DNA from: Chloroflexota bacterium
GTDB lineage: Bacteria > Chloroflexota > UBA11872
Reading direction: 5' to 3'
Length of the DNA stretch: 49,308 nt
Assembly: GCA_026707585.1 (NCBI GenBank)
Contig: JAPOWQ010000003.1
Coordinates: 1 to 49,308, forward strand
Both the position numbers and the translations under genes were made by a program. Positions 1 to 49,308 of this stretch are shown here, one piece after another; position 1 is the stretch's first letter, and the number at the start of each line of letters is the position of its first letter. The notes under the pieces were generated by a model. It saw nothing but the letters and a program-made list of their open reading frames with translations. It was not told where the DNA came from and did no database searches.

Positions 1-1564
1 TCGGACACCGCCGCGCCAGCCCGCGCGCCACCGCCGCGCCCAGCTCCTCCGGCGTATCCACGCCTTCGGCCGCCGCCCCAAAGGACTTTCCGAACGCCAC
101 AAAGTCCGGGTTGTGCAACCGCACGTCCACCGTGCGCCCGCCAAAGTTCCCGCGAAAGTTCCCATCGATGGCCGCATAGGACGAGTCGTTGAATACCACC
201 GCAACCACCGGCAACTGTTCCCGCACCGCCGTCGCCAGCTCTTCTGCGGTGAACAGGAATCCCCCGTCACCGCTCAGCGACAGCACCGGCCGCTCCGGAC
301 ACGCCACCTGCGCTCCGATTGCCGCCGGCAGGCTGAACCCCAGCGTGCCGAAGTAGATCGGAAACATGTACGACCGCGGCTGATCGACCGGAAACAGCCC
401 GGCCGAGCGGTAGCTGGTCATCGTCATGTCGTTCACCAGTACGCCGTCGTCCGGCAGCACCCGCCGAAGCTCCTCAAGAATCGCTGCCGACCTCGGATCG
501 TCCGCGGCGTCATGCGGATTGCGTCGACGCGCCCGCATCCCCTCAGCAATGTCTGGGGCCTCAGGCGGCGGCTCGTCCGGCAGCGCTTCCAGCAGCTCGC
601 TCACCGCCGCCGCGGCATCAGCCTGGATTGACACCGCGTTGGATCGATGTCGCCCCAACTCGGCCGCCGACCGATCGACCTGGATCAGCGTTTCCGGCAG
701 CGGCATCCGGTCGTCGTCCGTCACCCGCGCCCCCAGGCGGCACCCCACCACCAGCGCCACGTCGCGGGTTCGCAGCAACTCGTACAGGCTCTCGTCCAGC
801 CGATGCTTGCAGCCCAGCGACAGCGGATGCGACTCGGGGAACGCCCCCTTGCCCGTCTGGGCCGTCAGCACCGGCGCCTGCAGCCGCTCCGCCAGCGCCT
901 CGACCTCCGACCCCGCGTCCATCGCCCCGCTGCCCAGGAAAATCAGTGGCGCATCCGCGCCCGCTAGCAACTCTGCCGCTCGATCCACCGCCCCTGAGTC
1001 AGGTGCGGCTACCGTCGCCGGGGCCGCTCCGTCCAACTCAACGTCGCCGGTCGCGGTCAAGAGTCCCAGTGGGACCTCCACGCTCGCTGGTCCCGGCCGA
1101 TCGGTCGTAATCGCGTCCATGGCCCGGGTCACCGCGCCCGGGATCGCCGGCACCGTCTCCACAAGCTCGTGGTGACCCACCAGCGCCTGCAGCACACCCG
1201 ACTGGTCGCGCAACTCATGGAGTTCGCCGGCCTCGGGTTCCCGCGAGGCCGGACCCAGCGCCGTGGCGATGTGCAACACCGGCGACGACTCCGCATAGGC
1301 CTCGCCCAACCCGGTGGCCGCGTTGGTGATCCCCGGCCCCGTAATCGTGGCCACGCAGGCCACGCGGCCCGAAGCCCGTGCGTACCCGTCCGCCATGAAA
1401 GCCGCGCCCTGCTCGTGCCGCGTGATCACCACCCGCATGTCCGGCGCGTCCAGCAGCGCGTCGTACAGCCCGCCGTTATGCACGCCGGGAATCCCGAACA
1501 GTGTGGTCACGCCGGTTTGGCGCATCCCGGCCACCAGGGCCTGCCCACCCGTCATCTGCGGCAT
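1..1564 (-). CDS. Thiamine pyrophosphate-dependent enzyme, acetolactate synthase-like (partial)
   Basis: About 521 residues are visible and the C-terminus lies beyond the left edge. The family decarboxylates or ligates 2-oxo acids with TPP. Seen here: the N-terminal Pyr domain with the TPP-activating glutamate in HEQGAAFMADGYAR (about residues 50-63), a central Rossmann-like domain, and the C-terminal PP domain with SGDGGFLFT (about 430) followed by NDSSYAAI (about 457), the usual GDG...N metal/diphosphate motif. I chose the ATG at 1562-1564; a second ATG lies three codons inside. Acetolactate synthase, glyoxylate carboligase, sulfoacetaldehyde acetyltransferase and benzoylformate decarboxylase share this fold, so the substrate cannot be named. 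No regulatory small subunit (ilvN) is adjacent, which argues mildly against a biosynthetic acetolactate synthase. It is divergent from mnmE. Confidence 0.88.
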   Translation of the reverse strand, partial: MPQMTGGQALVAGMRQTGVTTLFGIPGVHNGGLYDALLDAPDMRVVITRHEQGAAFMADGYARASGRVACVATITGPGITNAATGLGEAYAESSPVLHIATALGPASREPEAGELHELRDQSGVLQALVGHHELVETVPAIPGAVTRAMDAITTDRPGPASVEVPLGLLTATGDVELDGAAPATVAAPDSGAVDRAAELLAGADAPLIFLGSGAMDAGSEVEALAERLQAPVLTAQTGKGAFPESHPLSLGCKHRLDESLYELLRTRDVALVVGCRLGARVTDDDRMPLPETLIQVDRSAAELGRHRSNAVSIQADAAAAVSELLEALPDEPPPEAPDIAEGMRARRRNPHDAADDPRSAAILEELRRVLPDDGVLVNDMTMTSYRSAGLFPVDQPRSYMFPIYFGTLGFSLPAAIGAQVACPERPVLSLSGDGGFLFTAEELATAVREQLPVVAVVFNDSSYAAIDGNFRGNFGGRTVDVRLHNPDFVAFGKSFGAAAEGVDTPEELGAAVARGLARRCP

Positions 1565-1653
1565 CGGCGCCAACTCCCGCGTGTCCTGCGAAGCGCTGCG
1601 GCAGCGCTCCCGGCCAGCCTAGCGAACCTCAACCCATTCGCTCAGGCCGCCCG

Positions 1654-1659
1654 TAGAAT
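1654..1659 (+). promoter_or_regulatory. Possible -10 element upstream of mnmE
   Basis: TAGAAT lies 39 bases before the mnmE ATG in the 134-base divergent gap, in the context cGTAGAATCc that recurs elsewhere in the window (for example at 16712). No convincing -35 box is present, so this is tentative. Confidence 0.35.
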
Positions 1660-1698
1660 CCACCGTCGCCCCGGGACCTGCGTCCCCGCTGTCTGCTG

Positions 1699-3078
1699 AT
1701 GAACCCCAGCGCTCCCACCACTGACACGATCGCCGCCATCGCCACTCCCGTGGGCACTGGCGGCATTGGCGTCGTACGTATCAGCGGGCCCCAGGCCCAG
1801 TGGATCGCCCGCCGCGTCACCCGCCGCTCCCGCGACCCCAGGCCCCGCTACGCCCACCTGGCGCGGGTCTACGACGGCAACAACGAACTGATCGACCAGG
1901 CCCTCCTGCTGTTCATGCCCGGCCCCCGCTCCTACACCGGCGAGGACGTCGCCGAACTCAGCTGCCACGGCGGTCCCGTAGCTCTCCGGCGCGTGCTTGA
2001 CAGCATCCTTGCCGCCGGCGCCCGCCCCGCCGGCCCCGGCGAGTTCACTCTCCGTGCCTTCCTCAACGGCCGTCTCGACCTCGCCCAGGCCGAAGCAGTC
2101 GCCGACCTTGTCGCCGCCCCAACGCCCGCCGCCCTCGCTGTCGCCGCCAATCAGCTGGCCGGACGCCTCTCCGATGCTGTCGGCGAAATGCGCAACGCCT
2201 GCCTGGACCTCCTGGCCCAGATGGAAGCCGAGGTCGATTTCGATGAAGACGAAGTCCCCGCCATGGACCGCGCCGTCGTCGCCGCCACCCTCGATTCGCT
2301 CCACCAGCGCCTTGAAGACGCCTTGGCCTCGGCGGGGCGCGGCATCATGCAGCGCCACGGCGTCCGTGTTGCGTTGGTCGGCAGCCCCAATGTTGGCAAG
2401 TCCTCGCTCATGAACGCGCTGCTCAGCACCGACCGCGCCATCGTCACCGAGATTCCGGGCACCACCCGCGACGTCCTGGAAGAGTCCTTTGATCTCGACG
2501 GCATACCCATCGTCCTCAACGACACCGCCGGCCTGCGCGAGACCCACGACCCCGTAGAAATCCTGGGTGTCGAACGCAGCTCCCGTGCCCTTGAAGGCGC
2601 CGACGCCGTCGTCCTGGTGCTGGACGCCAGCCGCCCCCTCCTCGGCCGCGACGAAACCGCCGGCGCGCGCGTGCGTCAGGCCGCCAAACCCACCATCGTC
2701 GCGCTTAACAAGCGTGATCTGCCGCACGCGCTTCGGGCCGACGACGTCGGCGACCTCGCCCCAGGCGCGCCCATCGTCCGCACCGCCGCCATCCGCGAGG
2801 ACGTCAGCGAGCTACGCCAGGCCCTCCGCCAGGTCATTGGCCTGGCCGGCGCCGACGGCGGCCTCGCCCTCGTCGCCAGCGTCCGCCATCAGGAAGCCCT
2901 CACGCACGCCCGCGACGAACTCGCCGGCGCCCGCCGCGCCGTGGCCGACGACGAACCGTCCGACTTCGTCAGCATCGGCGTCCGCGGCGCCGTGAACGCC
3001 CTCGGCGAAATCACCGGCGAATCCGCCACCGAAGACCTGCTGGACGTCATCTTCTCCAAATTCTGCATCGGCAAGTAA
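1699..3078 (+). CDS. mnmE: tRNA modification GTPase MnmE
   Basis: 459 residues, normal length for MnmE (TrmE), the GTPase that works with MnmG to install the (carboxymethyl)aminomethyl group at U34 of certain tRNAs. The N-terminal folate-binding domain starts with [22 protein letters not shown]. The inserted G domain shows GSPNVGKSS (about 228-236), the switch region PGTTRD, DTAGLRE and NKRD. The protein ends in FCIGK, the conserved C-terminal CxGK motif whose Cys is catalytically important. The ATG at 1699 gives the expected N-terminus. Its usual partner mnmG is not next to it. It stands alone between divergent and convergent neighbours. Confidence 0.97.
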
Positions 3079-3236
3079 GGCACGGGCACTCGCGAGACGT
3101 CGCGTGCTCCGCCCACCGGCCCAAAAAACGCAGTAGCCCTTCGCTTCCCCAACCATGGTCGCCAGGACTCCCGTCGCCGCTCGCGAGCACTCCCAGATGG
3201 ATGCATCAGCGCTGCCGGGGAGTACGAACCGTCCGA

Positions 3237-4112
3237 CTAGATGTTCAACGGTGCCGGAGGCCTGGGCAGCGGGGCCTGCTCCGCGTCCCGGGACTCGCTG
3301 AAGAGGCCTATCTCCGATGCGGAGACGTAGTCCGCCGCTCCAAACGTGGAATAGATTCTCAGCATTGCGTAGCGGATGGGCACTGGCGTCTCGACGTCGA
3401 ACACCAGCTTCAGGTCGGGCGCTGCCGCCCTGAACCGCCCGATGCTGACCAACGCATCGGGGTGCGTCCGCGGATCCTCCAGCGAGGCCAGCACTTCGAA
3501 CTCCCGAATGTAGCTGGCCTCCGGTTCGTTCGGATGGTTCCAGATAACTATTTTTCGGACCGGCGTACGATATCGCACCTCGTAGATCGCGGTCAGGGGA
3601 AAGTCCGGCCCGGCCGACCGCCAGGCAAAGAACTGCGGATCGAACAGGCCATCCTGCAGCCGGTTGGGGCCATGGTCGCCGTCGGCGTGGGCGGTTGAAC
3701 TGATGGCCAGCAACTCGCCGCCGTTCACGAGTTCCAGCAGGTCGAAGCCCTCGCCGTTCAGGTCCGAACTCTGCTGCAACCCCACCTGGATCCGGCGAAC
3801 CACTTCTGGTTCCAGCCCCTCTTCCTGGGTCGTCCGCAGCGCCAGAATGGCCGGAATGACCCCGGCCGCCAGCAGAATCCCGAATATCAGAACCGACGTC
3901 AGCGTTCGGCTGGAGGTCAATGCACGGCAGATGTTGCGCGGCGTCGGTCGGCGACTCGCGGCAATTTCTGCCGCTCGCGACTCCCGGTCGGCCCGCACAT
4001 CGGCCTCATGATCGTCGTGCCAGCGGGCCCGTTGAGCATCAACGGCCGCCTGGCGCCGTGCCCAGGCGCCCCGGCTGGCGCCCCGCGCTACCGAACGCTG
4101 CGGAGTCGACAT
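3237..4112 (-). CDS. Single-pass membrane protein with discoidin-like extracellular domain
   Basis: 291 residues, function unknown. An N-terminal charged cytoplasmic segment (about 1-65, rich in Arg, Ala and Asp) is followed by one strongly hydrophobic helix (about 70-92, SVLIFGILLAAGVIPAILAL). The rest is predicted extracytoplasmic. The C-terminal half (about 150-270) has the feel of an F5/8-type-C/galactose-binding jelly roll: a YEVRYRTPVRKIVIWN strand pair, a REFEVLAS strand, then VPIRYAMLRIYS near the end. That points to carbohydrate or surface binding, but this is fold-level resemblance only. It starts 16 bases after the glcF stop on the same strand, so it may be the last gene of the glcE-glcF transcript; its role there is unclear. 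Confidence 0.6.
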   Translation of the reverse strand: MSTPQRSVARGASRGAWARRQAAVDAQRARWHDDHEADVRADRESRAAEIAASRRPTPRNICRALTSSRTLTSVLIFGILLAAGVIPAILALRTTQEEGLEPEVVRRIQVGLQQSSDLNGEGFDLLELVNGGELLAISSTAHADGDHGPNRLQDGLFDPQFFAWRSAGPDFPLTAIYEVRYRTPVRKIVIWNHPNEPEASYIREFEVLASLEDPRTHPDALVSIGRFRAAAPDLKLVFDVETPVPIRYAMLRIYSTFGAADYVSASEIGLFSESRDAEQAPLPRPPAPLNI

Positions 4113-4128
4113 TGGCTACCGCTAGACC

Positions 4129-5433
4129 TCACGCGCTGTAGGCCCGGTCCAGGAACTCGGCCACGTGCATCACCGTTACTTCGAGCCCGCGCCTCTGAGC
4201 CCCCGACTGAATGTGCAGCAGGCAGCCGGGATTGGCGGACACGATCACCTTGGCCCCCGTTGCCTCGATTGCGTCCAGCCGCTGCTCCAGGATTGCCAGC
4301 GAGATATCCGTGTCGGTCACGCTGTACAACCCGGCCGCTCCGCAGCACACCGTCGGGTATTCCATTTCCACGAGGTCCACACCGGGCACGGCTGCCAATA
4401 ATTCCCGCGGCTGCTGTGAGACGCCCTGCGCATGCACCAGGTGGCAGGCGTCCTGATAGACGACGCGCTCGTTGACCGAGTTTGTTGGCGGCACGGCCCC
4501 AATCTCGGCCAGGAACTCGGACAAGTCGCGTACTCGCTCTGAGAATGCATGGGCGCGTTCGGCATAGCTGGGGTCGTCCGCCAGCAACTCGCCGTATTCC
4601 TTTAGGGTGGATCCGCAGCCGGCCGAGTTGATGATGATGGCCTCGTAGTCGGCCGAGTCGAAGGCGTCGATGTTGCGCCGCGCCAACAGGCGGGCTGTCT
4701 TGCGGTCGCCGCCATGCACGTGCAACGCGCCGCAACAGGCCTGGTGTTCGGGAATGTGCACGTCGCACCCGTTGCGCGCCAGCACCCGCAGCGAGGCGCG
4801 ATGGGCCTCCGCGAAGGCCACGCTCATGATGCAGCCGGTGATGAAGGCGACCGAGCGACGGCGCTCCCCGTGAGCCGGCACGAACCGCAGGTCCGATGCC
4901 TGGAGGAACCGGTCGGAAACCGGCGGCGACAACGTCTCAACCGCAGCCAACGGCGGCGCGATCAGGCGCAGCAAGCCGAGCTTCCGCATCAGTGCCTGCA
5001 GTCCGCTTCGCTGGTAGAGCCACAGCCCGCGCGCGGCCAACCGCAGCAGCCTGGGCCGAGGGAACACCACCCGCAGCACCGTCTGCGCTATCCGTCGCCG
5101 TGGTGGCAGCAGCTTGGCCTGCACCGTTTGGGCGCGGACGGACTCGATTAGGGCGCCGTACTTCACGCCCGACGGACAGGCCGTCTCGCAACCCCGGCAG
5201 TCCAGGCACTGAAACGTGTGTCGCAGGAAAGCCGGACTGTCCAGCGCCATTCGCCCGTCCTGCACGGCGTCAATCAATTGGATGCGCCCGCGGGGCGAGT
5301 CCATCTCAACTCGCAACACGCGGTACGTCGGGCACTCGTTGAGGCAGAGCCCGCAGTGCACGCACGTGGACAGGATCGACGCATCCGGCGCGTCCGACGC
5401 CGAGAACCCCAATCGCGCGAATTTGACCGCCAT
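4129..5433 (-). CDS. glcF: Glycolate oxidase iron-sulfur subunit GlcF
   Basis: 434 residues. GlcF carries electrons from the flavin subunit of membrane-associated glycolate (2-hydroxyacid) oxidase to the respiratory chain. Two ferredoxin-type [4Fe-4S] motifs are visible near the N-terminus: CVHCGLCLNECP (about 24-35) and CLDCRGCETACP (about 76-87). Two CCG domains follow, with CCGALHVHGG and CCGAAGLYS, the signature of the GlcF/LutA/heterodisulfide reductase family. The ATG at 5431-5433 lies three bases after the stop codon of the upstream FAD subunit, indicating translational coupling. LutA-type lactate oxidase subunits are related but shorter and lack the N-terminal ferredoxin part. Confidence 0.92.
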   Translation of the reverse strand: MAVKFARLGFSASDAPDASILSTCVHCGLCLNECPTYRVLRVEMDSPRGRIQLIDAVQDGRMALDSPAFLRHTFQCLDCRGCETACPSGVKYGALIESVRAQTVQAKLLPPRRRIAQTVLRVVFPRPRLLRLAARGLWLYQRSGLQALMRKLGLLRLIAPPLAAVETLSPPVSDRFLQASDLRFVPAHGERRRSVAFITGCIMSVAFAEAHRASLRVLARNGCDVHIPEHQACCGALHVHGGDRKTARLLARRNIDAFDSADYEAIIINSAGCGSTLKEYGELLADDPSYAERAHAFSERVRDLSEFLAEIGAVPPTNSVNERVVYQDACHLVHAQGVSQQPRELLAAVPGVDLVEMEYPTVCCGAAGLYSVTDTDISLAILEQRLDAIEATGAKVIVSANPGCLLHIQSGAQRRGLEVTVMHVAEFLDRAYSA

Positions 5434-5436
5434 GCC

Positions 5437-6786
5437 TCAGGTCACCACAAATCGTCCGCGGTTGATTATCCGACCTGGATCGAAGGCCGAGCGCAACGCA
5501 TCCATGGCCTGCACGTCGGGCGCATCGGCGGACATGCCCCACACCCCAGCAGCTTGCTTGACCGCAGCCGGTGCGGCTTCGATTACCAGCGCGCCAGCCA
5601 ACCGCTGCGCCGCTGCCCGCAGGCGTTGCACGAACTCTGTCAGTCTGCCTGGGTCCTCTAACCCTGCGGCCCGCACCCGGACTACGCCGTGCAGCGCCCG
5701 GGCGCTGGCAACCGTGCGCAGACTCAGGTCCTCGCCAATCTCGCCGGTGCTCCTCAGCAGCGAAGGCGTCTGGCTTGACAGTGCGCTCAGGCGGCACGTT
5801 ACCTGGCTGCCAATGTGGGCGGGCGGACGCGCCAGCGCGTCGGCGTCCGACCAGAAGCGATCCTGGGCCTCTCCATCCAGCGTCACGCCATCCGCAACCG
5901 CGTGGGGCGCGACGGCATCCATCACCATCGCCAGCTGCGCCCTCACTCCCCCCTTGGTTCCGGCCATGCGTACTGCGAGCAGCCAGGCGCCGTCGCCTGC
6001 GACTTCGATGTCGGACGCCAGCTCGCGCTGCACCAGATCGAATCCGCTGCACAGGAGTGGAGTGTCGATCACGGCTCCAATGGCCGCTCCGGCCGCCGTG
6101 GGGTCGGCCAGCGGCATCACGAGCGTCTGCTCCACCGAGGGACGCGGTGTGATCTTCAAGTTCACGCGCGTGATGACGCCCAGGGTGCCGAACGCGCCGA
6201 TGTGGGCTTTGGGCAGGTCGTAGCCGGTCACGTTTTTCACCACCATGCCGCCCGACTTCGTGACCAGGCCATTCACGCCGGCAACTTCCAGGCCGATTAC
6301 CAGGTCTCGTGCCGTCCCCGATCCGGCGCGACGCGGACCGGACAGATTGGCGGCCACCATGCCGCCGATCGTGGACGCCGGAGCGCCCGCCGGGTCCAGC
6401 GCCAGGATCTGCCCCGCCTCGGCCAACAGCGCCTGTACTTCCACCAGGCGCGCGCCGGCCGCCACCGCCAGGGTCAGGTCCTCCGGCCGGTATTCGATCA
6501 CGTGGTCCAATCCACCGAGGTCCAGCAACAGATCAACTCGCTCCGGCGGCAACCCCAGGCCCAGGTGCGTCCCCCCGCCCCGTGGGACGACCACCGCTCC
6601 GTGCTGGTGGCACACCGCCAGCGTCGCCGCGGCGGCGGCGGGCGAGTCCACCCGCGCATGCAGACCGGGCCGCACGCCGTCGACGCCGCCAGACTCAGGG
6701 TCAGAGCTGCGAACGGCGCCGGGCGATAGCTCAGCCGCCAGCGCATGCTGGAGACCGGCAAGGTCTGTCGACCGGTTGCGTGGCAT
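5437..6786 (-). CDS. glcE: Glycolate oxidase FAD-binding subunit, GlcE/GlcD type
   Basis: 449 residues from the ATG at 6784-6786; a TTG at 6820-6822 would add 12 residues, and neither start has a good ribosome site. The protein is a PCMH-type (FAD_binding_4) flavoprotein: VVPRGGGTHLGLG is the FAD diphosphate loop, STIGGMVAANLSGPRRAGSG the second binding strand, and KNVTGYDLPKAHIGAFGTLGVIT is very typical of GlcE. It ends in FDPGRIINRGRF, the usual FDP..(I/L)NPG end of the family. It is about 100 residues longer than the E. coli GlcE I recall (near 350 residues), and no separate GlcD is in the window, so it may be the sole catalytic flavoprotein, pairing with GlcF directly downstream. Confidence 0.85.
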   Translation of the reverse strand: MPRNRSTDLAGLQHALAAELSPGAVRSSDPESGGVDGVRPGLHARVDSPAAAAATLAVCHQHGAVVVPRGGGTHLGLGLPPERVDLLLDLGGLDHVIEYRPEDLTLAVAAGARLVEVQALLAEAGQILALDPAGAPASTIGGMVAANLSGPRRAGSGTARDLVIGLEVAGVNGLVTKSGGMVVKNVTGYDLPKAHIGAFGTLGVITRVNLKITPRPSVEQTLVMPLADPTAAGAAIGAVIDTPLLCSGFDLVQRELASDIEVAGDGAWLLAVRMAGTKGGVRAQLAMVMDAVAPHAVADGVTLDGEAQDRFWSDADALARPPAHIGSQVTCRLSALSSQTPSLLRSTGEIGEDLSLRTVASARALHGVVRVRAAGLEDPGRLTEFVQRLRAAAQRLAGALVIEAAPAAVKQAAGVWGMSADAPDVQAMDALRSAFDPGRIINRGRFVVT

Positions 6787-6887
6787 AGCTTGCAGTATCG
6801 GCGGCGAACCGGCGGCGCTCAATGCCGGCGAGGTGCAGCGAGGTGCCCGGTATTCAGTAATCGGGCAGTGATGCGGGCGCAGCTGGG

Positions 6888-7844
6888 TTACCGAACCGTG
6901 GCATCGTCCCAGACCGCCACGACACGTCCGTCGGGGCGCCGCAGTTCGGCGGGGTCGGGGCTGGTGTTGTTCCAGACGTTCCGTTGTTGGAAGCGGTGCG
7001 CGCCCGAACTTTGACCGGATACGACTCGCACGGCACTTTCAGGGTCAATCGTGGCTCCAGGCGGAAATCGGTATCCCTGTTCGCCGCGCAGGCTGACCAG
7101 CCACCATCCGGATACGTCGAGCGCTGCCGGGCCCCTGTTGGTCACCGTCACGACTTCCCGGACCTTGTCAACGGTCAGCGCGACGCTGGCGCTGTCCAGC
7201 GCCCAGATACCGACATTGGCGGCGCGGGCCGCGGCGACGGCAAGTTCAATTGCTGCCTGCTCGGTCAGATTCGGCGCAACTGGCAGCGCCCGTGCCCAAC
7301 CCCGGCGGGCCAACTCAGCGGCCACCAGGCGGTCGGCCTGATATGCGTGCCGCAGCAGGCGACCGCCGGCGTCCTTCGACTCCACGTCGGCGACGAGCCG
7401 CACAGGGCCACTGCCGATGAGGCTGCGCAGGGCCTCGCGTGCCTGTTTGGCGAGTTCGCGCTGGCCAACGTCGTCGAATTCGGGCGCGTCGATGCCGAGG
7501 ATACGAATCGTGAATTCGCCCGACCGCGTGGCGACGGTGAACGTGTCGCCGTCGATCACCGAACCCAGGCGACCTGGCGTGCCGTCCAGATCCACGTCGA
7601 CCGCCGGCTCGGGTGTTGGCGTTGGGGTGGGTGACAGGGTCGGTGTGGGCTCGGGAGTCGCCGCTGGGGACACCGGCGGCCTGCGTTCGGCAGGTTCTGG
7701 CGTCGGCGTGGCGGAAGTCAGGGGCCACGACACGTCCGGGGCGCCGGTGACCACTGGGGATGGACTACTTGCCACGGTCGCGGCGCGTGCGGTCAGGCGC
7801 AGAACGACCGTTTCGTCATACGCTCCGTCGCAGGCGGACAGCAC
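6888..7844 (-). CDS. Secreted SNase-like nuclease lipoprotein with lamin-tail domain
   Basis: 318 residues from GTG 7842-7844, the first standard start. The frame is open further upstream to a stop at 7908-7910, and the added residues form a lipoprotein signal (ARGLLAGAVAAAVLSAC, lipobox L-S-A-C). The native start is therefore probably a CTG near 7890-7892. A Pro/Thr-rich linker (about 45-80, TPTPTPTPEP) leads to a staphylococcal-nuclease domain (about 93-215) with VIDGDTF, RILGIDAPE and the Arg in GGRLLRHAY, matching the nuclease's metal-binding and catalytic positions. A lamin-tail (LTD) immunoglobulin-like domain follows (about 228-318, VTNRGPAALDVSGWWL). Expected to act outside the cytoplasmic membrane, cutting nucleic acid. 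It lies 101 bases upstream of glcE on the same strand. Confidence 0.82.
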   Translation of the reverse strand: MLSACDGAYDETVVLRLTARAATVASSPSPVVTGAPDVSWPLTSATPTPEPAERRPPVSPAATPEPTPTLSPTPTPTPEPAVDVDLDGTPGRLGSVIDGDTFTVATRSGEFTIRILGIDAPEFDDVGQRELAKQAREALRSLIGSGPVRLVADVESKDAGGRLLRHAYQADRLVAAELARRGWARALPVAPNLTEQAAIELAVAAARAANVGIWALDSASVALTVDKVREVVTVTNRGPAALDVSGWWLVSLRGEQGYRFPPGATIDPESAVRVVSGQSSGAHRFQQRNVWNNTSPDPAELRRPDGRVVAVWDDATVR

Positions 7845-8054
7845 AGCGGCGGCTACCGCCCCGGCCAGAAGGCCCCGCGCTATCGGCGCCAGGTTCCGCG
7901 TGTCGTATCAAGTGGTGCCGGTGGACCGCCAAATACTGTACTGCGAAATCGCAGGTCCAGCGGCTCGTTGCGGGCCGGGTTCCTGTCGCAGTCCGAATTG
8001 TTTGATATGTGAAGATGGCGACTAGCGGCGCGTGCCACAACGGAGTGACGGGTC

Positions 8055-9116
8055 ATGGCCAACTATGAGGACTTGAAGAGCCGCATTGATCAGGGCGAAG
8101 TGATCGTTCTCGACGGGGCTATCGGGACGGAGCTTCAGGCCATGGGCGTGCCGATGGACCCGGCTTCCTGGTGCGGTCCCGGCAACTACACGCACCCGGC
8201 GACGGTGCGGCAGATGCACGAGCGCTACATCAAGGCCGGGGCGGACGTCATTACCACCAATACATTCAACACGTTGCGACCGGCGCTGGAGGCTTCCGGG
8301 TACAGCGAACTGGTGCGGGAAGTCAACGTTCGCGCCGTTGATGCGGCGTTGGATGCACGAGCCAGGGCTGCTGTCGACAGGAATGTATACATCGCCGGCT
8401 CAATTTCATGCCGAATACCCATCCGTGACCGCCGGACGGGGACGCTCCTGGGCGGCACTGGGTACGGGTATGGCGCCAGCCTTTCGACGGCGGAATTGCG
8501 GGCCTATGCCGAGGAGCAGGCCAATATCCTGGCCGAGTCCGGCGTGGACCTCTTCCTCATCGAGAATCTGTGGGCCGACAACGAGTCGCGGGCGATAGCC
8601 GCCGAAGCGGCGAAGGCCACGGGACTGCCGGTCTGGGTGGCCTTTACCGCCTCCGTCTCAACTAACGGGGAGGCTGTCAGAATGAGTTTCGGCCACGACC
8701 GTGACTACAGCTCCGGCATTGGAATGCCCATGTGGACGGAGAGTTGGCGGCCCGTCGACGACAACAAGAGCCTGGCCGAAGGCATCAAGGAAATCGCGTC
8801 GGTGGGCCCCGATGTGCTTGGGGTGTTCCACAGCCGGATTGATGAGACCTCGGCGGCGCTCCAGGTCATGCTCGACGAGTGGTCCGGACCGGTGGTCGTC
8901 TATCCGGATGCCGGCCGAGAGGACTATCTCGAGACCTGGCAGGACAGCAGCGTCAGCAACGAACAGACTGAGCAGGAATTGACGCGGGAGGCCGTGCATT
9001 GGGTCGACATGGGAGCGCAGGTTATTGGTACATGCTGTGGATTCGGCCACAACTACACCAGGGCGCTGCGCGAGGCTCTGCCGACCAGGAGTACGTCGCC
9101 ACGAAAGGTCGCCTAG
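8055..9116 (+). CDS. Homocysteine S-methyltransferase family protein
   Basis: 353 residues with a zinc-dependent methyltransferase TIM barrel: DGAIGTELQ at about 20-28, TNTFNTLR at about 74, and GTCCGFG with the paired zinc cysteines at about 327-328. The family moves a methyl group from betaine, S-methylmethionine or methylcobalamin systems to homocysteine. The third zinc ligand is normally the Cys of a GxNC motif; here the equivalent strand reads VLGVFHSR, giving His at about residue 259. That could be a Cys/His ligand swap or loss of classical activity. GGAG at 8042-8045 precedes the ATG by 9 bases. The two flavoprotein genes immediately downstream suggest it handles a methylated amine rather than acting in methionine synthesis, but that is inference. 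Confidence 0.82.
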   Translation: MANYEDLKSRIDQGEVIVLDGAIGTELQAMGVPMDPASWCGPGNYTHPATVRQMHERYIKAGADVITTNTFNTLRPALEASGYSELVREVNVRAVDAALDARARAAVDRNVYIAGSISCRIPIRDRRTGTLLGGTGYGYGASLSTAELRAYAEEQANILAESGVDLFLIENLWADNESRAIAAEAAKATGLPVWVAFTASVSTNGEAVRMSFGHDRDYSSGIGMPMWTESWRPVDDNKSLAEGIKEIASVGPDVLGVFHSRIDETSAALQVMLDEWSGPVVVYPDAGREDYLETWQDSSVSNEQTEQELTREAVHWVDMGAQVIGTCCGFGHNYTRALREALPTRSTSPRKVA

Positions 9117-9178
9117 TCCGCCCAGGTCCATGGCCGTGCGCCAGATAGCTGGCTGCGGCCTGATTAGAGGCACCTGAC

Positions 9179-10711
9179 TTGGAATCCAGACCGCTGGTGG
9201 TTGTGGGTGCAGGTGTAGCGGGGACTGCCGCCGCCATAGAGGCGGCCAGGGCCGGGGTGCAGGTCACGCTCATCGACGAGAACCCCATTGCAGCCTCGAT
9301 GGCAAGGCTGAATGTGCCGCAGTTCTTTGGCCAGCGGTTCGCGGGCGGCCTCCACGACAAATCGCTGATGGTTGAGCGGGCGAGAGCAGCCAACGAGGCT
9401 CTGGCGGAGGCTGAGGCAATGGGCGTCGACGTTCAGCTTGGGACCTGCGTATGGGGCGCCTTTCGAAATTCCGAATCCAGCAGGGTTCTCGACGGCCCGC
9501 AGCTGGGGTTGGCGGACAACGAGCGGTCATGGCTGATGAAGTACGACCGGTTGATCGTGGCGGCCGGTGCCCGAGACCTGGGCCTCGCCTTCGCAGGGTG
9601 GGATCGAAGAGGCGCCATGGCGGCCAACGGCGCCTATTCGCTGATGCGTCGCTATCAGGCTTTGGCCTCACAACGCATGGTGGTGTTGGGCAGCGGCAAC
9701 CTGGGTCTCAGCACGGCCAGAATGGCGCTGGACCGTGGTGTAGACGTAGCCGCCGTCGTGGACGTGTCTCGCTCCGTGCGCGGCGACGAGGCCATCGTCG
9801 CGACGTTGCGGGAATCGGGCGTCAAGCTCTTCACGTCCCACACGGTGCGGGAGGCGGTTGGAGGAAACGGGGAGATCGAGTCGGTCGTGCTAGTCGAGAT
9901 TGACGACAACTGCCAGCCGGTTGCCGGGAGCGACAAGGTCATCGCCGCCGACACCGTGTGTCTCGCGGTCGGCCTGGTTCCGAACGTCGAGCTGCTCAGC
10001 CTCCTGGGATGCGACCTGAGCTTCGAGCCTGAGCTGGGCGGATACGTTCCAGACCGCGATGACTGGATGCGGACCAGCGTCGAATCGGTGTTCGTCGCGG
10101 GGGATGTTGCCGGGTTCCACGACGGAATGGTTCTCGACACCGAGACTGCACGAAACCAGGGCCGCCTGGCCGGGATTGCCGCGGCCAAGTCGCTCGGCGC
10201 AATCGACGAAGCGGAGGCGATTGCCCGGAGAAGTGACCTTCAGGCGGCCGCGATCGACTCGAAGCCGACCGACACTTACGCGAACTGGATCCGGTGGCTC
10301 CAGGCCCTGCTCAACGCTGGTGGATCAGAGGTCTTCGCGTGTCCGTGCGAGGAAGTCACCTGTGCGGATCTCATCGACCTGCGGCCGCCGCGATTCCTGG
10401 ATTGGGAAACGGAGCGAACGAGCCCTCCCAGCCTTAAGGCCCTGGCAAAGGATGCTCCGGTCAACCCGGACCAGGTCAAGCGCCTGACACGGGCGGGGAT
10501 GGGCCACTGCCAGGGCCGGCTATGCCGCGAGCAGGTGGCGCTGCTGCTCGCGGAGGCGTCGGAAACCGACGTCGCCGACATGCCCGTGATGTCCTACCGG
10601 CCACCCGTGCGGCCGCTGCCCTTGCGGGTCATGTGGCCGCATGACGAGAGCGAGCAGGTGCGCAACGAATGGGCCAAGTGGTTCAGCCCAACACAACAGG
10701 TCCTGGGATAG
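9179..10711 (+). CDS. FAD-dependent oxidoreductase with BFD-like [2Fe-2S] domain (HcnB/OoxA type)
   Basis: 510 residues from a TTG start. An FAD motif VVVGAGVAGTAAA (about 7-19) opens the protein and a second dinucleotide fold VVLGSGNLGLSTA appears near 170, giving the pyridine-nucleotide-disulfide oxidoreductase layout. SVFVAGDVAG (near 305) is the typical FAD/C-terminal GD motif. A bacterioferritin-associated-ferredoxin-like domain follows, with four cysteines as CPCEEVTC (about 387-394) and GHCQGRLC (about 441-448), expected to bind [2Fe-2S]. This architecture matches the alpha subunit of hydrogen cyanide synthase (HcnB), octopine/nopaline oxidase (OoxA) and D-hydroxyproline dehydrogenase. 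It has its matching DAO-type partner 34 bases downstream. The small ferredoxin-like subunit (HcnA) of those complexes is not seen nearby. Confidence 0.87.
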   Translation: MESRPLVVVGAGVAGTAAAIEAARAGVQVTLIDENPIAASMARLNVPQFFGQRFAGGLHDKSLMVERARAANEALAEAEAMGVDVQLGTCVWGAFRNSESSRVLDGPQLGLADNERSWLMKYDRLIVAAGARDLGLAFAGWDRRGAMAANGAYSLMRRYQALASQRMVVLGSGNLGLSTARMALDRGVDVAAVVDVSRSVRGDEAIVATLRESGVKLFTSHTVREAVGGNGEIESVVLVEIDDNCQPVAGSDKVIAADTVCLAVGLVPNVELLSLLGCDLSFEPELGGYVPDRDDWMRTSVESVFVAGDVAGFHDGMVLDTETARNQGRLAGIAAAKSLGAIDEAEAIARRSDLQAAAIDSKPTDTYANWIRWLQALLNAGGSEVFACPCEEVTCADLIDLRPPRFLDWETERTSPPSLKALAKDAPVNPDQVKRLTRAGMGHCQGRLCREQVALLLAEASETDVADMPVMSYRPPVRPLPLRVMWPHDESEQVRNEWAKWFSPTQQVLG

Positions 10712-10720
10712 GGGAGACCG

Positions 10721-10741
10721 ATGTCCGGACTCGCGAAGTGA
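10721..10741 (+). other. Possible six-codon mini-ORF between the two flavoprotein genes
   Basis: GGGGAG (10711-10716) is placed as a good ribosome-binding site for ATG at 10721, which opens a six-codon frame ending in TGA at 10739-10741, just before the flavoprotein ATG at 10746. It might couple translation between the two genes or simply be chance. Confidence 0.25.
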
Positions 10742-10745
10742 ACAC

Positions 10746-11912
10746 ATGCCCGTAAATCGCGCCGACGTCGTCGTCATCGGAGCTGGGGTTTCCGGCCTGA
10801 GTTCAGCCTATTTTCTGGCCAGGGCGGGCAAGGATGTGGTGGTCGTCGACAAGGGAATCGTGGGAGGCGAAGCCTCGGGACGAAACGGCGGCATGGTCAG
10901 CGAGCGGGTTGACGAGCCGCTGCTGATCCCGCTAGCCGTGGAAGCCACGGAGCTATGGACAACGCTGGACGAGGAGTTGGGTTATCCCACCGAGTTCACG
11001 CAGGAAGGCCGGCTCCAGGTTGCCGTGACGGAAGCGGAGATGGGCGACCTTCTGGCGGAGCGGGACGTGGCATTGCGCCACGGCATCGACGTAGAGGTGG
11101 TTGAGCCTTCGGCCATACGGGACATGATTCCCGGAATCACCGAGCGGACGCTCGGTGGGCTTTTCTTTGCTAACGGCGGTCACGCCAACACCCAGCTCAC
11201 GGTGCAGGCGTACGCGTGGGCGCTTCAAGACCTGGGAGGCAGGCTCTATCAGAACACGACGGTCACAGGCCTTCGGGTCGTTGACGGCAGGGTCGCGTCC
11301 GTCGAGACCACCGCCGGCGACTTGGCGGCCGAGTTCGTGATCGGCGCCGCCGGACCGCAGACCGGGCTGCTGGCGGACTTGGCGGGCGTGCATGTGCCGG
11401 TGGCGCCGGCCCGGGTGGAAATCCTGGCGACCGCCCCGGTGGAGCCGCGCTTCCCGATCGCCCTGGTGGGGAACGGGCTCTACGGACACCAGGCCGTCAG
11501 GGGGAACCTGATCTTCGGCGGCGGGGCCCACGAATGGACCGACGTGGACCTGACCACCAGTCCCGGCAAGCCCAACACGCCGCTCATCAGGAACATCGCC
11601 AGGCGGCTGGCCGAGCTTCTTCCAGGAGCAGCGGACGTCCCGGTGATCCGTAGTTGGGCGGGAGTGGTGGAACAGGCGCCGGACTATCGGCCGATCATCG
11701 ACATCCTGGACTGCCCGAGCAATTACGTGGTCGTCACGGCGTCGGCGCACGGATTCGGAATCTCGCCGGCCACGGGCAAGGTCGTGAGCGAACTGGTGCT
11801 CCATGGCGAGTCGAGCATTGACATTCGCGGCCTGGGGCTGGACCGGTTTTCGGGTGTAGGGCGTGGCTGGCGCCAGGAGCGCGGTTGGAGCCCGGTTCCC
11901 CAGCGAGCCTGA
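10746..11912 (+). CDS. DAO-family FAD-dependent amine/amino-acid oxidoreductase (HcnC/OoxB type)
   Basis: 388 residues. I chose ATG 10746, which begins MPVNRADVVVIGAGVSG; an in-frame ATG at 10641 lies inside the upstream gene. The FAD motif VVIGAGVSGLSSAY (about 9-22) is followed by GGEASGRNGGMVS, the DAO-family sequence after the second strand, where a Ser/His/Cys can anchor FAD. Near the C-terminus, AHGFGISPATGKVVSEL is the family's flavin-ring-binding signature. Members oxidise secondary or tertiary amines such as sarcosine, glycine or D-hydroxyproline. Next to a HcnB/OoxA-type alpha subunit this is most likely the beta subunit of a heteromeric dehydrogenase. The specific substrate cannot be read from sequence. 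Confidence 0.87.
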   Translation: MPVNRADVVVIGAGVSGLSSAYFLARAGKDVVVVDKGIVGGEASGRNGGMVSERVDEPLLIPLAVEATELWTTLDEELGYPTEFTQEGRLQVAVTEAEMGDLLAERDVALRHGIDVEVVEPSAIRDMIPGITERTLGGLFFANGGHANTQLTVQAYAWALQDLGGRLYQNTTVTGLRVVDGRVASVETTAGDLAAEFVIGAAGPQTGLLADLAGVHVPVAPARVEILATAPVEPRFPIALVGNGLYGHQAVRGNLIFGGGAHEWTDVDLTTSPGKPNTPLIRNIARRLAELLPGAADVPVIRSWAGVVEQAPDYRPIIDILDCPSNYVVVTASAHGFGISPATGKVVSELVLHGESSIDIRGLGLDRFSGVGRGWRQERGWSPVPQRA

Positions 11913-11957
11913 GGTCGCTGCCGCTACAGGGGATCAGGACGCGTTGCTCGGCAGTGG

Positions 11958-12031
11958 TGGGCGCGAGGGGACTCGAACCTCTGACCTCCACGATGTCAAC
12001 GTGGCGCTCTAACCAGCTGAGCTACGCGCCC
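11958..12031 (-). tRNA. tRNA-Val (anticodon GAC)
   Basis: On the minus strand a 74-base cloverleaf reads from GGGCGCG to CGCGCCC plus discriminator A. The anticodon stem CCACG/CGTGG encloses TTGACAT, giving anticodon GAC for Val codon GUC. The D arm GCTC..GAGC and T loop TTCGAGT are normal. The T stem AGAGG/CCCCT has one A-C mismatch in the middle. The 3' CCA is not encoded (CAC follows). Confidence 0.95.
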
Positions 12032-12199
12032 AAAGGCTCGGAGTTCAGACTGTAGGCGGCCACCGGCCAGGATTCAACCCCGCAGCGCCTCGGGTGCGCC
12101 GTGACGGTCTCGCAAGCGGCGATGCTCGGTGAATGGTTCGAGCCCTCAGGCGGTAGGCTTCGGCTGGACGAGGATTCAACCGGCCGCGACGGACGCGGG

Positions 12200-12205
12200 A
12201 AGGAG
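12200..12205 (+). promoter_or_regulatory. Ribosome-binding site that sets the start of the D-cysteine desulfhydrase-like gene
   Basis: AAGGAG sits seven bases before ATG 12213. This supports that start over the in-frame ATG at 12129, which would add 28 low-complexity residues. Confidence 0.75.
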
Positions 12206-12212
12206 CTCCCCA

Positions 12213-13256
12213 ATGGCTCAAGCGCCGACCGTCTACGCCGCGGCCGATCTGCGGCGCCGCCTGGATGCGCTCCCGCGCTTTCACCTGACCGAGTTGCCGA
12301 CGCCGCTGCTTGATCTGCCCAACCTGAGCCGGCACCTAGGCGGCCCGCGGCTGCTGATGAAGCGCGACGACCTGACCCAGCACGGGTTGGGCGGCAACAA
12401 GAACCGCAAGTTTCAGTTCGAGGTCGGCGCCGCGCTTGCGCAGGGCTGCGACGTGTTGCTGTGGGGCGGCGGGGTGATGCAGTCCAACCACGCCCGGCAA
12501 TGTGCCGCCGCCGCGCGGCGCGCGGGCCTGGACGTGGTGCTGGTGCTCAATGAGGGGCCGCACGGTGATGAACTGCAAGGCAATCGGCTGCTGCTCGACA
12601 TCCTGGGCGCCGACGTGCGGCCCACGGGTCGCGACGGGATGTTCGGCCACGAGGCTGACCTGGCGGCCACGGCGGAGGAGTTGCGCGCTGCCTGTCGCAA
12701 GCCCTACGTGATCGACTACGGCCCGCTGACGTCGATTGGGTACGTGGAGTGCGTGCTGGAGATCCACGAGCAGTCACAGGCTCTGGGCGCCGACGTCACG
12801 CATCTGTACGTGGCCTCGGGCGGCGGCACGCAGGCTGGGTTGGAACTTGGCAATCGTGCGCTGGGCGCCGGCTACGCCATTCGTGGCTTCAGCCCGCTGA
12901 TCGTGGACGGCGGTCGCACGGCGCACCAGGCGGCGATGGCCAACGCCACCGCGGAACTCCTGGGGCTGGACGTGCGCGTGCGTGCCGAGGACATTTGGAA
13001 CTCCCAAGCCTTCGTTGGCCCCGCCTACGCCGAAGCGACTCCCGAGGGACTCGACGCCATTCGGCTGGTGGCCGAGACCGAAGGGATATTCCTGGAACCG
13101 GTGTACACGGGCAAGGCGTTCGCCGCACTGCTGGATGACATTCGCAGCGGCGATCTCTCGGAGCAGGACACCGCGGTGTTTCTGCATACCGGCGGAACCC
13201 CGCTAATCTTCGCCTACGCCCGCGAACTCGCTGAATCGTCGCAGCCGAACGGGTAG
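12213..13256 (+). CDS. PLP-dependent D-cysteine desulfhydrase / ACC deaminase family protein
   Basis: 347 residues, a fold-type II PLP enzyme. LLMKRDDLTQHGLGGNKNRK (about 50-67) contains the family's PLP lysine in GNKxRK. WGGGVMQSNHARQ (about 90) is the substrate loop with SNH, and ASGGGTQAG (about 205) is the phosphate-binding Gly loop. HTGGTPLIFAY near the C-terminus is characteristic of this subfamily. D-cysteine desulfhydrases release pyruvate, ammonia and sulfide from D-cysteine; ACC deaminases open aminocyclopropane carboxylate. Sequence alone does not separate the two safely. It stands alone between tRNA-Val and a small lipoprotein gene. Confidence 0.88.
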   Translation: MAQAPTVYAAADLRRRLDALPRFHLTELPTPLLDLPNLSRHLGGPRLLMKRDDLTQHGLGGNKNRKFQFEVGAALAQGCDVLLWGGGVMQSNHARQCAAAARRAGLDVVLVLNEGPHGDELQGNRLLLDILGADVRPTGRDGMFGHEADLAATAEELRAACRKPYVIDYGPLTSIGYVECVLEIHEQSQALGADVTHLYVASGGGTQAGLELGNRALGAGYAIRGFSPLIVDGGRTAHQAAMANATAELLGLDVRVRAEDIWNSQAFVGPAYAEATPEGLDAIRLVAETEGIFLEPVYTGKAFAALLDDIRSGDLSEQDTAVFLHTGGTPLIFAYARELAESSQPNG

Positions 13257-13285
13257 GCTGCGGCAGCGTGGGAGGGAGGGTTCAC

Positions 13286-13450
13286 ATGCGAAGAGCCGTC
13301 AAGACTCGATCCGTCCGCCGCGTAGCGGGCATGCTCGCCGCCGTTGCGCTGATCGTTGCCATCGCCGTGGCCTCCGGCTGCGGCCAGGAACGGAGCGGCA
13401 GCTTCAAGCTCAACCCGAGTAAGGCTTCATCCGCCGGAATCGGATTCTAG
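13286..13450 (+). CDS. Small predicted lipoprotein, 54 residues
   Basis: ATG 13286 follows GGAGGGAGGG (13271-13280) at a good distance. The peptide has a basic start (MRRAVKTRSVRR), a hydrophobic core (MLAAVALIVAIAVA) and a lipobox V-A-S-G-C, so it should be cut and lipidated, leaving a mature part of only about 21 residues (CGQERSGSFKLNPS...). No family recognised. It lies 79 bases before the glycosyltransferase on the same strand. Many such mini-lipoproteins are poorly studied. The strong ribosome site and clean signal argue that it is a real gene. Confidence 0.55.
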   Translation: MRRAVKTRSVRRVAGMLAAVALIVAIAVASGCGQERSGSFKLNPSKASSAGIGF

Positions 13451-13529
13451 AGCCCGCCGTGACATTCGCGGCGCCTGTAGGCGACGCGCATTTCGCTCGA
13501 GCTTGTCCAGGCCGCCGGCAGGCGGACGC

Positions 13530-14639
13530 ATGACCCTGGCCGAGACCAATGGGGTGTCGAACCCCGTGGCGCGCGTGGTGTTCTTCTGGAGCGCCACCAC
13601 GCTGAACTGGCGGCTGGACGGGTCAAACCCTTATGCCGGGCTACTGGCGCAGGCGCTGGCCGAGCATCGCGTGCGGGTTGAGGTCAAGCGCTCGGGCAAC
13701 CTCGGGTTCGTGTGGAAGTTCCCTCGCCCATACGACATCGTGCACTTCAACTGGAACCCGACCTTTTACGAGCACCCCAACCCGCTGCTGGCGGTGCTGC
13801 GCCTGCTGGCCTTTGCGGCCATGCTGCTGCTGGCGCGGCTGCGTGGATTCCGCATCGTCTGGACCATGCACAACGTCGTTCCCCACGAGCAGATCCGTGC
13901 CTCGCACGGGGAAGTGGCGCGTCGAGTGATCACCACGCTGGCCAACGCCGTGATCTGTCACTGCGAGTACGCGAAGTCCGTGCTGGGTCGACGCTTTGGC
14001 CGTCGCTGGGGCGTGCATGTGATCCCGCACGGGTCGTTTGCCGACGCCTATCCACGAGAAGCCACGCGGGCGGAGGCGCGGCGGGCATTCGACATTCCGG
14101 ACGACGCCTTCGTGTACGGGTTTTTTGGAAACATCCGGGCGTACAAGGGCGTTGAGCAGTTGATTGAGGAGTTCGGGTCGCTGGAGGGCGACAACTTGCG
14201 CCTGCTGGTCGCGGGAGCGCTGCATGCGAACTATCACGGGCCGCTGCACACCACTGAAATTGACGACCCGCGAGTGGTCGCCCATCTGCGTCACATCGCC
14301 GACGAGGAAGTGCAACTGGTGATGGCCGCCGTCGACGTCTTGGTGCTGCCGTTCCTGGACACGCTGACCTCCGGGTCGGCGATCCTGGCGCTGGGCCACG
14401 GCACGCCGCTGGTGCTGCCCCGCCGGGGCTGTCTGCCGGAGTTGGTCGGTGACGGTGCGGCCGCAGTGCTCTATGACCCGGACGAGCCGGGCGCACTGCG
14501 TCAGGCGCTTGTGGACGCGCAGGCACTGAATCCTGAGGCTTCCGTTCGCGCGGCTGGCGACGTGGACGCGGGGCTGAACTGGGCGGGAATCGCCCGCAAG
14601 ACGCTGGCCGCGTACGGCCTGGATCGGAGCTCGTCGTGA
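13530..14639 (+). CDS. Glycosyltransferase family 4 protein (GT-B fold)
   Basis: 369 residues from ATG 13530; the frame is open further back to 13356 but that part is low-complexity. The N-terminal Rossmann half includes PYDIVHFNWNPTFY, a hydrophobic stretch LLAVLRLLAFAAMLLLARL that may touch the membrane, and WTMHNVVPHE. The C-terminal half begins with YGFFGNIRAYKGVEQLI (about 195-211), the typical GT4 loop with the K-G pair. It continues with LVLPFLDTLTSGSAILAL and GCLPELVGD, the nucleotide-sugar site region. Related to glycosyltransferases of exopolysaccharide synthesis that work on the cytoplasmic membrane face. Its stop overlaps the heparinase-like gene by four bases (GTGA), so the two are translated together. 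Confidence 0.87.
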   Translation: MTLAETNGVSNPVARVVFFWSATTLNWRLDGSNPYAGLLAQALAEHRVRVEVKRSGNLGFVWKFPRPYDIVHFNWNPTFYEHPNPLLAVLRLLAFAAMLLLARLRGFRIVWTMHNVVPHEQIRASHGEVARRVITTLANAVICHCEYAKSVLGRRFGRRWGVHVIPHGSFADAYPREATRAEARRAFDIPDDAFVYGFFGNIRAYKGVEQLIEEFGSLEGDNLRLLVAGALHANYHGPLHTTEIDDPRVVAHLRHIADEEVQLVMAAVDVLVLPFLDTLTSGSAILALGHGTPLVLPRRGCLPELVGDGAAAVLYDPDEPGALRQALVDAQALNPEASVRAAGDVDAGLNWAGIARKTLAAYGLDRSSS

Positions 14640-16669
14640 CCGGATGGGAATTGGGGCTGCCCGCGGGTCCGCTGGAGCGTGCGCTGGCTCGTCACGAATC
14701 GCCGGCCTTTGCCGCGGCCATGCAGGCGCTGCGCGACGAAGCGGCGGTCGCGCTGGCCAGTCCCCTGCGGCCGGTGGCCCGCAACGGCGGCTACTACCAC
14801 TCGTATTTCTGCCCGGATCATGCCGCCGAACTGATCTTCGAGGAACACACGCCCACCCAGCACGCATGTCCCGTGGACGGCAAGGTCTGGTCAGGCGAGC
14901 CCTTCGATGATTCGTGGCTCTGGACGGCCAATCGCCGGATGGCGCAACGCGCCTATCGGCTGGCGCTGCTATGGCGTTTGGAAGGGAATCGCAAGCACCT
15001 GGACGCGGCGCGCCGGATTCTCACCGAGTACGCCGCCATCTATCCGGACGTCCACAGCCCGCGCAACGATCCGAGCGTGGGGAAGATCACCTATTCCGCG
15101 CTTGACGAGTCGGTCTGGGCCATCCCCATTGCCTGGGCCTGCCACTGGATCTGGCCGGGCGTGGTGAACGACCGCGACCTGCTGCGTACCCGGCTGCTGG
15201 AGCCGGCGGCCGCGCACATTGAGGCCCAGCGCACGCCGCGCATTCACAACTACGAAAACTGGCTCAACGCCGCGCTGGCCACCCTGGGTACGGCGCTCGG
15301 CGACGAAGCCCTGGTCCGGACCGTGATTGACGACACGTACGGGCTGACGGATCAGCTTGCCCGAGGCGTCCTGGACGACGGTCACTGGTACGAGGGTGCC
15401 TCCAGCTACCACTACTACACCCTCGGGGCCGTGCTCTATCTCGCGCAAGCGCGCGAGGGCCTGTCGGGCGACCCTGTCGGCAATCCGACGATGCGTCGCA
15501 TGTTCGAGGCGCCGCTGCGGATCGCCTATCCGGACGACTACGTGCCGGCCATCAACGACTGCTGGTACCACTCGCGCGTCACCGACGAAGTGGGGCACGG
15601 CATTCCCAATGGTCCCGGCTTTTATGAAATCGCCGCGGGCACGTACGGCGCGCCCGAGTTTGAAGCGGTTCTGGCTCGCGCGTACCGCGCTATGCCGAGA
15701 TCGAACGTGGAGTCGCTGCTCTACGGTCCTGACGAGGTATCGGACGCGGACGCGCCGCCGCTGGTCGAATCCAACGAGGCGGCCAGCGGATTCGCGGTGC
15801 TTCGTCCGGATCTTCCGTCCGGCTCGCCGGGCGAATTGCTGCTGAAATACGGGCCGCACGGCGGCGGGCACGGACACGCCGACAAGCTGGCGCTGAGCAT
15901 CTACGGCGGCGGCCGGCGCTGGGGCGCCGACCTGGGCACGCCGGGCTACGGGATCGCCATCAATGACTCGTGGTATCGCCACACGCTGAGCCATTCCACG
16001 ATCCTGCTGGAGGGCGAAGCGCAGCCGCCCGCAACCGGCGAGGCCCTGCGCTACCGGCCCGTTGGCGACAACGACTTCGGAATCGCCGACGCCCAGGTGC
16101 ACTGGGAGCAAGGGCCGTACGCCGCTGTGTACGCGCGCCGCGTGGTCCTGGCGCGCGACGGCTACTTCATCGTGCTCACTCGGGTGGAAGCGCCCGTCGC
16201 CCGTCGCGCGCACGTAGTCTTCCACCACGAGGGCGAGATGACGGGCTGGCCGGACGGCGATGGGCGACCCGCGAGCCTTCCCCAGAACGAGTCCTACGCA
16301 CATCTGAGCGCGGCCCGGGTTTGGCCGGCCGAGCAGGGCGCGGTGGCTCGGCTCGAGGTTCCCGTGGATGGCAACGCTCCGGCAACGTTGACGGCCGCCT
16401 TCGCCCCGCTGTCGGGCGCCCGCCTGCTGACGGCGCGCTCGCCCGGCAATCCGGCCAGCGACCTGCGCAGCACGCTGGCTACCGAGGTTACAGCCGAGGC
16501 CTTCTGGAGCGCCGTAGCCTTCGTCTACGGAGTTAACGCCGAGGTCGAATGGCATTCGGCACCGGCCCACGGACCGCCAGGGCTGGTCGTTCGGCGCAAT
16601 GGCCGGGGCGACTCGTGGTCCTTTACCCGGGACGGTGACGGGAGCTTTAGCTATCCCGTGGACGGCTGA
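14636..16669 (+). CDS. Heparinase II/III family protein (alginate-lyase-like)
   Basis: 677 residues from a GTG start overlapping the preceding stop. The family has an N-terminal alpha/alpha toroid and a C-terminal beta-sandwich and cleaves uronic-acid polysaccharides by beta-elimination. Toroid part: NYENWLNAALATLG (about 205) and DGHWYEGASSYHYYTLG (about 246) carry the expected Asn, Glu and Tyr/His active-site positions. The start of the beta-sandwich has KYGPHGGGHGHADKLALSIY (about 403-422) with the conserved GHxH and Asp-Lys, followed by YRHTLSHSTILL. There is no clear signal peptide, so it may act inside the cell on imported oligosaccharide or on polymer during export. It is fused in translation to a glycosyltransferase and sits upstream of two sugar ABC permeases. 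Confidence 0.88.
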   Translation: MTGWELGLPAGPLERALARHESPAFAAAMQALRDEAAVALASPLRPVARNGGYYHSYFCPDHAAELIFEEHTPTQHACPVDGKVWSGEPFDDSWLWTANRRMAQRAYRLALLWRLEGNRKHLDAARRILTEYAAIYPDVHSPRNDPSVGKITYSALDESVWAIPIAWACHWIWPGVVNDRDLLRTRLLEPAAAHIEAQRTPRIHNYENWLNAALATLGTALGDEALVRTVIDDTYGLTDQLARGVLDDGHWYEGASSYHYYTLGAVLYLAQAREGLSGDPVGNPTMRRMFEAPLRIAYPDDYVPAINDCWYHSRVTDEVGHGIPNGPGFYEIAAGTYGAPEFEAVLARAYRAMPRSNVESLLYGPDEVSDADAPPLVESNEAASGFAVLRPDLPSGSPGELLLKYGPHGGGHGHADKLALSIYGGGRRWGADLGTPGYGIAINDSWYRHTLSHSTILLEGEAQPPATGEALRYRPVGDNDFGIADAQVHWEQGPYAAVYARRVVLARDGYFIVLTRVEAPVARRAHVVFHHEGEMTGWPDGDGRPASLPQNESYAHLSAARVWPAEQGAVARLEVPVDGNAPATLTAAFAPLSGARLLTARSPGNPASDLRSTLATEVTAEAFWSAVAFVYGVNAEVEWHSAPAHGPPGLVVRRNGRGDSWSFTRDGDGSFSYPVDG

Positions 16670-16711
16670 AGCTCCGGCGATTCCCTAATGTTCACCGTGC
16701 GCGTGCGCCGG

Positions 16712-16717
16712 TAGAAT
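16712..16717 (+). promoter_or_regulatory. Possible -10 element upstream of the ABC permease genes
   Basis: TAGAAT in the context gGTAGAATCc, 134 bases before the first permease ATG, in the 182-base gap after the heparinase gene. TTCACC lies 15 bases upstream. A TTGACG at 16731-16736 is an alternative -35. Weak evidence. Confidence 0.3.
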
Positions 16718-16840
16718 CCGCGCACATCTGTTGACGCGCGTGCCGTGGTGGCTGTACGGTCCGCCACCGCTTTGGCGGGTGTTGTCTATTGGGGGGCCGA
16801 GCGGCTCGTCACGACAGACGGGGCGCGACGCTCGGATTTG

Positions 16841-16848
16841 AAGGAGGT
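16841..16848 (+). promoter_or_regulatory. Consensus Shine-Dalgarno site of the first ABC permease
   Basis: AAGGAGGT is a full anti-16S match three bases before ATG 16852. It settles that start over the in-frame ATG at 16789. Confidence 0.85.
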
Positions 16849-16851
16849 GCG

Positions 16852-17808
16852 ATGACCGCAACTGACATGGCCAGTGCTCCTGCACCCGCGAGGCGCAGGC
16901 GTGGCATTCTCGGTTGGACATGGAAGGAGACCCAAGGGTTCCTATTCATTCTCCCTTGGCTGTTTGGGTTCATCGTGTTCATCGCGGGGCCCTTCTTCTT
17001 CTCGTTCTTCCTCAGCTTCACGCAGTGGCGCCTGGTGGGCGACATCAAGTGGCTGGGGTTTGAGAATTACGCCCAGTTGCTATCCGGGGAGGACACCCGC
17101 TTCGTCCAGAGCGTGTACAACACCGCGTATTACGTGGTGTTCCACGTACCGGGTGTGCTGATCATTTCCTTCATCGTCGCCGGGCTGCTCAACCGGAAGG
17201 TCAAGGGCATTGCCATCTACCGAACGTGCTTCTACCTTCCGTCAATCACCACGGGCGTGGCCACGGCGGTGCTGTGGTACTGGGTGTTGCAGCCCAACGG
17301 CCTGCTCAACAACTTCCTCGACATCTTCTTGGGGCCGCTGGACATTCAGGCGCCCAACTGGCTGGGGTCCACGACCTGGGCCATGCCGGGACTGATTATC
17401 ATGAGCTTCTGGTCCGTGGGGACCACGATGATCATCTACCTGGCGGGGCTGCAAGGAATCCCGCAGCACTTGTATGAGGCTGCCGAAATTGACGGCGCCG
17501 GCTGGTGGGGCAAGGTTCGCCACGTCACCATTCCGATGATGACGCCGCAGATCTTCCTGACCATGGTGCTGGCGGTGATCGGCTCGTTCCAGGTCTTCAC
17601 CGCCGCCCTGATCATCACCGAGGGCGGTCCGGCCGACGCCACGCTGTTCCTGCTGCTCTACCTGTACTGGAACGGCTTCCGCTTCTTCAAGATGGGATAC
17701 GCCTCGGCCATTGCCTGGATCCTGTTCTTCGTCATCCTCTTCCTGACGATCGTGCAGTTCCTGACCGCGCGACGCTGGGTGTACTACGAGGGTGAAAGGG
17801 CCAGTTAG
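16852..17808 (+). CDS. Sugar ABC transporter permease, CUT1 family (MalF/UgpA type)
   Basis: 318 residues. After a basic N-terminus (PARRRRGILGW) come six predicted transmembrane helices, starting GFLFILPWLFGFIVFIAGPFFFSFFLSF. The cytoplasmic EAA loop EAAEIDGAGWWGKVRHVTIPMM (about 209-230) is the contact site for the ABC ATPase. An ending in RRWVYYEGE is usual for this group. It would form the membrane channel with the permease nine bases downstream and take up a sugar, glycerol-phosphate or oligosaccharide. Neither a substrate-binding protein nor an ATPase gene is in the window. The upstream heparinase/glycosyltransferase pair makes a uronic-acid oligosaccharide a reasonable guess. Confidence 0.93.
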   Translation: MTATDMASAPAPARRRRGILGWTWKETQGFLFILPWLFGFIVFIAGPFFFSFFLSFTQWRLVGDIKWLGFENYAQLLSGEDTRFVQSVYNTAYYVVFHVPGVLIISFIVAGLLNRKVKGIAIYRTCFYLPSITTGVATAVLWYWVLQPNGLLNNFLDIFLGPLDIQAPNWLGSTTWAMPGLIIMSFWSVGTTMIIYLAGLQGIPQHLYEAAEIDGAGWWGKVRHVTIPMMTPQIFLTMVLAVIGSFQVFTAALIITEGGPADATLFLLLYLYWNGFRFFKMGYASAIAWILFFVILFLTIVQFLTARRWVYYEGERAS

Positions 17809-17816
17809 GGGGGACT

Positions 17817-18728
17817 ATGGCGCAGCAAACGGTAACTGTAGAACCATCGGACCCCTCCGGGATGCCGTCGTCGGTCCGCATCCGTACGCCGGCGCGTATC
17901 CGTGCGATGCGCGTCAGCGGACGCGTACTGACGTACCTAATCCTCTGGCTGGGAAGCTTCGTGTACGCCATCCCCTTCCTGTGGATGGTCCGCACGTCGT
18001 TCATGCGGCTGGACAAGCTCTTTGAAGAGCCGCCGCAGATCTGGCCCGATCCCTGGATCTGGCAGAACTACATCGACATGTGGGAAACGGGGCCGTTCGC
18101 GAACTGGATCGTGAACTCCCTGATCCTGGTCGCGCTCGGCATGTTCGGGCAGACCTTCATCAGCATCTTCGTGGCCTACGGCTTTGCGCGAACCCAGTTC
18201 CCGGGCCGTAACCAGCTGTTCGTGCTGATCCTGGCGACGCTGATGCTGCCGGGTCACGTGACGATCGTGCCCAAGTTCATCATGTTCCGCACCGTCGGAC
18301 TGCTGGACAGCTTGTGGCCGGTGGCCCTGCCGGACCTCTGGGGACAGGCCTTCTACATCTTCATTCTTCGGCAGTTTTTCTTAACGCTGCCGGTTGAATT
18401 GGATGAGGCAGCGGAGATTGACGGCGCAAACCTCTTGCAGGTGTTGTTCCGCGTCGTAATTCCGCTATCCAAACCTGCCATCGCCACCGTGGCGGTGTTC
18501 AACTTCATCAACAAGTGGAACGAGTTCTTTGAACCGTTCGTCTTCATCCAGACGCCTGAGAAGTTGACCCTCGCCGTGGGCATCCGGTGGTTCCGGACCC
18601 AATACGGGACGGAATTCCAGATGTTAATGGCGGCGTCCATCGTCTCGGTGGCGCCAATCGTGATCGTGTTCTTCTTCGCACAGAAGCAGTTCGTGCGTGG
18701 GATTGCGCTAACCGGCATCAAGTCGTAG
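17817..18728 (+). CDS. Sugar ABC transporter permease, CUT1 family (MalG/UgpE type)
   Basis: 303 residues, second half of the heterodimeric channel. Six predicted helices begin with LTYLILWLGSFVYAIPFLWM. The sequences FLWMVRTSF and the EAA loop DEAAEIDGANLLQVLFRVVIPLSKPA (about 198-223) are typical of MalG-type permeases. The C-terminus RGIALTGIKS is the conserved end of the family (…GltaGAVKG-like). It follows the first permease by nine bases and is followed by a strong hairpin at 18756-18779, so the permease transcript probably ends there without binding protein or ATPase. Confidence 0.93.
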   Translation: MAQQTVTVEPSDPSGMPSSVRIRTPARIRAMRVSGRVLTYLILWLGSFVYAIPFLWMVRTSFMRLDKLFEEPPQIWPDPWIWQNYIDMWETGPFANWIVNSLILVALGMFGQTFISIFVAYGFARTQFPGRNQLFVLILATLMLPGHVTIVPKFIMFRTVGLLDSLWPVALPDLWGQAFYIFILRQFFLTLPVELDEAAEIDGANLLQVLFRVVIPLSKPAIATVAVFNFINKWNEFFEPFVFIQTPEKLTLAVGIRWFRTQYGTEFQMLMAASIVSVAPIVIVFFFAQKQFVRGIALTGIKS

Positions 18729-18755
18729 CTCCGGCTTGACGTCGTAATCCGCCTG

Positions 18756-18779
18756 GTGGGGGCCATTCGGCCCCCACCG
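18756..18779 (+). terminator. Strong hairpin terminator after the permease pair
   Basis: A perfect 10-bp stem GGTGGGGGCC / GGCCCCCACC with an ATTC loop begins 28 bases after the permease stop. The downstream GGTCGTTTAA is only moderately T-rich, so it may be an intrinsic terminator of the weak-tail kind. Confidence 0.7.
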
Positions 18780-18946
18780 GTCGTTTAAGGGCCGCGTGCC
18801 GCCAGACCGCACGTACCGGAATCGAGACTCAGCCTGCCTCGACCCCGTTGGAGATGCTGTTGCGTGGCGGTGGAAGGCGGCTGCTTGCGTAAGAACGTTG
18901 CCGACGGTCACACTAGCCATACACGCACCGCAACGTTGGATCTCCC

Positions 18947-19753
18947 ATGCGCTTACTCTTGGCCGCCGGCGCTTCCGGTGACGCGGACCTGGAAAACGCG
19001 CTGATCGACGCACCGTCGTTGGACATCGCTGGCGACGAGCGCTCCGACGCGCAGGCGATTGTCCTGACAGCTGCCGATGCAGGAAGCGCGACCGACGTTG
19101 GGATTCCCTGCGCGGTTTTCGCTTCGGCCGTGGCGGGGACGGCTGGGCTGTCGACGCTGCAGGCGGAGTGGGGAGCTGGTGTCAGCGTGCTGGCGCCCGC
19201 CCTCCACCGCGCGCCGCATAGCCTGCTGCGTGAATCGCTGGACACCGGACGAATTGGCTCGCCGCGCTTTCTGCGCTGGACACACTGGGCGCCGGCTGGT
19301 CCCGACGAACTTGCGGGCGCCCTGATTGACGAGTTGGCGGCCGTGCTGGATCTGATGGGTCGCCCGGCGGTGACCGCATACGCGGCAGGCCAGGCCGTGG
19401 GCGCGGAGGGGCCTGACTACGTTTCGGCCATCCTGACGTTCGAACGCGGCCTCACAGCCGTGCTGGACGTGGGCGCGGCTTCTTCGGGTGGACCGCCGTT
19501 CGACCGCGCCATGATGATCGGCGCTCACGGCTCAATTCACGCCGATGGACGAGCCTCGGCGGCGCTTCGGCTCGACGATTCAGAATCCGCACCGCTCGAC
19601 TTGGACGGCCCGTTTGCCGGCCACATTCGCGCGGTGGAGGCGTATACGCGCGGCGAGTCGCTCGACCCTGATCAAGCAACACAGGCCGCCGCCGTGCAGG
19701 ACGCAGTCCTGAAATCGATGGAGTCCGGCCGGGCCGAGGCTGTAGCTGCTTAA
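18947..19753 (+). CDS. Divergent Gfo/Idh/MocA-like protein lacking the usual NAD motif
   Basis: 268 residues. The middle and C-terminal parts follow the Gfo/Idh/MocA pattern: HRAPHSLLRESLDTGRIGSPRFLRW (about 85-109) matches the 'R..P....lr..ldsGriG.p...r' segment, and IDELAAVLDLMGRP matches the 'hdlD.l.wl.G.p' helix. DRAMMIGAHGSIHADG resembles the 'i.GtkGsi..d' strand. However, the N-terminus (MRLLLAAGASGDADLE) has no GxGxxG and there is no EKP motif, and it is about 60-70 residues shorter than ordinary members. It may have lost NAD(P) binding and serve as a non-catalytic relative or a decaying copy. No clear ribosome site precedes the ATG. Confidence 0.6.
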   Translation: MRLLLAAGASGDADLENALIDAPSLDIAGDERSDAQAIVLTAADAGSATDVGIPCAVFASAVAGTAGLSTLQAEWGAGVSVLAPALHRAPHSLLRESLDTGRIGSPRFLRWTHWAPAGPDELAGALIDELAAVLDLMGRPAVTAYAAGQAVGAEGPDYVSAILTFERGLTAVLDVGAASSGGPPFDRAMMIGAHGSIHADGRASAALRLDDSESAPLDLDGPFAGHIRAVEAYTRGESLDPDQATQAAAVQDAVLKSMESGRAEAVAA

Positions 19754-19821
19754 GGCCGCTGATCGGGATCGGTACACCTACCCGGCAGGTGGCGGTTAGG
19801 GCTGGCCGGTCGAATCGTCCC

Positions 19822-20289
19822 TCAGTCGCCGGTCGGCGCGTAGGGAATCGGCTGCCCTTCTGGGATCTCGGTCAGTTCCACAATGTTGTCTTCGGGGTCT
19901 CGGGTATAGATCACCCGGGTCCAGGTATCGAACCAGGCCACCGGTCCGCCGATCGACTCGATTCCGGCCTTGTTCAGCCGATCCAGAATCGGGTCCAGGT
20001 CATGCACGATGAAATGCACGTGATTCGGTCCGTGCGTATTGGGCTGGCGCTGGACGGGCGCCGAGGGGTGACGGACGTAGTGCAGCAGTTCAATTGCCGC
20101 CGGCCGGTCGGGTGTGCCCAGGAACACGACTTCGAGGCGCACGTTGGTGAGGCCAAGCAGGATGTCGAGCGGCGTCCCCTCGCGACTGATTCGGCGCGCT
20201 TCGGTCAGGCCAATCACATTCCTGTAAAACCGCGCGACCCCGTCCAGATCCTGAACCACGATTCCCGTGTGCCCGGCGTGAATGGCCAC
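19822..20289 (-). CDS. VOC (glyoxalase/bleomycin resistance/dioxygenase) superfamily protein
   Basis: 155 residues with the paired beta-alpha-beta-beta-beta layout: HTGIVVQDLDGVARFYRNVIGL (about 7-28) starts module one and NHVHFIVHDLDPILDRL (about 93-109) starts module two. DPEDNIVELTEI near the end carries the last metal-ligand Glu position; the His in each module opening is also present, so a metal site is likely. The GTG start at 20287-20289 has AGGAGG eight bases upstream. Substrate unknown; methylmalonyl-CoA epimerase, lactoylglutathione lyase and ring-cleaving dioxygenases share the fold. It is divergent from the gene at 20378. Confidence 0.85.
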   Translation of the reverse strand: MAIHAGHTGIVVQDLDGVARFYRNVIGLTEARRISREGTPLDILLGLTNVRLEVVFLGTPDRPAAIELLHYVRHPSAPVQRQPNTHGPNHVHFIVHDLDPILDRLNKAGIESIGGPVAWFDTWTRVIYTRDPEDNIVELTEIPEGQPIPYAPTGD

Positions 20290-20302
20290 CTCAGGCGCCT
20301 CC

Positions 20303-20308
20303 TACAAT
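20303..20308 (+). promoter_or_regulatory. Possible -10 element in the VOC / phospholipase-like divergent gap
   Basis: TACAAT preceded 17 bases upstream by TGAATGG, 69 bases before ATG 20378. The same TGAATGG-N17-TA spacing is found at 12130-12159. It lies in the short region between the divergent genes and overlaps the VOC gene's ribosome site on the other strand. Confidence 0.35.
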
Positions 20309-20377
20309 CGTGAGGTCTGACCGCATTGTGACAGCGCACCGGAGCGAGGGACGTCCCTGGCCACACAGCGAGCGCAC

Positions 20378-21121
20378 ATGAGGGTGGCCCTAGCGGCGCT
20401 GGAGACGGCGCCTGCTAGTTTGCGCAACATCGCACGGGGCTTTCAATCGGCCTACTACGCAGGGGCCATTGCGCCCGACGCCCGCGTTCGCGACGAGGCC
20501 GCCCGCGAGGCCACGCACTTCTACAGCTTCCGCGATTCGAGCACCTGGGGATCGGCCACGCGCCGGCTGTTTTCCGCCTACCCGGAGCTTACCGATCCAG
20601 CATCGCTCACGGGATCCCAGACCGCCTTCGTGGCCGGCTACCTGACCCACCTGGCCGCCGACGAAGTCTTCGTGGTCCGGCTGGGTCAGCACGCGGTGAA
20701 CGGTGACGGCTCGGCGATTGGCGGGCTGTCCTGGGCGATAGAGGCTGGGTCTCCCCAGCCGCCGTTCGGGCTGGCTGCGGCATTTCAGTCTCTCGCGGCA
20801 TTTCGAGCCGACGGCCTGACAACCATTGCGGATTCTGGGCTGCTCGAGCGCAAAGCGGCCGGCGTGAGCACAATCGACCCAGGCTTGCCGCTCGGCGAAC
20901 TGCGCCGGGCTATCGTTGCCCTGAACGGGCTTGCGGTGAATCCCGTGGAATCCACCCGCGAAGTTGAGGCGCGCGCGGCCATAGGACGCCGCCTCTTTGG
21001 CCCCGATGTCGCGGTCGAGTTCCTGGCTGCAGCCGAGGCCGAGGCCGTGCGGCGGCTTCGTGCGTTCGCCGCCGGAACCGCCGCCGACTACGATGCCTCG
21101 CACCTGCGCGACTCCACCTGA
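20378..21121 (+). CDS. Putative zinc-dependent phospholipase C-like protein
   Basis: 247 residues, mostly helical. FYSFRDSSTWGSATRRLFSAYP (about 48-69) and especially FVAGYLTHLAADEVF (about 86-100) resemble the PF00882 zinc-dependent phospholipase C/S1-P1-nuclease-like fold, where the 'GYlsHl.aD' His and Asp bind metal. An N-terminal His ligand is not obvious, so the metal site may be incomplete. There is no signal peptide. It ends seven bases before the N-acyl-D-amino-acid deacylase start, so the two are probably co-transcribed. Identification is by motif only and the enzymatic role is uncertain. Confidence 0.55.
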   Translation: MRVALAALETAPASLRNIARGFQSAYYAGAIAPDARVRDEAAREATHFYSFRDSSTWGSATRRLFSAYPELTDPASLTGSQTAFVAGYLTHLAADEVFVVRLGQHAVNGDGSAIGGLSWAIEAGSPQPPFGLAAAFQSLAAFRADGLTTIADSGLLERKAAGVSTIDPGLPLGELRRAIVALNGLAVNPVESTREVEARAAIGRRLFGPDVAVEFLAAAEAEAVRRLRAFAAGTAADYDASHLRDST

Positions 21122-21128
21122 CGATCTG

Positions 21129-22700
21129 ATGCACGACCTCTGCATTCGGGATGCGCTGATTGTGGACGGCACCGGCGCGCCCGGCGTGCGCGGCGATGTA
21201 GCCGTGGACGGCTCAACGATTGTGGCGACGGGGCGAGTCGAGGACGGCGCCGCGCGCGAGATCGATGCGGGAGGCCGCGTCCTGGCGCCGGGGTTTATCG
21301 ACGTTCACACCCACTCCGATTTGCTCTTGCTCGACCGACCGGACCATCAGCCAAAGGTTCGGCAGGGCATCACCACCGAACTCACCGGCCTAGATGGCAT
21401 CGGTTACGCGCCGCTGGCTGCCGAGGATCGCCAGCCCTTCCTGGACTACTTCGACGCGCTCAATGGCCAACCGGATGTGGACGGACGCTGGGAGACTGTC
21501 GGCGGCTGGCTGGACAGCTTCGACCGGAAGGTCGCGGTCAACGTCGCCCACCACCTGCCCCACGGCTGCGTGCGCGCTGCCGTATTGGGCTGGGAAGACC
21601 GGCCGGCCACGCCGGAGGAACTGGCGCAGATGCGGCAGATCGCGCATGAGGCGATGCGCGACGGCGCTGCAGCGGTATCAACCGGCCTGGACTATGCCCC
21701 CTGCACCTTCAGCAACACGGATGAGTTGGTGGCGATCAGCGAACCGGCCGGGTGCTTCAATGCGCCCTACGTCACGCACATGCGCTACAAGCTGGGAATG
21801 CGCCAGGCCATCCGCGAGACGCTGGAAATCGGCCGTCGCGCCAGGTGCCCGGTCCACATCTCGCACTTCAACAGCCAGGACAACAGCTGGTGGATCAATC
21901 ATGACGAAGCCGACCGGGCGATCGACCTGGGCGTCTCGGTGTCGTTCGACACCTACGCGTGGGCCGCCGGTAGCACGCTGATGCACTATTCGTTCCCGGA
22001 CTGGGCGTTGGACGGCGGGGTACCGGCCATGCTGGCAAGGCTGGATGACCCGGCGACTCGGGCGCGCGTCGAGGCGGAAATGCGAAGCGCCGACAGCGGG
22101 CGAGCGCTCGACGGAACGAGCGTCCGGCTGGCCAGCGTCCCGTCGCCGACAAACCGTCACCTGGAGGGTCGCATCCTGGCGGACATCGCCGCGGAACGTG
22201 GCGTCGCCTCGGAAACCCTGCTGGTTGATCTGGTGATCGCCGAACGCGGCGTTGCGGCGGCGGTGATCCACAACTCGGCCACCGACGCCGACTTCGAAAT
22301 GACGATGCGGCATCCCGGGCACATCTGCTCAACGGATGCGCTGCTGACCGGCGGATCGCCGCATCCGCGAACCTATGGCACCTATCCGCGCTTCCTCGGG
22401 CACTTCGTGCGCGACCGGGGCGCATTGCCACTGGAAGAGATGATCCGCCACATGGCCTCGGCGCCCGCCCGACGCTTTGGACTGATCGACCGCGGACTCA
22501 TCCAGCCGGGCCTGGCCGCTGACCTGGTGCTGATTGACATGCCGCGAGTGAAGTCCAACGCGACGTTTGACGATCCGACGAACTACCCGGACGGCATTGA
22601 CATGGTGATCGTGAATGGTGTGGTCGTCGTCGACCATGGGCGCCATACGGGAGCCACGCCGGGTCGCGGGTTGCGACGCGGAATCCCCGCCGCCGCGTGA
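21129..22700 (+). CDS. N-acyl-D-amino-acid deacylase family amidohydrolase
   Basis: 523 residues from ATG 21129 (MHDLCIRDALIVDGTG); an in-frame ATG at 20997 lies within the upstream gene. Signature: N-terminal beta strands DVAVDGSTIVATG, then APGFIDVHTHSDLLLL (about 55-70) with the HxH metal pair, GITTELTGLDGIG, and a central HISHFNSQDN. GLIQPGLAADLVLIDM near the C-terminus is the usual amidohydrolase tail. The family removes acyl groups from N-acyl-D-amino acids and also includes dihydroorotase-like enzymes. Its stop overlaps the following zinc-ribbon gene by four bases. Confidence 0.92.
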   Translation: MHDLCIRDALIVDGTGAPGVRGDVAVDGSTIVATGRVEDGAAREIDAGGRVLAPGFIDVHTHSDLLLLDRPDHQPKVRQGITTELTGLDGIGYAPLAAEDRQPFLDYFDALNGQPDVDGRWETVGGWLDSFDRKVAVNVAHHLPHGCVRAAVLGWEDRPATPEELAQMRQIAHEAMRDGAAAVSTGLDYAPCTFSNTDELVAISEPAGCFNAPYVTHMRYKLGMRQAIRETLEIGRRARCPVHISHFNSQDNSWWINHDEADRAIDLGVSVSFDTYAWAAGSTLMHYSFPDWALDGGVPAMLARLDDPATRARVEAEMRSADSGRALDGTSVRLASVPSPTNRHLEGRILADIAAERGVASETLLVDLVIAERGVAAAVIHNSATDADFEMTMRHPGHICSTDALLTGGSPHPRTYGTYPRFLGHFVRDRGALPLEEMIRHMASAPARRFGLIDRGLIQPGLAADLVLIDMPRVKSNATFDDPTNYPDGIDMVIVNGVVVVDHGRHTGATPGRGLRRGIPAAA

Positions 22701-22918
22701 GCTCCGCCGGCCCTTCGCCAGCCGCTCGGCCGCCGGGATACACCGGTGGCGGTCGCCTGTCGGGGCTCTTTTGGCGGACGTTGCGACGCCTGCTCTCGCG
22801 ACGCTGTCCCGTTTGCGACGGCTCCGGCGTCGATCCCGGCGGTCCGCCGGCGCGTCCCAGCGGCCGTCCTCCACGCTGCCCGCGCTGCTTTGGCTTCGGG
22901 CGCGTGGCGTTTCCTTAG
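22697..22918 (+). CDS. Small zinc-ribbon protein with DnaJ-type CxxCxGxG motifs
   Basis: 73 residues from GTG 22697, overlapping the deacylase stop by GTGA. The C-terminal half carries CPVCDGSG and, 18 residues later, CPRCFGFG, two DnaJ-zinc-finger-like knuckles that could bind one Zn. The N-terminus is basic and Gly/Pro/Arg-rich with FWRTLRRLLSRR. The arrangement of start overlap plus paired knuckles makes a real gene likely despite its size. Function unknown; possibly a protein- or nucleic-acid-binding adaptor. It lies 21 bases before the S9 peptidase. Confidence 0.6.
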   Translation: MSSAGPSPAARPPGYTGGGRLSGLFWRTLRRLLSRRCPVCDGSGVDPGGPPARPSGRPPRCPRCFGFGRVAFP

Positions 22919-22939
22919 AGAGGTATCGAGGCACCCGGC

Positions 22940-24871
22940 ATGGAACTGGACCGAAGCACGATCCGGGCGCTTTTTGAAGCACCCACGGCGACCCGTCCTC
23001 GATGGGCGCCTTGTGGCCGGCGCCTCGTGTACACGGTTGCTGTGCCGGACGTTAAGGCTAATAGCGCGTCCAGCGAGCTCTGGATTCTGGATGCTGAAGG
23101 CGCACATTCGGAGAGGCTGGTTCACGGGATTCCCACGGGAGATCCCCCCGTTACCTGGTCGAGTGACGGAACCCGTCTCGCCTACGCCGAGACTGACGAT
23201 GAGACCGACCGCATCGTCGTTGTCGGACTCGACGGGTCGCGGCGCGAGATCGACCTTGCGCAGGCTCCCCACGGCCGGTTGGCCACGCTCCCATTCTTCA
23301 GGACGTTTGCCTGGTCCCCAACCGACGACCGGCTGCTGTACTCCGCGTATAGCCCGGACCCGGAGGACCCGCCCGACCCCGCGGTAAATCCCCGCAACGA
23401 CGGCGATGGACTGGGAGAAGTCGAGCGAATCCGCCTCTGGGTGCACGACCTTCACGGCAACGAGCCGCCGCGCCCTGTGACTTCCGAGGAGTACCACAGC
23501 GGCGCGGGAATATGGCTGCCCGACGGCCAAACCGTCGCATTTGTGTCCAATCGCAGCGGACACGAGGAAGGCGCGATCGCGAGCCTGACCCAGCCCTTCG
23601 CAATCTGGACGTCCGATATCGCCGGGTCGACAGAGCAGCCGCTGGTCTCCGATTCGCACGCGGCTGTCGTACCCGCCGTCCAGGCGGACGGCCGGCGCAT
23701 TGCCTACCTGGCCGCGCCGATGACGGGACCGCACGCCGTCAACATGGAGCTAACGACCGTCGACTCGACCGGCAGCGATCGGCGGACGCTGACCGGCGGG
23801 CTTGATCGAAGCGTCGACCCGGAGTCGCCGCCGGCGGCCGCGCCCAATGGCTCATGGATCGTTGCCCTTATGGATGGCATGCGCAGCGTGCTCCTGCGGG
23901 CCTCCGAGGATTCCACGCCTGAGACGCTGGTCGTGGAGCAGCCGCACGCCACCCTGCCGGATGTCGACGGCTGTAGCGGCGAGATCGCCTGCGTCACGCA
24001 GGCGGCCACGATGCCGCCTGAGATCGAGCTGCTGTCGCCGGAAGGCCGATCGCGCTGGCGCTCCACCCACCACGACATTGAAAGCAAGGCGCAGTCCCGG
24101 ATCTGGACTCTCGATCGCGACGACGGATTCTCGATTGAGAGTCTGGCCCTGGCGCCGGCCGACACCCCACCACGGGGTGTGATCCTCTGGCCGCACGGCG
24201 GTCCGCACAGTCGAACCGCCAATGAGTACCGTCCGGAGAGTGAGACGGCGGTCCGGCACGGATTCGCCCTAGTGCATCCCAACTTTCGAGGCAGCCACGG
24301 TTACGGGATCGACTTCGTTTTGGCAGACCGGATGGACCTGGGCGGCGGAGACTATGCCGACTGCCTGGCGGCGCTCGATTCGTGGCTGGCCGGGTCCGGT
24401 TGCGACGGCCTTCCGGAGTTCGTCACGGGTACCAGCTACGGAGGCTATCTGACTGCCTGGGCGGTCGGACACACGAAGCGGTTTGTCGCCGCGGTTGCCG
24501 TGAACGCGGTGACCAACGTGGAGAGTTTTTTCGGGCAGACTGACATTCCAAGCTGGGTCTACTGGGAGTTTGGGGGTTCACCGCTGGAGCAGCGCGAACT
24601 CATCCGCGACCGTTCGCCGGTCCGGCATCTCGCCGGCGCCACGACGCCAACGCTGGTGGTCCACAGCGAAGAGGACCGGCGTGTACCCATTGCCCAGGGC
24701 CTGGAGCTATATGCACTCCTGCAGGCGGCGGGCGCCGAGACTGCCTTCGTTCGTTATCCCCGCGAATTCCACCGAATCAGCGAGCCGGCGCATCGTGTGG
24801 ATCTGGTCTCGCGCACGCTCGACTGGTTTGCTACGCATTCCGGCGGCGACGCCATGCGGCGCCGTGCGTGA
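22940..24871 (+). CDS. S9 family peptidase (acylaminoacyl-peptidase/prolyl oligopeptidase type)
   Basis: 643 residues. The first about 370 residues carry repeated strand patterns such as PRWAPCGRRLVYTV, VTWSSDGTRLAYAE and FAWSPTDDRLLYS, a TolB/WD-like beta-propeller. The C-terminal alpha/beta-hydrolase has GTSYGGYL (about 496-503, nucleophile Ser 498), HSEEDRRVPI with the Asp near 578, and REFHRI with the His near 610, completing the triad. HPNFRGSHGYGIDF (about 452) is typical of the oxyanion side. It probably degrades oligopeptides in the cytoplasm, as no signal peptide is present. Confidence 0.93.
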   Translation: MELDRSTIRALFEAPTATRPRWAPCGRRLVYTVAVPDVKANSASSELWILDAEGAHSERLVHGIPTGDPPVTWSSDGTRLAYAETDDETDRIVVVGLDGSRREIDLAQAPHGRLATLPFFRTFAWSPTDDRLLYSAYSPDPEDPPDPAVNPRNDGDGLGEVERIRLWVHDLHGNEPPRPVTSEEYHSGAGIWLPDGQTVAFVSNRSGHEEGAIASLTQPFAIWTSDIAGSTEQPLVSDSHAAVVPAVQADGRRIAYLAAPMTGPHAVNMELTTVDSTGSDRRTLTGGLDRSVDPESPPAAAPNGSWIVALMDGMRSVLLRASEDSTPETLVVEQPHATLPDVDGCSGEIACVTQAATMPPEIELLSPEGRSRWRSTHHDIESKAQSRIWTLDRDDGFSIESLALAPADTPPRGVILWPHGGPHSRTANEYRPESETAVRHGFALVHPNFRGSHGYGIDFVLADRMDLGGGDYADCLAALDSWLAGSGCDGLPEFVTGTSYGGYLTAWAVGHTKRFVAAVAVNAVTNVESFFGQTDIPSWVYWEFGGSPLEQRELIRDRSPVRHLAGATTPTLVVHSEEDRRVPIAQGLELYALLQAAGAETAFVRYPREFHRISEPAHRVDLVSRTLDWFATHSGGDAMRRRA

Positions 24872-25019
24872 CGGTCCGCCAGCACCGCAGGCCGCCGGGG
24901 ACCTGGTTGGAAGAATCTCGCGTTGCCGCCGCGGGTGGTGAGCGGTATGGTCTGAGCAGGGGAGGCGCAGGTTCCGCGGGCCCATGGGCCCACTAACAGT
25001 TCACGCGGAGAACGGCGCC

Positions 25020-26858
25020 ATGTGCGGCATCGTTGGCTATATCGGCGATGGTTCGGCCGCGCCAGCCATTCTGGACGGGCTGCGCGCCCTTGAGTACCGG
25101 GGCTACGACTCAGCCGGTCTTGCCGTCCTCACTCCGCACGGCTTGAGCGTCCGTCGTCGGGCTGGCCGGATCGACGACCTGGCAGAGTTGATTGACGACC
25201 AGTTGATGTCGGGCGCCATTGGCATCGGGCACACCCGCTGGGCAACGCACGGGGCGGTGACCGATGCCAATGCGCATCCCCATGCCGATGCTTCGGGTCG
25301 CCTGGTCATCGTCCATAACGGCATGACCGATAACGTGGCGGAACTGCGAGCCGAGTTGCTGGCCGATGGGCATGTGTTTGACTCGGAGACCGACACCGAG
25401 GTCATCGCGCATCTCATTGGCGTCGAGCGCGACGCTGGCTTGCCATTGACCGATGCGGTGGGACGCACGCTTCGGCGCCTGGCCGGTGCCCACTCTGTCC
25501 TGGCCCTGGCAGCCGACGAGCCGGATCTGCTGGTTGGCGGACGCGTAGGTTCGGCCGGTGGCCTGGTGGTCGGGCATGGCACGTCCGAAGCGTTTCTCGC
25601 GTCCGACCTCCCGGCGGTGGTCCGTCACACCCGGAACCTGCAAGTCGTGGAAGCCGGCGAGATCGTGACACTCCGAAGCGATGGCGCTGAGTTTCAGGAC
25701 CTGAACAACCGACCGCGGGATCGTCGTCTGATCTCGGTGCCCTGGGGTCCAATGGCGGCGGCGAAAGCCGGTCACCGGCATTTCATGCACAAGGAGATCC
25801 ACGAACAGCCCGACACGCTGGCCGACACGATTCGTCCCAGGGTCACGCTGGAACCGGCTGAGCTGCGACTTCAGCACTTTCAGTTGCCGGTTGACGCGCG
25901 CGACATTGAGCGAGTCATGATCGTGGCCAGCGGCAGTTCGAACTTTGCCGGCATGGTCGGCGCCCGCTACCTGCGAGAGTTGGCACAGCTCCCTGCCACA
26001 ACCGAAGTTGCCTCCGAGTTCGCGTACGCACCGGGGCCGCTATCCCACGGAACGCTCGTGGTCGCGATATCCCAGTCAGGTGCTACGGCTGACGTGTTGC
26101 TGGCTGTGGAGCGCGCAAGGGCCGATGGGGCGCCCGTGGTGGCGCTGGTCAATACGGTAGGAAGCGAACTTACGCGCACCGCCGACGCCGCGTTTCACCT
26201 GCATGCGGGTCCGGAAATCAGCGTTTGCGCAACCAAAACGTTCGTTTCCCAGCTGGGGGCGCTGTATCTGCTGAGCTGTCACCTCGGCGTACTGCGCGGC
26301 ACCCTGTCGCCGCACCAGTTGGCACGCCGACTGGCCCACATTGCCCATGCCCCCCTGGCGGTCGCACGCGTTCTGGAGATCGAGAATCGGATCCAGGAGC
26401 TGGCTCGCCGCTACCACGACGCCGCCAATTTCCTCTACATGGGACGTGGGCTGGCCCACCCAATCGCGCTGGAAGGCGCGCTGAAACTCAAGGAAATCTC
26501 GTATATCCACGCGGAGGGTTTTGCCGCCGGCGAGCTCAAGCATGGGCCAATCGCCCTGGTGGCGCCCGACATCCCCGTCGTGGCGGTGGCGCTGAACGAC
26601 GAGTTGCGGCCCAAGATTCTGAATGCCGTTGAACAGACCCGGTCTCGTAACGGCCGGGTCATCCTAATCGCCAGCGAAGGCGATGACTTGCACGCGGGCA
26701 TTGCCGAGGAGGTCATCGCCGTGCCCCGGACGCCGCCGCTAATCGCGCCCATAGTCAGCGTAGTTCCGCTCCAGCTCTTCGCCTACCACATTGCGGTCTG
26801 GCTGGGTCTGGACGTGGATCAGCCGCGCAACCTTGCCAAGTCGGTGACGGTCGAGTAG
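25020..26858 (+). CDS. glmS: Glutamine--fructose-6-phosphate aminotransferase GlmS
   Basis: 612 residues, normal for GlmS, which makes glucosamine-6-phosphate for peptidoglycan. I chose ATG 25020 because the next codon must be the nucleophile Cys1 (MCGIVGYIGDG); the longer frame from 24984 would bury it. The GATase domain shows LRALEYRGYDSAGLA and GHTRWATHG, and the two SIS domains include ASGSSNFAG and ISQSGATADVLLA. The C-terminus LAKSVTVE is the diagnostic GlmS ending. CGGAG sits nine bases upstream. It starts a tight block with the FtsB-like gene (TAGTG overlap), dut, tilS and ftsH. Confidence 0.98.
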   Translation: MCGIVGYIGDGSAAPAILDGLRALEYRGYDSAGLAVLTPHGLSVRRRAGRIDDLAELIDDQLMSGAIGIGHTRWATHGAVTDANAHPHADASGRLVIVHNGMTDNVAELRAELLADGHVFDSETDTEVIAHLIGVERDAGLPLTDAVGRTLRRLAGAHSVLALAADEPDLLVGGRVGSAGGLVVGHGTSEAFLASDLPAVVRHTRNLQVVEAGEIVTLRSDGAEFQDLNNRPRDRRLISVPWGPMAAAKAGHRHFMHKEIHEQPDTLADTIRPRVTLEPAELRLQHFQLPVDARDIERVMIVASGSSNFAGMVGARYLRELAQLPATTEVASEFAYAPGPLSHGTLVVAISQSGATADVLLAVERARADGAPVVALVNTVGSELTRTADAAFHLHAGPEISVCATKTFVSQLGALYLLSCHLGVLRGTLSPHQLARRLAHIAHAPLAVARVLEIENRIQELARRYHDAANFLYMGRGLAHPIALEGALKLKEISYIHAEGFAAGELKHGPIALVAPDIPVVAVALNDELRPKILNAVEQTRSRNGRVILIASEGDDLHAGIAEEVIAVPRTPPLIAPIVSVVPLQLFAYHIAVWLGLDVDQPRNLAKSVTVE

Positions 26859-27280
26859 TGCGGGCGCCGGCAGCTTCGCCAACCACCGACCGCGCACGCT
26901 TGTTGGGCCAGATTCTGGCGCTGGTCGGAGTGCTGGCGCTTGTAGCGGTGGTCGTGCGCGAAACCACCAATTCGCCCGCCTATGTTGCGGCGAATGAACG
27001 CATCGAGGCATTGAACACGCAGATTGATCGTGTCGAGCGATCCAACGCGGACCTCCGCGAACGACTGGCCTACGCGGAATCGCTGCATGCCCTGCGTGAA
27101 GTCGCGAAGCGTGACTTGGGATTGGTCGATCCCGGCGACCGCGCCATTATCATCATGGATGACCTGATCGGCGCGCCGCTGCCGACCCCGGTTCCCGTGG
27201 ATCCGCCGCCTCCGGACCCGCCGCCGCCAGTGCGATTCGGCCATCTCAGCGCTTGGCTGGAGGCCTTTACCGGCGGCTAG
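26858..27280 (+). CDS. FtsB/DivIC-like septum formation initiator
   Basis: 140 residues from GTG 26858, sharing one base with the glmS stop. A single transmembrane helix (about 16-33, ILALVGVLALVAVVV) is followed by a coiled coil (about 42-80, ERIEALNTQIDRVERSNADL) and then LHALREVAKRDLGLVDPGD, the short conserved end of DivIC/FtsB. FtsB-like proteins form the FtsBLQ complex that activates septal peptidoglycan synthesis. The unusual feature is a proline-rich tail (VPVDPPPPDPPPP, about 114-126) beyond the normal end. Confidence 0.82.
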   Translation: MRAPAASPTTDRARLLGQILALVGVLALVAVVVRETTNSPAYVAANERIEALNTQIDRVERSNADLRERLAYAESLHALREVAKRDLGLVDPGDRAIIIMDDLIGAPLPTPVPVDPPPPDPPPPVRFGHLSAWLEAFTGG

Positions 27281-27297
27281 GTCTTCGACGCACGGCG

Positions 27298-27303
27298 TAG
27301 ACT
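27298..27303 (+). promoter_or_regulatory. Possible -10 element very close to the dut start
   Basis: TAGACT ends only nine bases before the dut ATG at 27313. If it is a true -10, transcription would begin at or beside the start codon, giving a leaderless or nearly leaderless message. No -35 seen. Confidence 0.25.
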
Positions 27304-27312
27304 CGGCTCGTT

Positions 27313-27741
27313 ATGCGCGTGCCAATTACTCGCGTCGATCCCTCGCTGCCGCTGCCCGCCTACGCCACCCACGGCTCCGTGGGGTTCGATTTCACGACGC
27401 GGGTAACCACCGAAGTGGCGCCGGGCGGTACGGCCCGGATTCCGTCAAACCTCATCGTCGCGACACCGCCCGGCTACATGTTGCTGGTGGCCGTGCGGAG
27501 CAGCACGCCCCGCCGTACGGGCCTGCGGCTTTCCAACGCCATTGGCATCGTCGATCAGGACTATGCGGGGCCGGACGACGAAATTCACATCGACGTGTGG
27601 AATCCGACGAACCGTCCGGTCGTCGTGGAACGAGGTGAGCGGATCGCGCAGGGGGTGTTCGTGTCTGTTGCGGTGGCTACGTGGGACGAACGGGAGACGC
27701 CGGATGCCCCGTCACGCGGTGGCTTCGGGAGCACTGGCTAG
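27313..27741 (+). CDS. dut: Deoxyuridine 5'-triphosphate nucleotidohydrolase (dUTPase)
   Basis: 142 residues with the five dUTPase motifs in order: THGSVGFDF (motif 1), VRSSTPRRTGL (motif 2, with a short insertion relative to the common GRSSL form), NAIGIVDQDYAGPDDEI (motif 3, catalytic Asp), RGERIAQGVF (motif 4) and PSRGGFGSTG (motif 5). Trimeric dUTPases hydrolyse dUTP to dUMP and keep uracil out of DNA. The next gene, tilS, overlaps the dut 3' end by 38 bases. Confidence 0.95.
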   Translation: MRVPITRVDPSLPLPAYATHGSVGFDFTTRVTTEVAPGGTARIPSNLIVATPPGYMLLVAVRSSTPRRTGLRLSNAIGIVDQDYAGPDDEIHIDVWNPTNRPVVVERGERIAQGVFVSVAVATWDERETPDAPSRGGFGSTG

Positions 27742-29212
27742 GCGCGATCGTGCGCGGCATGCCGTGCGCCTAGTGCGCGACGCCGTATGCCGGGCCACGA
27801 TCCACACCGCCGGACTAACGGCGCGCGATCTGCTGGCCGTGGCGGTTTCGGGTGGGCCTGACTCCATGGTCCTGTTGGACGCGCTGCTGGCCGCCCGCGA
27901 GCGTGGGGGACCTGCACTCCATGTCCTGCACTTTGACCATGCCTGGCACGACGGCAGTGCGGCCGTGGCCCAGAAGGTGCACGCCGCCTGCCGCGCCAGC
28001 GGCATGGCGGTTACGAGTGAGCGGGCTGCGCGGCCAACGCCGAACCCGGGCGAGTCCCGCGAAATGGCCGCACGCCGCCTGCGGCACGACTTTCTACGCC
28101 GTGCGGGCACGCAGTTGGGCGTCGCCCGGGTAGCCACGGGACACCAGGCCGATGATCAGGTGGAGACCATCCTTATGAACCTCGCCCGCGGTGGCGGACC
28201 CGGCGCCCTGCAAGGCATGCGTGTGGACGACGGCTGGACGCTACGTCCGCTGTTGACGGTGTGGCGTGAACAGATCGAAGCCTACGCGCACCGCCAACGC
28301 CTGCTCCCGCACCGCGATCCGGCGAATGAATCGTCCGACTTTCGCCGGAATCGCGTTCGGCACGAGTTGATTCCCCTGTTGGACAGCATCTATCCCGGGG
28401 CACGCAAGGCACTCCTGCGCGCCGGCGCGCTGGCCACGCCTGCCGCCGAGCCGATGGTAAGTTCGGCTCAGGGAGTTCGAATGCCGCTGGCGCCGGATCG
28501 GCGCGCGGTGCCTGCTGGTCCCTTGCGCGACGTGCTGAACGCGGCGCTGCGGACCGATGAACTGTTTACCCCCCAGTTGGGCGAGTCGCACTGGCGAGCA
28601 CTCGTCCGCGCGCTGGCCGAGAATACGGCCGGGCGTTGGATTCAACTGCCAGGCGGACGCTGGGCCTATGTGCGGGACCGCGCGATCGCGCTCTACGGTA
28701 GCCGAGTCGCCGATCCGCCGTGGCCCGCTCCCGTCGAGCTATCGGTTCCTGCGGAGGTCGATCTCGCCGTTGGGCGACTACAGCTTCGCTATTCGGCGCT
28801 GGCGAAGGCGGCGTGCGACTCGCCGGCGTTCGAGGTGCTCGCGGTTCCTCCGTCTGGCGCCAGGCTAGGCGTTCGCACGCCGCGTGCGGGCGATCAGGTG
28901 ACTTCGTCGGTGGATGGGCGTCGGCACGACCTGCTGCGCCTGTTACGCCGCCGGCGGGTGCCCGCCGCGCTGCGCGGCGGAACCCCCGTGGTTACGCTAA
29001 ATGACCAGCCCGTCTGCGTGCCCGGCGTGGTGGTTGACGCGGACCACCGCCCGCCGCCCAGGGCCGACACAATCCTGGCCGTTTCCGTGGTGTGGGCCCC
29101 GCTGCCCCGGGCAGACTCGCCGGGTGGTTTCGTTACGGAATCGCCGCTGCGCGTGCGTACACTCGATTCGCGGGAGAAGTGCGGGTCAGGCGCGAGAGTG
29201 CCGCTGATATAA
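27704..29212 (+). CDS. tilS: tRNA(Ile)-lysidine synthase TilS
   Basis: 502 residues from ATG 27704, which has GGGAG seven bases upstream and lies inside dut; later GTG codons (27719, 27764) are alternatives. VAVSGGPDSMVLLDALL (about 45-61) holds the PP-loop SGGPDS that binds ATP. HVLHFDHAWHDGSA and GHQADDQVETILMNL are further N-type ATPase signatures, and NRVRHELIPLL follows. TilS changes C34 of the minor tRNA-Ile to lysidine so that AUA is read as Ile. The C-terminal part (about 350-470) matches the substrate-specificity domains poorly, as is common. Usual genomic neighbour ftsH is next. Confidence 0.95.
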   Translation: MPRHAVASGALARRDRARHAVRLVRDAVCRATIHTAGLTARDLLAVAVSGGPDSMVLLDALLAARERGGPALHVLHFDHAWHDGSAAVAQKVHAACRASGMAVTSERAARPTPNPGESREMAARRLRHDFLRRAGTQLGVARVATGHQADDQVETILMNLARGGGPGALQGMRVDDGWTLRPLLTVWREQIEAYAHRQRLLPHRDPANESSDFRRNRVRHELIPLLDSIYPGARKALLRAGALATPAAEPMVSSAQGVRMPLAPDRRAVPAGPLRDVLNAALRTDELFTPQLGESHWRALVRALAENTAGRWIQLPGGRWAYVRDRAIALYGSRVADPPWPAPVELSVPAEVDLAVGRLQLRYSALAKAACDSPAFEVLAVPPSGARLGVRTPRAGDQVTSSVDGRRHDLLRLLRRRRVPAALRGGTPVVTLNDQPVCVPGVVVDADHRPPPRADTILAVSVVWAPLPRADSPGGFVTESPLRVRTLDSREKCGSGARVPLI

Positions 29213-29213
29213 T
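29205..29213 (+). promoter_or_regulatory. Extended -10 promoter for ftsH, overlapping the tilS stop
   Basis: TGATATAAT is a perfect TGnTATAAT. Its TAA at 29210-29212 is the tilS stop, and it lies 63 bases before the ftsH ATG. No good -35 is visible, as expected for an extended -10 promoter. Confidence 0.6.
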
Positions 29214-29276
29214 TGCCGACATCCACGCGGCGCGGCGCCCGTCTCGTTCTGTCCAGGGACGAAAGGCTGCCCTTCC

Positions 29277-31235
29277 ATGAACAATCGACTCGTCCGCAAC
29301 GGCTTCATGTACATCGTGCTGGCCGTGGCGATTCTGGTCGTGCTGTTCGTGATGTTCAACCCGAGCCCCCGCGAGCAGAGCGTGCCGATATCCACGTTGC
29401 TCGCCGAAGTTCAGGCTGCCGCGGAGCGCGGAAGCCGCCCACAAATTCGCCTGGGCGGCGCGCGAGTCATTGCCAACGTGGACGGGCGCACGATTAGCGC
29501 GGTGGTCGACGACAATTTCAGCATCGGACGCGAACTGGCGGACCGTGGGATCAATATCGGGGGCGAGCAAGTCACGGTCGAGTTCGACGAACCCAGCAAT
29601 GCGCCCACGATCATCAGCATCCTGACCTCCGTGCTGCCGCTCCTGGTCTTCATCGGGCTGCTGATATTCCTGATGCGGCAGGCCCAGGGGTCCAACTCGC
29701 AGGCTCTCAGCTTCGGTCGCAGCCGCGCTCGCATGGTCACCGCCAACCGTCCCAAGGTCACGTTTAAGCATGTGCAGGGCGTGGACGAGGCCAAGCAGGA
29801 ACTGGCCGAGGTTGTCGAGTTCCTCAAGTATCCCGAGAAGTTCACCAAGATCGGTGCCGAAATCCCCAAGGGTGTCTTGCTGGTCGGCCCGCCGGGTACC
29901 GGTAAGACCTACCTGTCGAAGGCGGTGGCCGGAGAGGCCGGGGTGCCGTTCTTCAGTATCAGCGGGTCGGAATTTGTCGAGATGTTCGTCGGCGTTGGGG
30001 CATCGCGCGTGCGCGATCTGTTCGAAAAGGCCAAGCAAAGCGCGCCCTCGCTGGTGTTCGTGGATGAGATCGATGCCGTGGGGCGCCAGCGCGGTGCGGG
30101 CCTGGGCGGCAGCCACGACGAACGCGAGCAGACGCTCAACCAGATTCTGGTCGAAATGGACGGGTTCGAGTCCGAGCAGACCGTAATCGTGCTGGCGGCC
30201 ACTAACCGGCCGGACGTACTCGACCCGGCGCTGTTGCGACCAGGCCGCTTCGACCGCCGGGTCACGCTGGACCTCCCGGATATCCGCGGTCGCGAAGCGA
30301 TCCTGCGGGTTCACGCCCGCGAGAAGCCGTTGGATCCCGACGTGGATCTGGAAACCGTCGGCAAGCAGACGCCCGGCTTTTCAGGCGCCGACCTGAAGAA
30401 CCTGCTTAACGAGGCCGCGATCCTGGCGGCGCGCCGCAATCGATCGGTGTTGAGCATGTTCGAGATCGAAGAGGCCATCGACCGCCTGATCGCCGGACCC
30501 CAGCGCAAGAGCCGCGTGATGAGCGCTCAGGAGAAACGGGTGACCGCGTATCACGAGATTGGCCACGCGCTGGTGGCGCATATGCTCAAGCGATCCGATC
30601 CGGTCTACAAGGTCACCATCCTGCCGCGCGGACAGATGGGCGGATATACCCGCCTGCAGCCGCCGGAGGACCGGCATCTCTACACCAAGTCGTTCTTTGA
30701 GGACATGCTGGCCATGATCATGGGCGGCCATGCCGCCGAGGTCTTGGTCTTTGGCGAGATGTCTACCGGCCCGAGCAACGACATTCAGCAGGCCACCGAG
30801 ACCGCCCGCCGAATGGTCACGCAGTACGGCATGTCGCCTAAGCTCGGCCCGCGGGCTTTCGGCCGGCGCGAGGAATTGGTCTTCCTCGGCCGGGACATCG
30901 CCGAACAGCGCAACTACAGCGAGCGCGTGGCCGAAGAGATCGACAACGAGGTCTCCCACCTCATTGACGACGCTCACCGCCGCGCAATGGACATCCTCTC
31001 CCGCCACCACGACCTGCTGGACAAGCTGGCCGAGCGGCTAATCGAGGTGGAAACGCTGGACGCCGAGGAGTTCACGCTGCTCATCGACCAGCACCAAGGC
31101 CGGGCGCCGATCACCCCGCCGGACCTTCCCGAACCGGTGCCCGACGCGGAGCCGCTGGACGGCGGGTCCGCCGAGGCCCCGGACCTCAAGCTCCCACCAA
31201 ACCCGAAACCTCGCCCCGCCGAAGGCACCGCTTAA
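29277..31235 (+). CDS. ftsH: ATP-dependent zinc metalloprotease FtsH
   Basis: 652 residues. Two transmembrane helices (about 9-27 and 113-137) flank a short extracytoplasmic segment. The AAA+ domain carries [15 protein letters not shown] (Walker A, about 203-217), [12 protein letters not shown] (Walker B) and [20 protein letters not shown] (second region of homology with arginine fingers). [10 protein letters not shown] (about 424-433) is the HExxH zinc site; the common FtsH form is HEAGH, so Ala to Ile within the site is a mild variation. The C-terminal Pro-rich tail [16 protein letters not shown]... extends beyond the usual end. FtsH removes misfolded membrane proteins and regulatory proteins in the cytoplasmic membrane. 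Confidence 0.97.
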
Positions 31236-31272
31236 GGCGCCAACCAGCGGCACGGGCTTCGGCGACGAGTTT

Positions 31273-32079
31273 CTAGGCTTCTCGCCACTGCCTCCAAACC
31301 GTTCCGGCCCGCATGACCGGCAGGCGCAGGAGACTTCGGTACTGGTTCTGCAAGTGCGCGCGCAGGCTCGGCCTTGGGTGTCTGACCCGGCCCACCGCGG
31401 GAACTGTTGTTCGCTCCTCAAGAGCGCGTCGTACGTCAGCGGCGTCTTGGCCCTCAAACAGCGTCACGGCCTTGGCCAGGTCCGCAAAGTGCGCGTCGCT
31501 GGCGCCGACCTGAGCTCCAACGCCCTCACTGTGGTCCCGTAGGAACGCGGCCAGCCGGTCGCGGGCACCCTTATGCATATAGGGATTCTCAGCCTCGATT
31601 CCGTCGAACCGGCATCGTCGCAGCGCATCTCGCAGCCGGTCAGGCGAAATGGATGAAGGCAACCCCAGAAACGGATGCGCCACCACCGCCAGCCCACCCT
31701 GCGCGTGGATTTCGTCCACGGTGTCGGGTACCGAGCGAAAGATGCTGGGGGGGCGCTCCAGGAAAAGACCCACGACATGGTCCTGGCGGCGTGTCGTGAC
31801 CTCCATTCCGATGATCACCTCCACGCGTGCGCGCGTGGCCAGCGCATAGTCGCGCGCGCGAAGCGCTCCGTTGATGGTGTCGTGATCGGTCACGGCAAGT
31901 ACATCAAGCCCAAGGTCGTCGGCAATCTCCACCAGTTGCTCTGGCGCAACTACGCCGTCGCTAGCCGTGGTGTGACAGTGCAGTTCCGCAACGCCCCAGC
32001 CGCCCGCCGGTGCGGGAGGCGGGTGGACCGGCAGGCAAGGACGTTCGGATCGTTCCTCTGATCGAAGAATGAAGGGCAA
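31273..32079 (-). CDS. PHP-domain phosphoesterase-like protein
   Basis: 268 residues from a TTG at 32077-32079; the start is uncertain because the conserved part begins only at ELHCHTTASDGVV (about 32-44). PHP signatures in order: HCHTTASDG, LAVTDHDTI, MEVTTRRQD, and VVAHPFLGLP, with GASDAHF near 190. These His/Asp residues would bind two or three metals. Members include YciV/TrpH-type 5'-3' exonuclease or nucleoside 3',5'-bisphosphate phosphatase, to which the layout is close. It is convergent with ftsH; the 37 bases between them hold no clear hairpin. Confidence 0.87.
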   Translation of the reverse strand: MPFILRSEERSERPCLPVHPPPAPAGGWGVAELHCHTTASDGVVAPEQLVEIADDLGLDVLAVTDHDTINGALRARDYALATRARVEVIIGMEVTTRRQDHVVGLFLERPPSIFRSVPDTVDEIHAQGGLAVVAHPFLGLPSSISPDRLRDALRRCRFDGIEAENPYMHKGARDRLAAFLRDHSEGVGAQVGASDAHFADLAKAVTLFEGQDAADVRRALEERTTVPAVGRVRHPRPSLRAHLQNQYRSLLRLPVMRAGTVWRQWREA

Positions 32080-32215
32080 TCTGGCAGCAGCCGAGACATT
32101 CTGGCGAATTCGGGTGCCGGTGACACTCCCGGTCGACGCTTCGCTGGCCGGGTGCGCGCAATCGGAAAGACTGGAGTAGGCTTTGCCTTCAGGATCAGCG
32201 CTGTAGGGGAGCGAA

Positions 32216-32626
32216 GTGAGCGGCTCGGAATCTGGCCCAGCCTGGAGTGTCGAGGAGTTTCCATCCAGCTACAACGGCGTTCCGATCCATTGGGATCCGG
32301 AGAAATACGACACGGCGGCTATGCCGTTCCTCGTGGCCATTCGGCAACACTTCTGGTCCTGGCGGCTCACGCGGTTCGCCGTCGCGACCGGCTTGATCGA
32401 GCTAGACCTGGGTCTACCGAGCGTAATGCCTGACGGCATGACCATGATCGGCTTCGATCCTGGCGATGAGCCGCCAGAGGCGCTGCTGGACGAACTCGCC
32501 GAGTTGCTGGCGGGCATGGGCCGCGTGATGCTGGATGACCCCTGGACCTATCGACTGCGGGCGTCGGACGGCGTGAGGACAGAGGAGTTCGAGGGTGTCT
32601 TTGGCGGTCGGGGAGTCGACGGCTAA
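32216..32626 (+). CDS. Hypothetical acidic protein
   Basis: 136 residues from GTG 32216 with GGGGAG upstream. No family recognised. It is acidic, with an aromatic N-terminal part (YNGVPIHWDPEKYD, then FLVAIRQHFWSWRLTRF) and a helical stretch PEALLDELAELLAGMGRVM, ending Gly-rich. It shares one base with the next gene (TAATG), suggesting a two-gene operon whose products may act together. A TAGGCT element (32177-32182) lies 33 bases before the start. Confidence 0.6.
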   Translation: MSGSESGPAWSVEEFPSSYNGVPIHWDPEKYDTAAMPFLVAIRQHFWSWRLTRFAVATGLIELDLGLPSVMPDGMTMIGFDPGDEPPEALLDELAELLAGMGRVMLDDPWTYRLRASDGVRTEEFEGVFGGRGVDG

Positions 32627-33426
32627 TGTGGCCCAAGTCGCCTGCGGCGTCGTTGATCGCGGATCGAGCCTATCTGCGGGACTACGCCGGCTGGGTGTCT
32701 TCCATCCACGGCGTGGAGGCGCGTGCGCTGGTCGCGGCAATTCGCCAGTCCGACGACCGCAATCTCCGAAAGGCCTTGAGCACGCGCCTTATGCAGTCGC
32801 GCATGAGCGCGCTGCTTTCAATCGGATTCCTGTACGTGGCGGTTCGCGAACGATTCGGTACGTCCTTGCTGCAGGCACGACTGCGAGCGGACGCATCCTC
32901 GGCTCGCATGGCGCTGCGCGAGGCGTCACTCGCCTCCAGCGCGGGCTTGTGGCGATTTCTGCGACTGCCTGAGCCCGCCGAGCTTCGCAAGGCGGAGGTC
33001 GACCCCGCGGCCGTGAACGAATACGTGGACTCCGGCGAGCAGCGCCTGGCCAACCTCGTCCGCATCAGCCAGCTCGCCCGCCAGGACATGCTGCTCAGTA
33101 CGTTGGACGCCGGGCGGCACAACCGGATCATTGTGGCCTCGCCGCGTAGTGTGGGGCTGATCAAGACGGGGCAGGAGTCCGAGTTGCACGGATTGAGCAA
33201 TACGGCCTTTTACCTCGTGGACCTCTCCGCCGGCGAACTGCAAGACGAGGGCGATCTGGTGGCCGTGGCCAGTCCCACCACGCCGGCCGTGATCGAGGAG
33301 ATTGCCGAAGAGATCGCCTTCATCGACGCCGAAGCCGCGGCGACGGCCGCGCTCGTCAGCCTCGTGGCCGACGCGGGACTTCTGGACTCCGGCGATCAAA
33401 GACCCGCGCTAGGCGATGTCCTCTAG
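32626..33426 (+). CDS. Hypothetical protein paired with the preceding gene
   Basis: 266 residues, no recognised family. The N-terminal part is helical with IGFLYVAVRERFG; the middle has LVRISQLARQDMLLSTLDAGRHNRIIVASPRSVGLIKTG and the end ASPTTPAVIEEIAEEIAFIDAEAAATAALVSLVADAG. The ATG overlaps the stop of the acidic upstream gene by one base. It contains no catalytic motif I can name. It is convergent with the DUF6807 protein, whose stop overlaps its 3' end by 18 bases. Confidence 0.6.
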   Translation: MWPKSPAASLIADRAYLRDYAGWVSSIHGVEARALVAAIRQSDDRNLRKALSTRLMQSRMSALLSIGFLYVAVRERFGTSLLQARLRADASSARMALREASLASSAGLWRFLRLPEPAELRKAEVDPAAVNEYVDSGEQRLANLVRISQLARQDMLLSTLDAGRHNRIIVASPRSVGLIKTGQESELHGLSNTAFYLVDLSAGELQDEGDLVAVASPTTPAVIEEIAEEIAFIDAEAAATAALVSLVADAGLLDSGDQRPALGDVL

Positions 33427-34236
33427 GAATCGAGCGTAGAGGCCGGCGACATCCGCTTCCTCGCACGATCCATCGTGCGCCGCAAAGCGTGCGCCCACCG
33501 TGCGCGTCTGACCAGGTTCCAGGGTGACTTCCTCATGCCGCCAGGGGCTGACGTATAACGGGCCGTAGTCGCGGGTGAACCATGGGATTCCCTCGCTGCC
33601 GGGGTGTGGAAAGATCGCGATCCCCGCCGTCTGGGCCCGGCTGACGGGTCCCGAGTAGTCCACCCAGTCTGAGACTTGGTCGAACGTCTCGGCCTCATTG
33701 ACCTGTCCGTCGGCGTTGGTAATGCGGCCTCCGTCCAGCACGTCGATTTGGTCTGAAACTCGCAGGGCCAGCCCGGCTTCCTTGGTCTGCCCCATGCGGA
33801 CCGGGTGGTCGTCCGCGCGCACGGTGACCGTGAGGTCAACCATCGTGTGGCCGGGGCGCTCGCCGATCACAACAACCCGCGAATCCCTCAGGCGAACCGC
33901 GTCGTTCCCGTCAAGCCACTCCACCTCCTGGCGGAAGGTCACGCCGTCCAAGTCGACGTCCACGTCGGTCGCGGCCACAAGCATGCGTGGGATGGGGTGA
34001 GTCCACCGGGACTCGGGCGCCCAGAAGTTGACGCCGTCGATGTCCTCGTGGGCAAACCAGATGCCAAGGTGATGCAGGTGGTCAGCCGTGGCGATTTCGG
34101 TGACAACATGGCCGCCAGGCGTAAGCACCGGGTGAATGTAGGGGCGGAACTTTCCCTGTTGGACGGCGGCCAGGTAGTGGCCGTCGACGTAGACCTTCTG
34201 CTGATGCTGGAGTTCGCGGACTTCGTAGGTTGGCAA
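33409..34236 (-). CDS. DUF6807 (PmoA-like) family protein
   Basis: 275 residues from TTG 34234-34236, chosen because the conserved sequence starts with LPTYEVREL; the longer open frame back to 34485 is low-complexity and runs antisense to the small membrane gene. The protein shows repeated beta strands and the family-like pieces RPYIHPVLTPGGHVVTE, HHLGIWFAHEDIDGVNFW and HPGSEGIPWFTRDYGPLYVSPW, the latter close to the usual 'n..pt.W.vr.yGl...NPf' segment. Function is not firmly established; despite the 'methane oxygenase PmoA' label of the family it is a jelly-roll-like protein, often near Gfo/Idh/MocA genes, as here. Confidence 0.8.
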   Translation of the reverse strand: MPTYEVRELQHQQKVYVDGHYLAAVQQGKFRPYIHPVLTPGGHVVTEIATADHLHHLGIWFAHEDIDGVNFWAPESRWTHPIPRMLVAATDVDVDLDGVTFRQEVEWLDGNDAVRLRDSRVVVIGERPGHTMVDLTVTVRADDHPVRMGQTKEAGLALRVSDQIDVLDGGRITNADGQVNEAETFDQVSDWVDYSGPVSRAQTAGIAIFPHPGSEGIPWFTRDYGPLYVSPWRHEEVTLEPGQTRTVGARFAAHDGSCEEADVAGLYARFLEDIA

Positions 34237-34346
34237 GGGGTTGCGTGATCCGGTGGACGGTCGGTGCAGTCTACGGGAACACCGGTGGGCACTCGGATTT
34301 CGTAGCCTTACAGTGTGGACGTTTGATCTGCCTACGCCTGATTTGA

Positions 34347-34619
34347 ATGATTGACGACACTCGATCCTTTGGCCGCTCGCTGGCCGCGCTGCCGCTGTTC
34401 CTGATTGCGGCGGTCTCCGGTTTGGTCGTCGTTGCCGTGGGCCTGGTTTTCCTGGTGGCGGCAACGGTCGTGCTGGCGGTGGCATCGTTGTTTAGGCCGG
34501 ATCTGCGGCGGGTGATCGTGGGGTTATGGCGGGCCGGGCGGGCCGCCCGGGCCTATCGTCGCTGGCAGCGCGGGCCGACGGTCGAGGTGGTGGACGTCGA
34601 CCCGGTGGAGCGGGGATAG
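34347..34619 (+). CDS. Small membrane protein
   Basis: 90 residues. Two adjacent hydrophobic segments (about 12-52: LPLFLIAAVSGLVVVAVGLVFLVAATVVLAVASLF) could form a helical hairpin, followed by a basic tail (LRRVIVGLWRAGRAARAYRRWQR) and an acidic end. No family recognised. The ATG has no obvious ribosome site, but TACAGT (34309-34314) lies 32 bases upstream, so it could still be transcribed. It overlaps antisense to the unused N-terminal extension of the DUF6807 frame. Confidence 0.5.
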   Translation: MIDDTRSFGRSLAALPLFLIAAVSGLVVVAVGLVFLVAATVVLAVASLFRPDLRRVIVGLWRAGRAARAYRRWQRGPTVEVVDVDPVERG

Positions 34620-34629
34620 AGCCACGGCG

Positions 34630-35613
34630 CTAGGTCAGTTCGACCACCTCGCCGGAGTCCGTGGAGCGGGCGATGGCGTCGATAACGCGGATGACGGCGA
34701 GATTGTTGCGGCCGGAGAGTTCCGTGTCGACGCCTTCGTTGATCTGGCGGGCAAACATGTCGGAAATCTGTTCCTCGGGCGACATGCCGCCGGGCGGCGG
34801 ATCGGTCGGGATGGATTCCACATCGGTACCGCGCTTGAGCTGCAGGGAGTTGTTGGAGTGGAGGCCGACGGTGGCCAGGGCGGCCTCGGAGCATTCGACG
34901 GTGAACTGAAACTCGGTGTGCCGCGCCTGGGAGGTGCCGACGTAGGTAGCGGAGGTTCCGTCGTCGAACTCGATGATGGAGTGCACGAGCGACGGGGTGG
35001 GCCAGGTGCCCCAGGCGGGTTCGACGCTGATGCCGCGGACGCGAACGGGCGTTCGGGGGATGGCGCTGAGCAGCGAGTCGATCTGGTGGACGCCCTGCTG
35101 CCAGAGGTGCATGTGGGGTGAGTCGTGGTAGGGGCCCGAGCGCGCTTTGTGGTGGATCATCACGGCGTAGCCGGGCGGGCCGTATGTCTCTTCGATCAGG
35201 TGGCGGCGGATGGTGGGGTAAGTACGGCGGAGCCGGTCGTTTTGGGTTACCAGCAGTTGCAGACCGGCGGCTTCGGCGGTGGCGACGGCGCCTTCGGCGT
35301 CCTCGAGGCTGACGGTGAAGGGCTTCTCGACCATGACGTGCTTGCCGGCTGCCAGGGCTTCGTCGATGAACTGGGCGTGGAGCATGACGGGGGTGACGAC
35401 GACGACGGCGTCGCAGTCATGCTTGTCGAGGGCCGCAGTCAGGGAGCTGTGGGCGGCGTCGGATCCGAGGTCCGCGAGGTCGAGGCCCTGGGCCATGAAC
35501 TCCTCGTTGATGTCAACGAGGGCGACGGGTTCGAAGTCTTCGGACTGGGTCATGACGCCGAGGTGGGAGCGGGCGCGGTTCCAGGCGCCGACGTGGATGG
35601 TGCGGATGGCCAT
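34630..35613 (-). CDS. Gfo/Idh/MocA family oxidoreductase
   Basis: 327 residues from ATG 35611-35613 (MAIRTIHVGAWNRARSHLG), chosen over an in-frame ATG 12 codons upstream because it begins at the first Rossmann strand. The usual GxGxxG is altered to HVGAWNRARS, so the dinucleotide site is slightly divergent. EALAAGKHVMVEKPFTVS has the EKP motif, and QNDRLRRTYPTIRRHLIEETYGPP matches the region after it. Family members are NAD(P)-dependent sugar or inositol dehydrogenases. The neighbouring DUF6807 protein on the same strand is a frequent companion in sugar metabolism clusters. Confidence 0.87.
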   Translation of the reverse strand: MAIRTIHVGAWNRARSHLGVMTQSEDFEPVALVDINEEFMAQGLDLADLGSDAAHSSLTAALDKHDCDAVVVVTPVMLHAQFIDEALAAGKHVMVEKPFTVSLEDAEGAVATAEAAGLQLLVTQNDRLRRTYPTIRRHLIEETYGPPGYAVMIHHKARSGPYHDSPHMHLWQQGVHQIDSLLSAIPRTPVRVRGISVEPAWGTWPTPSLVHSIIEFDDGTSATYVGTSQARHTEFQFTVECSEAALATVGLHSNNSLQLKRGTDVESIPTDPPPGGMSPEEQISDMFARQINEGVDTELSGRNNLAVIRVIDAIARSTDSGEVVELT

Positions 35614-35693
35614 GGGTCTCGTCCCTGACGGGTGAGTGAGTGCCGCCATTATCGGTTCGCGTCCAAGTGGCGACTAGCGAGTCGCAGGCCGCC

Positions 35694-35699
35694 TACAAT
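35694..35699 (+). promoter_or_regulatory. Possible -10 element upstream of the RidA gene
   Basis: TACAAT, 37 bases before GTG 35737, in the gap between the divergent Gfo/Idh and RidA genes. It belongs to the recurring TACAAT/TAGAAT set in this window. No -35 seen. Confidence 0.4.
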
Positions 35700-35736
35700 T
35701 CGGCTATCTGCTGACTGCCCTCAGAGAAGGTGACTT

Positions 35737-36186
35737 GTGTCGCATGAAGCGCGATTGAAGAAGCTTGGGATTGAGTTGCCGGAGGCGCCGACGCCGATGG
35801 CGGCGTATGTGCCGGCGCTACGCACCGGGGATCTGCTGTGGATTGCGGGACAGCCGCCGGGGGGCAACTGGCGCGGTCGGGTGGGCGAGGACTATGACGT
35901 CCCCACCGGCGCGCTGGCGGCGCGGGACTCGGGACTGAACATCCTGGCGCAGGTGCGCAAGGCGGTGGGCAGCCTGGACGCGGTGGAACGAGTGATCAAG
36001 GTGGTGGGGTTCGTGAACGCCGCGCCTTCGGAATCGGGGACGCACCTGGTGGTAAACGGCTGCTCGGAACTTATGCAGGAAGTCTTTGGCGAGGCGGGGC
36101 GGCACACGCGTTCGGCCGTGGGCTGCAGCACGCTCCCGATGGACATTCCGTGTGAAATCGAGGCAGTTTTTCAGTTGAAGAGTTAG
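35737..36186 (+). CDS. RidA/YjgF/YER057c family protein
   Basis: 149 residues from GTG 35737. The sequence AAYVPALRTGDLLWIAGQPPGG, NILAQVRKAVGSLDAVERVIKVVGFVNAAP and RHTRSAVGCSTLPMDIPCEIEAVF give the trimeric RidA fold, close to the longer 'RidA family' group (about 150 residues). The Arg that binds the 2-iminoacid carboxylate is normally in 'aR.av.v..LP.g..vEie'; here RSAVGCSTLPMDIPCEIE places an Arg at the right location. Reactive enamine/imine hydrolysis is the usual role, but Rid subgroups vary. Confidence 0.87.
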   Translation: MSHEARLKKLGIELPEAPTPMAAYVPALRTGDLLWIAGQPPGGNWRGRVGEDYDVPTGALAARDSGLNILAQVRKAVGSLDAVERVIKVVGFVNAAPSESGTHLVVNGCSELMQEVFGEAGRHTRSAVGCSTLPMDIPCEIEAVFQLKS

Positions 36187-36251
36187 GGAGAATTCAATCG
36201 GCACTGTCGTTGACGAAATCGTGGGTTCGACAGGCATTCGGCTCACTGTCA

Positions 36252-36277
36252 CTCCTTGAAGTATCCATTTCAAGGAG
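36252..36277 (+). terminator. Hairpin after the RidA gene
   Basis: CTCCTTGAA, loop GTATCCAT, TTCAAGGAG: a perfect 9-bp inverted repeat 65 bases after the RidA stop. No T-run follows, so it may be a terminator or another inverted-repeat site at the left edge of the lower-GC block. Confidence 0.45.
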
Positions 36278-36343
36278 CTAGCACTTGGCCAATTTTAAGG
36301 CCCTCCTACGAAACGGAGAACTTTCGTCTGACCAGTAGTTTAT

Positions 36344-36352
36344 TGCTACAAT
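36344..36352 (+). promoter_or_regulatory. Extended -10-like promoter for purC
   Basis: TGCTACAAT fits TGnTAnAAT and lies 45 bases before the purC ATG, in an AT-rich stretch that stands out from the rest of the window. Confidence 0.5.
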
Positions 36353-36397
36353 AGGGCCATCTCGTATAGGCACTTAATTCTGCTGAGACGACAATAG

Positions 36398-37387
36398 ATG
36401 GATAACGTCATATGCACCCCGGAGGACTACACGGTTCGAATACGACAAGTGCTCGAAAACTGCCTCACGGAGACTTATCTTTCTCAAGGTGAGAAGCTCA
36501 TAGGCAAAGTACGGGACCGATACGATCTTGGGAACCGACTGGTACTCATCACCACCGACCGACAGAGCGCCTTCGACCGGGTGCTGGCCGCGATCCCCTT
36601 CAAAGGGCAGGTCCTCAATATGACGAGCGCATGGTGGTTTGAAAGGACCCGCCATATTGTGCCGAATCAGGTCCTATCCATCCCCGATCCAAACGTCACG
36701 ATTGCCAAGAAATGCACCGTCTTCCCTATCGAGTTCGTGGTTCGGGGATACATCACCGGCACCACGAGCACCGCCCTCTGGACGGTCTACCAGAATGGTC
36801 AACGTCACTACTGTGGCATTGATGTGCCCGACGGGCTGGTGAAGAACCAGAAGCTCCCGACGAACTACCTCACGCCGACCACCAAGGCTGAGGATCACGA
36901 CCGTCCGATCAGCCCTGACGAGATCGTATCCGAGAACTGGATGACAGCCGAAGATTTGGAACAATGTAGCCGCATCGCGCAGGAGCTGTTCGCTTTCGGT
37001 CAAGCCAAGGCAGCCGAGCATGGCCTGATTCTCGTGGATACCAAGTATGAGATGGGCCGTGACGAGAACGGTGACATCCTTCTGATCGACGAGATCCACA
37101 CCCCTGACTCCAGCCGCTACTGGATCGCCGACACGTATCAACAGCGCATGCGGGAGGGACGGGAACCCGACAACGTCGACAAGGAATTCCTGTGGCTCTG
37201 GTTCACGGCGAACTGCGATCCTTACGAGGATGAGGTCCTGCCAGCCGCGCCGGACGACCTTGTCATCGAGCTCTCGCGACGCTACATCTACCTCTACGAG
37301 AAGATCACTGGTCGCTCATTCGAGTTTCCAGAGGCGGACCACTCGATCGAGACGCGCTTGGAAAGCAACCTTGCCGGAATCACATGA
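36398..37387 (+). CDS. purC: Phosphoribosylaminoimidazole-succinocarboxamide synthase (SAICAR synthetase)
   Basis: 329 residues, the longer (yeast-like, roughly 300-residue) SAICAR synthase type, compared with about 237 in E. coli. GKVRDRYDLGNRLVLITTDR (about 36-55) and the following SAFDR match the ATP site; FVVRGYITGTTSTALW and IDEIHTPDSSRYW are the two PROSITE-like signatures. The enzyme joins CAIR and aspartate in purine synthesis. The nearest other pur genes are not in the window. G+C is close to 50% in sampled lines against about 70% in neighbours, and codon use is visibly different, so recent transfer is likely. Its stop overlaps the HAD gene (ATGA). Confidence 0.95.
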   Translation: MDNVICTPEDYTVRIRQVLENCLTETYLSQGEKLIGKVRDRYDLGNRLVLITTDRQSAFDRVLAAIPFKGQVLNMTSAWWFERTRHIVPNQVLSIPDPNVTIAKKCTVFPIEFVVRGYITGTTSTALWTVYQNGQRHYCGIDVPDGLVKNQKLPTNYLTPTTKAEDHDRPISPDEIVSENWMTAEDLEQCSRIAQELFAFGQAKAAEHGLILVDTKYEMGRDENGDILLIDEIHTPDSSRYWIADTYQQRMREGREPDNVDKEFLWLWFTANCDPYEDEVLPAAPDDLVIELSRRYIYLYEKITGRSFEFPEADHSIETRLESNLAGIT

Positions 37388-38061
37388 AGGCGTACGGACG
37401 GCAATCGGGACCAACGGTGAAGAAATACATCCTCTTTGACCATGATGGGGTCCTGGTCGAAACCGAATTCTGGTACTACAAAGCCGGCGAGCGCGCCCTG
37501 GCTGACATCGGATTTACCCTGGATAGAGACCAATACCTCGGAGACATGACCCAGGGATTGGCCACCTGGGCCCAAGCCATAGCGGCAGGTATTGATGAGC
37601 AGACCATCAACTGGCAGCGTGAGGTCCGTAATGTCTACTATCAGGAGTATCTTAGATCAGAAGACATTGAGATCGATGTTGTCCTGGAAACGCTAGACGT
37701 ACTCGCAGATGAATTCAGGATGGGTATCATTACTACCTCCAAACCAGCTGATTTCGCCTTAATGCACGAAAGTCGATCCATCCTGGACTATATGGAATTC
37801 TACTTGGCCAGGGATGACTACGAGCGAGCTAAACCTCATCCGGAGCCCTATCTGAAAGGACTCCAGCGTGTTGGTGCCACTGCCGCTGAATCGGTGGTTG
37901 TCGAAGACTCGGCGAGAGGGTTGAATTCGGCAGTGGCAGCGGGTATCGACTGCATCGTGGTTGCCAACGAGTTCACGGCATCTTACGACTTTTCCAAAGC
38001 AACTGCCAAGATCGCTACGTTCAAGGAATTGCCAACTGCCACTAAAGATATAGCAGGTTAG
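37384..38061 (+). CDS. HAD-superfamily hydrolase, translationally coupled to purC
   Basis: 225 residues from ATG 37384; a later GTG at codon 12 (37417) is possible because YILFDHDGVLVETE follows it. Motif I FDHDGV has the nucleophile Asp and the second Asp two residues on; motif II is in IITTSKP; the motif III Lys is in ERAKPHPEPY; motif IV in VVEDSARGLNSAVAAG. The cap domain lies between, as in subfamily IA phosphatases/beta-phosphoglucomutase-like proteins. The four-base overlap with purC and the shared lower G+C show that the two moved together. The substrate is unknown; a nucleotide or phosphoribosyl compound is a guess from context. Confidence 0.88.
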   Translation: MKAYGRQSGPTVKKYILFDHDGVLVETEFWYYKAGERALADIGFTLDRDQYLGDMTQGLATWAQAIAAGIDEQTINWQREVRNVYYQEYLRSEDIEIDVVLETLDVLADEFRMGIITTSKPADFALMHESRSILDYMEFYLARDDYERAKPHPEPYLKGLQRVGATAAESVVVEDSARGLNSAVAAGIDCIVVANEFTASYDFSKATAKIATFKELPTATKDIAG

Positions 38062-39107
38062 CCAAGAACCTCCCCCGCATTCCTCGAGTTTGTGGTCCCA
38101 TCGTGTGCTCGTGGACTCCAAGCGCGCCGGGGTGTGAGTTTCGGACGTGGATCGCTGAGTTCGTACATGGTTTGAATTGATGAAGACTCAAGGCTAGAAG
38201 CACTTCATTGACCTGGTGGATTCAAGGAGACTTGGCGACCGAGGGATTCCAGGAGGATCGCGGAGAACGAATCGGTGGCAGGCGCTCTCGGCTGGCCCGA
38301 TGTCGCGTGGGGTGGGGTGGTGTTGTGTTTTGACGGTACGGGATGGAATTGTTGGGTGTCGAGGGGAAGGGGAGAGCGCTCCAGCGGCTTCCCCAGCATG
38401 TGACCGCGGGAGTGCGCCGCAGGGAGAGGCCGGTGTGAGCCCGATTCCCGCGAATCACAGTGGCGGCGCTCGTGTGTTGGAACCCTGGCGATGGGACTGT
38501 TCAGCGTGAGATGTGGGGGCGGGCGATAGCCGGGGTGTGGCCAGTGGCGGTGGTTGCGGTTGGCGAGAAGACGGAGAGAGTGAAGAGTAGTGAGTGGTGA
38601 GAGAAGACGACGGGAGAATCGGGGAGGACGGAAAGGCTGCTTAAAGTTTACGAGCGGTCCACCAAGTGGACCGCTCGCTTGTTCGCGGCAATTTCGGGCG
38701 CGGCTAGGCCGTACCCGGGTGTCACGCGACGTTACCCGGCGCTCACCTCACATACGGCAGCGCTCGAAAAGCCACGACTAGCATCACCCATATGTATCAC
38801 CCCCTCAGCGTTTCGGAATCCTCGGCCCATCGCCGATGTCCGGTATGTCTTCATTATGCATGACGGCGAGGAGTGAGTGAAGAGAAGTGAGCACCTGTGT
38901 TGGGTGTCAAGGGTTAGGGCATGGCGGGGTCCGAGGTGATCTGCTATTGGCAAAAGGCGCTGAAGAGGACGAGGAGCTCGAGCTTGCAGGCAACCAGGGT
39001 CACGGTGGGCGGTCGGCGGCGGTGGATGGGCCGGGCCACGGGCAGAGCAGGCGGGTGGTTGCAGGCGTTCGGGTGGGCGAAGATTCGGGCGGTGACATCG
39101 CTGCGTA
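38062..39107. other. Gene-poor stretch with repeats and purine-rich tract
   Basis: About 1.05 kb without a convincing gene. It holds short degenerate copies of TTGGGTGTC(G/A)AGGG (near 38352 and 38896), two GAGTGAAGAG/GTGAGTGAAGAG purine runs (38575-38610 and 38868-38892) and a perfect 12-bp hairpin (38651-38677). Short open frames on both strands show no codon bias or family. It separates the low-GC purC/HAD pair from the MFS gene and may be the remains of an inserted element. Confidence 0.45.
38651..38677 (+). terminator. Perfect 12-bp hairpin in the gene-poor stretch
   Basis: CGAGCGGTCCAC, loop CAA, GTGGACCGCTCG. CTTGTTCG follows, so on the plus strand it could terminate transcription, although the nearest upstream gene ends about 590 bases earlier. 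It could also mark the end of a repeat element. Confidence 0.5.
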
Positions 39108-39218
39108 CTGAGGCGTATCACGGACGGATTCCGCCGGCTCTCGCGTAATCGCTCTTTTGCGCTGCTCTGGAGCGGGCAGACGGTCTCGTTCTTTGGAGAC
39201 GCATTCTTCAACCTGGCC

Positions 39219-40352
39219 GTGATGTGGACGGTCTGGTCGGAGACGCAATCGACGTTCCAGACCGCCATCATCCAGGCGATCTGGCAATTGCCCGACGTCC
39301 TCTTTGCGCCGCTGGCGGGAGTACTGGCAGACCGCTGGAACCGCAAAGCCATCATGCTGACGACCAACCTGGGCGCCGCCGCGGTGGTGGGTGCGGTGGC
39401 CCTGATCGTGGTGGTCGTGGGTCACCTGCCGCCGATCGTCGCGTTTGTGGCGATCTTCAAGCTGAACGGCTTAACGACCTTCATGCAGCCGGCGCGCGCT
39501 TCGGTGATGCCGTCGGTGGTTGGACGCGATCTCCTGACCACGGCCCAGGGCCTGTTCGCCACCGCACGAGAGACGGCATCGCTGGTAGGCAGTGCGGCCG
39601 CGGGCCTCCTGATCGCGGCCGCGGGCTCCGTCTGGGCGCTGGTGGTGGACGCGGCGACGTTCCTGTTCGTGGCGCTGTGCATAGCCCTCGCGCGCCTGCC
39701 GGGCCGGGCTGGCGCTTCTAAGGGCAAGGCCGGCAGCGGGCTTTCGGTCAAGGTCGTGGCTCGGGACCTGCGTGATGGGTGGCGGGCCGCATCGCGGCAC
39801 CGGGTAGTGCACGCGCTGCTATGGCTCGGCGTGCTGCTCAATGTGGCGTCCTTTATCGGGCCGCTGTGGCCGGCACTCGTCCAGGACCGGCTGGGCGGCG
39901 GAGCCGGTGCCTATGGACTGCTGCTGGCGGCGTCCGCAGCCGGCGCCATGCTGGGCGGCCTGGTCGCGGGTCCTCTAGAACGGCGTTTCGGCGCGGGCCG
40001 GATTTTGGCGTCAAGCTGGAGCCTGGCGGGGATGTGCACGTTGGGAATTGCCGCCTCGACCTGGCTCCCGGTGACGATGATTCTCGAGTTCATCGAAACC
40101 GGCACGATTACCGCGGGGATGATTGCGACCGGCGCGATCCTGATTGCGGCCGTGCCCGAGGCCTACCGAGGCCGGGTGTTCGGCATCGTTCGTGGGATGG
40201 GCGTCGCGCTCATCCCAATCAGCGCCCTTGCTGGAGGATGGATTGCGGAGTTCACCGAGGTTTGGATCATGTTCGCCGCTGCGGGGGGCTTCATCCTCAC
40301 CGTGGCGATCCTGGCCTGGGCGAATCCGCATGTGCGGGGCGCACGCATTTAG
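39219..40352 (+). CDS. MFS transporter (MFS_3/enterobactin-exporter-like)
   Basis: 377 residues from GTG 39219, but the native N-terminus is longer. The open frame continues upstream to a stop at 39093-39095 and encodes FRRLSRNRSFALLWSGQTVSFFGDAFFN, the typical first helix of this family. No ATG, GTG or TTG lies in it; CTG 39108 is the best candidate. About 11-12 hydrophobic helices follow, with the intracellular loop VLADRWNRKAIML (GxLaDRxxRr motif) and MLGGLVAGPLERRFGAGR in the second half. The family exports small molecules such as siderophores and macrolides. The C-terminus is complete. Confidence 0.85.
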   Translation: MMWTVWSETQSTFQTAIIQAIWQLPDVLFAPLAGVLADRWNRKAIMLTTNLGAAAVVGAVALIVVVVGHLPPIVAFVAIFKLNGLTTFMQPARASVMPSVVGRDLLTTAQGLFATARETASLVGSAAAGLLIAAAGSVWALVVDAATFLFVALCIALARLPGRAGASKGKAGSGLSVKVVARDLRDGWRAASRHRVVHALLWLGVLLNVASFIGPLWPALVQDRLGGGAGAYGLLLAASAAGAMLGGLVAGPLERRFGAGRILASSWSLAGMCTLGIAASTWLPVTMILEFIETGTITAGMIATGAILIAAVPEAYRGRVFGIVRGMGVALIPISALAGGWIAEFTEVWIMFAAAGGFILTVAILAWANPHVRGARI

Positions 40353-40428
40353 GCCGATAGCGCACCTGGTTCACCCATGGTGCATGCGACCGGCCGGTGG
40401 ACCGCCAGTGGATTCCGCGAAACGTTCG

Positions 40429-40770
40429 CTAAGTCCCCATCGATAGGCGCAGGACGAACGAACCGATGGCCCGCTGGTCCAGCGGGGTCTTCCGGGCCAA
40501 GAAGTAAGCGATGTCAGGCTCGCGCAGCTCGTCGGGTTCGTGGTCGATCGAGGCGCCCAAGTCGGAGGCGGTGAAGGTGTCGAGTAGTCCGGGCTTGATG
40601 AAGCTTCGTAGCTCGGAGACCAGGTCGATTTCGACCACGCCATGTGCGTGGCCGATTCGCATGGTCTCGCTGAGGACTCCCCGGATGAGCTCGCCTCGGC
40701 CCCCCTCGCTACGGAGCAGGAGCAGGTCGTGGGCAGTCAGCAGCCGCGTCTGAATGTCTGCGACAGCCAC
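40429..40770 (-). pseudogene. Truncated Uma2-family (putative restriction endonuclease-like) gene
   Basis: 113 residues. The N-terminal part matches the Uma2 layout: LTAHDLLLLRSEGGRGELIRGVLSE, then AHGVVEIDLVSELRSF and ASDLGASIDHEPDELREPDIAYF, where the Pro-Asp and flanking Asp/Glu correspond to nuclease-like positions. It stops after LARKTPLDQRAIGSF, where ordinary members (about 180-200 residues) continue with the catalytic E.K segment. Neither of the other frames downstream resumes the family, so it looks like a decayed fragment rather than a frameshift. Confidence 0.55.
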
Positions 40771-40859
40771 CTCACGCCTCCGTGCCCAATGCGACGCGGT
40801 AAACCGTGCTACAGCTTGACCACTAGTCCAAGTCTCGGGTCCTCGTGCCCGGTGGGAGG

Positions 40860-41303
40860 TTAGGAGCGGCGGATAGGTTGGACGATGGATCGGCTGAGGC
40901 GGTGGGTGAGGGTGCGAACGCGCTGGAAGCGACGGTAGAGGCCGATGAGGGTGAAGCCGACAGTGATGAGGTAGCCAGGCCAGGCAAAGACGAAGCCGGT
41001 GAGTCCGCGCATGAGCTGGACCGGGCCATCACCGCCGGCACCGCTGGCGAGAGCGGCCGCGAAGAAGAAGGGCAGGAGCAGCAGCGCGCCAAGGAGGAAT
41101 TGGCCGAGCAGGCCAACAACCGGCAGGAAGATGACGTAGAGGACGTTGCGGACGCGGCGCATCACGCGGTCGAAGTCGTAGTCCTCGACACGACCTGCGC
41201 GGCGGTCTTCGTAGGGGTCGAAGCCGCAGTGGCGGCAGGTGGGGGCGCGGGCCGCCGTGTGGCGACCGCAGTTGGTGCAAGTGGTGGTACCCACGGATGT
41301 CAC
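40860..41303 (-). CDS. Zinc-ribbon membrane protein
   Basis: 147 residues. TCTNCGRH..TCRHCGFDPYED (about 8-30) forms a CxxC...CxxC zinc ribbon. Two hydrophobic segments follow, VLYVIFLPVVGLLGQFLLGALLLLPFFFAAALA and LTGFVFAWPGYLITVGFTLIGLY, with a basic tail. Zinc-ribbon plus membrane anchor is common in uncharacterised Gram-positive-type proteins. Function unknown. It is divergent from the DapA-family gene. Confidence 0.7.
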   Translation of the reverse strand: MTSVGTTTCTNCGRHTAARAPTCRHCGFDPYEDRRAGRVEDYDFDRVMRRVRNVLYVIFLPVVGLLGQFLLGALLLLPFFFAAALASGAGGDGPVQLMRGLTGFVFAWPGYLITVGFTLIGLYRRFQRVRTLTHRLSRSIVQPIRRS

Positions 41304-41649
41304 TCTTCCTGACTGCGGCCACCTGATTGTGGCGTGCCGGAGCAGGTTGGGACAAATGGGGGGCGGGCGCGGGGCGGCAGGCCGCTTCGGTTCCCGCCTG
41401 TGGACGGCCCGGGTCCTGGGCCTCGTGCTGTCCCGCGGTCCCGGATTTGCGCACGTCTTTGCACATGGACCGGGCGTAGGCGCTGAGGGGACGCCGCGCC
41501 GACCCGCGGGTCATGTCGCCCGTCTCCAGTGCGGGGCAGGTTGCGGCGCGGACAGCGTGGTGGGGGAGAACGAAGGGGTTCGCGTGGGTGAGCGCGCATG
41601 TGCGGAGACCTATACTTCCCGGTGCCGACCTGATGGGGACGCGCTGACT
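41304..41649. other. 346-base divergent intergenic region
   Basis: Lies between the zinc-ribbon gene (minus) and the aldolase gene (plus). It is G+C-rich with G-runs (GGGGGGCGGGCGCGGGGCGG near 41357) but has no convincing gene; the frame of the aldolase is open back to 41239 without a plausible start or coding sequence. A TATACT element at 41611 is the only promoter-like site. Confidence 0.5.
41611..41616 (+). promoter_or_regulatory. Possible -10 element for the aldolase-TIM barrel-dehydrogenase operon
   Basis: TATACT is 33 bases before ATG 41650, with no obvious -35. Confidence 0.45.
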
Positions 41650-42573
41650 ATGACTCGGTTCCAGGAACGCCTGCACGGCGTGATTCCAGCTTTGCTCACG
41701 CCGCTGACTGCGGACCTGGCGGTGGACGGCCCCGCCATGCGTCGGCTGGCGCGACGAGTTCTGGACGCCGGTTGTCACGGGTATGTGCTGCTGGGCACGA
41801 CGGGCGAGTTCGCGGCGATCAACGACGACCAGCGGGCGGTCGCGATCCGCGCCGGCGTCGAGGAAGCCGACGGCGACGTCCCGGTCATCGTGGCCTGCGG
41901 GCAGCCGTGCGTGGAGCGCACGCACCAGCAGGCCGTCCAGGCCGGCGACCTGGGCGCCGACGGCCTGCTGGTCAATCCGCCGTTCTATTTCCCCATGAGC
42001 AACGACGAGGTCGTCCGCTACTTCGAGGACCTCGTTGCCGCATCGCCCGTTCCGGTGCTGCTGTACAACATCCCGGGCATGACCAAGGTCTCGGTGGACG
42101 CGGCCACGCTGCTGCGTCTGCGCGACGTGGGGGTGCAGGGCACCAAGGACAGTTCGGGCAGCCCGCAGAACCTGCTGGACTACCTGGACGCCATGCGCGG
42201 CGACGACTTTCGGGTGATCGTGGGCGGGGACGCGACGCTGCTGCACGCACTCAACTCGGGTGCCGCCGGAACGACCGGCCCCGCGCCCAACGTGGCGCCG
42301 CAGTTGGTCTGTGCCATCTACAACGCGTGGTGCGACGGTGACCTGGCCGCTGCCGCGGCTGCCCAGAACCGGCAACACGCTTTCCTGCGCGAGCTGAGCG
42401 GAGCCTCGCCGTTCATGCAGGCCACGGCCAAGGGCGTGCTGAGCCGGCTGGGGATCATGGAACCGTGGGTGGCGCCGCCGAAGACGTCGCTGGACGACGC
42501 GGCTATCGATGAGGCATTCGAGGCCGTGAAGGAGTTCCTGCCGGAATACGAGCCCGCGGCGGTTGGCGTCTGA
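41650..42573 (+). CDS. Dihydrodipicolinate synthase/N-acetylneuraminate lyase family aldolase
   Basis: 307 residues from ATG 41650 (MTRFQERLHGVIPALLTPLT). LLGTTGEFAAI (about 45-55) is the substrate carboxylate loop, VLLYNIPG (about 137) contains the Tyr of the proton relay, and GTKDSSGSPQN (about 160-170) has the Schiff-base Lys. GGDATLLHALNSGAAG is the usual next strand. Besides lysine synthesis, the family breaks down 2-keto-3-deoxy sugar acids; with a sugar-isomerase-like and a 3-hydroxyacid dehydrogenase gene following on the same strand, catabolism of a sugar acid is more likely than DapA activity. Confidence 0.9.
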   Translation: MTRFQERLHGVIPALLTPLTADLAVDGPAMRRLARRVLDAGCHGYVLLGTTGEFAAINDDQRAVAIRAGVEEADGDVPVIVACGQPCVERTHQQAVQAGDLGADGLLVNPPFYFPMSNDEVVRYFEDLVAASPVPVLLYNIPGMTKVSVDAATLLRLRDVGVQGTKDSSGSPQNLLDYLDAMRGDDFRVIVGGDATLLHALNSGAAGTTGPAPNVAPQLVCAIYNAWCDGDLAAAAAAQNRQHAFLRELSGASPFMQATAKGVLSRLGIMEPWVAPPKTSLDDAAIDEAFEAVKEFLPEYEPAAVGV

Positions 42574-42667
42574 GCGCCGACATCAACCGAATAGCTCGAC
42601 ACGCGCGATGGGCTCGCGTCACGATTGGGATGCCGTGCGCCCGACCGACTGAGAGAGGTTCGCCAAC

Positions 42668-43594
42668 GTGAATCGACCGCCCGAGGCCTACATGCACATC
42701 GGGATCGTGCAGTTCATGCTGCATCCCGACCTCCAGAGTGGCGACGGACCCGCCGTGGAAGCCGCCGAAGCATTGGCGGCCGACGGGTTCTTCCACGCGC
42801 TGGAGATTGCACGCATCAACGATCCGGCGCAGCGCGCCGCCATGCGCCGGCTGGCCGAAGCCGCGCACCTAACGCTGGGATACGGCGCGCACCCGCTGAT
42901 CCTCAGCGGTGGCCTGAACTTGGCTTCGGCCGATGCGGCCGCACGCGGCGACGCGGTTTCCCAGGTCAAAGGAGCCATTGACGAAGCGGCCGAACTGGGC
43001 ATCACGATGGTGACGCTGCTGGACGGGCCCAACTCGGCGCCCGCACCCGGCGGCGAAGAAGCTGCAGTCGAAAGCGTCGTGGAGTCGCTGACCGAACTGT
43101 GCGACTACGCCGGCCGGCAAAACATCTGGATCGCGCTGGAGCAGTTCGACCGGGCGATCGAGAAGAACTCACTGCTGGGGCCGATCGACCTGTGCGTGCG
43201 GGTCAGCGAGATGGTCCGCGCGTCCACTCCGAACTTCGGGTTGTGCCTGGACCTGAGTCACCTGCCGCTGCTGGACGAAGACCCGCCGACCTCAATACGT
43301 GCGGCCGGCGAGCACCTGATTCAGGCGCACATCGGCAACTGCATCATGAGCGACCGCGATCACCCGCAATACGGCGACCAGCACCCGGTATTCGGGGATC
43401 CGGCGGGCGAGAACGACGTGCCAGAACTGACGGCATATCTGAAGACGCTGATGGAGATCGGCTATTTCGAGCGCGACCTGCCCACGCCGATGCCGCTCGT
43501 CTCGTTCGAGATGAAGCCCGCGCCGGACCAGTCGGCGGACGCGATAATCGGCAACTGCAAGCGCACGTTCCAACTCGCCTGGGCGCAGGTCTAG
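42668..43594 (+). CDS. Sugar phosphate isomerase/epimerase-like TIM barrel protein
   Basis: 308 residues from a GTG start. The xylose-isomerase-like (AP endonuclease 2) fold is suggested by FFHALEIARI, IWIALEQFDR (Glu metal ligand), FGLCLDLSHLPL (Asp/His) and LIQAHIGNC (His) near 220, with SFEMKP at about 281 giving the last Glu. Four metal-ligand positions are therefore visible. Members isomerise or epimerise keto sugars or act as hydroxypyruvate isomerases. Located between the aldolase and HIBADH-like genes, probably in one transcript with gaps of 94 and 32 bases. Confidence 0.83.
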   Translation: MNRPPEAYMHIGIVQFMLHPDLQSGDGPAVEAAEALAADGFFHALEIARINDPAQRAAMRRLAEAAHLTLGYGAHPLILSGGLNLASADAAARGDAVSQVKGAIDEAAELGITMVTLLDGPNSAPAPGGEEAAVESVVESLTELCDYAGRQNIWIALEQFDRAIEKNSLLGPIDLCVRVSEMVRASTPNFGLCLDLSHLPLLDEDPPTSIRAAGEHLIQAHIGNCIMSDRDHPQYGDQHPVFGDPAGENDVPELTAYLKTLMEIGYFERDLPTPMPLVSFEMKPAPDQSADAIIGNCKRTFQLAWAQV

Positions 43595-43626
43595 CGCCAG
43601 GCACGGCAGCGAGGGGACACACCGAC

Positions 43627-44526
43627 ATGCGAATCGGCTACATCGGTCTGGGGAAGATGGGCATGCCCATGGCGATCAACCTGCGGGAGGCGGGGCACGA
43701 CCTGATCGTTCACAACCGCAGCCGCGGTAAGGTCGACGATTTCGTGGCCGACGGCGGGGTGGCCGCCAGCACGGCGGCCGAGGTGGCGGCGCAGTCAGAC
43801 GTCGTCTGCGTGAACGTGCCGACCCCCGAAGTCTCGCTGGAGCTGCTGCTGGGCGCGGACGGCGCGATCGAGAACGCCCGCGAAGGGCAGCTGTGGATCG
43901 ACTTCGGCACCAACGGCCCCGACACGGCCCGAGCCTGCGCCGAAGCCGCCGCGGCGAAGGGCGTGAATTACCTGGACGCGCCGGTCAGCGGTGGGCCGGG
44001 CGGTGCGCAGGCCGGGACCCTGGCCGTGTTCGTGGGCGGCACCGAGGAAGCGTTTGCGCAGGGCAGCGAGATTCTGGACATCATTGGCGGAAAGATTGAG
44101 CACTTTGGTCCGGCCGGCACCGGCTGTATCGCCAAGCTGACCAACCAGATGATCATCGCCAGCGTGCGCCAGGCCAACGCCGAGGCCTTTGTGCTGGCCG
44201 TCAAGAACGGCCTGAACCCGCGCCAGCTCTACGACACGCTGATGGGCGCCTTTGCCGCCAGCCGCTGCATGGAAGTGGACATTCCGAACCTGGTTCTTCC
44301 GCAGGACTACAGCGCCAACTTTGCCGTCGACCTGTTGCTGAAAGACCTGGGACTGGCACTGGAGGTGGGCCGCCAGAGCGGGGTTCCGTTGGTGGCTACG
44401 GCCCAGGCCGACGCCATTTACCAGGAGATTCGAGCCATGGGCTGGGGCGACCTGGATGCCGCTGCCACCTTCAAGCGCCTGGAAGCAATCGTGGGCGTGG
44501 AGGTGACGGAACCGGAGGCGGGCTAG
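43627..44526 (+). CDS. 3-hydroxyisobutyrate dehydrogenase family NAD(P)-dependent oxidoreductase
   Basis: 299 residues from ATG 43627, preceded by GAGGGG ten bases upstream. The dinucleotide motif IGLGKMGMPMAINL (about 6-19), VNVPTPE, the substrate loop DAPVSGGPGGAQAGTLAVFVGG (about 118-139) and GCIAKLTNQMIIAS with the catalytic Lys (near 170) are all typical. The family includes tartronate semialdehyde reductase (GarR/GlxR). With the aldolase and hydroxypyruvate-isomerase-like gene before it, tartronate semialdehyde reduction in sugar-acid or glyoxylate use is a good guess. It might link to the TPP enzyme at the left edge, but that is speculation. Confidence 0.9.
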   Translation: MRIGYIGLGKMGMPMAINLREAGHDLIVHNRSRGKVDDFVADGGVAASTAAEVAAQSDVVCVNVPTPEVSLELLLGADGAIENAREGQLWIDFGTNGPDTARACAEAAAAKGVNYLDAPVSGGPGGAQAGTLAVFVGGTEEAFAQGSEILDIIGGKIEHFGPAGTGCIAKLTNQMIIASVRQANAEAFVLAVKNGLNPRQLYDTLMGAFAASRCMEVDIPNLVLPQDYSANFAVDLLLKDLGLALEVGRQSGVPLVATAQADAIYQEIRAMGWGDLDAAATFKRLEAIVGVEVTEPEAG

Positions 44527-44663
44527 CCTTAACTGTCGCGGGGCCGGACTGTGGAAAGGGGTTGTGGGTGAAGCCTCTAACCTTGGCACCCCGCGCCAGC
44601 CCAGCAGGAAACCCATCTCCCGGTACGGCGCCCGAGAGCATTGTCGGATTCCGCTTCTGACGC

Positions 44664-45074
44664 ATGGGTTGGCTTAGTCGCGAAATCAGCTTCCTGCTGG
44701 CCCGGCTCGTCACGAACTTCTTCGCCGTGCTGGCGGTGACGCAGCTGCTGGAAAACGGCATTGTGCTGCCGGATCGGGGCAGCGACCGGTTCTGGGTGGC
44801 CGTGTTCGGCCTGGCCGTGGCCTTGGCCATTCTGAACTCCTATGTGCGCCCGGCGCTGGAGCTGGTCCTCAAGCCGATCAGCTGCCTGTTGAAGGTGCTG
44901 ACCTTCGGGCTGTCGCATTTCGTGATCAGCGCGCTGGTGTTCTGGGCCGCGACGATGCTGGTGGACGACTTCACCATCGCGGATCTAGGCACGGCCTTGC
45001 TCGGGACCGTGATCGTGGCCGCGGTTGGCGCCTTCGGGTCGCTGGCGTTCGGCGGCCGTTCCACCGACGAGTGA
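44664..45074 (+). CDS. Phage-holin-4/YvlD-type membrane protein
   Basis: 136 residues with four predicted helices. ALAILNSYVRPALELVLKPISCLLKVLTFGLSHFVISALVFWAA (about 55-98) is the conserved PF04020 pattern (N.lirP.l..l..P...l..Gl..lvi.al). The family is named for resemblance to mycobacteriophage holins but most members are chromosomal and of unknown function in membrane stress. Its stop overlaps the following nuclease gene by GTGA. Confidence 0.83.
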   Translation: MGWLSREISFLLARLVTNFFAVLAVTQLLENGIVLPDRGSDRFWVAVFGLAVALAILNSYVRPALELVLKPISCLLKVLTFGLSHFVISALVFWAATMLVDDFTIADLGTALLGTVIVAAVGAFGSLAFGGRSTDE

Positions 45075-46879
45075 GTTCAGAAGCCAGGGCCAGCGACGAG
45101 GCCGCGCCGGGCCGGCGCAGCGTCCTGGTGGAGGCGGCGGTAGCGACGCTGGAGGACGCGGGCCGCCCCATGACGTTGCAGCAGCTGGCGCGCGCCGTTC
45201 TGCACGTGGAGGCGGGCGGCGCCCACATTGGTGCGCGCGTCCTGTCGCCATTGCTGGCGGCCGACGACCGCCTGGCACCCGCAGCCGCCGGGCACTGGGG
45301 GCTGGCGGCCTGGTCGCAGCGCTCCGAGGCCATCGACGAAACCGAATTCGTGGTGTTCGACATCGAGACCAACGGCGGGCGCGGCGGCCGGCACCGGGTT
45401 CTGGAAGTCGGGGCACTGCGTATGCGGGCGGGCCGGAAGGTTGCGCGCTATGCGTCGCTGGTTCGGGTGCCCGCCCGGGTGTCGAAGTTCGTATCCCGGT
45501 ATACGGGCATCACCGACGAAATGCTGAGCGATGCGCCGCCGATCGAGACGGTCCTGGACGAGTTCCGGGAGTTTCAGGCCGGCGGCGTGCTGGTGGCGCA
45601 CAACCTGCCCACGGACCTTGGCTACCTTAACCGTGAAGCCGTGTGGGCGGGTCGGGCGCTGTTTCCCGGCGACGGCCTGGACACCATGGAGTTGAGCGCC
45701 GCGCTGCTGCCCGACCTGCCGGGTACCGGGTTGGCCACCGTGCTGGAGGCGACGGGCATCAAGGACACGCCCACGCACCGAGCCCTGGACGATGCCGGGG
45801 TCACGGCTCAACTGTTTCAGTTTCTCCTGGGCGAAGCGGCCGACCGCGAGGCGCGAAGGCTGGACGATCTGCGACGGCTGGCGGCCCGGGGCGGGCCGGA
45901 AGGCCGGCACCCACGGCGTGCGCGGAAACTGGCGCGCTGGGCGTCGCGCAATCTGCCGCCATCACCGGGCGTGTATATCTTTCGCGACTCGGCCAGCCGG
46001 CCGCTGTACGTCGGCAAGTCCACCTCACTGCAGCGGCGCGTCCGCAGCCACTTCACCGACTCGGCCGGATTCGTTCGGCGCCGCGACGGGATGCTGGAGC
46101 AGATCGAGGCGATCGAGTGGGAACCGACGGGTTCGGAGCTGCGCGCCCTGGTGCGCGAAGCCGAGCTGATTACCGTGCTGTCCCCCACCTTTAACCGCCA
46201 CCGCAGCTGGCGGATTGGCCGGCGGTTCGTGCGGGTTGGACGAGCCGAAGCCGCCGTAACGCACGCGGCCGCCGTTCCGCGGGACGACGGGGCAGCCTAC
46301 CTGGGGCCGTTTCCAACCTCGCGGGACGCGCGGCTGGCCAGCGACGCGGCGCGCCGGATCTTCGAGCTGCCGTCGCGAAGATCCGTGGACAAGCGGGTTG
46401 CCGCCTGGCGACGCGATGCGGCGGTTGCCTTTCTGGGCGTAAGCCGGGAGGCAGCCCTGCAGATGGTGGAGGCGGCCGACGCGGAGGCGTCCGAGCGGGA
46501 GGCTCTGGCGCGCCGCATTCGGCGGGCGCGCGTGCTGCGCCACCCGGTTCGCGGCGGCTTGGGCGCCGCGCCCATGCTGGCCATCACCGCCGGCACGACG
46601 CCCGGCGATGCGGAGCTCGTGCGAATCAACAACGGTGCCATCGCCGCAATCGAGTCGATGTCACGCCCGCGACGTCCCACGGTTCGCGCCGCCCTGGAGC
46701 GCCTGGGCAAGGCGAGCCCGTCGCGGTCTGACGGCAACGACTACGAACGGCCCATCGTGCTGGCCTGGCTGCACGCGCATGCCGACGATCCGGACACCGT
46801 CGACTGGGATCCCGAGCTTTCGCGAGCATTCGTGGATCGCGTGTGGCGGCGCGTGCGGCAGGCGGCGATCAGAGGTTGA
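45071..46879 (+). CDS. Three-domain nuclease: HARE-HTH-like, DEDDh exonuclease, GIY-YIG endonuclease
   Basis: 602 residues. About 15-80: AAVATLEDAGRPMTLQQLARAVL..., ending in GHWGLAAW, looks like a HARE-HTH winged helix found on restriction and chromatin proteins. About 90-255: DEDDh exonuclease with VVFDIETNG (Asp/Glu), VAHNLPTDLGYLN and HRALDDAG, giving all four acids and the His. About 295-375: GIY-YIG nuclease with PSPGVYIFRD, PLYVGKSTSLQRRVRSHF and ELRALVREAEL (metal Glu). The C-terminal 200 residues are basic-helical and resemble UvrC/Cho-associated regions only loosely. DnaQ-GIY-YIG fusions are known in Actinobacteria (annotated as exonuclease/UvrC-like), but the N-terminal HTH is, to my knowledge, not usual. 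GTG start overlaps the preceding stop; probable role in DNA repair or defence. Confidence 0.85.
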   Translation: MSSEARASDEAAPGRRSVLVEAAVATLEDAGRPMTLQQLARAVLHVEAGGAHIGARVLSPLLAADDRLAPAAAGHWGLAAWSQRSEAIDETEFVVFDIETNGGRGGRHRVLEVGALRMRAGRKVARYASLVRVPARVSKFVSRYTGITDEMLSDAPPIETVLDEFREFQAGGVLVAHNLPTDLGYLNREAVWAGRALFPGDGLDTMELSAALLPDLPGTGLATVLEATGIKDTPTHRALDDAGVTAQLFQFLLGEAADREARRLDDLRRLAARGGPEGRHPRRARKLARWASRNLPPSPGVYIFRDSASRPLYVGKSTSLQRRVRSHFTDSAGFVRRRDGMLEQIEAIEWEPTGSELRALVREAELITVLSPTFNRHRSWRIGRRFVRVGRAEAAVTHAAAVPRDDGAAYLGPFPTSRDARLASDAARRIFELPSRRSVDKRVAAWRRDAAVAFLGVSREAALQMVEAADAEASEREALARRIRRARVLRHPVRGGLGAAPMLAITAGTTPGDAELVRINNGAIAAIESMSRPRRPTVRAALERLGKASPSRSDGNDYERPIVLAWLHAHADDPDTVDWDPELSRAFVDRVWRRVRQAAIRG

Positions 46880-46946
46880 GGCGTCTCCGCCACCCGCCGG
46901 AGACCGGCGATGGATGCCGCGTACTCGCCCGGCGTGTGGATGCGGG

Positions 46947-47017
46947 AGGCGACGCTGGGAATCGAACCCAGGATAGGGGTTTTGCAGACCCCCGCCTTAC
47001 CACTTGGCTACGTCGCC
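46947..47017 (-). tRNA. tRNA-Cys (anticodon GCA)
   Basis: A 71-base cloverleaf on the minus strand. Acceptor GGCGACG/CGTCGCC with discriminator T, anticodon stem GGGGT/ACCCC around CTGCAAA (anticodon GCA), T arm CTGGG TTCGATT CCCAG. The G1-C72 and U73 pattern is the bacterial tRNA-Cys identity. CCA is not encoded (CCC follows). Confidence 0.95.
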
Positions 47018-47101
47018 CAAGCGCCTTTGGCCCTTGCCAAAGGATATCCAGCACACCGCGTCCCGGCCAACAAGCCGAGTCGTCGCGGGGCCTGGGCTCC
47101 G

Positions 47102-48328
47102 TCAGCCAACCGGAGCGCGCTGCACGACGCGCCAGCGGTTGTCAGCGTTGCGGGTCAGGAAGAACCCAACGTCCTGGCTGATGGGCCCGCGCTGGATGGT
47201 TTGACCGTCGGACGATCGGCGCGTGGCCAGATTGCCCTGCTCACGAACGAGGACGCCGGCCATCTCGCCGTCCAGCCTGGCGTCAACGACCTGGATGCGA
47301 ACCTCGCTCTCCAGATATACGCCGCGGGCTCGCAACTGCTGAACCTGTGCCTCGATGGCCTGAGCGAGCGACTCGTCATAGACCGACCGCAGGCCGGTGG
47401 CATCAAGGGTCTTATAGGCTTCGAACTCGAGATGGGCGGCGCGCACGGCCACGTTGGCGGCCTGGTCGAGGCTGGCGGCCTCGGCGTCCTGCCGGCCGCG
47501 CACGACAACGACCGCGATGAGCACGGCGAGCAGGGCCGCGAGCATGAGGCCCGTTCGGATCAGGCGCAGCCGCCGATGCTCGGCCTGCTCAACGGCCTCG
47601 GCCTCGGCGAACGTCTGCTCGTGCGACTCGATGTTGGAACGTATGGTGGCCGAGGCTGGCTCGGGATCGCCTGGACGCCCCGTTCCAATGTCCCAGATCT
47701 TCGGATCGTCAATTCCACGAGCGTCGTCCTCGTCATGAGCCGGTGGCATGTCGTCAACGTTGGAGCGCAGGATCTCTCCGTCTTCAGGGCTGAACTGAGG
47801 CTCCGACTGATCGGGCAGATCGGCCGGCGGGGCAACGCGCAGGGAAATAAAGCGCCCGTGCGCAGCTTGTTCGCTGTGCTTGAACCGCACCGCCTGCCCG
47901 AGCGTCCAGCGGCCTTCCAGCAGGAGCGTCAGATCGCGGCCGTCAAGCAGGGCTAACTCGCTTGCCCAGTCGGCGTCCACGGACATCTGTAGAGGGAAAC
48001 CCTGGACGACGATCAGGATGTCGACCTGGCGATCGCGCGCGGCCTCGGCCAGCGCCGCGTGATCGTTGCTGTCAAACCACAACGCAATCCGGCGCCGCAC
48101 CCGTTCCAGGCGCACGGCGCCTTCGACGTGGCCGCCTACCGGCGCAAGCGGCTCAAGCGCTTCAGCGTCGGAAGCCATGGCCAGCACTTCGACCACGTTG
48201 GCCAGCTTGGGCAGGCGATCCGCTTCTTCGGTCAGCGCTTCGTTGAACAGCTCGGCATGCGCGGCCAGGACCCGGCGCCGACGCGCGCCCGCATCGCCGC
48301 CTGTCGTCGCGTCATTCGTCGGTGACAT
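47102..48328 (-). CDS. Single-pass membrane protein with possible IMS-like C-terminal domain
   Basis: 408 residues from ATG 48326-48328; an ATG 18 codons upstream is in frame. The cytoplasmic first about 235 residues are acidic (an RRRVLAAHAELFNEALTEEADRL helix, then IVVQGFPLQMSVDADW and a LLEGRWTLGQAVRF strand pair). One transmembrane helix (LMLAALLAVLIAVVVV, about 260-276) follows. The external C-terminus (about 285-405: EFEAYKTLDATGLRSVYDESLAQAIE ... RWRVVQRA) resembles the ARC6/IMS or SnoaL-like alpha+beta fold in which a helix pair is followed by four strands. No function can be named. It is separated from ccdA by about 100 bases on the same strand. Confidence 0.6.
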   Translation of the reverse strand: MSPTNDATTGGDAGARRRRVLAAHAELFNEALTEEADRLPKLANVVEVLAMASDAEALEPLAPVGGHVEGAVRLERVRRRIALWFDSNDHAALAEAARDRQVDILIVVQGFPLQMSVDADWASELALLDGRDLTLLLEGRWTLGQAVRFKHSEQAAHGRFISLRVAPPADLPDQSEPQFSPEDGEILRSNVDDMPPAHDEDDARGIDDPKIWDIGTGRPGDPEPASATIRSNIESHEQTFAEAEAVEQAEHRRLRLIRTGLMLAALLAVLIAVVVVRGRQDAEAASLDQAANVAVRAAHLEFEAYKTLDATGLRSVYDESLAQAIEAQVQQLRARGVYLESEVRIQVVDARLDGEMAGVLVREQGNLATRRSSDGQTIQRGPISQDVGFFLTRNADNRWRVVQRAPVG

Positions 48329-48434
48329 GGGCCTCAGGTGCGGGCGCGACACAGCGCACGCGCGCGGTGTGCCTGATTTCATCGTACGACAACTGGCCGC
48401 TCAACCAATCAACTCGCTTGCCGGAGGGACGCAT

Positions 48435-49163
48435 CTAACTGATCGGGGGAACGCTCATGGGCACGGCGGAGGCAATCACCGGCATGAGATTCGTGAATAC
48501 GATCACACCCAGCGCGATCAACAGCAGGCCGCCAGCGGCACCGGCAACCTGAAGCGCCCGGCCGTAGCGCCGCAGCAGCACGCGCGTCCAGCCGGAGAAC
48601 ACCCCCGCCAGTACGAATGGCAGCATGATTCCCAGCGAATACGAGGTTAGAAGCGCGGCGCCGGACGCGGCTGAGGCCGTGGTTGCCGCCAGGACCAGGA
48701 TCGCCCCGAGGATCGGTCCCACGCACGGAATCCAGCCCACGGCAAACGTGCCGCCCACGATGAGGGAACCGGCGTAGCGCAGGCGGCGGGCGAATCGGTC
48801 GTCCACCGTGAAGCCGCGCTCCAGGACGGGAACGCGGAGGAGACCCAGGGTCATCAGGCCAAAGCCGATGATCAAAAGCCCCCCGATTCGGTTGAGCCAG
48901 ACGGCCTGGTTTCCGGCGAAACTGGAGAGCGCGCCGAGCGACGAGCCGAGCACGACGAAGACGGCCGTGAAACCCACGGCAAACAGCGTGACGTTGAGTA
49001 CGGTGGCGGCATGAACGCGCGCAGGGGATGCGGTCCGGGGATCGGTGAGCGTGAACCCCGCGAGATAGGCGAGGTACGCCGGCACCAGCGCCAGTGTGCA
49101 GGGCGCGATGAATGACGCGATGCCGGCGATGAACGCCAGGCCGACGTTGAGCGATTGATCCAT
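48435..49163 (-). CDS. ccdA: Cytochrome c biogenesis protein CcdA / DsbD membrane domain
   Basis: 242 residues, six predicted transmembrane helices. The two redox cysteines are present: SFIAPCTLALVPAYLAYLAG (about 17-36) and GWIPCVGPILGAIL (about 143-156). CcdA passes electrons from cytoplasmic thioredoxin across the membrane to an external thiol partner for cytochrome c assembly or disulfide reduction. It is preceded 31 bases upstream by the end of another gene on the same strand, which could be such a partner. Confidence 0.93.
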   Translation of the reverse strand: MDQSLNVGLAFIAGIASFIAPCTLALVPAYLAYLAGFTLTDPRTASPARVHAATVLNVTLFAVGFTAVFVVLGSSLGALSSFAGNQAVWLNRIGGLLIIGFGLMTLGLLRVPVLERGFTVDDRFARRLRYAGSLIVGGTFAVGWIPCVGPILGAILVLAATTASAASGAALLTSYSLGIMLPFVLAGVFSGWTRVLLRRYGRALQVAGAAGGLLLIALGVIVFTNLMPVIASAVPMSVPPIS

Positions 49164-49193
49164 GCTTCCCGCCCAGGACCCGCGGGCCAGTAC

Positions 49194-49308
49194 CTACTGG
49201 AACGAGACGGCGAATAGCGCCAGGCCGGGCGAGCCGATGGTGAACTGCAGCTCGCCGCCGCGTTCCGCGCCGTTCCGAAGAATGTCGTAGAGCCGAAACT
49301 GGCCGATC
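49194..49308 (-). CDS. C-terminal end of a gene upstream of ccdA (partial)
   Basis: An open frame from the right edge ends at a TAG (49194-49196) 31 bases before the ccdA start. About 37 residues are seen, including YDILRNGAERGGELQF and IGSPGLALFAVSFQ. The 'G.l.f....pG..a.aftF' tail is reminiscent of thioredoxin-like or redoxin proteins in some Chloroflexota, which would suit a CcdA partner, but too little is visible for identification. Confidence 0.45.
   Translation of the reverse strand, partial: IGQFRLYDILRNGAERGGELQFTIGSPGLALFAVSFQ

Follow-up and report, generated by a model that had tools for sequence, protein, structure and literature searches.

Fusions of an exonuclease to a GIY-YIG nuclease were described in 2006 as "Cho-like+Exo" proteins, relatives of UvrC from Actinobacteria with an ExoIII domain at the N-terminus and a C4-UvrBb region at the C-terminus (Dunin-Horkawicz; PMC1564403). 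An earlier proposal for the mycobacterial Exo+Cho fusion has the exonuclease start at the cut made by GIY-YIG and degrade the DNA across the lesion (PMC1564403). That proposal is about two decades old, and we found in the literature neither a test of it nor a tested function for any member of the family. For Rv2191, which we take to be the Mycobacterium tuberculosis homologue of the nuclease reported here, the functional literature consisted of incidental mentions only.

Other described proteins resemble this nuclease in part. UvrC shares with it the GIY-YIG domain and the middle region. Escherichia coli Cho is also a GIY-YIG nuclease, which cuts on the 3' side and is accessory to UvrC, but it has neither an exonuclease nor a winged helix and carries a C-terminal domain of its own (PMC1564403). 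The type IV restriction enzymes Ahi29725I and Apa233I likewise combine a winged helix with a GIY-YIG domain (PMC11037411); they are described without an exonuclease or a UvrC-type C-terminus, and the likeness noted here is one of architecture. MrfB of Bacillus subtilis is likewise a DEDDh exonuclease in DNA repair, but it is paired with a helicase, and the abstract of that paper mentions no GIY-YIG fusion (PMC10889028).

Domain organisation of the nuclease

We analysed a window of 49,308 nucleotides, meaning the whole stretch of DNA under study, from a Chloroflexota bacterium. The features discussed below are as follows.

43675-44526, plus strand: 3-hydroxyisobutyrate-dehydrogenase-type gene (HIBADH), third member of the conserved block (Pfam NAD_binding_2 and NAD_binding_11)
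44664-45074, plus strand: YvlD-type membrane protein (PF04020), overlapping the nuclease start by 4 nt (Pfam, 9.9e-16)
45071-46879, plus strand: 602-residue protein with winged helix, DEDDh, GIY-YIG and UvrC middle region, in that order (ORF, GTG start)
45119-45316, plus strand: HARE-HTH-related winged-helix domain, residues about 17-82 (AlphaFold, hhalign, Foldseek)
45344-45832, plus strand: DEDDh 3'-5' exonuclease domain, residues 92-254 (Pfam RNase_T; VIA-align)
45965-46195, plus strand: GIY-YIG endonuclease domain, residues 299-375 (Pfam GIY-YIG; UvrC N-domain relatives)
46196-46876, plus strand: UvrC-derived middle region, residues 376-602, with degenerate UVR helices followed by a beta-sheet domain (hhalign)
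46397-46402, plus strand: position of the missing four-cysteine loop, after residue about 443 (alignment with loop-bearing relatives)
46427-46528, plus strand: degenerate remnant of the UVR (UvrB-binding) motif (alignment; Pfam UVR absent)

A preliminary description of this DNA had reported one 602-residue reading frame with two complete active sites, and both parts of that claim were confirmed. The frame has exactly the ends given above, starts with GTG, shares 4 nt with the upstream ORF 44664-45074 and is conserved as a single copy, at 56-100% identity, in 19/19 genomes of its family. A relative at E <= 1e-30 was also found in 94 of 400 genomes sampled from the phylum, and a chance frame can be dismissed. 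The RNase_T match (Pfam, residues 94-249, E 1.9e-26) contains all five DEDDh residues (D97, E99, D182, H236 and D241), and the GIY-YIG domain (Pfam match over residues 299-372, E 1.4e-8) has all six residues of its site (Y302, Y313, G315, R323, E363 and N375). These six were unchanged in every row of the alignment, including rows in which the exonuclease has decayed. The exonuclease domain aligned to the PolC exonuclease with a VIA-align Z of up to 25.5, and the solved structures nearest in sequence to the GIY-YIG domain are the UvrC N-domains 1yd6/1ycz. The full-length AlphaFold model has a mean pLDDT of 85; Foldseek and VIA searches with this model probed the exonuclease part only, and the absence of UvrC and HARE from their results is uninformative. 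We regard the overall domain make-up as very well supported.

Residues 376-602, which the preliminary description had left undescribed, are a UvrC-derived middle region that has lost its cysteine loop. We use f1 for the family of the window genome, f1 and f2 for its order, and f1, f2 and f3 for the clade that lacks the four-cysteine (C4) loop. In relatives outside this clade the GIY-YIG domain is followed, as in UvrC, by such a loop (C-x(n)-PC-x(n)-C-x-x-C) and by a UVR motif (FERAARLRD). Their C-terminus matched the UvrC proteins of these genomes (hhalign, 99.3%) and was matched in turn by the C-terminus of the C4-less clade (99.2%). Direct hhalign of the C4-less C-terminus to UvrC gave 0.8%, so the link to UvrC is transitive, through the C4-bearing relatives. 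No Pfam match to RNase H or HhH was found, and the protein stops within the middle region.

The loop was present in 20/21 Chloroflexota rows outside the clade, the sole exception (L070) being generally decayed, and in 0/29 rows of f1, f2 and f3; the window nuclease contains no cysteine anywhere. Pfam UVR was found in 16/49 relatives and not in the window nuclease. On the tree the three families cluster at 92/77, under the threshold at which support is starred, which makes one loss of the loop likely, though not certain. In UvrC, this loop is reported to hold [4Fe4S] and to participate in DNA complexes, according to the passage of PMC9426483 that cites Silva 2020. What is new here is an order (f1 and f2) and one sister family without the four-cysteine loop, and with no UVR motif seen.

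These features place the nuclease close to the Cho-like+Exo proteins. The preliminary description had noted that exonuclease and GIY-YIG fusions are known from Actinobacteria, and the Cho-like+Exo group (PMC1564403) bears this out. Its members (PRK07883, "DEDD exonuclease domain-containing protein", for example the mycobacterial fusion) have the same succession of DEDDh domain, UvrC-type GIY-YIG domain and middle region and, like the window nuclease, have no RNase H or HhH domain. The window nuclease differs from them in its added winged helix, its missing C4 loop and its degenerate UVR motif; from UvrC it differs in lacking RNase H, HhH, C4 and UVR alike. It also stayed under the NCBIfam cut-offs for PRK07883 (283.3 bits against 495 for NF005906, and lower on the other four models). 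Thus the DEDDh domain lies N-terminal to a UvrC-type GIY-YIG domain as in Cho-like+Exo, but because C4, UVR and scores above the NCBIfam cut-offs are lacking, we file the nuclease as a sister lineage: it derives from the Cho-like+Exo relatives of UvrC without being a member of the subfamily. The five NCBIfam models are matched from their positions 3-26 onward, starting at nuclease residues 73-89, so that the models have no space for a winged helix.

The N-terminal winged helix

The preliminary description had read residues 1-90 as HARE-HTH-like, to be distinguished from an ordinary DnaQ N-terminal extension. AlphaFold, run on the full protein and on the domain alone, predicted helices at 18-30, 36-44 and 48-63 and wing strands at 68-70/75-78, and for residues 21-80 modelled as an isolated domain the block means were 89-94. 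Against a HARE-HTH profile of 25 domains from Chloroflexota, the region gave an hhalign probability of 96.3% (score 49.2, 64 columns). Controls stayed below 2%: a MarR winged-helix profile gave 0.6% (score 12.5) and the rest of the nuclease against HARE gave 0.4% or less; among 100 column shuffles the top score was 15.9. These results support a HARE-HTH-related winged helix and not an ordinary DnaQ extension, and the gap between 0.6% for MarR and 96.3% for HARE makes a generic winged helix without HARE kinship less likely. Foldseek with the winged-helix domain placed the HARE domain of RNAP delta at ranks 1-4, with E only 0.007-0.013, and in VIA-align that domain reached Z 7.2-7.4, level with many winged helices, of which 2od5 was the top at 8.8.

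Although residues 17-82 thus resemble HARE-HTH (PF05066) and the RNAP delta N-domain in profile and fold, they missed the Pfam cut-off (residues 19-48, E 0.2, 12.5 bits against a gathering score of 25.9), as did the best-scoring relatives with E of about 1e-4 to 1e-3. The GxTP motif with the HARE insert between helices 2 and 3 was found in 0/49 nuclease relatives compared with 25/25 HARE domains. HARE domains are reported to have an additional helix in the HTH (PMC11037411); the model of the nuclease shows just three helices ahead of the wing, with a short loop in place of the insert. Strict HARE-HTH membership is excluded by the missing GxTP and the score below the cut-off; kinship is retained, and both profile and model point to a shortened, HARE-related domain that is not canonical HARE-HTH. 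So the HARE-like reading stood as to relationship and fell as to membership. As a separate observation, a 345-residue frame elsewhere (G000, contig C28, 96563-97078; L092) encodes two canonical HARE-HTH domains in tandem and occurs in several related genomes too.

The winged helix had also been called unusual for such a gene, which did not hold: the same domain is carried by relatives across Chloroflexota and is conserved as far as distant ones. It was absent from the few actinobacterial and proteobacterial homologues compared. The conserved domain is an extra and possibly targeting module outside the curated family models. It is not a substitute for C4 and UVR, since relatives that have both also have the winged helix. 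Residues 17-82 are slightly acidic (net charge -2), and DNA binding by them is thus not obvious.

These data bear on the idea of a UvrB-independent nuclease directed by DNA structure or modification, in which the winged helix would read a DNA feature and bring the nuclease domains to it. HARE domains have been proposed as readers of modified bases, and the relationship of the N-terminal domain to HARE speaks for modification as the target, as does the existence of winged-helix/GIY-YIG fusions that read N6-methyladenine, the type IV restriction enzymes (PMC11037411). Independence from UvrB would fit the absence of C4 and UVR, but the presence of the same winged helix on C4- and UVR-bearing relatives means that it replaced neither. 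Because the HARE-specific insert with GxTP is missing and there is no island-like patchiness within the family, we consider this explanation unlikely.

Gene neighbourhood and inheritance

The gene upstream of the nuclease encodes a YvlD-type protein (PF04020, 58.7 bits against a cut-off of 28.8); "holin-like", as it had been called, merely reflects the Pfam family name, Phage_holin_4_2. The order HIBADH-YvlD-nuclease is common to f1 and f2. YvlD lies directly upstream of the nuclease in 19/19 genomes of f1 and 5/5 of f2 (24/24 of the order), and in 2/2 of a further family, f4, where HIBADH was not seen. No YvlD was found beside the nuclease in f3 (0/5) or in the other classes examined (0/19). 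The two genes overlap by 4 nt in the genus and in some f2 genomes and in other cases by 1 nt, and where they do not overlap they lie 19 to 84 nt apart. The unusual 4-base overlap claimed earlier therefore holds for the genus and part of f2 and not throughout, and the linkage itself, far from being unique to this genome, is real and clade-limited. Since HIBADH is also linked in the order, part of the YvlD linkage is general synteny.

This linkage raises the question of whether the nuclease works with YvlD, for example in DNA uptake or in DNA processing at the membrane. The adjacency in the whole order and in both f4 genomes, where the two frames frequently overlap (-4 or -1 nt), is what such a tie would predict; the missing YvlD in f3 and in other classes, and the parallel linkage of HIBADH, weigh against it, and we judge it quite improbable. 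Even so, it is hard to see what the linked membrane gene would do in a repair pathway, and this counts against the repair reading set out below.

Scans of the neighbourhood for promoters and terminators found none. A tRNA-Cys (gca) lies directly after the nuclease on the minus strand (46944-47018), and the plus-strand ORF 46910-47956, which traverses it, is probably spurious. In one complete genome (L033 62-1483, equal to L013 2562-3983) the HIBADH and YvlD frames run on without an intervening stop codon, a possible fusion, and one sister-family genome has another YvlD-like frame close to the nuclease (L050, 3-302).

A search of genome contigs showed that the close relatives are metagenome-assembled Chloroflexota. 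The nuclease tree agrees with taxonomy, no patchy, island-like distribution was found within the family, and inheritance of the nuclease in bacteria is vertical. This is also the evidence that decides on a role in anti-phage defence. DEDDh domains are found in defence proteins, and PADLOC reported matches to a CRISPR-associated DEDDh protein and to PDC-S48; these span the generic exonuclease domain only, and no defence model was matched over its whole length. Viral contigs and phage records likewise matched the exonuclease domain only, save for one unverified contig. Because every genome of the family has the nuclease, always in the same housekeeping surroundings, and its tree agrees with taxonomy, we regard a defence function as highly improbable, and vertical inheritance with housekeeping neighbours rules out a defence island. 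The contig just mentioned, labelled "bacteriophage" and obtained from human faeces (L076; MT835764.1, 3001-3969), carries an actinobacterial-type exonuclease/GIY-YIG gene; on the tree this sequence falls among the Actinobacteria, and it may come from a bacterium.

Proposed role in excision repair

The reading we narrowly favour is that of an accessory excision-repair nuclease of Cho-like+Exo descent within the UvrC family, an enzyme that nicks and then resects. Its activities, its substrate, the order of steps, the role of the winged helix and any role of YvlD are what we infer. The GIY-YIG domain would nick the damaged strand 3' of the lesion, like UvrC and Cho. The DEDDh 3'-5' exonuclease of the same chain would then load onto the fresh 3'-OH, degrade the strand back past the lesion and leave a 3'-OH for repair synthesis. 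Resection through the lesion would make the second, 5' incision, which UvrC performs with its RNase H domain, unnecessary, as would suit a protein without RNase H. The probable task of the winged helix is to place the enzyme on DNA or against a partner protein. With the cysteine loop and the UvrB-binding motif gone, recruitment in the C4/UVR-less lineage is probably no longer through the usual UvrC/UvrB contact.

A complete set of UvrA, UvrB and UvrC, the last separate and full-length, is encoded elsewhere in the genome, which suggests that the nuclease is accessory; single-copy, vertical inheritance beside this set points to accessory repair and not to defence. Of the "cut-and-resect repair or defence" enzyme suggested earlier, the repair part agrees with the Cho-like+Exo proposal; nothing specific supports the defence part, and the conserved block contains no defence genes. 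The missing UVR and C4 might alternatively mark a shift of function away from excision repair. Cho works without a UVR domain, so the loss of UVR by itself leaves dependence on UvrB possible. Given the winged helix and the lost loop and UVR motif, the choice of target may have changed relative to the known fusions. A stronger proposal, which we put forward tentatively and think unlikely, is a UvrC-derived nick-and-chew nuclease independent of UvrB and of the iron-sulphur loop, steered by a HARE-derived winged helix and translationally coupled to a membrane protein; if true, it would be a one-protein excision machine in a Chloroflexota lineage.

Coupled cutting and chewing is not obligatory in all relatives, because in some of them (L057 and L068 of family f4, L064 and L070) the DEDDh residues have decayed and the GIY-YIG residues are kept. 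The lineage thus provides natural variants missing single modules, namely the C4 loop and UVR here and the exonuclease site in f4, and these could reveal the need for each module of a UvrC-type enzyme.
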